Positions 1 to 45,274 are shown, numbered from the stretch's first letter. The stretch: DNA of 45,274 nucleotides from Flavobacteriales bacterium (GCA_018647945.1 JABGSE010000057.1:1-45274); one strand, 5' to 3'. The notes: generated by a model not told the origin, from the sequence alone. Numbers and translations: made by a program.

Positions 1-258
1 ATAAATCTTTTCCCATACATCATCAGATGCTTCACCAATATCATCACCTCTATCTTCCATATCAGCTAACTCTTGCATTGGACCCATAGCCTTATCAATC
101 ATCTCGATTTGAGCCTTCTTTATAGTAATCATAGCCTCTACTGCATCCTCTTCATTGTCAATACCCTTGTCAAGATCTTCTACATTTACATCTCCACAAG
201 AGGTCAATACTACTGAAGCTAAAAAGAATGCTCCAAAAATTGTCATTAATTTTTTCAT
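1..258 (-). CDS. Lipoprotein, 3' part cut off by the window edge
   Basis: The first 86 residues are visible, starting MKKLMTIFGAFFLASVVLTSC. The hydrophobic stretch followed by LTSC at residues 18-21 is a lipobox, so the protein is probably lipid-anchored after signal peptidase II cleavage. The mature part is strongly acidic and helix-prone (many Glu, Asp, Met and Ala), with no motif I recognise. The ATG is fixed by the signal peptide and by the conserved 20-base distance to the upstream element at 271-307, which it shares with two other genes nearby. Its C-terminus lies outside the window, so no function is assigned. Confidence 0.75.
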   Translation of the reverse strand, partial: MKKLMTIFGAFFLASVVLTSCGDVNVEDLDKGIDNEEDAVEAMITIKKAQIEMIDKAMGPMQELADMEDRGDDIGEASDDVWEKIY

Positions 259-270
259 AATTATTTGTTT

Positions 271-307
271 TAATATTTGCCTACTTTATAAGGTTTTCAG
301 CTTTCCC
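271..307 (-). promoter_or_regulatory. Shared upstream element, copy A
   Basis: Read on the minus strand it contains GGGAAA (302-307), then a 17-base spacer that includes CTGAAAACCT, then GTAGGC (279-284), CAAATATTAAAA and the ATG of the lipoprotein 20 bases further on. Copies B (1932-1969) and C (2864-2902) match it in sequence and spacing. The layout resembles a promoter for an alternative sigma factor. A conserved leader RNA motif or a duplicated leader is also possible. Confidence 0.5.
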
Positions 308-310
308 TTT

Positions 311-850
311 TTATTTTCTAGAAAACCTACTTTTCTTTTTAGTGTCCTTTTTTTCAGTTTCATCAATTATTTCTTGGGAAACTTTATCATTATTTTCAAT
401 TACAATTACACAAGTATTGCTACAATCTGGGTTTGTATTATACTGTTTAATTGTATTTTCCCAGAGATAAGCGTCTTCACTATTTTCATTACCAGCATCA
501 GTGTAAAAAGCTATCAACTTTTTATCCTTATCAAATGTACAATAGATAGAAGAGGCTTCTGTGAAATAATCCGCTCCTTTTGATTTTACATAATTATTAT
601 CTTTTGATCTTATTTCTAACTTTTTATGTAAATACCTGTATTCAATAATCATTTCACCTTCAGCAAGGTTCTGATAAAAATCAAATGGTTCTACTCCTAA
701 TGTAGTCTGAACTTCATTAGAGGTCATTCCTAGTTCAACATAAAACAATTTATCAATTGTTGTAAAATGTTCCTTCTGTATTTTCTGAGCATTAGTAAGA
801 GTAACTAAACAAACACCTAGAAATATAAATATTCTTGTTAAATTTTTCAT
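311..850 (-). CDS. Secreted protein with GMT-EV (BamE/SmpA-like) motif
   Basis: 179 residues. An N-terminal hydrophobic segment ending near TNAQ (about residue 22) is a Sec signal peptide without a lipobox cysteine, so the product is probably periplasmic. Residues 36-80 carry FYVELGMTSNEV, then LG, P, Y and an alternating strand region. This GMTxxEV...P...Y pattern recalls BamE/SmpA-type folds, but the similarity is weak. The same pattern occurs in the neighbouring 352-residue lipoprotein (RGMTKGEV, residues 74-81), so the two are likely paralogues over this domain. The C-terminus is a basic, lysine-rich tail (KKDTKKKSRFSRK). It lies 10 bases downstream of the 861-1919 gene and is presumably cotranscribed with it. 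Function unknown. Confidence 0.75.
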   Translation of the reverse strand: MKNLTRIFIFLGVCLVTLTNAQKIQKEHFTTIDKLFYVELGMTSNEVQTTLGVEPFDFYQNLAEGEMIIEYRYLHKKLEIRSKDNNYVKSKGADYFTEASSIYCTFDKDKKLIAFYTDAGNENSEDAYLWENTIKQYNTNPDCSNTCVIVIENNDKVSQEIIDETEKKDTKKKSRFSRK

Positions 851-860
851 AATTTTAATT

Positions 861-1919
861 TTATTCGTTATCAGTTATTGTACCAGTTGTTTTTAATTCA
901 ATACCAATTTTACCATTTAAATCGATAAAATCGCATAATGAACAATCTTTATCATTTACTACTTCTTTTTCTCTTTCTACTTTAATGCAAGGATCTCCTT
1001 CACAATTTTTACTTTCATTTAAAACATAGTAGTAATTTTCAGTATCACATGGGCAGTATTTACAAGATTTGTCAGATTTTGTCGCTTCTGAATTATAATT
1101 GATAGCTCCTTCATCCATACATCCTGCAATAAAATCAAATTCTGGAATACATTTCTCACCACAATTTCTTTTCGGATCATAATCTGGATTTGGTTTGTAA
1201 TTACATGGGCAGTATTCGCACCAACCATTATCCTCCAATGCATCCTTATCATAATTAAGAGCTTCAACATCCATACAACCTTTAACTATAATTACAGGAT
1301 ACTTACAACTACCATCATCTAAATTTGCTTGACTATTATAATTTAATGCCTCTTGATCAGTACAACCTAAGCATTTAATATAAGTATCATTTGTATTGCA
1401 AGATTCTTTTACAGTATTGTTAAAACATAACACATCATTTACGATAGCTGATTTCGCTTGTTCAGTTATAATATTATCTAACAATCCATCTCTATAATAA
1501 AGTAATACTTGTTTTCTTTCATTACTATAAATATCTTCTCCAGTCTTTAATCCAGCTTTTTTATGTTCAATATCAGCTTCAAATTCTCTTAATAGATTAC
1601 TATAATTATATACATGAATCTCGCAATTATCAACATTATGGTAAATTTCATAAGGATATAATTTGGTGACAGATAATACCTCTCCTTTTGTCATACCCCT
1701 TTGTAATTTGATTAAATCATTTACTGAGATATTATAATCTGTTATTACCTTATCAAATTTACAACTTCCGTCACTTAAGGTTGCTAACTTATTGTAATTA
1801 ACAGCATTTCTATCAATACACCCTTTAACTTCTTCAATAATAGGAATCTCCTCAATTACCTTTGTTGTTCCGCATGATGTAATAATTATCACCATGAATA
1901 AATATAGAATTTTTTTCAT
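861..1919 (-). CDS. Cysteine-rich lipoprotein with four GCxD-NY-DGSC repeats
   Basis: 352 residues. Lipobox IITSC puts the lipidated cysteine at residue 16. A 21-residue motif of the form GCxDxxAxNYxxxAxxxDGSC occurs at residues 33-53, 185-205, 214-234 and 266-286. Copies 3 and 4 are followed by CPC, and further cysteines follow. Such repeats are familiar in secreted proteins of marine Bacteroidota; the paired cysteines suggest small disulfide-bonded units, possibly metal-stabilised by the conserved Asp and Asn. Between repeats 1 and 2 (about 69-155) lies a domain with GMTKGEV that matches the next gene downstream. Transcription probably starts from shared element B. No enzymatic motif is visible; a surface or periplasmic binding role is inference. 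Confidence 0.8.
   Translation of the reverse strand: MKKILYLFMVIIITSCGTTKVIEEIPIIEEVKGCIDRNAVNYNKLATLSDGSCKFDKVITDYNISVNDLIKLQRGMTKGEVLSVTKLYPYEIYHNVDNCEIHVYNYSNLLREFEADIEHKKAGLKTGEDIYSNERKQVLLYYRDGLLDNIITEQAKSAIVNDVLCFNNTVKESCNTNDTYIKCLGCTDQEALNYNSQANLDDGSCKYPVIIVKGCMDVEALNYDKDALEDNGWCEYCPCNYKPNPDYDPKRNCGEKCIPEFDFIAGCMDEGAINYNSEATKSDKSCKYCPCDTENYYYVLNESKNCEGDPCIKVEREKEVVNDKDCSLCDFIDLNGKIGIELKTTGTITDNE
1062..1823 (-). repeat. Span containing four coding copies of a 21-residue Cys repeat
   Basis: The copies lie at 1761-1823, 1305-1367, 1218-1280 and 1062-1124. Each encodes G-C, D, A, N-Y and a closing C at the same spacing; copies 1 and 2 keep DGSC, while copy 3 has DNGWC and copy 4 SDKSC. 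Copies 3 and 4 add YCPC directly afterwards. Copies 1 and 2 are split by the GMT-EV domain, so the array is not a simple run of tandem units. Confidence 0.75.
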
Positions 1920-1931
1920 AATTATTTATTT

Positions 1932-1969
1932 TAATATTTGACTACTCTATTAAGGTTTTCGTCTTTCCC
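1932..1969 (-). promoter_or_regulatory. Shared upstream element, copy B
   Basis: Minus-strand reading: GGGAAA (1964-1969), an 18-base spacer with GAAAACCTTAATAGA, then GTAGTC (1940-1945), CAAATATTAAAA and the ATG of the repeat lipoprotein after 20 bases. Compared with copies A and C the spacer is one base longer and the box is GTAGTC rather than GTAGGC. It sits between the stop of the membrane-protein gene (1994) and the lipoprotein start (1919). Confidence 0.5.
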
Positions 1970-1993
1970 TATTTTTATTACCCTTTTATTTTG

Positions 1994-2851
1994 TTAAAAT
2001 ATATCTTCTAAAATTTCAGAGAAGAATCCACCTATTACTACATAACTTAAAACTATCCCAATAAATAATATTAAGATTCCATTTTTAGAAATAGCAAATT
2101 CAACTAATTTAATAACTAATTTAATCAAATATTGATAAACTTCTTTAAAAATATAAGTACCAACTAATACAAATGCTGAAACAGCCATGATTCCTAATGA
2201 TGCTAATCCACCAGATTTAAGAAATTCAAAATATGCCGTATATTCATTAAACCCTATAATCCAAATACCATCTGAACCAGAATCAAAATCTACCATTTGT
2301 CCTAATAACTGCAACATATCTGCTAATGGAAAATATACTAATGAACTTAATATTGCAGCAACTAGAGTAAGTATTCCAACTAAAAATAATAGTAAAGATA
2401 ATACTTCACCAAAAATCATAATCATTGTTGGAAATACTGATTTATACATGTAATGTATTAATCCTTCGTATGGTGATTCCTCTAACTGATTAGTTCTTTT
2501 CTTAACAAATAAGAATAAAACATAAATAGTCGCCAGACATAGCACTAAACCAATTAAGAATCCAATCACTGATGTAAATTGTTGCATCCCTTCTAGATTT
2601 TCAAACTTTGAGAAATATCCATAACGATAAGAGTCATCATCTGAAAACATATTTATTATACACTCCCATAAACCTGAGGCTATAATTCCCCATCCTATTA
2701 ATCTAAAGAAGAGAACAATAATAGATTTAAAAATATTACCATTATCGATTCTATCTAATAAGTTTTTTACTTCTGATTCTAACCTATCTCCAAATCCTTG
2801 ATTTGCAGACATAGCGGGAGTCGATTCTTGTGCTACATTTTCATTTTCCAT
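1994..2851 (-). CDS. Multi-span inner-membrane protein of unknown function
   Basis: 285 residues. The first 40 are polar (Gln, Glu, Asn-rich, then amphipathic). Hydrophobic segments follow at roughly 42-66, 92-115, 138-172, 215-237 and 256-280, giving four to six membrane spans; the long third block could be two spans. A short loop rich in Asp, Ser and Tyr (about 69-80) probably faces outward. There is no transporter, kinase or protease motif and I do not recognise the family. It has its own copy (C) of the element found in front of the two lipoprotein units, so it is likely coregulated with them and may work at the same membrane site; that is inference. Confidence 0.75.
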   Translation of the reverse strand: MENENVAQESTPAMSANQGFGDRLESEVKNLLDRIDNGNIFKSIIVLFFRLIGWGIIASGLWECIINMFSDDDSYRYGYFSKFENLEGMQQFTSVIGFLIGLVLCLATIYVLFLFVKKRTNQLEESPYEGLIHYMYKSVFPTMIMIFGEVLSLLLFLVGILTLVAAILSSLVYFPLADMLQLLGQMVDFDSGSDGIWIIGFNEYTAYFEFLKSGGLASLGIMAVSAFVLVGTYIFKEVYQYLIKLVIKLVEFAISKNGILILFIGIVLSYVVIGGFFSEILEDIF

Positions 2852-2863
2852 AATTTATATAAT

Positions 2864-2902
2864 TTTAAATACTGCCTACTCTATTAGGTTTTCAGATTTC
2901 CC
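2864..2902 (-). promoter_or_regulatory. Shared upstream element, copy C
   Basis: Minus-strand reading: GGGAAA (2897-2902), a 17-base spacer containing CTGAAAACCTAATAGA, then GTAGGC (2874-2879) and the ATG 22 bases later. In this copy AGATT just upstream can pair with AATCT across the GGGA, giving a small 5-bp hairpin. A standard-looking TAAATTTG box lies a little further upstream at 2918-2925, so this copy could be part of a transcribed leader rather than the promoter itself. Confidence 0.5.
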
Positions 2903-2917
2903 TTTGAATCTATTTGA

Positions 2918-2925
2918 CAAATTTA
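2918..2925 (-). promoter_or_regulatory. Possible -7 box TAAATTTG
   Basis: A perfect match to the Bacteroidota TAnnTTTG consensus on the minus strand, upstream of shared element C. If used, the transcript would begin just before the GGGAAA box and the element would lie in the 5' leader of the 285-residue membrane protein. No clear TTG -33 box is placed for it, and the surrounding DNA is so AT-rich that a chance match is possible. The rest of the gap up to 3031 is low-complexity A/T with no gene. Confidence 0.35.
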
Positions 2926-3031
2926 ATAAAATATATGTATTATATATAAAATTATCAGTTTTTATTAAGATAACAATCTAATTATAAATATATTAAGTTT
3001 TTTATTAATAAAAATAATAATATTATTCTAA

Positions 3032-4114
3032 TCATTTTCTACTAATTGAGTTTTTAATATCAGCAACAAATTGTTTTATTTTTTGCTCTTCTTCTTTCTT
3101 ACAGATAAGTAAAGCCTCTTTGGTGTCTACTATTATATAACCATCCATACCTTGTATAACAGCCACTTTTTCTTTTGGCAGCTTTACAATATTATTTTCA
3201 GAATCATATAACAGAACTTGTTTGGAAATAAGAGTATTATTAAACTCATCCGCTTCAATATGATTTTCCAAAGATCCCCAAGTTCCTAAATCACTCCACC
3301 CAAAATCAGAAGGATAAACAAATACATTCTTACTCTTTTCCATAATTCCATAATCAATACTTATATTTTTACATGTAGGAAATACTCTATTTATAAAATC
3401 AATCTCATCATCTGTATTGTACAATTCTTTTCCTTCCAAAAAAACCTCATACATTTCAGGAAGTAATTTTTCAATAGACAAAACAATCGAACTTACTGAC
3501 CAAATAAACATCCCAGAATTCCATAGGAAATCTCCACTATCTAAAAACTGTTGTGCTATTTCCAGATTTGGCTTTTCGGTAAAAGTTTTTACTTTCCTAA
3601 GAGTTTCATTCTCTTTACAACATTTTTCTGAAAACTGAATATACCCATAACCTGTTTCTGGCCTACTTGGTTTTATACCCAAAGTAATCAAGTAATCTTT
3701 TTGTGCACTTACTTCTAAACATTCCTTTACAATTCTCTCAAACTCATCTTCATTTGTAACTAAATGATCAGAAGGTGCTACAATAATATTTGCATCCCTA
3801 TTTTCATGTTGTATTTTAAAACTTGCATAAGCAATACAAGGAGCAGTGTTTCTTCTAGCTGGCTCACATAATATGTTTTGCTCTTTTATATTTGGAAGCT
3901 GCTTTTTACAAATATCTTTATAATCAGTATTGGTCACAATTAATATCTGAGAAGGAGGACAAATTTTACTCAACCTCCTAAAAGCCTGTTGGAGTAAGGT
4001 TTCTCCATTTCCTAAAACATCTAAAAATTGTTTTGGTATTTTGGAAGTACTCATAGGCCAAAACCTACTACCAATACCTCCCGCCATTATTATTGCATAA
4101 TTATTATTTATCAT
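3032..4114 (-). CDS. manC: Mannose-1-phosphate guanylyltransferase
   Basis: 360 residues. It makes GDP-mannose from mannose 1-phosphate and GTP in the cytoplasm, feeding GDP-mannose or GDP-fucose into surface polysaccharides. The nucleotidyltransferase signature GGIGSRFWP is at 12-20, with the KIPKQF lysine motif at 25-30. Further typical pieces are PSDH, FTEKP, NSGMFIW and DYGIMEKS. The length fits the monofunctional type without the C-terminal phosphomannose isomerase domain found in the bifunctional enzymes. It lies 34 bases downstream of the SprT-like gene and has a candidate promoter of its own at 4131-4138. GlmU-type or glucose-1-phosphate enzymes are less likely given these motifs. Confidence 0.93.
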   Translation of the reverse strand: MINNNYAIIMAGGIGSRFWPMSTSKIPKQFLDVLGNGETLLQQAFRRLSKICPPSQILIVTNTDYKDICKKQLPNIKEQNILCEPARRNTAPCIAYASFKIQHENRDANIIVAPSDHLVTNEDEFERIVKECLEVSAQKDYLITLGIKPSRPETGYGYIQFSEKCCKENETLRKVKTFTEKPNLEIAQQFLDSGDFLWNSGMFIWSVSSIVLSIEKLLPEMYEVFLEGKELYNTDDEIDFINRVFPTCKNISIDYGIMEKSKNVFVYPSDFGWSDLGTWGSLENHIEADEFNNTLISKQVLLYDSENNIVKLPKEKVAVIQGMDGYIIVDTKEALLICKKEEEQKIKQFVADIKNSISRK

Positions 4115-4130
4115 CTTTTTTCATTTAATG

Positions 4131-4138
4131 CAAAAGTA
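4131..4138 (-). promoter_or_regulatory. Probable manC -7 box TACTTTTG
   Basis: A perfect TAnnTTTG match on the minus strand inside the 34-base gap between the SprT-like gene and manC, ending 16 bases before the manC ATG. It would give a very short leader. manC may be expressed both from here and by read-through from the feo unit. Confidence 0.45.
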
Positions 4139-4148
4139 ACAAATAAAG

Positions 4149-4736
4149 TTATAATGGAGTTATCTCAGATAAAGGAGAAAATCTGTAAAGTTTCTGAGTA
4201 GAAATTTCTTGACATTTATAATTTTTTCGGAGCTTACAAATTCTAATAAATTGTTGCCCATTATTTATTTTAAATTCATCTCCATCCAGAATTTCAGAAA
4301 CAGTAATTACATCTTTATTATCGTATTTTTTCAGCACTTTTGTTAGTTCAATGTCTCGAACAGTAGTAGCAGCGGGATTGAGTAAATGAGCACTCAACTT
4401 CATTAAAATATCATTTGGGAAAAATGATGGATTTATAAAAGGAAGAATCATTTTTCGGAACTCCTCTTTCCACTCTGAACCATGAGGTTTTACTTTTCTT
4501 CTATACTTTTTCCAAGTACTTGCATGTGCCATTTCATGAACCAAAGTAATCAGAAAAGAATATTGATTTAAAGTTTTATTAATTTTTATCACATTCTTCG
4601 CCCCTATTTTTGGAATAAAAACTCCCAATCTGGATTTATTATTTTTACTTAAAGAGATATGAACCCCAAACTCTTTTTCCCACTTTCTTATTATTATAAG
4701 AGATTTAGGGTTTATATATTCTGAAAGAAAATCCAT
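4149..4736 (-). CDS. SprT-like zinc metalloprotease domain protein
   Basis: 195 residues. The zinc-binding HExxH motif is HEMAH at 67-71, and the next likely ligand is H85 in PHGSEWK, the arrangement of SprT/Spartan-type domains. Eukaryotic Spartan cleaves DNA-protein crosslinks; the role of the bacterial family is not settled. There is no signal peptide, so it should be cytoplasmic. The C-terminal third lacks an obvious zinc-ribbon cysteine set, with only two scattered cysteines near 167 and 175. Its ATG overlaps the feoB stop by one base (TAATG), so it is translationally coupled to feoB. Confidence 0.85.
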   Translation of the reverse strand: MDFLSEYINPKSLIIIRKWEKEFGVHISLSKNNKSRLGVFIPKIGAKNVIKINKTLNQYSFLITLVHEMAHASTWKKYRRKVKPHGSEWKEEFRKMILPFINPSFFPNDILMKLSAHLLNPAATTVRDIELTKVLKKYDNKDVITVSEILDGDEFKINNGQQFIRICKLRKNYKCQEISTQKLYRFSPLSEITPL

Positions 4737-6811
4737 TAACTTAATAGATTATAAGCAACAAAGGAAGATATATATGCAAGTCCAGTCATATAAACAAGTT
4801 GAATTAATGGCCATTTCCATCCTTTAGTTTCTCTATAAACAACTGCAATAGTTGTCATACATTGCATTGCAAATGCATAAAACAACATTAATGATATACC
4901 AACTGCAGTTGTAAAAAATGGTTTCCCTGTTTCTAAATTTTTAGCAGATTTTAATTTCTTTTTTATAGAATAATTATCCGTACCTCCAACGCTATAAATA
5001 GTTGACATGGTCCCCACAAAAACCTCACGAGCAGCAAAAGATGTTATCAAGGAAATCCCAATTCTCCAATCAAATCCTAAAGGTTTAATTACTGGCTCTA
5101 TTGTCTTTCCAATTATACCTGCATAGGAGGCTTCTAATTTTTTTGATTGAATATCATATTCTAGATTCTCTGCCGAAGCATAATCTTTTTCAATTTGCTC
5201 GAATTTCCCCGAAGGAGCATATGAAGATAGAACCCATAAAACTATTGAAATAGCAATAATTACTTTACCAGCATCAAACAAAAATACCTTAACCTTTTCA
5301 ACAATTGTATATAGTACCGTTTTATAATCCGGAATCTTATAAGATGGTATTTCCATTACATAAAAACCCCTTTCTTTTGCTTTTATAATAAATTTCAAAA
5401 TAAATGCCGTAATAAGTGCCGCGATAAATCCAAGTAAATAAAAGGCCATCATCACTAATCCTTGCATATTAAAAGGACCCCAACTTGCAGTTTCAGGAAT
5501 CATCATTGAGATAATTAATGTGTAAACAGGCAATCTAGCAGAACAACTCATTAATGGAACAACAAAAATAGTAATCAACCTTTCTTTAGATGAGGAAATA
5601 GTTCTGGTAGACATAATTGCCGGTACAGCACATGCCGCACCACTTAGCAATGGTATTATTGATCTTCCATTCAGACCAAAACCTCTTAATATCTTATCCA
5701 TAATAAAAGATACTCTTGCCATATATCCAGTATCTTCTAGAAAAACAATAAAAGCAAATAAGAATGCAATTTGAGGTACAAATATGATAATACCACCCAA
5801 TCCCGCTAAAATACCGTTTACAATTAAATCATTTAACACCCCTGGATTCATAGTGTTTGCCACCCAACTGGAAAAAGAAGAAAAACCACTATCAATCCAC
5901 TCCATTGGCAACTGAGACCAAGAGAAAATTGCCTGGAAAATTAAAAACAAAACTAATAAGAAGAATGTGTAACCTAATATTGGATGTAGTAATAAATCAT
6001 CAATCTTTTTTGTAAAATTCCTTTTAATCAACGCTTTGTTTTCTCCAATACATTGATAAAGGATTTTATCAATACTTTTATATCTCCTAACGGTTTCTTT
6101 AGCTTGAAATCTACTTGGAATAAATTTCTCATCTTTAATCAGGACTTCTAGATTAATCTTTGATGCTGAGTTATTATCTACATAGTGTCTACAAAGAGAT
6201 AAAAAACTAGCATAATTATTATCATCTTTTCTAATTATATTGGCATTCTCTATAATATCTGGGAAAATTTCTTTAATATTTAGAATTTCCTTCTTTGGAA
6301 AATTAACAGATAAAATAGTATCTTTTAACTCCTTGATACCTGTTCTTTTTCTAGCATTTATCTCAACAATATTAATACCTAACTGATCTGAAAGATGAGG
6401 TATGTCAATTACAATACCCATATCTCTAGAAATATCAATCATGTTAAGAGCTAAAATTACTTCTCTTTTCAAATCAATAATTTGAGATAGAAATAAAAGA
6501 GATTTTCGTAAATTTGATGAATCTGCAACAACAACAATTACGTCTGGATAATCTTGGTTTGCTTTATTACAAAGTATCTGTTGTGTTACTTTCTCGTCTA
6601 ATGATTTTGAATATAAACTATATGTTCCAGGCAAATCAATAATCTGAGCTTTTGTAGACATGTCTAATTTACAGTTTCCTAGTTTCTTATCTACTGTAAT
6701 ACCTGGATAATTGCCTACTGATTGATTTAAGCCAGTTAATGCATTAAATAAAGTAGACTTTCCAGAATTAGGATTTCCAGCCAATGCAACTTTAATGTTC
6801 TTCTTAATCAT
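4736..6811 (-). CDS. feoB: Ferrous iron transport protein B
   Basis: 691 residues. It imports Fe2+ across the inner membrane using an N-terminal G domain. G1 is GNPNSGKST (12-20), G2 is the Thr of GITV (39), G3 is DLPG (59-62), G4 is NMID (123-126) and a G5-like NARKRTG is at 152-158. The membrane part includes the Gate-region motif ACAVPAIMSTRT with its conserved Cys and the second GAREVFVG-like stretch (AAREVFVG). It lacks a fused FeoA domain, which is encoded separately upstream. The start overlaps feoA by eight bases (ATGATTAA), indicating coupled translation. Confidence 0.96.
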   Translation of the reverse strand: MIKKNIKVALAGNPNSGKSTLFNALTGLNQSVGNYPGITVDKKLGNCKLDMSTKAQIIDLPGTYSLYSKSLDEKVTQQILCNKANQDYPDVIVVVADSSNLRKSLLFLSQIIDLKREVILALNMIDISRDMGIVIDIPHLSDQLGINIVEINARKRTGIKELKDTILSVNFPKKEILNIKEIFPDIIENANIIRKDDNNYASFLSLCRHYVDNNSASKINLEVLIKDEKFIPSRFQAKETVRRYKSIDKILYQCIGENKALIKRNFTKKIDDLLLHPILGYTFFLLVLFLIFQAIFSWSQLPMEWIDSGFSSFSSWVANTMNPGVLNDLIVNGILAGLGGIIIFVPQIAFLFAFIVFLEDTGYMARVSFIMDKILRGFGLNGRSIIPLLSGAACAVPAIMSTRTISSSKERLITIFVVPLMSCSARLPVYTLIISMMIPETASWGPFNMQGLVMMAFYLLGFIAALITAFILKFIIKAKERGFYVMEIPSYKIPDYKTVLYTIVEKVKVFLFDAGKVIIAISIVLWVLSSYAPSGKFEQIEKDYASAENLEYDIQSKKLEASYAGIIGKTIEPVIKPLGFDWRIGISLITSFAAREVFVGTMSTIYSVGGTDNYSIKKKLKSAKNLETGKPFFTTAVGISLMLFYAFAMQCMTTIAVVYRETKGWKWPLIQLVYMTGLAYISSFVAYNLLS

Positions 6812-7034
6812 TATGAGTCTTAACTATTATATTATCTGCATCAGATAATCGAATACTTATTAGTAAATTAGATACCACAACAGCTATAGGATCTGAAAAA
6901 GGAGATTTTCTTTCTACTTCAATCAATTGTCCTGGAGTAACACCCATTTCTAAAAGCTGTTGCTCCAAAAACTCATCTTGGATGGATTCGACAAAAGCCT
7001 TCTCTCCCACTTGTAATTCCGACAATCTTTTCAT
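6804..7034 (-). CDS. feoA: Ferrous iron transport protein A
   Basis: 76 residues, the typical size of this small SH3-like cytoplasmic partner of FeoB. The family pattern is clear: LxELxxGExAxV at the start, then LLEMGVTPG at about 27-36, followed by PIAVVVSN and the closing hydrophobic strand with ISIRLSDADNIIV. It precedes feoB with an eight-base overlap. A TAGATTTG box lies only four bases before its ATG and a 15-base palindrome lies just upstream of that box, so it is probably regulated by iron, possibly as a leaderless transcript. Confidence 0.93.
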   Translation of the reverse strand: MKRLSELQVGEKAFVESIQDEFLEQQLLEMGVTPGQLIEVERKSPFSDPIAVVVSNLLISIRLSDADNIIVKTHND

Positions 7035-7038
7035 GCCG

Positions 7039-7046
7039 CAAATCTA
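7039..7046 (-). promoter_or_regulatory. feoA -7 box TAGATTTG, leaderless geometry
   Basis: A perfect TAnnTTTG match on the minus strand with only CGGC between it and the feoA ATG. In Bacteroidota promoters transcription starts a few bases after this box, which would place the RNA 5' end at or beside the start codon. No strict TTG -33 box is seen. Confidence 0.5.
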
Positions 7047-7051
7047 ACTAT

Positions 7052-7066
7052 TTAGAATCAATCTAA
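7052..7066 (-). promoter_or_regulatory. Candidate metal-regulator operator
   Basis: The minus strand reads TTAGATTGATTCTAA, an inverted repeat TTAGA-N5-TCTAA placed 5 bases upstream of the feoA -7 box, between the -7 and -33 positions. The TTAG/CTAA ends resemble DtxR/MntR-type sites more than a classic Fur box. Assignment to a specific regulator is inference. Confidence 0.4.
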
Positions 7067-7074
7067 TCTATTTA

Positions 7075-7206
7075 TTAAGAATTACTTTCTACACCTTTAG
7101 TTTCAGAATTTGAAAAGTTGGGACAACTGTTACAATCATCATTTTTAAGAAGTCCGCAAGAGTTAAAAAGTACTAGTGTCAAAAAAATTAAAATGTATTT
7201 TTTCAT
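7075..7206 (-). CDS. Small lipoprotein (43 aa)
   Basis: Encodes a 43-residue protein beginning MKKYILIFLTLVLFNSC, with a lipobox FNSC and lipidated Cys at 17. The mature part is only about 27 residues and contains CNSC (25-28) followed by PNFS. Tiny lipoproteins of this shape are common in Bacteroidota but I know no function. The start is chosen at the Met directly before the hydrophobic core; the same frame stays open further upstream but that part overlaps mlaE on the other strand. A TACTTTTG box at 7224-7231 fits this start. It lies 40 bases before feoA and could be cotranscribed with it. Confidence 0.7.
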   Translation of the reverse strand: MKKYILIFLTLVLFNSCGLLKNDDCNSCPNFSNSETKGVESNS

Positions 7207-7223
7207 ATTATTAAAACTTTGCT

Positions 7224-7231
7224 CAAAAGTA
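7224..7231 (-). promoter_or_regulatory. Probable -7 box of the small lipoprotein gene
   Basis: TACTTTTG on the minus strand is a perfect TAnnTTTG match, ending 17 bases before the ATG at 7206. This supports the short lipoprotein start over the longer open frame. Confidence 0.45.
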
Positions 7232-7278
7232 TAGAAAATTTCAAAGACGATAAAGTCATCTGTTATTAAAAATATAAT

Positions 7279-7286
7279 TACTTTTA
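7279..7286 (+). promoter_or_regulatory. Weak -7-like box before mlaE
   Basis: TACTTTTA matches TAnnTTTG in seven of eight positions and is followed by five bases and then the mlaE ATG at 7292. This would again leave almost no leader. It is the only candidate I see for the five-gene unit that follows. Confidence 0.3.
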
Positions 7287-7291
7287 GGCCC

Positions 7292-8032
7292 ATGATTAAA
7301 AGTCTGAAAAGCATAGGTGAATATTTTATAATGATGCGGAAAGTAGTAAGTAGACCCCAAAAATATTCTGTATTTTTTAAGCAAATCATTTTAGAGCTTG
7401 ATAAAATAGGACTTAACTCTGTAGGGATTGTCATTATCATCTCATTTTTTGTGGGAGGAGTAGTTACCATACAAACTTCCATCAATATGAGTAACCCCAT
7501 TTTACCAAAATATTTAATAGGATTAGCCACACGAGATTCCTTGATTCTTGAATTTTCACCAACAATGATTTGTTTAATTCTAGCAGGAAAAGTAGGTTCT
7601 AATATTGCGTCCGAAATTGGTACAATGAGAGTAACAGAACAAATTGATGCCATAGAAATTATGGGAGTAAATTCTACATCCTTTTTAATTTTACCTAAAA
7701 TAATTTCGGCAATGTTCTTTTTTCCTTTTTTAATAATTATCAGTATGTCTATCGGACTTGTTGGTGGTTGGATTGGAGGTCATGCTGTAGGTGTGAGTAC
7801 CGCTGATTATCTATATGGAATAAAATATGATTTTCTACCATATTACATTACTTACGCTCTTACAAAAACCATTGTTTTCGCTTTTATTATTACATCTGTT
7901 TCTGCTTATTTTGGTTATTTTACAAAAGGAGGAGCGATAAATGTTGGGGTGTCAAGTACCAAAGCAGTAGTTTACAGTAGCATTATTATTCTTATTTTCA
8001 ATTTCATTTTAACCGATTTATTACTTTCATGA
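7292..8032 (+). CDS. mlaE: MlaE-family ABC transporter permease
   Basis: 246 residues. It forms the membrane part of an MCE/Mla-type phospholipid transporter that moves lipids between inner and outer membranes. Typical MlaE features are the conserved middle section with AGKVGSNIASEIGTMRVTEQIDA (about residues 102-124, containing the E-x-G-TM-x-V-T-EQIDA box), the following IMGV, and five or so hydrophobic spans. It overlaps the ATPase gene by four bases (ATGA). No MlaD-type substrate-binding protein is present in this window, so that partner must be encoded elsewhere. Confidence 0.92.
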   Translation: MIKSLKSIGEYFIMMRKVVSRPQKYSVFFKQIILELDKIGLNSVGIVIIISFFVGGVVTIQTSINMSNPILPKYLIGLATRDSLILEFSPTMICLILAGKVGSNIASEIGTMRVTEQIDAIEIMGVNSTSFLILPKIISAMFFFPFLIIISMSIGLVGGWIGGHAVGVSTADYLYGIKYDFLPYYITYALTKTIVFAFIITSVSAYFGYFTKGGAINVGVSSTKAVVYSSIIILIFNFILTDLLLS

Positions 8033-8778
8033 TAATTGTTGAAAACATACATAAAAAATTTGATGGTAACCAAGTACTTAATGATATTTCATTCACATTT
8101 GAACCAGGAAAAACAAATTTAATTATTGGAGAAAGTGGATCAGGAAAAACCACTTTATTAAAAATATTAATTGGACTTTACGACTTAGATAGTGGAACCA
8201 TAAAATATAATGAAAGGGTTTTTACTGAGATGAAACTCAAACAAAAAAGACAACTCAGACAAGAAATTGGCATGTTATTTCAAGGAGGAGCACTTTTCGA
8301 TTATATGACTGTGGAAGAAAACATTATGTTTCCATTAACTATGTTTACCAATCAAACTGAAGAAGAAAAACTAGATAGAGTGAATTTCTGTTTAAATAGA
8401 GTAAATTTAGAAAACAAAAACCATTTATTACCTTCCGAATTAAGTGGAGGAATGCTTAAAAGAGTTGCTATTGCAAGGGCAATTTCCATGAATCCGAAAT
8501 ACTTGCTTTGTGATGAACCAAATTCGGGATTAGATCCAAAAACGGCAATTCTGATTGATAATTTAATTCAAGAAATTACACAAGAATACAACATTACAAC
8601 AGTAGTAAATACTCACGATATGAATTCGGTAATGGAAATTGGTGAAAAGATAGCATTTATATATAATGGTGTTATTTGGTGGGAAGGACATAAAGAAGAA
8701 TTGATAAATTCTGATAATAAACAGTTGAATGATTTTGTATTTGCTTCCGAACTTTTTAAGAGATTGAAAAAATCCTAA
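8029..8778 (+). CDS. mlaF: MlaF-family ABC transporter ATP-binding protein
   Basis: 249 residues. It powers the lipid transporter with the permease it overlaps. Walker A GESGSGKT is at 34-41, the Q-loop Gln at 85, the signature LSGGM at 138-142, Walker B LLCDEP at 159-164 and the switch His at 196 (NTHD). The LSGGM signature followed by KRVAIARA is the form usual for the MlaF branch. Its stop overlaps the next start by one base (TAATG), linking it to rsmA. Confidence 0.93.
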
Positions 8779-9545
8779 TGAAAAAAGTTAAAGCAAAAAA
8801 ACATTTAGGTCAGCACTTTCTTGAAGACTTGAATATTGCTGAAAACATTGTAAATCTGTTAGAATTTAAAAATGAAACTATATTAGAAATTGGTCCTGGG
8901 ATGGGAGTTCTCACTCAATTTTTAGTTAAAAAAAATATAGATTTTGAAGTTATTGAATTAGATAGAGAATCTGTTTTTTACTTAAGATTAAACTATCCTA
9001 AATTAAAAATAATAGAAGGAGATTTTTTAAAAATAAATATTTCTGAAATCTACACAAAACCCATGTCTTTAATTGGAAATTTTCCATATAACATTTCCTC
9101 ACAAATACTTTTTAAAGCATTCGAAAACAGAAACACAATAACAGAAGTTGTAGGAATGTTTCAAAAAGAAGTGGCCGAAAGAATTGCTTCTTTAAAAGGA
9201 AAAAAGAAAGGAATTTTAAGTGTTTTACTTCAAGCATTTTATAATATTGAATATTGTTTTACAGTAGATGAGTATGTATTTAATCCTCCTCCAAAAGTAA
9301 AATCTGGAGTCATCAAATTAGTGAGAAATACTAGAAAAAAACTTGACTGTGATGAAAAATTATTTATTCAGATTGTAAAAACAGGATACAATCAGAGGAG
9401 AAAAACTTTGAGAAATTCATTAAAATCCTTTTCTTTGGAACCAAATTCAGAAATAGATATTCTTCTACAAAAAAGAGCCGAACAATTAGATGTAGAAGAC
9501 TTTATAAAACTGACTCAGCATGTCGAAAAAAAACGAAATAAATAA
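8778..9545 (+). CDS. rsmA: 16S rRNA dimethyladenosine transferase
   Basis: 255 residues. It transfers four methyl groups from S-adenosylmethionine to two adjacent adenosines in helix 45 near the 3' end of 16S rRNA. The N-terminal KKHLGQHFL box, the SAM-binding EIGPGMG (37-43), the acidic LD at 61-62, and the catalytic NFPY (101-104, usually NLPY) are all present. The C-terminal helical domain ends with a basic tail. The mgtE reading frame begins inside its last codons, a 26-base overlap. Also known as KsgA. Confidence 0.96.
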
Positions 9546-10869
9546 TAACTTTTTAGAGGATTTATCTGATTTAATATCAACTAACTCTTCTCAAAAAATT
9601 AAGGAATTAATTTGTGATTTACATATTGCAGATATAGCCGAAATTATTTCTGAGATATCTATAGATAAAGCAAATTATTTATTTCAACTTATTGATGAGG
9701 AAAAATCCGCATTAGTTTTAATGGAATTGGAAGAAGAAGTGAGAGAACATTTACTCTCCTTATTATCCTCCAAAGAAATTGCAACTGAAGTAATTGAAAA
9801 CCTAGAATCAGATGACGCTACAGATGTAATATCTGAACTTCCGGAACGGCAAAAAGAAGAGGTTTTATCTTTAATTGAAGATAATGATCATGCTTCCGAT
9901 ATTTCAGATTTATTAAACTATCCAGAAGATACTGCGGGGGGATTAATGGCAAAAGAACTTATAAAAGTTAATGAAAACTGGAACACATTACAATGCCTGA
10001 AAGAAATGAGAAAACAGGCATCTGAAGTAAAAAAAGTTCATACCATATATGTTGTAAATGATAACGACAAATTGATTGGTTCCTTATCTTTAAAAAAACT
10101 TTTACTTACAGAAACGAAAGTAGAAATAAAAGAAATTGTAAATACCGACTTAATATCAGTTCCTGATAGAGAAGATGATGAAAGTGTTGCAAACATCATG
10201 AATAAATACGACTTAATTGTAATTCCAGTTGTTGATAAAAATGGAGTTTTACTAGGAAGAATTACAATTGATGATGTAATGGATGTAGTAAAAGAAGAAG
10301 CCGAAAAAGATTATCAAATGGCATCTGGTATTACTGAAGATGTAGAATCCTCTGACAGTGTTTGGCAACTTACTAGAGCAAGACTTCCATGGTTACTGAT
10401 TGGTTTATTTGGAGGTTTATTGGGAGCAAATATTATTGGATTTTTTGATATAGAAAATAATTTTGAATTGGCTTTTTTTATTCCACTAATTGCCGCAATG
10501 GGAGGAAATGTAGGGGTACAATCAGCAGCTATTGTGGTGCAAGGACTAGCAAATGATTCTATAAAAATTAATACTATTTTTAGTAAATTAACCAAGGAAT
10601 TAGGAGTCGCTCTTTTAAATGGAATTACTTGTTCTGCTATTATTTTTGGAGCAACAGCCGTACTTCAATACCCTATTGGATTAAGTATCACTGTAAGTTT
10701 ATCTCTTTTGGCAGTAATTGTTTTTGCAGCACTTTTCGGAACATTTGTACCTCTAACTTTGAATAAATACAAAATTGATCCCGCACTTGCTACAGGTCCC
10801 TTTATCACCACAGTAAACGATATTTTAGGGCTTGTAATTTACTTCCTTATAGGACTAGCAATTTTATAA
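9520..10869 (+). CDS. mgtE: Magnesium transporter MgtE
   Basis: 449 residues. A Mg2+ channel with a cytoplasmic sensor. The N-terminal superhelical domain with acidic repeats (about 1-130) includes the [11 protein letters not shown] box. Two CBS domains follow (about 135-255), then five membrane spans (about 285-449). The pore motif GGNVGVQS and the last-span motif [12 protein letters not shown] are those of the family. Mg2+ binding between the N and CBS domains is known to close the channel. The start overlaps rsmA by 26 bases and the stop abuts the next ATG directly. Confidence 0.95.
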
Positions 10870-11799
10870 ATGAAAATCCTTTTTACAGACTCAGTTCATC
10901 CTCTTTTAAAATCAGAACTTATAAAAGAAAAAAATATTTGTGAGGAAAATTTCTCATCAAATAAAGAGGAAATTGAAAAAATAATTTGTGGATATGACGG
11001 AATTATAATTAGAAGCAGGTTTGAAATTGACAAGCATTTTATTGACAAAGCCAAAAACTTAAAATTTATTGCTCGGGTTGGCTCCGGGATGGAAAATATT
11101 GATGTAGAATATGCAAATTCAAAAAGAATAAAATGCTTTAATGCCTCAGAAGGAAATAGACAAGCTGTAGCCGAACATGCATTAGGAATGATACTTTCAC
11201 TTTTTAATAATTTGAATAGAAGTGACAAAGAAATCAGAAACGGAAAGTGGAAAAGAGAAAAAAATAGAGGACACGAATTATCTGGAAAAACAATCGGAAT
11301 TATTGGTTTTGGAAATAATGGAGCCGCTTTTTCAAAAGTTCTTTCTGGATTTGATGTTGAGATTTTATCATACGACAAGTATTTAGAAGATTATAAATAC
11401 AAATCAACTATGGAGGAAATATACAATAAAGCCGACATTATTAGTTTACACATTCCTTTAACAGAAGAAACTACTTATTTAGTGAATGAAAACTTTATAA
11501 ATAATTTTGAGAAAAATTTCTATCTGATAAATACTGCAAGAGGAAAATGTGTAAATACAAAATCATTGGTTAATTCAATGAAAGAAGGAAAAATAAAAGG
11601 AGTTTGTTTGGATGTGTTAGAATACGAAAAAACATCTTTCGAAAAATTATCTGAAAATGGTTTTACAGAAGAAATGAAATATCTAATTGATTCAGAAAAT
11701 ACAATATTAAGCCCTCATGTTGCTGGGTGGACAGTAGAAAGTAATGTGAAAATATCAGAAATATTATTCCAAAAAATAAAGGAGAATTTTAAGAATTAA
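10870..11799 (+). CDS. D-isomer 2-hydroxyacid dehydrogenase (3-phosphoglycerate dehydrogenase-like)
   Basis: 309 residues. An NAD-dependent dehydrogenase of the SerA/D-2-hydroxyacid family. The Rossmann motif is GFGNNG at 146-151; the catalytic Arg is R224 in NTARG and the His is H283 in SPHVAGWT. The upstream RVGSGMENID segment is typical of phosphoglycerate dehydrogenases, so a role in serine synthesis is likely. The protein ends after the catalytic domain with no ACT regulatory domain. It begins at the base after the mgtE stop, and its 3' end overlaps the convergent gene by 11 bases. The exact substrate is not proven by sequence, hence no symbol. Confidence 0.85.
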   Translation: MKILFTDSVHPLLKSELIKEKNICEENFSSNKEEIEKIICGYDGIIIRSRFEIDKHFIDKAKNLKFIARVGSGMENIDVEYANSKRIKCFNASEGNRQAVAEHALGMILSLFNNLNRSDKEIRNGKWKREKNRGHELSGKTIGIIGFGNNGAAFSKVLSGFDVEILSYDKYLEDYKYKSTMEEIYNKADIISLHIPLTEETTYLVNENFINNFEKNFYLINTARGKCVNTKSLVNSMKEGKIKGVCLDVLEYEKTSFEKLSENGFTEEMKYLIDSENTILSPHVAGWTVESNVKISEILFQKIKENFKN

Positions 11800-13576
11800 T
11801 TACTAAAGTTTCTTTCAATTTTTCTATATCCGAATTCAAAATATTTAGCTTTAATTTTTCATTATCCAAATCAGAAATAACCGAATTATTATCTTGAAAA
11901 AGATTATAATAATACTCTATTCCTTCATTCATATTGAGCATAAACTTAGAAAGATATTTATCTTGCTTTTTATTGAAATCATCTTTTACATCTCTAATTT
12001 TATTCTTCAAAAAATCGATATACAATTGAAATTCTTTCACAAACATATTAGGACGATCATCACTGGAAATAACATTTATTTTACCATAGATATGATGTAC
12101 CATTTCAGATAAACTTAAAGTCTTTGAAAAATATGCCATATTTGGCCCAGGACAAATTGAAACTCCCATACTATCTTTTGTAGCGATATTATTTTTAATC
12201 ATAGATGTTGCACTCAATCCCACACACAAACAAGTTTTTTCAATAATTTTATCATACTTTTCATTTTCCGTCAACTCTTTCTCATCCTTTATTTCATCAA
12301 ACTTTATACTCTGAAATTTTCTGGAAGCTGTACACATCCCTTGTTTATTATACTCATAGTTCATTGCCAAAAATTTCCTTGGGCACGAGCTTCCCGCTTT
12401 TCCTTTTTGTGCATTTTCCATCTTTTCAATTTCTTTCGAGCTGCCCCTCAAATTATTAAAAGGAACTCCTAAAGGAGAAACATTACTCAAATATAAGTCT
12501 TTTTCTTTTGCATTTTTCAATTGTTCAATAGTATCATCATCAACTGTTGTAACCGTTGGAACCAATAAAAATGGGGTTCCCCAACCAACAGAATCCAAAT
12601 TATAATGATTAATTAAAAAATCATGTTCTTCAGAAGTGCCTACTCCACCTTGTGCAGTAATTTTTATTTTTAAAGTTTCTTTTGGAACAATTTTATCATT
12701 TGATTCTAACGCTTGCTGACATACTTCATAGGTAGAATCTATTAATTCTTGTTTTTTATCTCTGAATTCAGCTAAAATTGGGCCCATTAAAAAACCATCT
12801 GTAGCAAAAGCATGTCCCCCACAATTTAATCCAGATTCGACTCTATATTCTGAAACCCATAATCCTTTTTTTGCAAGAAATTTTCCTTGGATCATTGCAG
12901 AACGGAAATCAGAAACTTTTAATACAATTTTCTTTTTTATATAACCATTTTCATTTGGGAAAAAATCTGGAAATGAAGAGATATAACCATATAATCTTGG
13001 GTTCATCCCTGCTGAAAAAATAATAGAAGATTCTAAATTACTATTTGCAAAACCTCTAAGTCCAGCATGTGCATCATTAAATTCTGAAGGAAGTTCTACT
13101 CCTTTTTTGTAATTTGTTTTATCAACTTTGGTCATTATGTTTACATCAACACTTCCTAAACTCATATTTTCCTTAACCCAGAAGTTAATTTCTTCCATAG
13201 AAGGCAAACCTTCAATAAATACTTGGAAATCCTTTTTGATGTTTGATGTATCAGGAAGTAGATTAAAATATTGTTTCAAATCTTCTTCCTTTTCTTTAAT
13301 TTTTGAAATAAAATTATTGTATTTTTCTTCAATTAACTCATTCACTAGATTCAAATATGCAGTAATTCTTACAGCTCTGGAATCCTCCTCTTTTATAGAA
13401 ATTTCTTCATAATCTCTGTTATTTAAGTCACAGTACATTTTTCTTAATCTTTCAAGCAAAACATCATCTGCCAAAGCAATTACTGAATCTATTCCATATT
13501 GAGCTACTTTTAAAGGAGTATCAGCAGTAAATGCAGTTCCCATTACTGGGATGTGAAAAGAGTGTGAATTTGACAT
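11789..13576 (-). CDS. Nitronate monooxygenase-like (FMN barrel) protein with Cys cluster
   Basis: 595 residues, cytoplasmic. Three stretches in the right order recall the nitronate monooxygenase/FabK/PfaD barrel: PVMGTAFTADTPLKVA near the start (10-25), GLNCGGHAF (249-257, compare GxxAGGH) and ITAQGGVGT (306-314) followed by DSVGWGTPFL (328-337, compare the MGTxF phosphate-binding strand). An insert of about 140 residues with acidic, coiled-coil-like helices separates the first two. Beyond the barrel, C398, C415, C449, C451 and C475 form a cluster that could hold an iron-sulfur centre. The last 90 residues are helical. The substrate is unknown and the family assignment is by motif only. It has its own promoter box at 13602-13609. 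Confidence 0.65.
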   Translation of the reverse strand: MSNSHSFHIPVMGTAFTADTPLKVAQYGIDSVIALADDVLLERLRKMYCDLNNRDYEEISIKEEDSRAVRITAYLNLVNELIEEKYNNFISKIKEKEEDLKQYFNLLPDTSNIKKDFQVFIEGLPSMEEINFWVKENMSLGSVDVNIMTKVDKTNYKKGVELPSEFNDAHAGLRGFANSNLESSIIFSAGMNPRLYGYISSFPDFFPNENGYIKKKIVLKVSDFRSAMIQGKFLAKKGLWVSEYRVESGLNCGGHAFATDGFLMGPILAEFRDKKQELIDSTYEVCQQALESNDKIVPKETLKIKITAQGGVGTSEEHDFLINHYNLDSVGWGTPFLLVPTVTTVDDDTIEQLKNAKEKDLYLSNVSPLGVPFNNLRGSSKEIEKMENAQKGKAGSSCPRKFLAMNYEYNKQGMCTASRKFQSIKFDEIKDEKELTENEKYDKIIEKTCLCVGLSATSMIKNNIATKDSMGVSICPGPNMAYFSKTLSLSEMVHHIYGKINVISSDDRPNMFVKEFQLYIDFLKNKIRDVKDDFNKKQDKYLSKFMLNMNEGIEYYYNLFQDNNSVISDLDNEKLKLNILNSDIEKLKETLVINS

Positions 13577-13601
13577 TTATTTTTATTTGAATTTTGAACT
13601 G

Positions 13602-13609
13602 CAAATATA
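13602..13609 (-). promoter_or_regulatory. -7 box TATATTTG for the 595-residue protein
   Basis: A perfect TAnnTTTG match on the minus strand followed by CAG, 25 bases before the ATG. It lies in the short gap after the aspartate kinase gene. Confidence 0.5.
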
Positions 13610-13645
13610 CAAACAATTTCATGAATAAGAATTGATATAATTATT

Positions 13646-14896
13646 CTATTGTTTTACTACGATTTGAATAGTATTTCTACTTTTTTGTTCTAAAATTAAT
13701 TTCTTTCCTTTTAACACTAAATCTACTGCTTGTTCGTCATAATGACGAATAGTAAACAAGGTTAAATCATCATTAAAATAAACATTAAAACTTTCATTAA
13801 GAATTTTAATTAATTTGGAAACTCTCTTTTTATTATTATCTATACATATTGAAAAGCTAGCAGCAGAATTCTGCATTAAATTGACACTAATATTTAATTC
13901 TGATAAAACATTAAAGATTTCACTCAGATGATTTTCAACAATAAAAGATAAGTTAATGTCCGAAATAGAAATAAGAATTTGATTTTCTTTTACAATATAA
14001 GATGGAATTAATGGAGTTATTTCTACATCATTTTTAATAATTGTTCCCTTATTATTTGGTGAAATAAATGATTTAACAAAAAGTGGAATACTCTTTCTTT
14101 TGAGAGGATATATTGTTTTAGGATGTATCACTTTTGCTCCAAAATATGCAAGTTCAACAGCTTCAGTAAAAGGAATCTCTTCTAATAACTCTGAGTTTTC
14201 AAAATATCTTGGGTCAGAATTCAACAAACCATCAACATCTTTCCAAATTACAACTTCTGTTGCATTTATACAATATCCAATAATTGCAGCAGAAAAATCT
14301 GACCCTTCTCTGCCCAAAGTTGTAGTGAAATTTTCTGAAGTACATCCAATAAAACCTTGTGTAATTTTTGGAAACTCACTTTTAACTGATAGTATTGACT
14401 TTTCTGTAATACTCCAATTCACTTTTGCAAATCGGTGAGTATTATCAGTTTTTATAATATCTCTTGCGTCAATCCAAATATTTTTAAATCCTATTTTATT
14501 TAAATAAGAACTCATTATTTTTGTGGAAATTAATTCTCCAATAGATACAATTTGATCATAATCGTAATCGTAATTTTCATTAGGATCATCTTCCAAAACC
14601 CATTCAATTTCTACAAATAAATTATTAACATCATTGTAAATTTGTTCTTCCTTTTCAAATAAATTATCTAAAATTGAATAATGAAAATCCTTTACTTTCT
14701 GAAGTAAATAAGATGTTTCAGAGGAGTGATTAACATATTTATCTAGAACATCTTCCAGCATATTTGTAACTTTTCCCATTGCCGAAAAAATAATAAATAA
14801 ATCGTCATTTTTATGGGAAAATAAAATTTCGGAAACATTCTTTATGCTTTCAACATCCTTTATTGAAGCTCCACCAAACTTAAATACTTTACTCAT
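13646..14896 (-). CDS. Aspartate kinase
   Basis: 416 residues. It phosphorylates aspartate, the first step toward lysine, threonine and methionine. KFGGAS (6-11) is the family N-terminal signature; SIGELIST, TLGREGSDFSA, KDVDGLLNSDPR and AYFGAKVIHPKT follow in order. The C-terminal 130 or so residues look like paired ACT domains, the usual site of feedback control. It is monofunctional, with no homoserine dehydrogenase or decarboxylase fusion. A promoter box lies at 14920-14927. Which end product inhibits it cannot be read from sequence, so no lysC or thrA symbol is given. Confidence 0.94.
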   Translation of the reverse strand: MSKVFKFGGASIKDVESIKNVSEILFSHKNDDLFIIFSAMGKVTNMLEDVLDKYVNHSSETSYLLQKVKDFHYSILDNLFEKEEQIYNDVNNLFVEIEWVLEDDPNENYDYDYDQIVSIGELISTKIMSSYLNKIGFKNIWIDARDIIKTDNTHRFAKVNWSITEKSILSVKSEFPKITQGFIGCTSENFTTTLGREGSDFSAAIIGYCINATEVVIWKDVDGLLNSDPRYFENSELLEEIPFTEAVELAYFGAKVIHPKTIYPLKRKSIPLFVKSFISPNNKGTIIKNDVEITPLIPSYIVKENQILISISDINLSFIVENHLSEIFNVLSELNISVNLMQNSAASFSICIDNNKKRVSKLIKILNESFNVYFNDDLTLFTIRHYDEQAVDLVLKGKKLILEQKSRNTIQIVVKQ

Positions 14897-14919
14897 TATT
14901 TTCTTATAATTTCAGATGA

Positions 14920-14927
14920 CAAAGTTA
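14920..14927 (-). promoter_or_regulatory. Aspartate kinase -7 box TAACTTTG
   Basis: A perfect TAnnTTTG match on the minus strand, ending 23 bases before the ATG at 14896, in the divergent gap shared with the phosphofructokinase gene. Confidence 0.45.
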
Positions 14928-14993
14928 ACAATTGTTTTATCATAAAAAGACAATAAAATATCCGATATTTGCAATACAAATTAAAACACTTTT

Positions 14994-16187
14994 ATGAAAG
15001 TTGCATTTTTAACATCTGGAGGAATTGCTCCATGTTTGTCTTCATCTATTGGAAGGTTATCCGAAAACTATTTAAATAATTATCCTGATGCAGAAATTAT
15101 TGGATACCTAAATGGATACAAAGGACTCTTGATGGGAAACTCTATTTCATTTCCAAAAAGTTTGGTAAATAACACTGATAAATTTCATCAATTTGGAGGA
15201 AGTCCAATTGGAAATAGCAGGGTAAAACTAACAAATATTGAGGACTGTATTGATAAAGGATACATACAAAAAGGTGAAATCCCTTTGGAAGTTGCAGCTG
15301 CTCAATTAGTAAGAGATGGAGTAACTATTTTACACACAATTGGTGGAGATGACACCAACACAACCGCTGCAGATTTATCAAATTATCTGAAAGAAAATAA
15401 TTATAATTTAACAGTAGTGGGACTACCAAAAACAGTTGACAATGATGTTTTTCCTATTTATCAAACCTTGGGAGCTTGGACAGCAGCCGAGCAAGGAGCA
15501 ATCTTTTTCGAAAATATTGCAAATGAAAACACAACATCCGATAGACAATTAATTATTCATGAAGTAATGGGAAGACATTGCGGATGGCTAACTGCAGCAA
15601 CCGCATTGGAATACAGAAACAGATTAGACAACTTTAATTTTATCCCTGAAATTGGATTGCGTAGAGAAAAATGGGAAGTACACTCCATTTTTATCCCTGA
15701 AAAAGAGATTGATTTTGATTCGGAATGTGAAAGATTAAATAAAATAATGGACAAATACGATTGCGTAAATGTGTTTTTAAGTGAAGGAGCCGGTCTGGAA
15801 ACTATTGTAAAAGAAACTGAAAAAGAGGGAGGGAAAGTTTTACGAGATGCTTTTGGTCATGTAAGATTGGATGATTTAAATCCTGGACAATGGTTTGCCA
15901 AAAAACTTGCTGAGAAATTAAAAGCAAACAAAGTTCTTGTTCAGAAAAGTGGGTATTTTGGAAGATCTTCAAAATCCAATAAAAAAGATTTGGACCTAAT
16001 ATTTGCAGTAGCAGATAAGGCAGTGGAAAGTGCAGTAAACAAAATAAGTGGAGTTGTTGGATGGGATGAAGATGATAACAACAATTTAAATTGTATTGAT
16101 TTTAACAGAATTAAGGGAGGGAAACCATTTGACATAACGCAAGAATGGTACACAAATATGATGAATGAAATTCATGATATAAAATAA
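14994..16187 (+). CDS. 6-phosphofructokinase, probably pyrophosphate-dependent
   Basis: 397 residues. It phosphorylates fructose 6-phosphate in glycolysis. GGDDT at 117-121 and PKTVDND at 145-151 are the forms associated with pyrophosphate-dependent enzymes; ATP-using PFKs have GGDGS and PGTIDND. The substrate motif MGRHCGW (192-198) is intact. A PPi enzyme works reversibly and spares ATP. The divergent gap upstream has a near-consensus GATATTTG about 25 bases before the ATG. It is followed six bases later by the mfd start, so the two are probably cotranscribed. Confidence 0.88.
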   Translation: MKVAFLTSGGIAPCLSSSIGRLSENYLNNYPDAEIIGYLNGYKGLLMGNSISFPKSLVNNTDKFHQFGGSPIGNSRVKLTNIEDCIDKGYIQKGEIPLEVAAAQLVRDGVTILHTIGGDDTNTTAADLSNYLKENNYNLTVVGLPKTVDNDVFPIYQTLGAWTAAEQGAIFFENIANENTTSDRQLIIHEVMGRHCGWLTAATALEYRNRLDNFNFIPEIGLRREKWEVHSIFIPEKEIDFDSECERLNKIMDKYDCVNVFLSEGAGLETIVKETEKEGGKVLRDAFGHVRLDDLNPGQWFAKKLAEKLKANKVLVQKSGYFGRSSKSNKKDLDLIFAVADKAVESAVNKISGVVGWDEDDNNNLNCIDFNRIKGGKPFDITQEWYTNMMNEIHDIK

Positions 16188-16192
16188 GAAAA

Positions 16193-19100
16193 TTGAAAAA
16201 ATCTTCATTATTACAACATTTTCCTGTATCAAAACACTTTACAGAATTAAATAATGCAATAGAACATCCGAAATGCAAAATAAACATTACTGGATGTATT
16301 GGATCTTCAAAAGCAGTTTTAGCAGCTTCTAATGTTAAAAATCAGAAACATCCACAACTATTTATTTTAAACAATAAAGAAGAAGCAAATTATTTTATTA
16401 ATGATTTAGAAATTCTTATAAATAATGAAGTTTTCTTTTATCCCGCATCATACAGAAGAGCGTATCAAATTGAAGAAACGGATAATTCCAATATCCTTTT
16501 AAGGGCAGAGGTTTTAAATAAATTAAATAATAAGAGAAATTCAATAATCGTTAGTTATCCTGACGCTATTTTTGAGAAGGTTGTAAGCAGAAAAGTGTTA
16601 AAACAAAAAACAATTACTTTACAAGTTTCTGACATTCATCATCCTGATTTAATAGAGGAAACTCTTTCAGAAAATGAATTTACAAAAGTAGATTTTGTAA
16701 CTGATCCTGGACATTTTTCGGTAAGAGGAGGCATTGTAGATGTGTTTTCTTATGCGGATGAAAACCCTTTTCGAATTGAGTTTTTTGATGATGAAATAGA
16801 GAGTATTCGATCCTTTAATATCAATACTCAACTTTCAATTGAAAACAAAAATAAAGTTTCCATTATCCCAAATACTGAAGCAAAAAAAACAGAAAGCAAA
16901 CAAGTAAGCATTTTGGAATATCTGCCAAAAAATAGTGTTATTTGGATTAATGACTCTCAATTAACATTAGGGATTTTAGAACAAAATTTCGAAAAAGCAG
17001 AAATTGAATTTCAGAAAATAAAGGATAATACAGTTACTCAACTTTCACCTGAAAACATCTTTACAAATGGGAATGAATTTGGAAATGAACTAGAAGAATT
17101 TAAGGTGGTTGAGTTTGGGAACAATACAATATTCAGTAAGGATACGAAAATTGAAGTTAATAATTCTCCCTTAACAACTATCAACAAACAATTTGATTTG
17201 CTAATTTCAGAACTTTTAGAAAATCAGAAAAAGGAATACAAAAATTTGATTTTATGTTCTTCTGAAGAACAGGAAAACAGGTTTAAATCAATATTAGAAA
17301 ATAGTGAAAAAGAAATATTTTGTCAAAATATAAACCTTTCATTACATGAAGGATTTATTGATCATGACAATAAAATTGCCATTTATACCGATCATCAAAT
17401 TTTCAATCGTCATCATAGATTTACAAGTAAAACAAAGTTTACTGATAAACAGGCAATCACTCTAAAGCAACTTACAAATTTACAAATTGGAGATTATGTA
17501 ACTCATATTGACCATGGTGTTGGGGAATTTGATGGACTTCATAAAATTGAAAATAATGGAAAATATCAAGAGAGTATAAAATTAATTTATAAAAATGGAG
17601 ACATCCTTTATTTAAGTGTTCATTCATTGCATAAAATTTCCAAATTTTCTGGAAAAGAAGGATTTAAGCCAACAATAAACAAACTTGGAGGAACAAAATG
17701 GCAAACCACCAAACAGAAAACCAAAAACAGAGTAAAGAAAATCGCGTTTAATCTTATTCAACTTTATGCAAAAAGAAAAACATTAAAAGGATTTCAGTTT
17801 TCTACAGACAGCTATTTACAACATGAATTGGAAGCCTCTTTTATGTGGGAAGACACTCCTGATCAAATAAAAGCTACTAATGCAATTAAGGAAGATATGG
17901 AAAAAGAAATTCCAATGGACCGATTAATTTGTGGAGATGTTGGATTTGGAAAAACAGAACTTGCCGTAAGAGCTGCCTTCAAAGCTGTTGCCGATAATAA
18001 ACAAGTTGCAATTTTAGTTCCCACTACAATTCTTGCTCTTCAACATTATAAAACTTTCAAAAAAAGATTAAAAGATTTTCCTTGTAATGTTGATTATATA
18101 AACCGATTTAAAAGTACAAAAGAACAAAATAAAACTCTGGAAAAGTTAAAAAGTGGAGAATTAGACATAATTATTGGAACTCACCGATTAGTAGGAAAAG
18201 ATGTGAAATTTAAAGATTTAGGACTTCTGGTAATTGATGAAGAACAAAAATTTGGAGTAAACATTAAAGATAAATTAAAGAAGATAAAATCGGATGTAGA
18301 CATCTTAACCCTATCCGCAACACCAATCCCAAGAACATTACAGTTTTCATTATTAGGAGCAAGAGATTTATCTCTCATAAACACTCCTCCACCTAACAGA
18401 CAATCTATCAATACTGAAATATGCGGATTTAATGAAGAGATAATTAGAGACGCTATTCAGTATGAAATATCAAGAAATGGACAAGTATTTTTCATCCATA
18501 ACCGAATTGAGAATATAAAAGAAGTTGCAGGATTAATTCAGAGACTCGTACCAAATGCCAAAGTCAGAATTGGACACGGACAACTGGAAGGGAAAATGTT
18601 AGAAGAGATGATGATTGACTTTATTGAAGGTGATTATGATGTTTTGGTTTCTACCACAATTGTGGAAAACGGAGTAGATGTTCCAAATGCGAATACAATA
18701 ATAATTAATAATGCAAATAATTTTGGACTGAGTGACTTACATCAAATGAGAGGAAGAGTTGGAAGATCAAATAAAAAAGCATTTTGCTATTTAATTAGCC
18801 CCCCTTACAATCAACTTTCGGATGAAGCAAGAAAAAGATTGAATGCATTAGAACAATTTTCTAATTTAGGAAGTGGATTTAGCATTGCTATGAGAGATTT
18901 AGATATTAGAGGATCAGGTGATTTACTTGGAGCGGACCAAAGTGGATTTATTAATGAGATTGGTTTTGAGATGTATCAGAAAATATTAAATGAAGCAATT
19001 CAGGAATTAAAGGAAGAAAAATTCAATGAATTATTTGAGGAATCTAAAGACAAATTTTTCATTAAAGATTGTCAAATAGACACCGACTTGGAAATACTAA

Positions 19101-19513
19101 TTCCTGACACTTACATTGAAAACATTGAGGAAAGATTGAATATTTATAAAGAATTAAATTCCTTGAAAAATGAATCTGAACTAGTTGAATTTAAAAAACA
19201 AATGATAGATAGATTTGGAAAAATTCCTAATTCAGTTTCTGATTTAATACAATTAATGAATCTAAAATGGATTTCAAAACAAATTGGATTTGAAAGAATA
19301 ATCTTAAAAAATAAAATGATGAAAGCCTATTTTGTTTCCAAAAATGATTCTCCTTATTTTGAATCGGAAGCATTTGGAAAAGTTCTTGAATTTCTGAAGA
19401 ACAACTTCAATAACTCAGAGATGAAAGAAAATAACTCTAAACTTTCGTTTAGCGTGAAAAATGTTGTTTCTGTTTCGGACGCAATTAATATTTGTAATAA
19501 AATTATTTTATAA
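16193..19513 (+). CDS. mfd: Transcription-repair coupling factor
   Basis: 1106 residues. It releases stalled RNA polymerase and recruits UvrA to the lesion. In order: a UvrB-like N-terminal module (about 1-330), the RNA-polymerase-interacting domain (about 430-490, GDYVTHIDHGVGEF), the RecG-like motor with Walker A GDVGFGKTE (about 580-588) and DEEQ (about 682), helicase motif VI with QMRGRVGRS, and the C-terminal TRCF domain. The start is TTG at 16193, six bases past the phosphofructokinase stop; the next in-frame Met lies hundreds of residues on, so TTG is the real start. Confidence 0.95.
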   Translation: MKKSSLLQHFPVSKHFTELNNAIEHPKCKINITGCIGSSKAVLAASNVKNQKHPQLFILNNKEEANYFINDLEILINNEVFFYPASYRRAYQIEETDNSNILLRAEVLNKLNNKRNSIIVSYPDAIFEKVVSRKVLKQKTITLQVSDIHHPDLIEETLSENEFTKVDFVTDPGHFSVRGGIVDVFSYADENPFRIEFFDDEIESIRSFNINTQLSIENKNKVSIIPNTEAKKTESKQVSILEYLPKNSVIWINDSQLTLGILEQNFEKAEIEFQKIKDNTVTQLSPENIFTNGNEFGNELEEFKVVEFGNNTIFSKDTKIEVNNSPLTTINKQFDLLISELLENQKKEYKNLILCSSEEQENRFKSILENSEKEIFCQNINLSLHEGFIDHDNKIAIYTDHQIFNRHHRFTSKTKFTDKQAITLKQLTNLQIGDYVTHIDHGVGEFDGLHKIENNGKYQESIKLIYKNGDILYLSVHSLHKISKFSGKEGFKPTINKLGGTKWQTTKQKTKNRVKKIAFNLIQLYAKRKTLKGFQFSTDSYLQHELEASFMWEDTPDQIKATNAIKEDMEKEIPMDRLICGDVGFGKTELAVRAAFKAVADNKQVAILVPTTILALQHYKTFKKRLKDFPCNVDYINRFKSTKEQNKTLEKLKSGELDIIIGTHRLVGKDVKFKDLGLLVIDEEQKFGVNIKDKLKKIKSDVDILTLSATPIPRTLQFSLLGARDLSLINTPPPNRQSINTEICGFNEEIIRDAIQYEISRNGQVFFIHNRIENIKEVAGLIQRLVPNAKVRIGHGQLEGKMLEEMMIDFIEGDYDVLVSTTIVENGVDVPNANTIIINNANNFGLSDLHQMRGRVGRSNKKAFCYLISPPYNQLSDEARKRLNALEQFSNLGSGFSIAMRDLDIRGSGDLLGADQSGFINEIGFEMYQKILNEAIQELKEEKFNELFEESKDKFFIKDCQIDTDLEILIPDTYIENIEERLNIYKELNSLKNESELVEFKKQMIDRFGKIPNSVSDLIQLMNLKWISKQIGFERIILKNKMMKAYFVSKNDSPYFESEAFGKVLEFLKNNFNNSEMKENNSKLSFSVKNVVSVSDAINICNKIIL

Positions 19514-19629
19514 AAAATTTGAGAAATTAACATTCATAAAAGTTATTAACACTCATTGTATTTTGCCTCTTTTGTATTGTTAAATACCTAGTATTTGGGT
19601 AAAATTGCATTACCAAACAAACATTTTAA

Positions 19630-21150
19630 ATGAGCAACGATAAAAAAATAAAAAACGCTTTAATTTCTGTATTCCATAAAGATGGACTCTCTTCTATTGT
19701 AAAGAAGTTACATGAACTTGGAATTGACATCTATTCAACCGGAGGAACTCAAAAATTTATTGAAGAAGAAGGAATAAATGTAAACAGAGTGGAGGATTTA
19801 ACATCTTATCCTTCCATTTTGGGAGGGAGAGTTAAAACTTTACACCCAAAAGTTTTTGGAGGAATATTATCCAGAAGAGGATTACAATCTGATAAAGACC
19901 AATTGTCAGAATATGAAATTCCAGAGTTTGATTTAGTAATTGTTGATCTCTACCCTTTTGAACAAACCGTTTTTTCGGGAGCTAGCGAACAAGATATAAT
20001 TGAAAAAATTGACATTGGCGGAATTTCATTAATCAGAGCTGCAGCAAAAAACTTTAAAGATGTCATTATCGTTTCCGAAATGAGTCAATATGATGATTTA
20101 TTAAATCTACTAAATAAAGAAAATGGAAACTCATCAATAGAAATAAGGAAAGAATTTGCTACTAAAGCTTTTAATATTTCCTCACATTATGACACTTCAA
20201 TTTTTAATTATTTTAACAATGAGGAAGTTGTTTTCAAACAAAGTATCCGAGAAAATAAAACTTTACGATATGGTGAAAACCCACATCAAAAAGGTGTCTT
20301 TTTCGGAAATATAAATGAGATGTTTGATCAATTAAACGGAAAGGAGCTTTCATACAATAATCTGCTAGATGTTGACGCGGCTGTTAATTTAATTTCAGAA
20401 TTTTCGGAAAACACTTTCATTGTAATGAAACACAATAATGCTTGTGGAATTGCAAGCAAAAGTAAACTTATTGATTGTTGGAAAGATGCCCTAGCAGCAG
20501 ATCCGGTTTCAGCATTTGGAGGAGTTTTAATAACAAACAAAGAAGTAGATTCGGAAACTGCTCAGGAAATAAATAAATTATTTTTTGAAGTAATTATTGC
20601 TCCATCATATAATGAAGATGCATTAAGTTTATTAAAATCGAAAAAGAATAGAGTAATTTTAATTCAAAAAGACGTAGATTTACCAAAAACACAATTCCGA
20701 ACAGCACTAAATGGAGTTTTATTTCAAGAAAAAGACAGTAAAACGGACTCTATTTCAGGCATGAAAACAGTAACAGTTCTATCTCCTTCAGAAGAAGAAT
20801 TATCTGATTTGGAGTTTGCATCAAAAGTATGTAAGCATACAAAATCTAACACAATAGTATTTGTAAAAAATAATCAACTATTAGCAAGTGGGGTTGGACA
20901 AACTTCAAGAGTTGATGCCTTAAGACAAGCGGTGGTAAAAGCTAAAAGCTTCAATTTTAATTTAAATGGTGCTGTAATGGCATCTGATGCATTTTTCCCT
21001 TTTCCTGATTGTGTAGAATTTGCAAATAATGAAGGAATAAAATGCGTTATTCAACCAGGTGGATCTATAAAAGACAATCTTTCAATAGATTTTTGCAATG
21101 AAAATAATATGAAAATGGTATTAACTGGATTCAGACATTTTAAACATTAA
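19630..21150 (+). CDS. purH: Bifunctional AICAR transformylase / IMP cyclohydrolase
   Basis: 506 residues. It performs the last two steps of IMP synthesis. The N-terminal cyclohydrolase domain (about 1-190) has STGGT and GGRVKTLHPKVFGG; the transformylase domain has LRYGENPHQ, KHNNACG (the Lys-His pair), SAFGG and the closing FRHFKH. The length is normal. The 116-base gap upstream holds a partial promoter match (GTATTTG) but no hairpin after mfd. The mreB gene follows after 12 bases, so purH and the rod-shape genes may share a transcript. Confidence 0.96.
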   Translation: MSNDKKIKNALISVFHKDGLSSIVKKLHELGIDIYSTGGTQKFIEEEGINVNRVEDLTSYPSILGGRVKTLHPKVFGGILSRRGLQSDKDQLSEYEIPEFDLVIVDLYPFEQTVFSGASEQDIIEKIDIGGISLIRAAAKNFKDVIIVSEMSQYDDLLNLLNKENGNSSIEIRKEFATKAFNISSHYDTSIFNYFNNEEVVFKQSIRENKTLRYGENPHQKGVFFGNINEMFDQLNGKELSYNNLLDVDAAVNLISEFSENTFIVMKHNNACGIASKSKLIDCWKDALAADPVSAFGGVLITNKEVDSETAQEINKLFFEVIIAPSYNEDALSLLKSKKNRVILIQKDVDLPKTQFRTALNGVLFQEKDSKTDSISGMKTVTVLSPSEEELSDLEFASKVCKHTKSNTIVFVKNNQLLASGVGQTSRVDALRQAVVKAKSFNFNLNGAVMASDAFFPFPDCVEFANNEGIKCVIQPGGSIKDNLSIDFCNENNMKMVLTGFRHFKH

Positions 21151-21162
21151 AAATATATAATT

Positions 21163-22185
21163 ATGGGATTTTTTGACTTTATGACAGAGGAGATCGCGAT
21201 TGATCTTGGAACAGCAAACACACTAATTATTCATAATGATAAAGTTGTTGTGGACGAACCATCAATAGTCTCCATAAATGTAAGGACAGAGGAAGTGATT
21301 GCTATTGGTACGAAAGCCCGTCAGATGCGTGGAAAAGCCCACAAAGGAATAGAGACTATTCGTCCGTTAAAAGATGGTGTTATTGCCGATTTTCAATCTG
21401 CAGAACAAATGATTAGAGGTTTTATAAAAATGATTAATCGGAAAAAATCTATTTTTCCAACGCAATTAAAAATGGTAATTTGTATTCCTTCCGGAATTAC
21501 TGAAGTAGAAAAAAGAGCTGTAATGGATTCGGCAGAACATGCCGGAGCGAAAGAAGTGTGGCTAATACACGAACCAATGGCTGCCGCTATTGGAATTGGA
21601 ATTGACGTATTGGAACCAATGGGAAATATGGTGATTGATATTGGTGGAGGTACAACCGAAATTGCAGTAATTTCACTTGGAGGAATTGTCACGGATAAAT
21701 CAATAAAAGTAGCTGGAGATGAGTTTACTGACAATATTAAAAACTATATGAAAACTAGATATAATATTGCAGTTGGAGACAATATGGCCGAAAAAATTAA
21801 AATAAATGTTGGATCTGCAATGACTGAACTTGAAGACCCTCCACCAAATTTTCCAGTTCATGGTAGAGATTTAATGAATGGAATACCAAAAGAAGTTATA
21901 GTAACTTATAAAGAAATTGCCAATTCATTAAATAATTCTATTGAGCAAATTGAATCGGCAATAATGAATGCTTTATTCAACACACCTGCAGAACTTTCGG
22001 CAGACATTTATAATACAGGACTTTATTTAACAGGAGGGGGATCAATGCTTAGAGGTTTAGATAAAAGAATTGCTTTAAAAACCAAACTTCCAGTTTATGT
22101 AGCAGAAGATCCGCTAAGAGCAGTAGCCAGAGGAACAGGGATTGCATTAAAAAATACTGACAATTATAGTTTTCTTATACAATAG
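21163..22185 (+). CDS. mreB: Rod shape-determining protein MreB
   Basis: 340 residues. A bacterial actin that organises lateral wall synthesis under the inner membrane. Phosphate 1 is DLGTANT near residue 12, the connector region includes PSGITEVEKRA, phosphate 2 is DIGGGTTE, and the adenosine motif is TGGGSMLRG. An N-terminal amphipathic stretch (MGFFDFMTEE) probably binds the membrane. It is the first of the five-gene shape unit mreB-mreC-mreD-mrdA-rodA. Confidence 0.97.
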   Translation: MGFFDFMTEEIAIDLGTANTLIIHNDKVVVDEPSIVSINVRTEEVIAIGTKARQMRGKAHKGIETIRPLKDGVIADFQSAEQMIRGFIKMINRKKSIFPTQLKMVICIPSGITEVEKRAVMDSAEHAGAKEVWLIHEPMAAAIGIGIDVLEPMGNMVIDIGGGTTEIAVISLGGIVTDKSIKVAGDEFTDNIKNYMKTRYNIAVGDNMAEKIKINVGSAMTELEDPPPNFPVHGRDLMNGIPKEVIVTYKEIANSLNNSIEQIESAIMNALFNTPAELSADIYNTGLYLTGGGSMLRGLDKRIALKTKLPVYVAEDPLRAVARGTGIALKNTDNYSFLIQ

Positions 22186-22196
22186 AACATTAGAAG

Positions 22197-22997
22197 ATGA
22201 GGAACTTATTAAGGTTTATTAAAGTTTATCATTTTGTTCTATTATTTATTTTAATAGAATCTTTATCCCTATTCTTTTATATAAATAATCATAGTTTTCA
22301 GAAAAGTAAATTTATTTCATTTATTGGAGAATACAGTAGTTCATTTTATAATTCTGTTAATAATATGAATGAATATTTTCACCTTAAAGCAGAAAACAAT
22401 AATCTGATTCAGGAAAACTCAAAACTAAGGTCTTTCTTAGTTGGAAAAGGTAATGATTGCGAACAGGATAAAAAGATTGAATTTGAATTTAATTACATCC
22501 CCGCTAAAGTAATTTACAATTCCGTTTTTAAAAGCAATAATTATATTCGATTAAGTAAAGGGAAAATAGATGGAGTAAAAAAAGGAATGGGAATTGTTGT
22601 AGAAAATGGTGTTATAGGGCAAGTTGTATCTATTTCTGAAAATTATTCTTTGGCTATTTCAATTTTAAATCAAAGATCTTCAGTTCCTATTCGGCATGAC
22701 AAAAGCAATCAAAACGGAAACCTTATTTGGAATGGAAAAAACTATTTTGAATGCGAAATTAATGACATTCCAAACCATGCAGAAATAAATATTGGAGATA
22801 CAATTTCTACAAACGGTTATAGTTCTGTTTTCCCTGAAGGAATAAATATTGCAGTAATAAAATCTTTCAAAAAAGGAACCGAAACTGGGCTCTATACAAT
22901 TACTACAAAACTTCTGAATGATATGAATACAATTAAAAATGTATACATTATTAATTCATTAACAAAGGAAGAAAAATTATCAATTGACAAAAAATAG
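22197..22997 (+). CDS. mreC: Rod shape-determining protein MreC
   Basis: 266 residues. One N-terminal membrane span (about 12-30), a coiled-coil linker (about 45-82) and a periplasmic beta domain with the GMGIVVENGVIGQV and QRSSVPIR segments typical of MreC. MreC activates the elongasome by binding PBP2. It sits 11 bases after mreB and two bases before mreD. Confidence 0.92.
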   Translation: MRNLLRFIKVYHFVLLFILIESLSLFFYINNHSFQKSKFISFIGEYSSSFYNSVNNMNEYFHLKAENNNLIQENSKLRSFLVGKGNDCEQDKKIEFEFNYIPAKVIYNSVFKSNNYIRLSKGKIDGVKKGMGIVVENGVIGQVVSISENYSLAISILNQRSSVPIRHDKSNQNGNLIWNGKNYFECEINDIPNHAEINIGDTISTNGYSSVFPEGINIAVIKSFKKGTETGLYTITTKLLNDMNTIKNVYIINSLTKEEKLSIDKK

Positions 22998-22999
22998 AA

Positions 23000-23506
23000 A
23001 TGAATCATTTGTATAAACATATTTTATTACTTCCCATTTTTGTTTTAGTACAAGTATTGATACTGAATAACATTCAATTTTCAACATATATAAATCCATT
23101 TATTGTTTTGAGTCTTATTATTGTACTTCCTCAAAATACGGAAAAATGGTTTTTAATCATTTATGCATTTTTAATTGGACTATCTCTCGACTTATTTGAA
23201 GGAAGTTTAGGACTTCATTCTTCTGCAATGGTTTTAATATCGTTTCTGAAACCGCAAATAGAAAAAATAAGTATTGCCAAAAACTCGGTGGATGAAAAAG
23301 ATGATTTGAATTTGCAAATATTAGGATTCAAAACATTTTCAGTGTACTCATTCTTATTTATATTTACTCATCATACTTTTTTGTTTTTATTAGAACACTT
23401 TAGTCTTTCTTTCGGTATGTTATTGGTGAAAATAATATTAAACTCAATTATAACTTATGTGTTAATCTCTATAATTCAACTATTTGGATTTAAGCAAAAA
23501 AAATAA
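23000..23506 (+). CDS. mreD: Rod shape-determining protein MreD
   Basis: 168 residues, almost entirely hydrophobic, with five or six predicted spans. Conservation of MreD is low; the call rests on its size, topology, the acidic GLSLDLFEGSLGLHS segment (about 60-75) and its exact place between mreC and the PBP2 gene. In Bacteroidota mreD is often so divergent that it is annotated only by position. Confidence 0.88.
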   Translation: MNHLYKHILLLPIFVLVQVLILNNIQFSTYINPFIVLSLIIVLPQNTEKWFLIIYAFLIGLSLDLFEGSLGLHSSAMVLISFLKPQIEKISIAKNSVDEKDDLNLQILGFKTFSVYSFLFIFTHHTFLFLLEHFSLSFGMLLVKIILNSIITYVLISIIQLFGFKQKK

Positions 23507-23509
23507 GGG

Positions 23510-25324
23510 ATGAAACAACTTCAAAATAGACAACTTGTAATAAAAGGAATCTTTTTGCTAATTGCTATTATCTTTGTTTCTAAGTTATTTTACATTCAAA
23601 TTGTAAATTCAAAATATAAATTTTCTGCTAATAAAAATTCAATCCGATTTGAAGTTCAACAACCTGCAAGAGGATTAATTTACGATAGAGATAGTGTATT
23701 AATTGTAACAAATGTATCTTCTTATGATTTAATGATTATTCCTAGAGAAGTGACAGAAATGGATACATTAAAATTGTGTGAATTAGCTGATTTGACAATT
23801 GAAGTATTCCGAAAAAAATTAAAAAATGCAACATCTTACTCAAAACACAAAGAAAGTGTTTTTTCAAAACAACTTGATATTCAATCAGCACATAAAATAA
23901 ATGAAGCACTAAATGAATTTAGTGGTTTTTATATCCGAACAAATACAACAAGAGACTATCCAATTAACACAGCATCTCATACTTTAGGTTTTTTGGGAGA
24001 AGTAAATCAGAAAAAACTCGACACTAAAAAGTATTATACAAAAGGGGATTTAGTAGGAATTAGTGGAATTGAAGCTGCCTATGAAGAAGAGTTGAGAGGG
24101 GAAAAGGGAATGAAGATGATTTTGGTTAATGTGTTTAATAGAGCGCAAGGAAGTTTTAACAATGGAGAACACGATACACTTGCAATACAGGGGAAAAATA
24201 TTGTTTCAACTTTAGATATTGAACTTCAACAATATGGAGAAAAATTAATTCAAAATAAGATTGGTGCAATAGTAGCAATTCATCCATCAACTGGAGAAAT
24301 ATTAAGTGTTATTTCAGCTCCAAATTATAACCCAAATATTTTAAAAGGAAGGAAGCGATCAAAAAATTATTCTGTTTTGTTAAATGATGAAAAATTACCT
24401 CTTTTTAATAGGGCTCTTTCAGGAAGTTATCCTCCAGCATCATCTTTTAAATTAATAAATGGACTTATTGCATTACAAGAAGGCGCCCTCACAAATAGTT
24501 CTACTTATTTTTGTAATGGAAATTATATCTATGGAAATAATAAATCTATTAATTGTCATCATACTCCCGAATTAATTGGGCTGTCTAAAGCTATTACCAT
24601 TTCTTGTAATTCATATTTCTGTAATACTTTTGAAGAGTTATTTAACAAATACAATACTACTGAACAAGCTTATAATATTTGGTCAAATCATTTAAGAAGT
24701 TTTGGTTTGGGAAATTTTTTGGATAATGATTTTACGATTGGAAATAAAGGTTTTATTCCAAACAGTAGTTATTTTGACAATTACTATGGAAAAGGAAGAT
24801 GGAAATATTCAACAATTATTTCAATGGCAATTGGACAAGGGGAATTAGGAGTCACACCTATGCAGATGGCAAATTTTACGGCCACAATTGCAAATAGAGG
24901 ATTTTACTACACCCCTCATATTGTACAAAAAATTGAAGGTTCAGAAATTGATGAGAAATATAAAATAAGGAGATATACTTCAATAAAACCAGAACATTTT
25001 GAAACTATTATAAAAGGAATGGAAATGGTTCTTACAAATATTGATGGAACAGCTAAAAGCTGTTATGTTGAAGGAATTACTATTTGCGGAAAAACAGGGA
25101 CAGCTCAAAATCACAATGGAAAAGACCATTCAGTTTTTATTGCATTTGCACCAAAAGACAACCCAGAAATAGCCATTGCCGTTTATATTGAAAATGGAAC
25201 TTGGGGAGCAAGCTGGGCAGCTCCCATTGCAACACTAATGATAGAAAAATATTTGACAGACAAAATAAGCAATGTCTATTTAGAAAACAAAATGATAAAT
25301 GGAAACCTCCTAGATTTAAAATGA
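23510..25324 (+). CDS. mrdA: Penicillin-binding protein 2
   Basis: 604 residues. The peptidoglycan transpeptidase of the elongation complex, partnered with RodA. One N-terminal membrane anchor (about 12-30), a dimerisation domain beginning RGLIYDRD, then the transpeptidase: the nucleophile S311 in SSFK (311-314), SCN at 365-367 and KTG at 528-530. GQGELGVTPMQMANF before the KTG box is characteristic of PBP2. It overlaps rodA by four bases (ATGA), fixing the order of translation. Confidence 0.95.
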   Translation: MKQLQNRQLVIKGIFLLIAIIFVSKLFYIQIVNSKYKFSANKNSIRFEVQQPARGLIYDRDSVLIVTNVSSYDLMIIPREVTEMDTLKLCELADLTIEVFRKKLKNATSYSKHKESVFSKQLDIQSAHKINEALNEFSGFYIRTNTTRDYPINTASHTLGFLGEVNQKKLDTKKYYTKGDLVGISGIEAAYEEELRGEKGMKMILVNVFNRAQGSFNNGEHDTLAIQGKNIVSTLDIELQQYGEKLIQNKIGAIVAIHPSTGEILSVISAPNYNPNILKGRKRSKNYSVLLNDEKLPLFNRALSGSYPPASSFKLINGLIALQEGALTNSSTYFCNGNYIYGNNKSINCHHTPELIGLSKAITISCNSYFCNTFEELFNKYNTTEQAYNIWSNHLRSFGLGNFLDNDFTIGNKGFIPNSSYFDNYYGKGRWKYSTIISMAIGQGELGVTPMQMANFTATIANRGFYYTPHIVQKIEGSEIDEKYKIRRYTSIKPEHFETIIKGMEMVLTNIDGTAKSCYVEGITICGKTGTAQNHNGKDHSVFIAFAPKDNPEIAIAVYIENGTWGASWAAPIATLMIEKYLTDKISNVYLENKMINGNLLDLK

Positions 25325-26586
25325 GAGATGCACAAAAAATATTTGGCCAAATTGATGGATTCACCATCTTACTCTATCTTTTATTGGTGTTTTTTGGATG
25401 GATCAACATCTACGCTTCGGAGTATAATGATGATGCAATGCAATCTCTATTTGATTTAAGTTCTAAAAGTGGCCGACAACTTTTATTTATAGGAATTTCA
25501 ATGTTAGCAGGATTTTTTATTTTAATTATCGATTGGCGTTTTTTTGATTCTCTGTCCTTCTTATTTTATGGAATAATGATATCGTTTCTCATTCTTGTAC
25601 TCTTTATTTCCAAAACAACTGGAGGTGCAAATTCATGGTTTGAGATAGGAAATTTCAAAGTTCAACCTTCCGAATTCGCAAAATTTGCAACTGCGCTTGC
25701 GCTTGCGAAAATATTTAGTATTAATAAAAAAGGGATTAACAATTTTTCCGATAAAATTAAAACATTTTTAATTATACTGATTCCATTTTTCCTAATTATT
25801 CTACAAAATGATTTAGGCACAGCACTTGTATTTATATCGTTTATTTTAGTGTTTTACAGAGAGGGGCTTTCAGGAAACATACTCATTTTCGGTTTCCTTA
25901 TCTTATTATTATTTGTTTTATCTCTACTAATTAATCCTTTACTATTTATTGGAATTGTTTCTTCTATTATAATTATTTTATTTTTTCTTTCTTCAAAAAG
26001 AAAACGAAATATAACTTTAAGTTCCTTGGCATTATTTGTTTTTAACGGATTTATTCTGAGTGTTAATTACATTTTCAATAGTGTGTTATCCACACATCAT
26101 AAAGTAAGGATTAATATTTTATTAGGAAAAGAGTTTGATCCAACAGGAGATGGATACAATCTTTTACAATCAAAAATTGCGATTGGTTCTGGGGGATTTT
26201 TTGGAAAAGGATTTTTAAACGGAACTCAAACAAGATTTGATTTTGTACCAGAACAAAGTACTGACTTTATTTTCTGTACAGTAGGTGAAGAATGGGGATT
26301 TTTAGGAAGTTTAATTTTTATCCTTATATTTATAACGCTCTTAATCAGAATTATTTCTTTGGCAGAAAAGCAGAAATCTCAATTTTGCAGAATTTACGGA
26401 TACAGTGTTGCATGTATTTTATTTTCTCACTTTTTAATTAACTTAGGAATGACAATTGGACTGGCTCCTGTTATCGGAATCCCATTACCATTTATGAGTT
26501 ACGGAGGTTCTTCATTACTTTCGTTTACAATACTGTTATTTATTTTTCTGAATTTGAACTCCTACAGAATGGATATTTTAAGATAA
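25321..26586 (+). CDS. rodA: Rod shape-determining glycosyltransferase RodA
   Basis: 421 residues with about ten membrane spans. A SEDS-family peptidoglycan polymerase. The segment PSEFAKFATALALAK in the middle and the closing FMSYGGSSLLSF are family hallmarks; the catalytic Asp is expected in the loop with GDGYNL. I set the start at the ATG that overlaps the PBP2 stop; the same frame is open 40 codons further upstream, but that part lies wholly inside mrdA and would add a hydrophilic, unconserved extension. A strong terminator follows immediately. Confidence 0.94.
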   Translation: MRDAQKIFGQIDGFTILLYLLLVFFGWINIYASEYNDDAMQSLFDLSSKSGRQLLFIGISMLAGFFILIIDWRFFDSLSFLFYGIMISFLILVLFISKTTGGANSWFEIGNFKVQPSEFAKFATALALAKIFSINKKGINNFSDKIKTFLIILIPFFLIILQNDLGTALVFISFILVFYREGLSGNILIFGFLILLLFVLSLLINPLLFIGIVSSIIIILFFLSSKRKRNITLSSLALFVFNGFILSVNYIFNSVLSTHHKVRINILLGKEFDPTGDGYNLLQSKIAIGSGGFFGKGFLNGTQTRFDFVPEQSTDFIFCTVGEEWGFLGSLIFILIFITLLIRIISLAEKQKSQFCRIYGYSVACILFSHFLINLGMTIGLAPVIGIPLPFMSYGGSSLLSFTILLFIFLNLNSYRMDILR

Positions 26587-26614
26587 AAAACTCCTAACTT
26601 TCGTTAGGAGTTTT
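26587..26614. terminator. Bidirectional terminator between rodA and the PpiD-like gene
   Basis: Hairpin CTCCTAAC-TTTC-GTTAGGAG with four flanking A-T pairs; A-run on one side and T-run on the other. It sits between two convergent genes and should stop both transcripts. Confidence 0.85.
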
Positions 26615-26640
26615 AAGTTCACTTATCTATCTTTATTATA

Positions 26641-28758
26641 TTAATAGAAACTGATTCTGTTATCTGTAATATTGGCTCTTTCTTTTAATATTTTAAATGC
26701 TAAATTAAAAGCTCCTAAACTTAGTTTCTTAATCTTATCTTTCTGTTGCAATGTAAAGTCTCCTTCAGTTTTTGCTGTTTCTTTTGAAACCACTTGAAGA
26801 ATAAAAACTGAATTGTTTCCCTTAAAAGCAGAAGATGTAGCACTAACATCAGTAGCATCAGAAATACCTACAAAAGCTGGTTCATCACCCAATCCCGCAA
26901 CACTTAAGTTTGCGAAATTAACATTCTCAACTGTTTTTATTTCTGCAGAAAACTCTACGGAAACATCATTAAAACTTTTTTCTGAAATCTGTTGTTTAAT
27001 GATTTCATATTTCTTTTCAATTTTTACCATTTGCGCAATTTGTTCTTTCACTGTTTCAAAAGGTCTAAATCCTTTTTCATTAACTGATGTCAAACTTGCA
27101 ACAACATAACTTCCATCACAATCAAATGACTTATTTGCATAATCTCCAATATTTGGAACTCCATTAGTTTTATCATCAATTTTACCAGTAAACATCCATT
27201 TTACAATTTCTCTAGAATTTTTCAAAGTTGAAACGTTAAATGTCATCTCTTTAATTTTTGCAGCATCTCTTTTTACCAAATTTTCTTTAGTTACCAAATC
27301 ATTAAAAGAAGTAGATGATAAATCAGAAAGAAACTGACTTGCTTGATTATAATATTCATCTTTAGTTTCTGAACTAGCAACAACTTTTTTGTCAATATAA
27401 ACAACTTTGTATTTATTCTGTAATTTACTCGCTCCCGTCAACTGAATTAAATGAATACCAAAATTTGTAGTTACAATTTGCATATCATTTACCTCAGAGG
27501 TAAAACAGGCTTCATTAAACGCAGGAACCATTGACCCCTCTTTGAACCATCCTAAATCACCTCCTTTTATTGCGGAACCTTTATCAAAAGAAAATTGTAA
27601 AGCCAATGAACCAAAATCTTCTCCTTTGTCTACTCTTTGTTTCAAGGACTTGATTAAAGTTTTTGCAGAATCTGCAGTAAATTGTTCGTTAGACAATAAT
27701 ATATGTCTCGCTTCCACTGAATCAGCTCTCAATTGTACATCAGAAAGTTTTGCTAATCTATAATCTCCATTCTCAGTTTTGTAAACTTCTGAAACAGTTC
27801 CTTTTTCAGTATTTACCAATTGAGTAAAATTAGGATCTGTAATATCACTTAACTTCACGAAAGAAAATAAAGCATTCAAATTTCTAGAATGTCTGTTTAC
27901 AAACTTCTCATCATCCTCTGACTTTGCAAAGTCATCTGAAATAGACAATAAATCTAATTTTGTTTGTTCGTCATCCTGAGAGGATGGGATAACAGTAAAT
28001 TCAATAAACTCAACAGCTCTTGTTTCTTCTGCTACTACAAACTCATTAATATGATTATTGTAAAACTTTTTTAACTCTTCTTTTGATGGTTCTACTTCAG
28101 TATCGTCAACAGAACTATAAGGAATAGAAATGTAGTTAACTCTAGCATTCTGAGAATTCTCATTAAAAGAGTTCATTGCTTCTTGCTTTGTAGCATAAAA
28201 CCCTTGTTCTATTAAAACTTGGTATTTTTTGCTTAACCTTTCTTTTCTTAAACCTTCTTCAATTCCAGCCCATTGTTTTGTAGCATCACCTGTTTCATCA
28301 TTTTCCAAACTTTGTAAATAATCTTTTACCAACTGAGGATCAAATTGTTTTGTTGTGTCGTTCTGGAAAAAAGGAATACCAGTAATTTGAGAGGAAACAT
28401 TTTTTCCAGTTTGTAGTTCGTATACCTCATCATCAGTTACTATAATCCCTAATTCTTCACATTTACTTTTTACTATTTGCTCATTGATAAAAGATTGCCA
28501 AGCTTGATCTAATATTTGTTCATCATCAGTTGATCCTTGTTGTTTCAAGTTAGATTTTACAATATTATATGTTTCGTTAAAGCTGTTATATTCAACTCCT
28601 TCACCGTAAATTTCTCCAATAAATCGTGATTCATCTTCTCCTGAAATCATTCCTACTATGTCCGAATCGGAACCAAAGAATAAAAAACCAACCATCCCTA
28701 ATCCAATCACTAATAATGTGACAATTGTCTTATCTCTAATTTTCTGTAATATTGCCAT
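26641..28758 (-). CDS. PpiD-like periplasmic peptidyl-prolyl isomerase/chaperone
   Basis: 705 residues. A membrane-anchored foldase that assists outer-membrane and secreted proteins. MAILQKIRDKT plus a hydrophobic segment (about 12-30) is the PpiD-type anchor; a SurA-N-like helical region follows; a parvulin domain with ARHILLS and GDLGWFKEGSMVPAF lies at roughly 345-440. The C-terminal region has a second, degenerate folding module. Given three large T9SS cargo proteins and a beta-barrel protein nearby, a client role in envelope assembly is plausible. It has a near-consensus promoter at 28785-28792. Confidence 0.88.
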   Translation of the reverse strand: MAILQKIRDKTIVTLLVIGLGMVGFLFFGSDSDIVGMISGEDESRFIGEIYGEGVEYNSFNETYNIVKSNLKQQGSTDDEQILDQAWQSFINEQIVKSKCEELGIIVTDDEVYELQTGKNVSSQITGIPFFQNDTTKQFDPQLVKDYLQSLENDETGDATKQWAGIEEGLRKERLSKKYQVLIEQGFYATKQEAMNSFNENSQNARVNYISIPYSSVDDTEVEPSKEELKKFYNNHINEFVVAEETRAVEFIEFTVIPSSQDDEQTKLDLLSISDDFAKSEDDEKFVNRHSRNLNALFSFVKLSDITDPNFTQLVNTEKGTVSEVYKTENGDYRLAKLSDVQLRADSVEARHILLSNEQFTADSAKTLIKSLKQRVDKGEDFGSLALQFSFDKGSAIKGGDLGWFKEGSMVPAFNEACFTSEVNDMQIVTTNFGIHLIQLTGASKLQNKYKVVYIDKKVVASSETKDEYYNQASQFLSDLSSTSFNDLVTKENLVKRDAAKIKEMTFNVSTLKNSREIVKWMFTGKIDDKTNGVPNIGDYANKSFDCDGSYVVASLTSVNEKGFRPFETVKEQIAQMVKIEKKYEIIKQQISEKSFNDVSVEFSAEIKTVENVNFANLSVAGLGDEPAFVGISDATDVSATSSAFKGNNSVFILQVVSKETAKTEGDFTLQQKDKIKKLSLGAFNLAFKILKERANITDNRISFY

Positions 28759-28784
28759 TTCGTTTTCTGTTTAATTTTAGTCTG

Positions 28785-28792
28785 CGAATATA
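28785..28792 (-). promoter_or_regulatory. PpiD-like gene promoter TATATTCG-CAGACTAA
   Basis: On the minus strand TATATTCG (one mismatch to TAnnTTTG) is followed by CAGACTAA, the same start-site sequence found after the -7 boxes of two of the T9SS genes at 38607 and 40572. The ATG is 26 bases further. Confidence 0.45.
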
Positions 28793-28831
28793 CAATTGTT
28801 ATTTGAGTTATAAAAATTGTTTAAATGCTGA

Positions 28832-30076
28832 TTATTTGGTCAATAATCGTACAGATTTTATACTTTTCTCATCTACATTTTCAATAATAAGGGTAATATT
28901 TTGGATTTCTATTTTCTCTCCAACTTTCGGAATTTCTTCATGTAATGAGAGTATTAATCCTGCAATTGTTTCATATTCTTCTGACTTTGGTAAGTCCAAA
29001 TTATATTTATCATTTATTAAGTCAACTTCCATTCTGGCAGAAAATAAAAATTCAGTCCCGTTTATTTTCTTATCTAAAACCTCCTCTTTATCATGTTCGT
29101 CAACAATTTCCCCAACAATTTCTTCAGTAACATCTTCAATAGTTACTAATCCTGAAGTCCCTCCAAACTCATCTACAACAATTGCAATTCCTTTATTTTT
29201 ACTAATAAAAGTATTTAAAAGTTCATTTGCTGGCATACTTTCAGGGACAATGGGCACTGGCAACATCACAGATTTTATAGTTGAAGGGTTTTTAAATAAA
29301 TCTGATGAATGGACATAACCAATTATGTTATCTATATTTTCTTTAAATATTGGTAATTTGGAAAATTTGGTATCAATAAAAACTTGTTTTAACCCATCAA
29401 TAGAAACTTTCATATTTACTGCAAATACTTCTGTACGGGGAACCATACATTCCCTTACTTTTATGTTGGAAAGTTCCAAAGCATTTTGCAACATTTCAAC
29501 CTCACTGGATGCATCTTCATTTTCATTATCGATAGTAATATTTTCCAAATATTCATCCAAATCTATTTTACTAAAAGTTTGCTTTACTTGTCGTAATTTC
29601 AACCCAAAAACATATCTCAGAAAAAATTCTGAAATTGAAATCATTACAAAAACTACAGGGTATAATAAATAGTAAAATAAAAGTAATGGTAAGGAAAACA
29701 ACTTTAACATGTAATTAGGATTGATACGAAAAATTGTTTTTGGAATAAATTCGGCTGTTACAAGTACAATTATTGTTGCAATTATTGTCTGAATAAGAAT
29801 TAATACAATATCTGATGAGGTAAATTGTAAAATAAATGGTTGTAATAATTCTGAAATTGAAATACTAAATATCACCAATGATATATTGTTTCCTACAAGC
29901 ATTGTAGCAATAAAATTTGATTCGTTTTCAGAGAAAATAGATATTGTTTTAGAGAAAAATGAATCAGAATCTTTATCAATTTCTAATTTTAATTTATTAG
30001 AAGAAATAAATGCAATTTCAATTCCTGAAAAAAATGCAGAAAACAATAATGTAATAATAACCAAGCTTACTAACAT
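28832..30076 (-). CDS. CorC/HlyC-type membrane protein (DUF21-CBS)
   Basis: 414 residues. An N-terminal DUF21 domain with about four spans (1-155), a CBS pair (about 200-320, beginning CMVPRTEV and including GIAIVVDEFGGTSGLVT), and a C-terminal CorC_HlyC domain. Related proteins are implicated in Mg2+ or metal export and were long labelled hemolysins; the Bacteroidota gliding gene gldE is a relative, and I cannot separate the two by sequence here. It is last in the coaX-lptC operon, 12 bases after lptC. Confidence 0.85.
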   Translation of the reverse strand: MLVSLVIITLLFSAFFSGIEIAFISSNKLKLEIDKDSDSFFSKTISIFSENESNFIATMLVGNNISLVIFSISISELLQPFILQFTSSDIVLILIQTIIATIIVLVTAEFIPKTIFRINPNYMLKLFSLPLLLFYYLLYPVVFVMISISEFFLRYVFGLKLRQVKQTFSKIDLDEYLENITIDNENEDASSEVEMLQNALELSNIKVRECMVPRTEVFAVNMKVSIDGLKQVFIDTKFSKLPIFKENIDNIIGYVHSSDLFKNPSTIKSVMLPVPIVPESMPANELLNTFISKNKGIAIVVDEFGGTSGLVTIEDVTEEIVGEIVDEHDKEEVLDKKINGTEFLFSARMEVDLINDKYNLDLPKSEEYETIAGLILSLHEEIPKVGEKIEIQNITLIIENVDEKSIKSVRLLTK

Positions 30077-30088
30077 TGGATAAATTTA

Positions 30089-30622
30089 CTAATCTTTTTT
30101 TAAATTAAAACTACCTTTCGCCTTTTTGATTTCATATTCTGTAAAATCAGGAGTAGAACTAAACCCAACTCCATAAATAACTTCATCTTCAGTTGTAATT
30201 TTAACTTCTCGTTCAGTATAAATTAAATTATTTTTCTGATCCCAAATTAATTCCTCTGTCAATAGTTCCTTATTATCATAACTCAATAATTTTACATTAT
30301 CTGTTGCAGTCATAATGTGAGTTTTATTGTTTACAGAAGCATTCTGAGAAGTTAATACCGATTTTTTATTTGTAGAATCTGTATAAAAATCCACCTTCAC
30401 CCCTTCAGAAAATGTAATAATATTTTCTGGTTTTATATACCTTGTCATTTTGGAAGAAACAATTTTAACTCTCACATCTCCATTTTCAGTATAAATAATG
30501 GTAGAATTTAACATTTCCTCAACAGGAAGAGTATCGGAATTAATAAAATTTTCAGTTACTTTTTCGTCATTATTGCACGAAAACAATAAAATGAAAATAA
30601 TATAACAGTGAAATTTTCTCAA
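30089..30622 (-). CDS. lptC: LPS export protein LptC-like lipoprotein
   Basis: 177 residues. LptC bridges the LptBFG transporter and the periplasmic LptA chain, passing LPS toward the outer membrane. Here the N-terminus has a lipobox-like LLFSC (Cys 16) rather than the single membrane span of E. coli LptC, as seen in many Bacteroidota. The beta-rich body has the alternating pattern and repeated short strands of the LptC/OstA fold, for example SEGVKVDFYTD and ASVNNKTHIMTATDNV. It lies three bases after the TPR gene. Confidence 0.85.
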   Translation of the reverse strand: MRKFHCYIIFILLFSCNNDEKVTENFINSDTLPVEEMLNSTIIYTENGDVRVKIVSSKMTRYIKPENIITFSEGVKVDFYTDSTNKKSVLTSQNASVNNKTHIMTATDNVKLLSYDNKELLTEELIWDQKNNLIYTEREVKITTEDEVIYGVGFSSTPDFTEYEIKKAKGSFNLKKD

Positions 30623-30625
30623 AAA

Positions 30626-31939
30626 TTAATCGCTAGTTCTCACTCTAGTAGAAGTGTTAATCCAGCATTTCACCTTATAACTATCTCCCGATTGTAAATC
30701 ATTAAAGAAACAATTTTCCTTTGTAGGGAAATATTTTGAATATGTTGAAACTCTTTTATTTGCTTTCTCTCTCATCACTTCATCAACACTTTTCGCTTTC
30801 ATAAAAGCGTCCACCGCTACCCAATACACGGTTGCTCTATCAAAACCATCTCCACAACTACTTGCAGATGAGACATAAATATCTCCAATTCTCAAATATG
30901 GTTCTCCCCAATTTGGTCTTAATGATGCGGCGCTATTTGCAGCACTTCTGGCAGAAGAGTACGAACCATTCATCTGATAAGCATAAGATAGTTGCAAATA
31001 ATATTGAGACTTATTTTCATTGTCCTCTTCCAATTTTATTGCTTGATTAAAATAATCTGTCGCAACAGAATAATTCTTTTTAACAACATTCATATTCCCC
31101 ATTTCGTACGCTGAAGAAGCTGATGGTTCTAACTGATGCATTAAAGTTGCTGCCGAAAAATATAACTCATTATCTGTACAATGTTTTTTGGAAAGTAATA
31201 GAGTTATCTTTCTCAAAAAATTTACATCTTCTTTTCCTTCTTCAAATTTAGATTGAAACACATTTATTAAATCCTCACAACTTGCATAAGGCTCAAACAT
31301 ATTCTCAACATTGGTTAAAGCAATCTTGTAATTCTTTTCATATTTCTGATTATTTAATAGGTTATAATCAATAACATCTACAAGGAAAACATAGGCATTT
31401 AACACATCCTGTTTTTCAAATTGATCTGTTTTTTTCTCCATTACAGTAATGGATTTAAAATAAGAAACAATAGCTGTTGGTGAAGATGAATTTCCTAAAC
31501 TCTCTACCGATTTTCTTAACATTTCATAGGCCTCTTCATATTTTGAACTGTTGTATTTTAATAAATCAATTCCCTTCTTCCCTAAAACCAAAGATTCTCT
31601 CCCAAAATACTGAATTCTCTGATCGTACACCATCATCAATGTATCTATATAAGCTGATTTATTATTATCATTTTTCTTTATTTGATGATAAATTATCTTT
31701 GGAGCATTGGAAAAAATATTTTCATTAAACTGAGGGCAATTATAAAAAACCCATCTCCAATTTTTTAGAGCCTCCTCATAATTTTTGTTTTTATAATCAT
31801 TTCTGTAAATCTGATATTTTGTAACACATGTTGCACTATCTGTTCCATAATTAATTTGAGCATAAGCCCCTTGTGTAATTACTGAAACTAAAAGTATTAA
31901 TATTGTTCTTCTCATTTTTTTATTCTTGTTATTAATCAT
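30626..31939 (-). CDS. Secreted tetratricopeptide-repeat protein
   Basis: 437 residues. A signal peptide of the form MRRTILILLVSVITQGAYAQ follows an eight-residue preamble. At least three TPR-like helical pairs are visible, the clearest in the C-terminal third (YSVATDYFNQAIKLE, then SQYYLQLSYAYQMNGSYSSA and NWGEPYLRIGDIYV). Two clusters of cysteines occur near the C-terminus (SSCGDG and ENCFFND). Its ATG overlaps the barrel gene by eight bases, which I take as the start; an internal Met nine codons later is an alternative. Lying between a barrel gene and lptC, it is likely periplasmic and involved in outer-membrane assembly. Confidence 0.8.
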   Translation of the reverse strand: MINNKNKKMRRTILILLVSVITQGAYAQINYGTDSATCVTKYQIYRNDYKNKNYEEALKNWRWVFYNCPQFNENIFSNAPKIIYHQIKKNDNNKSAYIDTLMMVYDQRIQYFGRESLVLGKKGIDLLKYNSSKYEEAYEMLRKSVESLGNSSSPTAIVSYFKSITVMEKKTDQFEKQDVLNAYVFLVDVIDYNLLNNQKYEKNYKIALTNVENMFEPYASCEDLINVFQSKFEEGKEDVNFLRKITLLLSKKHCTDNELYFSAATLMHQLEPSASSAYEMGNMNVVKKNYSVATDYFNQAIKLEEDNENKSQYYLQLSYAYQMNGSYSSARSAANSAASLRPNWGEPYLRIGDIYVSSASSCGDGFDRATVYWVAVDAFMKAKSVDEVMREKANKRVSTYSKYFPTKENCFFNDLQSGDSYKVKCWINTSTRVRTSD

Positions 31940-33194
31940 ATTTTCTTTTTACAAACCATATTCCATCAAAAGTAACTCCTAAATTAAAACGGATAAATTG
32001 TTCTTTTATTAGATTATCATTTATTGTACCTTTTTCACCCATTTCAATTGACAAATCATAATTTGTTCTACTCTTTTTAACTGGCAATCCTAATCCGAAA
32101 CTAATTGTTTTTTCTTCTAACTGATTACCCCTTAGTTGTAAATAAGATTTATTATAAGAAGTTCCCATTCTGTAATTTACTCTTTTCCAATAACTATTTA
32201 CTGATTTACTATTTGGAACATATTGCAATCCTCCTGAAATTTTCATGCTATTTTCCAAAAGGTCAGTTTCTTCAAACAATCTGTAATCGGACCAATTTTG
32301 AGTAGAGTAATTCCCAACTACTAACCATTTATCTGATGCTGCAAAAGTAAATCCTGCAGAAATTTGCTGTGGTAAAATCATTGTTCCCCACTCAACACTA
32401 TTTTGAACTGTATCTTTATATGGTTGCGTACTGTTTAATTCGAATGTTCTGGAAAGAATCGTTCTTTTTGCACTAATTTCAGAATTGTTATTAGCACTTA
32501 TCCCAAAAGTGAAATGATGGTTTTCAGTTAAATCCCTATTAAATAATAATCCAAATTGATAAAAATATCCTTTTAAGTTAATTCTATTTAAAGAATTCAC
32601 ATTAAAAATAGATTCATCATTAAATAACAACTCCTTATCCCTATTCAATCCTCCAAACAAATAAGCCGCATTAACTCCAACAGAAAGATTTTTATGTAAT
32701 TTTACTGAAGTCCCAATATAAAAATTACTAATTCCACCATCTCCAGTGTAGTTATAATCAATACCTCCAATCCCTTCAATGGTTTCCGAATCTTCTAAAA
32801 CATATCCTATATTACTATATGGTAAAAAACCAGAACTCACAAAAATTGATTTAGATAAAGGGAATCCTAAAGTAATATGACTAAAAGATGAATTATTGGT
32901 TATTTGTGTTAGATCAGTGGTTTTCATTTGTGTAGTTAAATGCGATAAACCAGTGGAAAACAAAAAAGATTTTGCTTTAAAAGCTGAATAAGTAGCCGGA
33001 TTTGAAGAATTTATAAAATCAGAATTGTATAAAGCAACTGAAGAACCTCCCAGCGCTGATTGAAAAGCAAGGGTGTTATCGTTTAAAATTCCCAATCCAT
33101 ATCTGGAATATGGAGAACTTGTGGAAATTTGAGAGAAAGTTGAGGATGTAATTATTGAAAACAATAATAAGATGGAAAATTTAATTTTAATCAT
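31932..33194 (-). CDS. Outer-membrane beta-barrel protein
   Basis: 420 residues. A signal peptide ends near TFSQ (residue 22). The body alternates hydrophobic and polar residues in many short strands, ends in a strand closing with WFVKRKYD, and begins SSPYSRYGLGILND, followed by a plug-like segment with SNPATYSAFK, as in FadL/OmpP1-like proteins of Bacteroidota. The product should be a 12- to 14-strand barrel; the exact family is uncertain. It overlaps coaX and the TPR gene by eight bases each, so translation is coupled along the operon. A role in hydrophobic or lipid transport is inference. Confidence 0.78.
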   Translation of the reverse strand: MIKIKFSILLLFSIITSSTFSQISTSSPYSRYGLGILNDNTLAFQSALGGSSVALYNSDFINSSNPATYSAFKAKSFLFSTGLSHLTTQMKTTDLTQITNNSSFSHITLGFPLSKSIFVSSGFLPYSNIGYVLEDSETIEGIGGIDYNYTGDGGISNFYIGTSVKLHKNLSVGVNAAYLFGGLNRDKELLFNDESIFNVNSLNRINLKGYFYQFGLLFNRDLTENHHFTFGISANNNSEISAKRTILSRTFELNSTQPYKDTVQNSVEWGTMILPQQISAGFTFAASDKWLVVGNYSTQNWSDYRLFEETDLLENSMKISGGLQYVPNSKSVNSYWKRVNYRMGTSYNKSYLQLRGNQLEEKTISFGLGLPVKKSRTNYDLSIEMGEKGTINDNLIKEQFIRFNLGVTFDGIWFVKRKYD

Positions 33195-33891
33195 TATATT
33201 TTAATATTTCATTTAAGCCTTTCAGCACTAAAAATGGGTCTGCAAATATGCTATTTTTTAAGGCGTTTTCAAAGAAAATTGTATCTCCACCTGTCACTAC
33301 AACGAATAAACTTTCATTTTCTTTTCTTAAATCAGTAATTATTGTCTCAACCTCTGCCAAAATCCCCGATTGCACCCCTGAAACTATGGAGGAATTAGTA
33401 TCATTTCCAATTAAATTAAATGATGTATTTATCGTTAATTTTGGTAAGTTTTTAGTGAATTTTTTCAAAGAATTGTACCTCATTTCTATTCCGGGAGAAA
33501 TTCTTCCTCCAAAATAAACTTTATTTTTGTCAATATAGTCCATTGTTATGCAGCTTCCCGCATCAATAACCAATACATTTTTATTTGGATATAAAACAGC
33601 TGCCGCTACAACTCCCGCTAATCTATCTTTACCTAATGTGTTAGGAGTTTTGTATTTTAGAGTAATAGGAATATTTGTTTTTTCAGACAAATAAACAGTA
33701 TGAATTTCAGAATTTATTGTAACTTTCTCGCGGACAGAAGAGACAATAATTTTTTGAATATCATTATTTTTCAATAATTTATCTACTAATCTTCCATCAA
33801 AATCATCAGATCTTTTAATAGTAAATACCTCATTATTTTTGAAAACAGCATACTTTACTAGAGTATTTCCTATGTCAATTACTAAATTCAT
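33187..33891 (-). CDS. coaX: Type III pantothenate kinase
   Basis: 234 residues. It phosphorylates pantothenate, the first step of coenzyme A synthesis, and is not inhibited by CoA. Ribokinase-independent ASKHA motifs are clear: DIGNT (6-10) near the N-terminus, LGKDRLA (86-92), DAGSC with D110, GGRISPG (128-134) and VTGGD. This form is typical of Bacteroidota. It heads the operon leading to the outer-membrane protein, TPR, LptC and CorC-like genes. Confidence 0.95.
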   Translation of the reverse strand: MNLVIDIGNTLVKYAVFKNNEVFTIKRSDDFDGRLVDKLLKNNDIQKIIVSSVREKVTINSEIHTVYLSEKTNIPITLKYKTPNTLGKDRLAGVVAAAVLYPNKNVLVIDAGSCITMDYIDKNKVYFGGRISPGIEMRYNSLKKFTKNLPKLTINTSFNLIGNDTNSSIVSGVQSGILAEVETIITDLRKENESLFVVVTGGDTIFFENALKNSIFADPFLVLKGLNEILKYND

Positions 33892-33908
33892 TGATAAAAA
33901 TATTTTGT

Positions 33909-33916
33909 CAAAATTA
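33909..33916 (-). promoter_or_regulatory. coaX operon -7 box TAATTTTG
   Basis: A perfect TAnnTTTG match on the minus strand, 17 bases before the coaX ATG. It is the only candidate for the five-gene unit extending to 28832. The rest of the gap to the tRNA is plain A/T-rich DNA. Confidence 0.5.
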
Positions 33917-34000
33917 CAAATGTTTTATTTCTTATATATATAGTATGAAAATATTTCTCTAAATAAAAAAAACAATTAAATTTGCAAACCTTTTGAAGTT

Positions 34001-34073
34001 GGTACCATAGCTCAGTTGGTAGAGCAATGGACTGAAAATCCATGTGTCCCTGGTTCGAATCCTGGTGGTACCA
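34001..34073 (+). tRNA. tRNA-Phe(GAA)
   Basis: The cloverleaf is complete: 7-bp acceptor stem GGTACCA/TGGTACC, D arm with AGCTCAGTTGGTAGAGC, anticodon stem ATGGA/TCCAT around loop CTGAAAA with GAA at 34034-34036, and T arm with GGTTCGAATCC. The discriminator base is A73; CCA is not encoded. No duplicate of its 3' end is seen nearby, so there is no sign it served as an integration site. Confidence 0.97.
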
Positions 34074-34076
34074 CAG

Positions 34077-34107
34077 AAACCTCTACAGCAATGTGGAGGT
34101 TTTTTTT
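34077..34107 (+). terminator. tRNA-Phe terminator
   Basis: An 11-bp stem (AAACCTCTACA with TGTGGAGGTTT) closed by a GCAA tetraloop and followed by a T-run, four bases after the tRNA. It isolates the tRNA from the GtrA-family gene. Confidence 0.85.
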
Positions 34108-34150
34108 ATTTAATTATTATGCTAAGCATAGTATTTAAAATTAAAGAAGT

Positions 34151-34158
34151 TATTTTTG
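34151..34158 (+). promoter_or_regulatory. GtrA-family gene -7 box TATTTTTG
   Basis: A perfect TAnnTTTG match 26 bases before the chosen ATG at 34185. It supports that start, since the longer open frame begins inside the tRNA. Confidence 0.45.
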
Positions 34159-34184
34159 CTACGCATTATGAGAAATATTACTTT

Positions 34185-34565
34185 ATGATAACAATAATTA
34201 AATTTATAAAATTTCTGGCAGTAGGATTATCAGGCATGATACTTGATTTTAGCATTACCTATATCTGTAAAGAGAGATTAATGTTTAATAAATACCTCTC
34301 CAACTCTCTTGGGTTTGGAGTAGCTGCTGTTTCTAATTTCTGCCTAAACAGACATTTTACATATCAAAGTAATAACCCTGAAGTTACTACTGAATTTTAT
34401 TGGTTTATGGCAATTTCTTTGGTTTCACTTTTTATTTATAATGGAATTGTTTGGATTGGTATCAATAAATTGAATATCAATTTTTACCCTTCCAAAATGC
34501 TGGCTATCTTTTTCATTACATTTTGGAACTTTTTTGCACATCTGTTAATTACATTCCAACATTAA
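34185..34565 (+). CDS. GtrA-family membrane protein
   Basis: 126 residues with four hydrophobic spans (about 8-27, 40-58, 71-93 and 104-124), the topology of GtrA, which is thought to help move bactoprenol-linked sugars across the inner membrane. FLAVGLSGMILDF at the start and NFCLNRHFTY in the middle are family features. The ATG at 34185 is preferred because earlier in-frame starts lie before the promoter box or in the tRNA terminator. It stands alone; no glycosyltransferase partner is adjacent. A strong hairpin follows at once. Confidence 0.85.
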   Translation: MITIIKFIKFLAVGLSGMILDFSITYICKERLMFNKYLSNSLGFGVAAVSNFCLNRHFTYQSNNPEVTTEFYWFMAISLVSLFIYNGIVWIGINKLNINFYPSKMLAIFFITFWNFFAHLLITFQH

Positions 34566-34566
34566 C

Positions 34567-34597
34567 AAAAAAACCTACTTTTAAAGTAGGTTTTTTT
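34567..34597. terminator. Bidirectional terminator after the GtrA-family gene and the first T9SS gene
   Basis: Stem CCTAC...GTAGG with A and T runs of seven on either side, between two convergent genes. It ends both. Confidence 0.85.
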
Positions 34598-34620
34598 AGT
34601 TTTATGATATCTTATAAAAA

Positions 34621-36510
34621 TTATTCAATTATTAATCTTTTGGTGATTGAAGAATTAGAATTCTCAACCCTAATCATATAAACTCCTTTGGAGAATGCAC
34701 TCAAATCAATTTCTTTTTTAAATGTTGAATTAATTTCATCTGTAGAATTGTAAATAATTTTTCCTAATACATTGGAAACAGTAATTGTATATTTCTCAGA
34801 ATTTACATTAAACATCTCCAAAGTAAACACTCCTTTTGAAGGGTTTGGATAAACAGATAATTGTCCATCAAATACATTCTCTTCAATAGATGAAACTACA
34901 AAGAAATTCATTCGAATCATAGGAACTCTTGAAGTCCAATACCAACTACCAAAAGATTGAGTACCTGTTAAACATCCATTCTTTTGGATATAGCATGTAG
35001 TTGCATATGTGTACTGTGACATCCCAACTACAGATGTATCAACAGGGCTCGCATATCCTCCAACAGCAGCCATATATGTTATTCCGGACCATAATGTTTC
35101 TGTATCATCAAAAGGAATTGTTACCCAATTTCCTATATCTGAAGATTGTAAAGTATAGTCTTCAGATTGGGTTAAATATACTTTTTCATTATTCGCATCA
35201 ATTTCATATAACATAGCAAAAACATCAGCTCCTGCTACAGAATTATCTTTTATAAATACTGAAATAGAACTTAATTCATCATTGTCATAAATATCATAAT
35301 ATGTTCCAATAACCATCCCTCCACACGATCGACCTAATCCATATTCTGAATCATCTGAACCATTGTCTCTTCCATAAACATTATCGGTAACAACAGAACT
35401 TTTTGTAATTGTATCAGAAATAGTATCGGCTGATGATGCCCAAGTTTTAAAGGTGTAAAGTCCTGTACTTGAAGGAGTGAATTTATTTGTCCCAACAAAA
35501 ACATTGGTATCCTGCGGATTTAACAACACATCAATACTTGTAGTATTAAATACTGAACTACCCGTATTATCCGAAACATCAACATTTATTTTAGTGTTTT
35601 GAGGCAATGCCCCTAAATTAGCAACAATACCTTCAAAATTATAAGGATTTGCAATAGCTTGTTTCATAGGATAAAAAGTGTATTCCATACCAAAACCATC
35701 AGTAGTAGGAGTTGTGTTCCATCCTCCATATTCTGCTTCCGAAAGTGACAATCTGTGGTCGGGAGTTTCTACAATTTTCATATCGTCAATCATCCAATAA
35801 TAAACCCTTGCAGTCCAACCCACTCTTACATACACAGAAGGTTGATTACCCCCAACAGTAGAAATATTTAAACTCAAAAATTCAGGGTCTGCAGATTCTT
35901 GGTTATTTGTAGCATTTCCTTGCACATTATAGTCCATCCAATTTATACTATCTGAACTCACTGAAACCACTAAATTAACACTATTATTAAATCTGAAATT
36001 GTGTTCAAACTCTAAACTTACATTAGGCCATCCTGTTAAATCGATAGCAGAAGTTGTAAAGTATGATTCAATATAATGATATGTTGATCCAGAAGAACTT
36101 CCTGAATTACCATTCCAATGATTTGCAGAATCAATATCTGAGATAAGAAATCCATTTGCAGCGGTGGTAGAATTAATTGCATCTGCGGCTGCAGTAGGAT
36201 TTCCGCTTGCATTTGTACCTACAGAATTCCAATATCCCCAACTACCAACCATTGAATGTTTCCATGGAGCTTCCGCTGTATTACCAGCAGATGGGGTTCC
36301 ATTGTTTCCAGCTCCAGTATTTGATGTATAAGTACTCCACCCTGCAGGAAAACCCCCTCCAAAATCTTCTTCCCAAATAACAACTGCACTTTTAGTGGAA
36401 TGAGTAGTTTTCTTTTTTACTTTTGATGTATTAACTGCATCTGTTATATTTTCCTGAGCAAATAGTGTAACAGAAAAAACAGTAAATAAAAATAGTAGAA
36501 TTTTTTTCAT
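34621..36510 (-). CDS. T9SS cargo surface protein 1
   Basis: 629 residues. A signal peptide ends near LFAQ (about 19). The N-terminal region with WEEDF and a jelly-roll-like sheet domain precedes a domain starting GRSCGGMV (Cys 396) and ending near NGC...PMIRMNF. The C-terminal ~75 residues, starting with VYPNPSKGVF and including NVLGK and KGVYMIRVE, form a type A sorting domain that directs export by the type IX system and surface attachment. It has two paralogues next door in the same orientation. No catalytic motif is evident; adhesion or polymer binding is the likely role. It has its own promoter at 36536-36543. Confidence 0.88.
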   Translation of the reverse strand: MKKILLFLFTVFSVTLFAQENITDAVNTSKVKKKTTHSTKSAVVIWEEDFGGGFPAGWSTYTSNTGAGNNGTPSAGNTAEAPWKHSMVGSWGYWNSVGTNASGNPTAAADAINSTTAANGFLISDIDSANHWNGNSGSSSGSTYHYIESYFTTSAIDLTGWPNVSLEFEHNFRFNNSVNLVVSVSSDSINWMDYNVQGNATNNQESADPEFLSLNISTVGGNQPSVYVRVGWTARVYYWMIDDMKIVETPDHRLSLSEAEYGGWNTTPTTDGFGMEYTFYPMKQAIANPYNFEGIVANLGALPQNTKINVDVSDNTGSSVFNTTSIDVLLNPQDTNVFVGTNKFTPSSTGLYTFKTWASSADTISDTITKSSVVTDNVYGRDNGSDDSEYGLGRSCGGMVIGTYYDIYDNDELSSISVFIKDNSVAGADVFAMLYEIDANNEKVYLTQSEDYTLQSSDIGNWVTIPFDDTETLWSGITYMAAVGGYASPVDTSVVGMSQYTYATTCYIQKNGCLTGTQSFGSWYWTSRVPMIRMNFFVVSSIEENVFDGQLSVYPNPSKGVFTLEMFNVNSEKYTITVSNVLGKIIYNSTDEINSTFKKEIDLSAFSKGVYMIRVENSNSSITKRLIIE

Positions 36511-36535
36511 GACTTTTAATTTTAATATTAGTGAA

Positions 36536-36543
36536 CAAACTTA
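36536..36543 (-). promoter_or_regulatory. -7 box TAAGTTTG of T9SS gene 1
   Basis: A perfect TAnnTTTG match on the minus strand, followed by TTCACTAA and then an A/T-rich leader of about 20 bases. The downstream ACTAA is shared with the other two T9SS genes. Confidence 0.5.
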
Positions 36544-36561
36544 ATTAAAAAATTTGACATA

Positions 36562-36589
36562 AAAAAAGCCCAACATGTTGGGCTTTTTT
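36562..36589 (-). terminator. Terminator after T9SS gene 2
   Basis: A near-perfect palindrome, GCCCAA-CATG-TTGGGC with six A-T pairs on each side. It lies 20 bases after the stop at 36609 in the direction of transcription and separates gene 2 from gene 1. Confidence 0.85.
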
Positions 36590-36608
36590 ATTCTATATAG
36601 ATATTGTT

Positions 36609-38579
36609 TTATTCTATAATAATTTTTCTACTGATTGAAGATTCAGAATTATTTACATTCAATAAATAAACTCCTTTACTTAAATCAGATAAATCAATTT
36701 GAGTTGAAGATGTAAAGTTAACATCTCTAGTTTCAGAATATACTTCCTCTCCTATTACATTAGAAATTCTAATTGTATATTCTCCAGAATTAACTTCTAC
36801 TAAATCCAATTTAAATATTCCTGTACTTGGATTAGGAGAAACCGTTAATTGCCCATTAAAAATAGGTTCATTAATTGCTGATGGAGCTGGAAGTCTCCCT
36901 AAATTAAGTCTAATCATTAGTGGCTCTGAAGCAGAATACCAGTAACCAAATCCACCGGAACCAATGTCACAACCATTATCTTGTATAAAGCTTAAAGTAT
37001 TATCGTTACTTGAAGAACTAATTAAAGAAGTATCTATCGGATTAGCAACTCCCTGAACTACCGCCACATAAGTAATTCCAGCAAAAACATTTACAGGATC
37101 TGATAATTTAATAGTTACCCAAGAGTCAATATCATTTTGTGTTAACACATAAGCATCTGATTCTTCTAAATAAATTGGTGAGTAAGGAGTAATTGATGCA
37201 TCTATTTCATATAATTTTACATATAATTCAGCTCCAGCAACCGATTGATCATTTACATGAAAAGAAATTGAAGTTGCTGTATCGTCAGCATACATATCAA
37301 AAGCATTACCTAAAGATTGTCCACCACATGACCTTCCTAAGTAGTAACCATTTCCAGCATTTGCTCCATCAGTATCCCAATCAAAGTCAACAGCATAAAC
37401 AGAATCTGTTACAATTGTTCCTCTTCCGATAGTATCTGTTGAAGGAAAAGAATCTGAAGTTGCCCAAAAGTCTATTTGATGATAACCCATATTAGATGGA
37501 GAAAAATTAGTAGATGAAACCAAAGTATCTGTACTCATAACATCAAGAGTCATTGGTGAAGAGTATCCAGTAAAAACAGATGATCCAGACTCAGTCACAT
37601 CTACATGTAATGTAACATTACTTTGTGAGTTTGATCCATTATTTGTGATTACAGTTTCAAATCTGTATGGATTAGATTGAGCTTGTTTTATTGGGTTAAA
37701 TGTAAAATCGATACCTAAATCACCTGTTGATTGATAACCAACCCACCATCCACCAAATGTCTCATCTGACATAGTAATTAAATGAGCAGGAGTCTCAATT
37801 AACTCAATATCATCAATTTGCCAGAAGTAATATCCATTATAGACGGAATTATAAAGGATTGTTCCATCATAAATAAATTGAATTCTTACGTCTGTATTTC
37901 CTGTAATATTTAAAGGCATTCTTATCATTACCTGGTAATCATTTGCTGTTACCTCATTCACTTCAATATCTGGATGAACCTCCATTGTATCGGTAAATGT
38001 TACTCCACCATCAATACTAAAGGCGATTTTAGCAATCCCTGTATATTCTCTATAAAAAGAATTAAACATGATAGAAATATCTGGGTACATTGAACAATCA
38101 ATTGCATCTGTTGTTAAAGTACCAATATGACCAGTTGGAGCACCACCTGTTATACTATTACAAGGATATTGACCTGCTCCAAAATTTCCAGCAGTACCTC
38201 CATTATCGTAATAATCAGAGTCAAAAATTACATACCCATTAGAAGCGGTAGGAGACGCAATAGGTCCTTGTGAACCTGCATAAGCTCCTTGACTACCTAC
38301 ACTGGTATTTGGGTTTGTATTTGGTCCTCTATATACCCATGGAGCTGAAATTACTGGAGGAGTTGGAGTTGATCCATTATTCCATGTTGTTGGAATACCA
38401 TTTGCAAAATCTTCCGACCAAAAAGGAACCGCCTTTTCTGCAATATCAAAAAGGATTGGGCGTGATTTTAATATTTTTGAGCTTACATCTGTTGGAGCAG
38501 GAAATTCATTATCAGAGATTTGTGAAAATGAAATTGCTGCAATCATCATAAATGAAGCAATTGTGTAAAGTTTTTTCAT
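36609..38579 (-). CDS. T9SS cargo surface protein 2
   Basis: 656 residues. The signal peptide is MKKLYTIASFMMIAAISFSQ. The architecture follows protein 1: WSEDF opening of a beta-sandwich domain rich in Gly, Ser and Asn; a middle domain with repeated V-T-ES...SS strands; a domain from GRSCGGQS to NGCDIG and PLMIRLNL; and a C-terminal sorting domain with VSPNPSTG, NVIGEEVY and KGVYLLNV. The cysteine pair in the third domain is conserved among all three proteins and probably forms a disulfide. It is the longest of the three; no enzymatic motif is evident. Confidence 0.88.
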   Translation of the reverse strand: MKKLYTIASFMMIAAISFSQISDNEFPAPTDVSSKILKSRPILFDIAEKAVPFWSEDFANGIPTTWNNGSTPTPPVISAPWVYRGPNTNPNTSVGSQGAYAGSQGPIASPTASNGYVIFDSDYYDNGGTAGNFGAGQYPCNSITGGAPTGHIGTLTTDAIDCSMYPDISIMFNSFYREYTGIAKIAFSIDGGVTFTDTMEVHPDIEVNEVTANDYQVMIRMPLNITGNTDVRIQFIYDGTILYNSVYNGYYFWQIDDIELIETPAHLITMSDETFGGWWVGYQSTGDLGIDFTFNPIKQAQSNPYRFETVITNNGSNSQSNVTLHVDVTESGSSVFTGYSSPMTLDVMSTDTLVSSTNFSPSNMGYHQIDFWATSDSFPSTDTIGRGTIVTDSVYAVDFDWDTDGANAGNGYYLGRSCGGQSLGNAFDMYADDTATSISFHVNDQSVAGAELYVKLYEIDASITPYSPIYLEESDAYVLTQNDIDSWVTIKLSDPVNVFAGITYVAVVQGVANPIDTSLISSSSNDNTLSFIQDNGCDIGSGGFGYWYSASEPLMIRLNLGRLPAPSAINEPIFNGQLTVSPNPSTGIFKLDLVEVNSGEYTIRISNVIGEEVYSETRDVNFTSSTQIDLSDLSKGVYLLNVNNSESSISRKIIIE

Positions 38580-38606
38580 TGTTTTAATTTTAATTTATTT
38601 AGTCTG

Positions 38607-38614
38607 CTAACTTA
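38607..38614 (-). promoter_or_regulatory. -7-like box TAAGTTAG of T9SS gene 2
   Basis: One mismatch to TAnnTTTG on the minus strand, followed by CAGACTAA and a leader of A/T repeats up to the ATG at 38579. The same start-region sequence occurs in front of the PpiD-like gene at 28785. Confidence 0.45.
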
Positions 38615-38633
38615 CTAAAAAAAAATGGCATAA

Positions 38634-38659
38634 AAAAACCCGGTATAAACCGGGTTTTT
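38634..38659 (-). terminator. Terminator after T9SS gene 3
   Basis: Hairpin CCCGGT-ATAA-ACCGGG with A and T runs of at least five on the sides, 20 bases after the stop at 38680 in the direction of transcription. Confidence 0.85.
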
Positions 38660-38679
38660 AATGTTGTATTTCAAAAATA

Positions 38680-40536
38680 TTACTCTACAATAATCTTTTC
38701 AGAGATTGTAGCATTTGAATTACTTATTTCTAATATATAAATCCCTTTATCAAAATCAGATAAATCAATAGTTTCAGAATTTAATCCGTTTGATGTTACA
38801 GAAGAAGTATATACGGTTTGACCTAATACATTATTAATAGTTAATAAATAATCATCAGATTTTACATTGTTAAATTCAACAGTAAATATTCCATTATTTG
38901 GATTAGGATAAACATTAAAATCTCCTTCCAAGATATTATCTTCCAAACCTACAGAAGCAGGGTCAAAACTCATTCTAATCATAGGAGTTGAAGCAATTGA
39001 ATACCAGAAACCAAAACCTTGAGAGCCAATATCACATCCATTATCTTGAATTTGCGCACCTCCTTGAGACTCACCAGAAACACTTACATTAAATGTATCT
39101 ATTGGACTAGCATATCCTGAAACAGCAGCATAAAAACCAGCACCACCAGCAATTAAAGATTCACCTCCGTCAAAAGGAATTGTAATCCAATTTCCAAGAT
39201 GAGCAGGTGTAATCGTTACATCATCAGTTTGTGTAATATAAATAGGATCTCCTTGTGGATCATCTTCATAAATTTGAGCGACAACAGATGTTCCTACAAC
39301 AGACTGATCATCAATATGTGCTTGTATAGCGTATAAAGTTTCATTTGCATAAATATCATATTTTACAGCTAAAACCATTCCACCACAAGTTCTACCAACT
39401 CTCCAAGAACCATTTGCTTGATTAAAATCTCTACCATATTCATAATCAGTTACCATAGTAAAAAGCACTGTTGAATCTGTAACAACAGAATCTCCTGTAC
39501 CCCACATAATAATTTCATACACTCCATTAGATGAAGGAGCAAATGTACTATTGATTACAAAAGTATCTTGAGGGAAGCTTAAATCCAATAATAAAGTATT
39601 AGATACATCAGAGAAAACAACTGAACCTGAACCATCTCTCACCTCAACATTTAATGTTGTGTTTTGAGGAGCAAGTCCTGAGTTTCTTAATACCGCTTCA
39701 AATGCGTATGGGTTATCAGCTAACTGACTTTGAGGTTTGAAAGTGTAATCATATCCATCTCCACCAGCAGTTAGATAGGTTTGCCACCATCCACCTTGTA
39801 CACCATCCGAAATTTGCATTGAGTTATCAGGAATTTCAGAAATAGCCACATCATCAACTGCCCAGTACCATGCCCAAATATCATTATCAAAATAATAAAA
39901 TTCAACCATTACAGAATCTTGATCTCCAGCTAATGATGAAATATTGATAGTCTCATTTTGTGGATTATTTGAATTTTGATCATTTGGATATCCGTCTGCA
40001 ACATTACCTCCTACTAATGAAGTAATATCATATTGAGTCCAATTTGCTCCTCCGTCTGCAGAAACTCTTACCGCTCTTGTGTCTTGCCACCATCTATAAT
40101 TATGAGAAAATGTAAGTTGAACATATGGCCATCCTGTTAAATCAATCATAGGGGAGGTCGCTGTACATTCAACAGGAGTACCATCATTATCTCCGCCACC
40201 TGTTCCATCTGAATCGATAAATAAATATCCATTGGAAACAGTTGTGAATCCTGTTGGTCCGTTTGAATTTGCAGGAATAGAAGCATCTCCTCCCATTTCA
40301 ATATGCCAATCCAAAGGAGGAATAGACGAATTTGAAAATGTCCAGTTAGCAGGATTTGAACAATCATCTTGCCAAATAATTGTTGCAGGAGCCGCAGCCG
40401 CTGAAGCAATTTGTGGATTCACATTTGAAATTTGCTTTGTTGGTTCCACAAAATTTTCAGTAGCAATCCTACTTTGTTGAGCAAAAGAAGTAGCAGCTAC
40501 CACAATTGCACAAATTGATAAATAAATTTTTTTCAT
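38680..40536 (-). CDS. T9SS cargo surface protein 3
   Basis: 618 residues. The signal peptide is MKKIYLSICAIVVAATSFAQ. WQDDC opens the N-terminal sheet domain, with further aromatic-rich strands (TGWPYVQLTFSHNY) as in the paralogues. The third domain runs from GRTCGGMV to NGCDIG and PMIRMSF. The sorting domain at the C-terminus has VYPNPNNG, NVLGQTVY and KGIYILEIS. It is probably the oldest or most diverged of the trio, with extra Asp-Gly rich loops that may bind calcium. Placed 89 bases from gcvP, it has its own promoter at 40572-40579. Confidence 0.88.
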   Translation of the reverse strand: MKKIYLSICAIVVAATSFAQQSRIATENFVEPTKQISNVNPQIASAAAAPATIIWQDDCSNPANWTFSNSSIPPLDWHIEMGGDASIPANSNGPTGFTTVSNGYLFIDSDGTGGGDNDGTPVECTATSPMIDLTGWPYVQLTFSHNYRWWQDTRAVRVSADGGANWTQYDITSLVGGNVADGYPNDQNSNNPQNETINISSLAGDQDSVMVEFYYFDNDIWAWYWAVDDVAISEIPDNSMQISDGVQGGWWQTYLTAGGDGYDYTFKPQSQLADNPYAFEAVLRNSGLAPQNTTLNVEVRDGSGSVVFSDVSNTLLLDLSFPQDTFVINSTFAPSSNGVYEIIMWGTGDSVVTDSTVLFTMVTDYEYGRDFNQANGSWRVGRTCGGMVLAVKYDIYANETLYAIQAHIDDQSVVGTSVVAQIYEDDPQGDPIYITQTDDVTITPAHLGNWITIPFDGGESLIAGGAGFYAAVSGYASPIDTFNVSVSGESQGGAQIQDNGCDIGSQGFGFWYSIASTPMIRMSFDPASVGLEDNILEGDFNVYPNPNNGIFTVEFNNVKSDDYLLTINNVLGQTVYTSSVTSNGLNSETIDLSDFDKGIYILEISNSNATISEKIIVE

Positions 40537-40571
40537 GATTATTATTTTTTTGTTTTTTTTAAATTAGTCCG

Positions 40572-40579
40572 CAAATATA
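40572..40579 (-). promoter_or_regulatory. -7 box TATATTTG of T9SS gene 3
   Basis: A perfect TAnnTTTG match on the minus strand followed by CGGACTAA, parallel to the CAGACTAA and TTCACTAA of the other copies. The leader is about 35 bases of A/T. Confidence 0.5.
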
Positions 40580-40625
40580 AGTATAATTTTGTAGTTAATA
40601 AAGCAATGAGCATCTAATATCTTAT

Positions 40626-43508
40626 CTATTCAACATAGTCAGAAACAGGAGCACAAGTACATTGTAAATTTCTATCTCCAAAAGCGTCATCTACCCTCCT
40701 TACAGAAGGCCAAAATTTATTCCTTTTCACAAAATCCAAAGGGAAAACCGCTTTCTCTCTACTATAAGGTTTAGTCCAATCCGAATTTATTACCGATTGC
40801 ATAGTATGTGGAGCATTCTTCAATACATTATCAATAGCATCCACCTTTCCATCTACCACTTCATTTATTTCTTGCTTTATAGAACTCATAGTTTCTATAA
40901 ATCTATCCAATTCTGATAAAGATTCACTTTCGGTTGGCTCAATCATTAAAGTGCCCACAACCGGAAAAGAAACCGTAGGAGCATGAAATCCATAATCCAT
41001 TAATCTTTTTGCAATATCGCTAACCTCAACACCTCCACTTTTATATTCTCTGAAATCTACAATCATCTCATGAGCTACTCTCCCACTTTCTGAAGTATAT
41101 AGAATAGAATAATCTTTTTCCAATTTTACTTTTAAATAATTAGCATTCAAAATCGCTATTTCAGTAGCTTTTTTCATTCCTTCAGCTCCCAACATTTTAA
41201 TATAGGCATAGGAAATAGTGAGTACAAGTGATGACCCCCAAGGAGCAGATGAAATAGAATGAATAGCATTTTCACCTCCCATATTTACAATAGGATTTGA
41301 TGGTAAAAATTCTTGAAGATGTTCTGCTACGCCAATAGGTCCCATTCCAGGACCTCCACCTCCATGAGGTATTGCAAAAGTTTTGTGTAAATTTAAATGA
41401 CAAACATCCGCACCAATTTTAGCAGGATTTGTTAACCCTACTTGAGCATTCATGTTTGCTCCATCCATATAAACCTGACCTCCATTTTCATGAATGATAT
41501 TTGTTATCTCCATTACACTCTCCTCAAAAACTCCATGAGTTGAGGGGTAAGTAATCATTAAACAAGAAATATTTTCAGAATGTTCTAGAACTTTTTCTTT
41601 TAAAGCTTCAACATCAATGTTTCCATTTTTATCACAAGGAGTTACAACTACCTTCATCCCTGCAAGTACTGCAGAAGCAGGATTTGTACCATGAGCAGAA
41701 GAAGGAATCAAACAAATATTTCTGTGGATATCACCTCTACTTTTATGATATTCTCTAATTACCATAAGTCCCGCGTATTCACCCTGAGCTCCAGAATTAG
41801 GCTGTAAACTCATAGCATCAAAACCTGTAATTTCACATAGCATTTCTTCTAGTTCATGGAACATAATATGGTATCCTCTAGCCTGATGAGAAGGGACAAA
41901 AGGATGGATATTTCCTAGTTCGGTCCAACTTAATGGCAAAAGCTCTGAAGCTGCATTTAATTTCATAGTACAACTACCTAATGAAATCATTGAGTGAGTT
42001 AGGGATAAATCCTTATTTTCTAATCTTTTTATGTATCTCATCATTTCTGTTTCAGAATGGTATTTATTGAAGATCTCTTCTTGCAAATATTCTGATTTTC
42101 GATATAAATTTTCAGGAATTTTGTTGTACGCCTCATCATAATTTCCTGCCAAAACTTCCTCAATTAAATTTCTGGAATCAGAGTGATTACAACTTTTAGC
42201 AAACACTTCTAAAATATCGTTAATATTGCTTAAATCATCTTTTTCATCTACACTAATGGAAAGCGTTTTTTCATCAATGTAATTAAAATTGATTTTTGCA
42301 TCTTCTGCATAAGTGTTGATGTTTTCCATAGACACATTTCCAACCTTTACCAATATCGTATCAAAATAAGTTTTGTTGAGTTGATGATATCCTAATTGAA
42401 TGAGTCCTTCTGAAAGTTTTGAAGTGAGAGAGTGAATTTTCTTACCAATATCTTTCAGTCCTTTTGGACCATGATACACCCCATACATAGAAGACATTAC
42501 AGCTAACAATACCTGCGCTGTACAAATATTGGAAGTAGCTTTTTCTCTTTTAATATGTTGTTCTCTAGTTTGAAGTGCCATTCTGAGAGATCTATTTCCA
42601 TCCGCATCTTTTGTAACTCCAATAATACGACCTGGAATATTTCTTTTATATTTTTCTTTTGTTGCAAAATAAGCCGCATGAGGGCCTCCGTATCCCATTG
42701 GTATTCCGAATCTTTGAGAAGTCCCAATAACTACATCTGCTCCCCACTCTCCTGGAGGAGTTAATATAGATAAACTCAATAAGTCAGCAGCAACAGCGAC
42801 TCCAATATCTAGTTTTTTTGCATTACTTATAATGTCGGAATAATTCAATACCTCACCATATTTTCCTGGAAATTGAACTAAAATTCCGAAAAATTCTTCA
42901 GTAAGTTCTACTGTTTTATAGTCTCCAATAATAAGGTCGATACCTAAAGGTTCCGCTCTTGTTTTTAATACATCAATAGTTTGAGGATAACAAAGTTCTG
43001 AAACAAAAAACTTATTAGATCCTGTTTTCTTTTTTGCTCTACTCATAGTATTTAATAACATACACATAGATTCGGCAGCAGCAGTTCCTTCATCTAACAA
43101 AGAGGAATTTGCTATTTCCATCCCTGTTAAATCACAAATCATAGTCTGAAAATTTAACAAAGCCTCTAATCTACCTTGAGAAATTTCTGATTGATAAGGA
43201 GTATAAGATGTGTACCATCCCGGATTTTCTAAAATATTCCTCTGTATAACAGAAGGAAGAATAGTATTGAAATATCCCATTCCTATATAAGAACGGTAAT
43301 TCTTATTCTTTTTGGCAAGAGCATGCATGTGTTCTAAGAAGCGGCTTTCGCTCAGTGCATTTGGCAGATCCAAGTCCTTATCTAATCTAATAGAAGATGG
43401 AATAGTTTGATTTATTAAATCATTAACTGATTTAACTCCAATCTCAGAAAGCATTTGATCTACATCTGATTGCTTTGGTCCATTGTGTCTATCCGAAAAA
43501 TTATTCAT
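40626..43508 (-). CDS. gcvP: Glycine dehydrogenase (decarboxylating), P protein
   Basis: 960 residues, the single-chain form equal to the fused alpha and beta subunits of other bacteria. It decarboxylates glycine using PLP and passes the aminomethyl group to the H protein. The PLP lysine is K709 in NLHKTF, followed by the glycine-rich loop PHGGGGPG. The N-terminal RHNGP and SYIGMGY are intact, and the C-terminus ends with CTCAPVSDYVE as usual. The gcvT and gcvH genes are not in the window. It is preceded by its own promoter box at 43534-43541 and is divergent from the UbiA-like gene. Confidence 0.97.
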   Translation of the reverse strand: MNNFSDRHNGPKQSDVDQMLSEIGVKSVNDLINQTIPSSIRLDKDLDLPNALSESRFLEHMHALAKKNKNYRSYIGMGYFNTILPSVIQRNILENPGWYTSYTPYQSEISQGRLEALLNFQTMICDLTGMEIANSSLLDEGTAAAESMCMLLNTMSRAKKKTGSNKFFVSELCYPQTIDVLKTRAEPLGIDLIIGDYKTVELTEEFFGILVQFPGKYGEVLNYSDIISNAKKLDIGVAVAADLLSLSILTPPGEWGADVVIGTSQRFGIPMGYGGPHAAYFATKEKYKRNIPGRIIGVTKDADGNRSLRMALQTREQHIKREKATSNICTAQVLLAVMSSMYGVYHGPKGLKDIGKKIHSLTSKLSEGLIQLGYHQLNKTYFDTILVKVGNVSMENINTYAEDAKINFNYIDEKTLSISVDEKDDLSNINDILEVFAKSCNHSDSRNLIEEVLAGNYDEAYNKIPENLYRKSEYLQEEIFNKYHSETEMMRYIKRLENKDLSLTHSMISLGSCTMKLNAASELLPLSWTELGNIHPFVPSHQARGYHIMFHELEEMLCEITGFDAMSLQPNSGAQGEYAGLMVIREYHKSRGDIHRNICLIPSSAHGTNPASAVLAGMKVVVTPCDKNGNIDVEALKEKVLEHSENISCLMITYPSTHGVFEESVMEITNIIHENGGQVYMDGANMNAQVGLTNPAKIGADVCHLNLHKTFAIPHGGGGPGMGPIGVAEHLQEFLPSNPIVNMGGENAIHSISSAPWGSSLVLTISYAYIKMLGAEGMKKATEIAILNANYLKVKLEKDYSILYTSESGRVAHEMIVDFREYKSGGVEVSDIAKRLMDYGFHAPTVSFPVVGTLMIEPTESESLSELDRFIETMSSIKQEINEVVDGKVDAIDNVLKNAPHTMQSVINSDWTKPYSREKAVFPLDFVKRNKFWPSVRRVDDAFGDRNLQCTCAPVSDYVE

Positions 43509-43533
43509 TATTATGTATTAAATTTTAAGTGGT

Positions 43534-43541
43534 CAAAATTA
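43534..43541 (-). promoter_or_regulatory. gcvP -7 box TAATTTTG
   Basis: A perfect TAnnTTTG match on the minus strand, 25 bases before the gcvP ATG. No glycine-riboswitch-like fold is evident in the short leader. Confidence 0.5.
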
Positions 43542-43583
43542 AGCATTGCAATCATAATAAAGTCAATTGTTAATAAAAAATCA

Positions 43584-43591
43584 TACTTTTG
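43584..43591 (+). promoter_or_regulatory. -7 box TACTTTTG, leaderless geometry
   Basis: A perfect TAnnTTTG match with only AAAA between it and the ATG at 43596. The RNA would begin at or near the start codon, exactly as proposed for feoA. Confidence 0.5.
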
Positions 43592-43595
43592 AAAA

Positions 43596-44417
43596 ATGAA
43601 TGGAATTAAATCTCTTTTTCATTTTCTTATTAATACAAATATTTTTGTCGCTTTTTGTGTTTCTTCTTTAACATTAAGTTCTGAATTACTATTTCACTCT
43701 TCTAAGTATCAAATTAGTCTATTTGTATTTTTCGCAACTATTCTTACTTATAATTTCCAACGAATTGTTAGAATAAAAAAAGGAATAAAACATGAAAGAA
43801 AAGAGTGGACTTTAAACAATTTACCTCTAGTTTATTTTCTGATTGTTATGGGAACTCTCGGAAGTTTATATCATTTTTTTCAATTCAATACAAACACTCA
43901 AATTCTCATTTTTATTTCTGGAATTATATCCATTTTATATCCTCTCGGACTGAGAAAAATCCCATTTTGTAAATTATTTATAATTACCCTTACTTGGACC
44001 ATCAGTAGCATGCTTTTATTAATTTCTGAAAACAATATTGCAATAAATCCAAATATCATTTTTCATCTATCATCTCGTTTCCTTTTTGTATTTGCTATTA
44101 CTATTCCTTTTGATATTAGAGATATTAAATATGACAATATAAAATTAAAAACTATTCCAATTATTTTTGGAATTCTAAAATCAAAAATAATTTCTTTTAT
44201 CAGTTTATTCTTAGTGATCATTATTTCTATATTTCAATTCTGGAACAATAAATTGAGTATTGAATTTTTAATTGCAATTATTTTATCATGTGCTGTTTCG
44301 TCAATTTTTATCAGTAAATCAGATGAAAAGAAGTCCGGTTTTTTCTTTTCATTTTGGATAGAGTCATTAAGTATACTTCTTTATTTGTTTTTAGCTATTT
44401 CTATTAGTATTTTTTAA
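43596..44417 (+). CDS. UbiA-like membrane protein with one degenerate Asp motif
   Basis: 273 residues with about eight hydrophobic spans. The second half has DIRDIKYD (D173, D176, D180), the DxxDxxxD motif of UbiA-type prenyltransferases, followed by TIPIIFG as in that family. The first motif, expected as NxxxDxxxD, reads NFQRIVRIKK (from N53) and has lost its acidic residues. Without them Mg2+-dependent binding of the prenyl diphosphate should be impaired, so the activity may differ. It is common in flavobacteria but unassigned. It stands between gcvP and a tryptophan dioxygenase with no clear functional link. Confidence 0.7.
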   Translation: MNGIKSLFHFLINTNIFVAFCVSSLTLSSELLFHSSKYQISLFVFFATILTYNFQRIVRIKKGIKHERKEWTLNNLPLVYFLIVMGTLGSLYHFFQFNTNTQILIFISGIISILYPLGLRKIPFCKLFIITLTWTISSMLLLISENNIAINPNIIFHLSSRFLFVFAITIPFDIRDIKYDNIKLKTIPIIFGILKSKIISFISLFLVIIISIFQFWNNKLSIEFLIAIILSCAVSSIFISKSDEKKSGFFFSFWIESLSILLYLFLAISISIF

Positions 44418-44458
44418 ATCATATTTCTTACTTTTACTGCATTAATAAATTTTAATAC

Positions 44459-45274
44459 ATGTCAGAAAAAACATCATCAGTTCACTATATAAATTACTTA
44501 CATCTGGATAAGATTTTAGATGCTCAACATCTAATAAGCGATAAAGAAGGAAAAGCTGCTCATGAGGAAATGCTTTTTATTATTATCCACCAAACCTATG
44601 AGTTGTGGTTCAAACAAATTTTGCATGAAATACAATCGGTAATGGATTTATTTGAAGCCGATAAAATTGATGAATCTTCTGTTGGTGTAGTTGTAAGGAG
44701 AATGGAAAGGGTAAATAAAATCATGACGACACTAGTAGGTCAGTTGGATATTTTAGAAACTATGACTTCTTTAGATTTCTTAGATTTCCGTGATCACCTT
44801 TCTCCTGCTTCTGGATTCCAATCCCATCAATTCCGAAAGTTAGAGGTAATGTTAGGTCTTAAAATAGAAAAAAGGCATCAGTTTGGAGGATGTCCTTATC
44901 ACAGTCAATTTGAGGGAGAAAAGAAAGAGGAAATATTAGACTTAGAAGAATCATCTTCATTATTCAACTTAGTAGAAAAATGGCTGGAACGTATTCCATT
45001 TTTAAATATGGGAGATTTTGATTTCTCCCAAAAATATGAGGGAGCTGTAAACGAAATGTTAGATAAAGAAATTGCAGGAATTAAAGATGCTAACTTAACA
45101 GAAGAAGATAAATCTCTCAGAATACGTATGATTGATGAAAACAGAAAGTATTTTGAAAGAGTATTAGATGAGAAGATACATAAGGAAGCAATTGAAAGTG
45201 GAGAAACTTCTCTTTCCTACAAAGCGACTATGTCTGCACTATTGATTAATTTATATAGAGATCAGCCAATTTTA
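44459..45274 (+). CDS. Tryptophan 2,3-dioxygenase, 3' end cut off by the window
   Basis: The first 272 residues are visible. The haem enzyme opens the indole ring of tryptophan to N-formylkynurenine, starting the kynurenine pathway. IIHQTYELWFKQ (including the active-site His and Tyr region) and FLDFRDHLSPASGFQSHQFR are diagnostic. The C-terminal part with the haem-ligand His and the GTGGSSG loop should lie beyond the window end. The start at 44459 is the only reasonable one, 41 bases after the UbiA-like stop. Confidence 0.93.
   Translation, partial: MSEKTSSVHYINYLHLDKILDAQHLISDKEGKAAHEEMLFIIIHQTYELWFKQILHEIQSVMDLFEADKIDESSVGVVVRRMERVNKIMTTLVGQLDILETMTSLDFLDFRDHLSPASGFQSHQFRKLEVMLGLKIEKRHQFGGCPYHSQFEGEKKEEILDLEESSSLFNLVEKWLERIPFLNMGDFDFSQKYEGAVNEMLDKEIAGIKDANLTEEDKSLRIRMIDENRKYFERVLDEKIHKEAIESGETSLSYKATMSALLINLYRDQPIL

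Follow-up and report, generated by a model that had tools for sequence, protein, structure and literature searches.

The three short elements that precede genes at one end of the window, i.e., the whole stretch of 45,274 nucleotides of Flavobacteriales DNA analysed here, are by their sequence copies of a catalogued cis-regulatory RNA, DUF805b (Rfam RF02914). They extend a known RNA family of orphan function by new members, one of which (copy 2) is missed by the Rfam cut-off. The motif was reportedly first described by Weinberg et al. in 2017, and no paper on DUF805b RNA was found in the literature searched. The best explanation of these elements is probably a riboswitch-like or protein-bound pseudoknot that would act on translation initiation.

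Within the window, the pattern GGGAAA-N17/18-GTAGKC has exactly three matches, each of them on the minus strand (279-307, 1940-1969 and 2874-2902), compared with 0.01 expected, and none of 100 shuffled sequences contained three. The elements described in an earlier sequence-only reading of this DNA are thus where it had placed them and lie far above chance. The ATGs it had given (258, 1919 and 2851) all open ORFs, and the 20 to 22 bases it had counted from the last box to the ATG were measured as 20, 20 and 22, respectively. It had also claimed a C or G before GAAAACCT, which does not hold, the actual letters being T, C and T.

Around 100 elements from the phylum were collected and parsed. The 88 distinct ones were aligned and a separate parse covered 105 elements; some elements carry AATAGAGTA, and the 3' arm of the second helix was placed by a revised parse. 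The element is 31-38 nt long and its fold is an H-type pseudoknot, in which a first helix (P1, 3-4 bp) opens into a loop of about 4 nt followed by the 5' arm of a second helix (P2), GAAAA, the 3' arm of P1, a linker, AGTA and the 3' arm of P2. The linker is short (mostly 3-11 nt), A-rich and ends in G, and a conserved AGAGUA precedes the P2 3' arm. What had been read as a GGGAAA box is the 5' arm of P1, and the GTAGGC box closes with the P2 3' arm, whose partner resides inside the hairpin loop. Among the 88 aligned elements, 92.5% of the cells are paired versus 65.5% after shuffling and 162 cells carry double changes versus 48, in controls that ignore kinship among the sequences; nonetheless, many separate pair types are seen, P2 occurring as GCC:GGC, TCC:GGA, ACC:GGT, CCC:GGG, GCT:AGC, TTC:GAA, CTC:GAG, TCT:AGA and GAC:GTC, the last being that of copy 2 of the window. 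Pairing drops to 12%-52% in every slid register, and all seven pairs, including all four of P1, show changes on both sides. P2 alone is 98.1% paired with 43 double-change cells versus 10 in the shuffled sets, and in the separate parse it is fully paired in 94 of 105 elements, compared with 45 +/- 4 (maximum 64) after permutation. Although unpaired, GAAAA (104/105) and AGTA (102/105) are near-invariant, as would be expected of a binding pocket or a protein site. P1 alone contributes only -1.3 to -1.7 kcal/mol, and the fold therefore probably needs a partner.

The window copies share with DUF805b (RF02914, clan CL00115) the consensus, the P1 stem, GAAAA, AGAGUAGG and a place before genes in Bacteroidota. 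P1 is present in each of them with 3-4 pairs, and GAAAA and AGUA occur in all three, copy 1 having AAAGUA. In copy 1 (278..310, minus strand), where the pairing was assigned by inspection and parse, P1 joins 309-306 with 293-290 (4 bp), P2 joins 301-299 (GCU) with 281-279 (GGC), and the conserved GAAAA lies at 298-294. In copy 2 (1939..1972, minus strand), P1 joins 1970-1968 with 1955-1953 (3 bp) and P2 joins 1963-1961 (GAC) with 1942-1940 (GUC). This P2 is a variant of GCC:GGC with compensating changes, and P2 covariation supports the copy: its 3' arm seems aberrant in reading GTC instead of GGC but is matched by the loop change to GAC. In copy 3 (2873..2905, minus strand), P1 joins 2903-2901 with 2888-2886 (3 bp), and P2 joins 2896-2894 (UCU) with 2876-2874 (GGC), two of the three pairs being in register and the outer one being a U-C mismatch. 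When copy 3 was folded with its flanks, the prediction contained a competing hairpin, AGAUU/AAUCU (2894-2912, minus strand), which the copy could form with its 5' flank and which would exclude the pseudoknot. Scored with the RF02914 covariance model, which holds P1 only, copies 1 and 3 reach 37.7 and 42.5 bits, respectively, above the gathering cut-off of 35.6 bits, whereas copy 2, in which the P2 letters have changed together, reaches 17.9 bits (E 0.1-0.15) and stays under it.

All genes behind these copies are on the minus strand. Copy 3 precedes an ORF for a 285-aa multi-span membrane protein (1994..2851). Copy 2 precedes a 352-aa lipoprotein (861..1919), followed by a 179-aa protein with a signal-peptide-like start (311..850) that is without an element of its own, and copy 1 precedes a lipoprotein cut by the contig end (1..258). 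A Pfam scan returned no family over the cut-off for the 285-aa protein, the 352-aa lipoprotein or the contig-cut lipoprotein, the last having only a sub-threshold match to DUF7292. The 352-aa lipoprotein contains several GCxDxxAxNYNxxAxxxDGSC-like repeats with no Pfam match. Intergenic gaps between the four genes are 74, 10 and 52 nt, with copies 2 and 1 in those of 74 and 52 nt, respectively, behind the preceding gene. No terminator-like site was found, and a clear sigma-A -7 box was read upstream of copy 3 alone (putative, TAAATTTG, 2918..2925, minus strand), none being clear at copies 1 and 2. Because of the short same-strand gaps, the lack of a terminator-like site and the single clear -7 box at copy 3, the four genes likely form one operon with the pseudoknot before three of them, and the earlier description of three separate units is on the same grounds doubtful. 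Further upstream, the window encodes FeoA-like (76 aa) and FeoB-like (691 aa) proteins (4736-7034, minus strand), a ferrous-iron transport pair named by inspection, and beyond it SprT-like and mannose-1-phosphate guanylyltransferase-like proteins (Pfam).

The sequence-only reading had noted that the downstream genes are not homologous over their starts, and the proteins are indeed unrelated there. Copies 1 and 2, however, are near-identical past the element, up to ATGAAAAAA, which suggests that the leader itself was probably duplicated. Because these near-identical leaders differ in P2 in a paired way (GCT:GGC in copy 1 and GAC:GTC in its sibling), the P2 of copy 2 looks like a compensatory change after the duplication.

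A search of the whole genome and of related genomes had been proposed, and the element is present well beyond the window. The genome itself has at least five DUF805b copies, two of which lie on other contigs (C67:1772-1806, 50.2 bits; C24:17896-17928, 33.7 bits). Matches with lower scores resemble chance hits, because this loose threshold also gives matches in 14 of 14 control genomes. With E limited to 0.001, matches occur in 30 of 60 relatives, with 1-6 copies per genome, and in none of the 14 control genomes. A phylum-wide survey at E up to 1e-6 gave matches in 52 of 198 genomes, with up to 7 copies, and the records that carry the consensus pattern are, among the named matches listed, from Bacteroidota and one member of the Chlorobiota.

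Ribosome loading in Bacteroidota does not depend on Shine-Dalgarno (SD) sequences. Downstream of 99 of the 105 elements an ORF of at least 40 aa starts within 60 nt, and in these 99 the median distance from the P2 3' end to the ATG is 21 nt (quartiles 19-23). A is frequent in the spacer (77% at -3, 74% at -12 and 77% at -13), and SD-like strings are few, occurring in 5 of 94. Translation initiation in F. johnsoniae benefits from A at -3, -6, -12 and -13, and mRNAs there are poorly paired from -20 to +20 (PMC6847099). Ending about 21 nt before the ATG, the pseudoknot therefore lies at the upstream border of this unstructured ribosome-loading window. Moreover, sigma-A -7 boxes (TAnnTTTG) are over-represented 28-16 nt before P1 in the set of elements (10 versus 1.8 expected), and from the putative box at 2925-2918 the RNA of copy 3 would be predicted to start roughly 5-10 nt ahead of the pseudoknot. 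In first-gene copies, the mRNA would on this basis begin just before the pseudoknot.

By a crude heuristic based on signal peptide and lipobox, 66 of 99 targets are exported, compared with 96 of 250 neighbouring ORFs. The enrichment in exported proteins agrees in part with the "small, dedicated envelope regulon" proposed earlier, but proteases, PixA and DUF2589 proteins, RiPP-like precursors and phage ParB-like proteins are targets too. Beyond exported proteins in general, the targets include a bacteriorhodopsin-like protein, subtilases, the PixA inclusion-body protein and DUF2589, DUF6345, TRL-like, DoxX-like and DUF805 proteins. Small proteins with GG-type leaders, named by inspection and resembling RiPP/bacteriocin precursors, are often found behind the element, both in hosts and on two phage contigs (loci L065, L070, L079, L106, L116, L155, L229, L233, L295 and L313). 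Element copies are also located inside gene arrays. In a genome of the same family (G026), the pair of 352-aa and 179-aa genes is conserved with 80% identity and keeps its own element, with a P1 of ATGG/CCAT versus TAGG/CCTT in the window, but what follows the next element is an unrelated barrel-like protein. In a genome of the same genus (G003), the ortholog of the 285-aa gene (90% identical) is without the element, and the element behind this ortholog precedes a different lipoprotein. From such comparisons, the element appears to have been gained, lost and recombined with genes.

The element is also carried by phages. The pattern with which IMG/VR was scanned is short and allows many chance matches, and P1 pairing, downstream ORFs and family scores were therefore checked. 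Among the matches listed, P1 is formed in 75 of 84, an ORF is also downstream in 66, and the spacing to the start has a median of 21 nt (quartiles 19-22.75). The Rfam cut-off is exceeded in 34 of 40 viral records among the matches listed, with 1-3 copies per record at E up to 0.001; some of these records may be prophages or fragments, and related phages were counted separately. The element is also contained in ten records from Flavobacterium phage isolates (lillamy/morran group). In Flavobacterium phage lillamy9-1 (MN812212.1 12780-12815, equal to L398:2501-2536), it fills a 59-nt gap in a gene run before gp041, 20 nt from the start, and gp041 is annotated with similarity to Pfam PF02195, the ParB N-terminal domain. 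Among the matches listed, 18 of 66 phage targets are ParB-like by a motif test, an identity confirmed by PHROGs for both motif-positive targets scanned, and 10 of 66 form a family that starts with MFxLR. DUF805b pseudoknots are widespread in Bacteroidota phages (viral loci L278-L357; L398), often before ParB-like genes.

In the proposed mechanism, the element would be a 5'-leader H-type pseudoknot ending about 21 nt before the AUG, beside the A-rich unstructured loading window. P1 would enclose a loop with the P2 5' arm and GAAAA, and the linker with AGAGUA would lead to the P2 3' arm. A trans signal, either a small ligand or a protein, would recognise the invariant GAAAA and AGAGUA bases, and this recognition would stabilise or disrupt a marginally stable pseudoknot, the state of which would set the translation initiation rate gene by gene, also inside operons and in phages. 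The data show the family, the pseudoknot, its spacing, the kinds of target and the copies in phages, whereas both the action on translation and the trans signal are what we infer from these features, as the most economical reading. Folding of copies 1 and 2 gave no alternative structure sequestering the AUG region, and therefore no on/off switch is visible in their sequence and start-codon sequestration was rejected. The imperfect P2 of copy 3 counts against the proposed mechanism, and the diverse targets do not point to one metabolite. Cyclic di-GMP was rejected as the signal, GGDEF being absent from all 15 element-rich genomes.

A special case of this explanation, in which the element would be the site of an RNA-binding protein that represses or activates translation and not a ligand riboswitch, is held tentatively, at somewhat less than even chance. 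Small weak helices with invariant unpaired bases are in line with such a site, and diverse targets together with use by phages would suit a global regulator. However, none of the 15 element-rich genomes has Hfq or CsrA, and five of the 15, among them that of the window, have no RRM_1 proteins; all three were rejected as universal partners. Fixed spacing would also be in line with a constitutive role, as an enhancer of translation or a stability element at the 5' end. Such a fixed 5' structure would boost translation or shield the end of the mRNA without sensing any signal. Its spread to unrelated genes and phages and the likely position of first-gene copies at the RNA 5' end agree with this, but we consider it distinctly unlikely, as the invariant GAAAA and AGAGUA exceed the needs of a protective hairpin, copies internal to operons and in phages are probably not at a 5' end, and most genes lack the element, as do many of the genomes surveyed across the phylum (52 of 198 being positive).

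The position of the element between promoter and gene could also be that of a transcription attenuator or a DNA operator. This is very improbable, since no terminator follows the element and the roughly 21 nt left before the ATG give no room for one, and an operator need not show RNA covariation. The two-box promoter for an alternative (ECF-type) sigma factor, which was the main proposal of the sequence-only reading, owes its appeal to two conserved hexamers 17-18 nt apart, their constant distance to the ATG and the enrichment in exported targets. A mapped flavobacterial ECF motif (SM6), which has this two-box look and a fixed gene distance in common with the element, contains a CGT -10 box (PMC9723704); such a box was looked for in the element and none was found, and the boxes here covary as RNA helices. 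In fact, the box letters change in pairs that preserve the helices, on all seven pairs, and the promoter reading is disfavoured because a promoter needs no complementarity between loop and tail. Conservation is also strongest in the "spacer" and linker, and it is upstream of the element that sigma-A -7 boxes are enriched. With covariation and motif as grounds for its rejection, and the Rfam match against it, the ECF promoter is hardly credible. The leader RNA that the same reading had named as a fallback is the correct one, given the cis-regulatory Rfam match and the covariation.

A broader proposal, that DUF805b is a phylum-wide translation-initiation switch in which one trans signal, read by a 33-nt pseudoknot beside the ribosome-loading window, coordinates exported and specialised host proteins and which phages have taken up, is somewhat unlikely. 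If true, phages would use a host switch, in many cases ahead of ParB-like genes, to adjust the timing of their own genes to the state of the host. Backed by covariation, set at a fixed 21 nt from the AUG and present in Flavobacterium phage isolates, the pseudoknot makes DUF805b directly testable, as a candidate translational control element in a phylum without Shine-Dalgarno sites. The case also calls for caution, because what looks in a sequence like a "two-box promoter" can be a set of RNA helix arms.

Among known systems, the Flavo-1 RNA motif was likewise found computationally and is widespread in Flavobacteriaceae, but it is a distinct Rfam family with no match in the window region. The preQ1-I riboswitch, too, is an H-type pseudoknot of very small size that lies immediately before the ribosome-binding region. 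The likeness is one of architecture only, since the conserved bases differ, no link to queuosine genes is visible, and the preQ1-I profile is not among the Rfam matches at E up to 10. Another known system is the DUF805 RNA (RF03081) of the same clan, the 3' half of which is the same element as DUF805b. It has an extra 5' hairpin (GUGG...CCAC), which does not precede the window copies, and DUF805b is the better clan match at all three window sites. The loop of this DUF805 hairpin resembles the P2 5' arm (UCUU above AAGA in L109; loci L088, L101, L109, L111 and L112), a likeness from which the two DUF805 loops might compete for one 3' arm.
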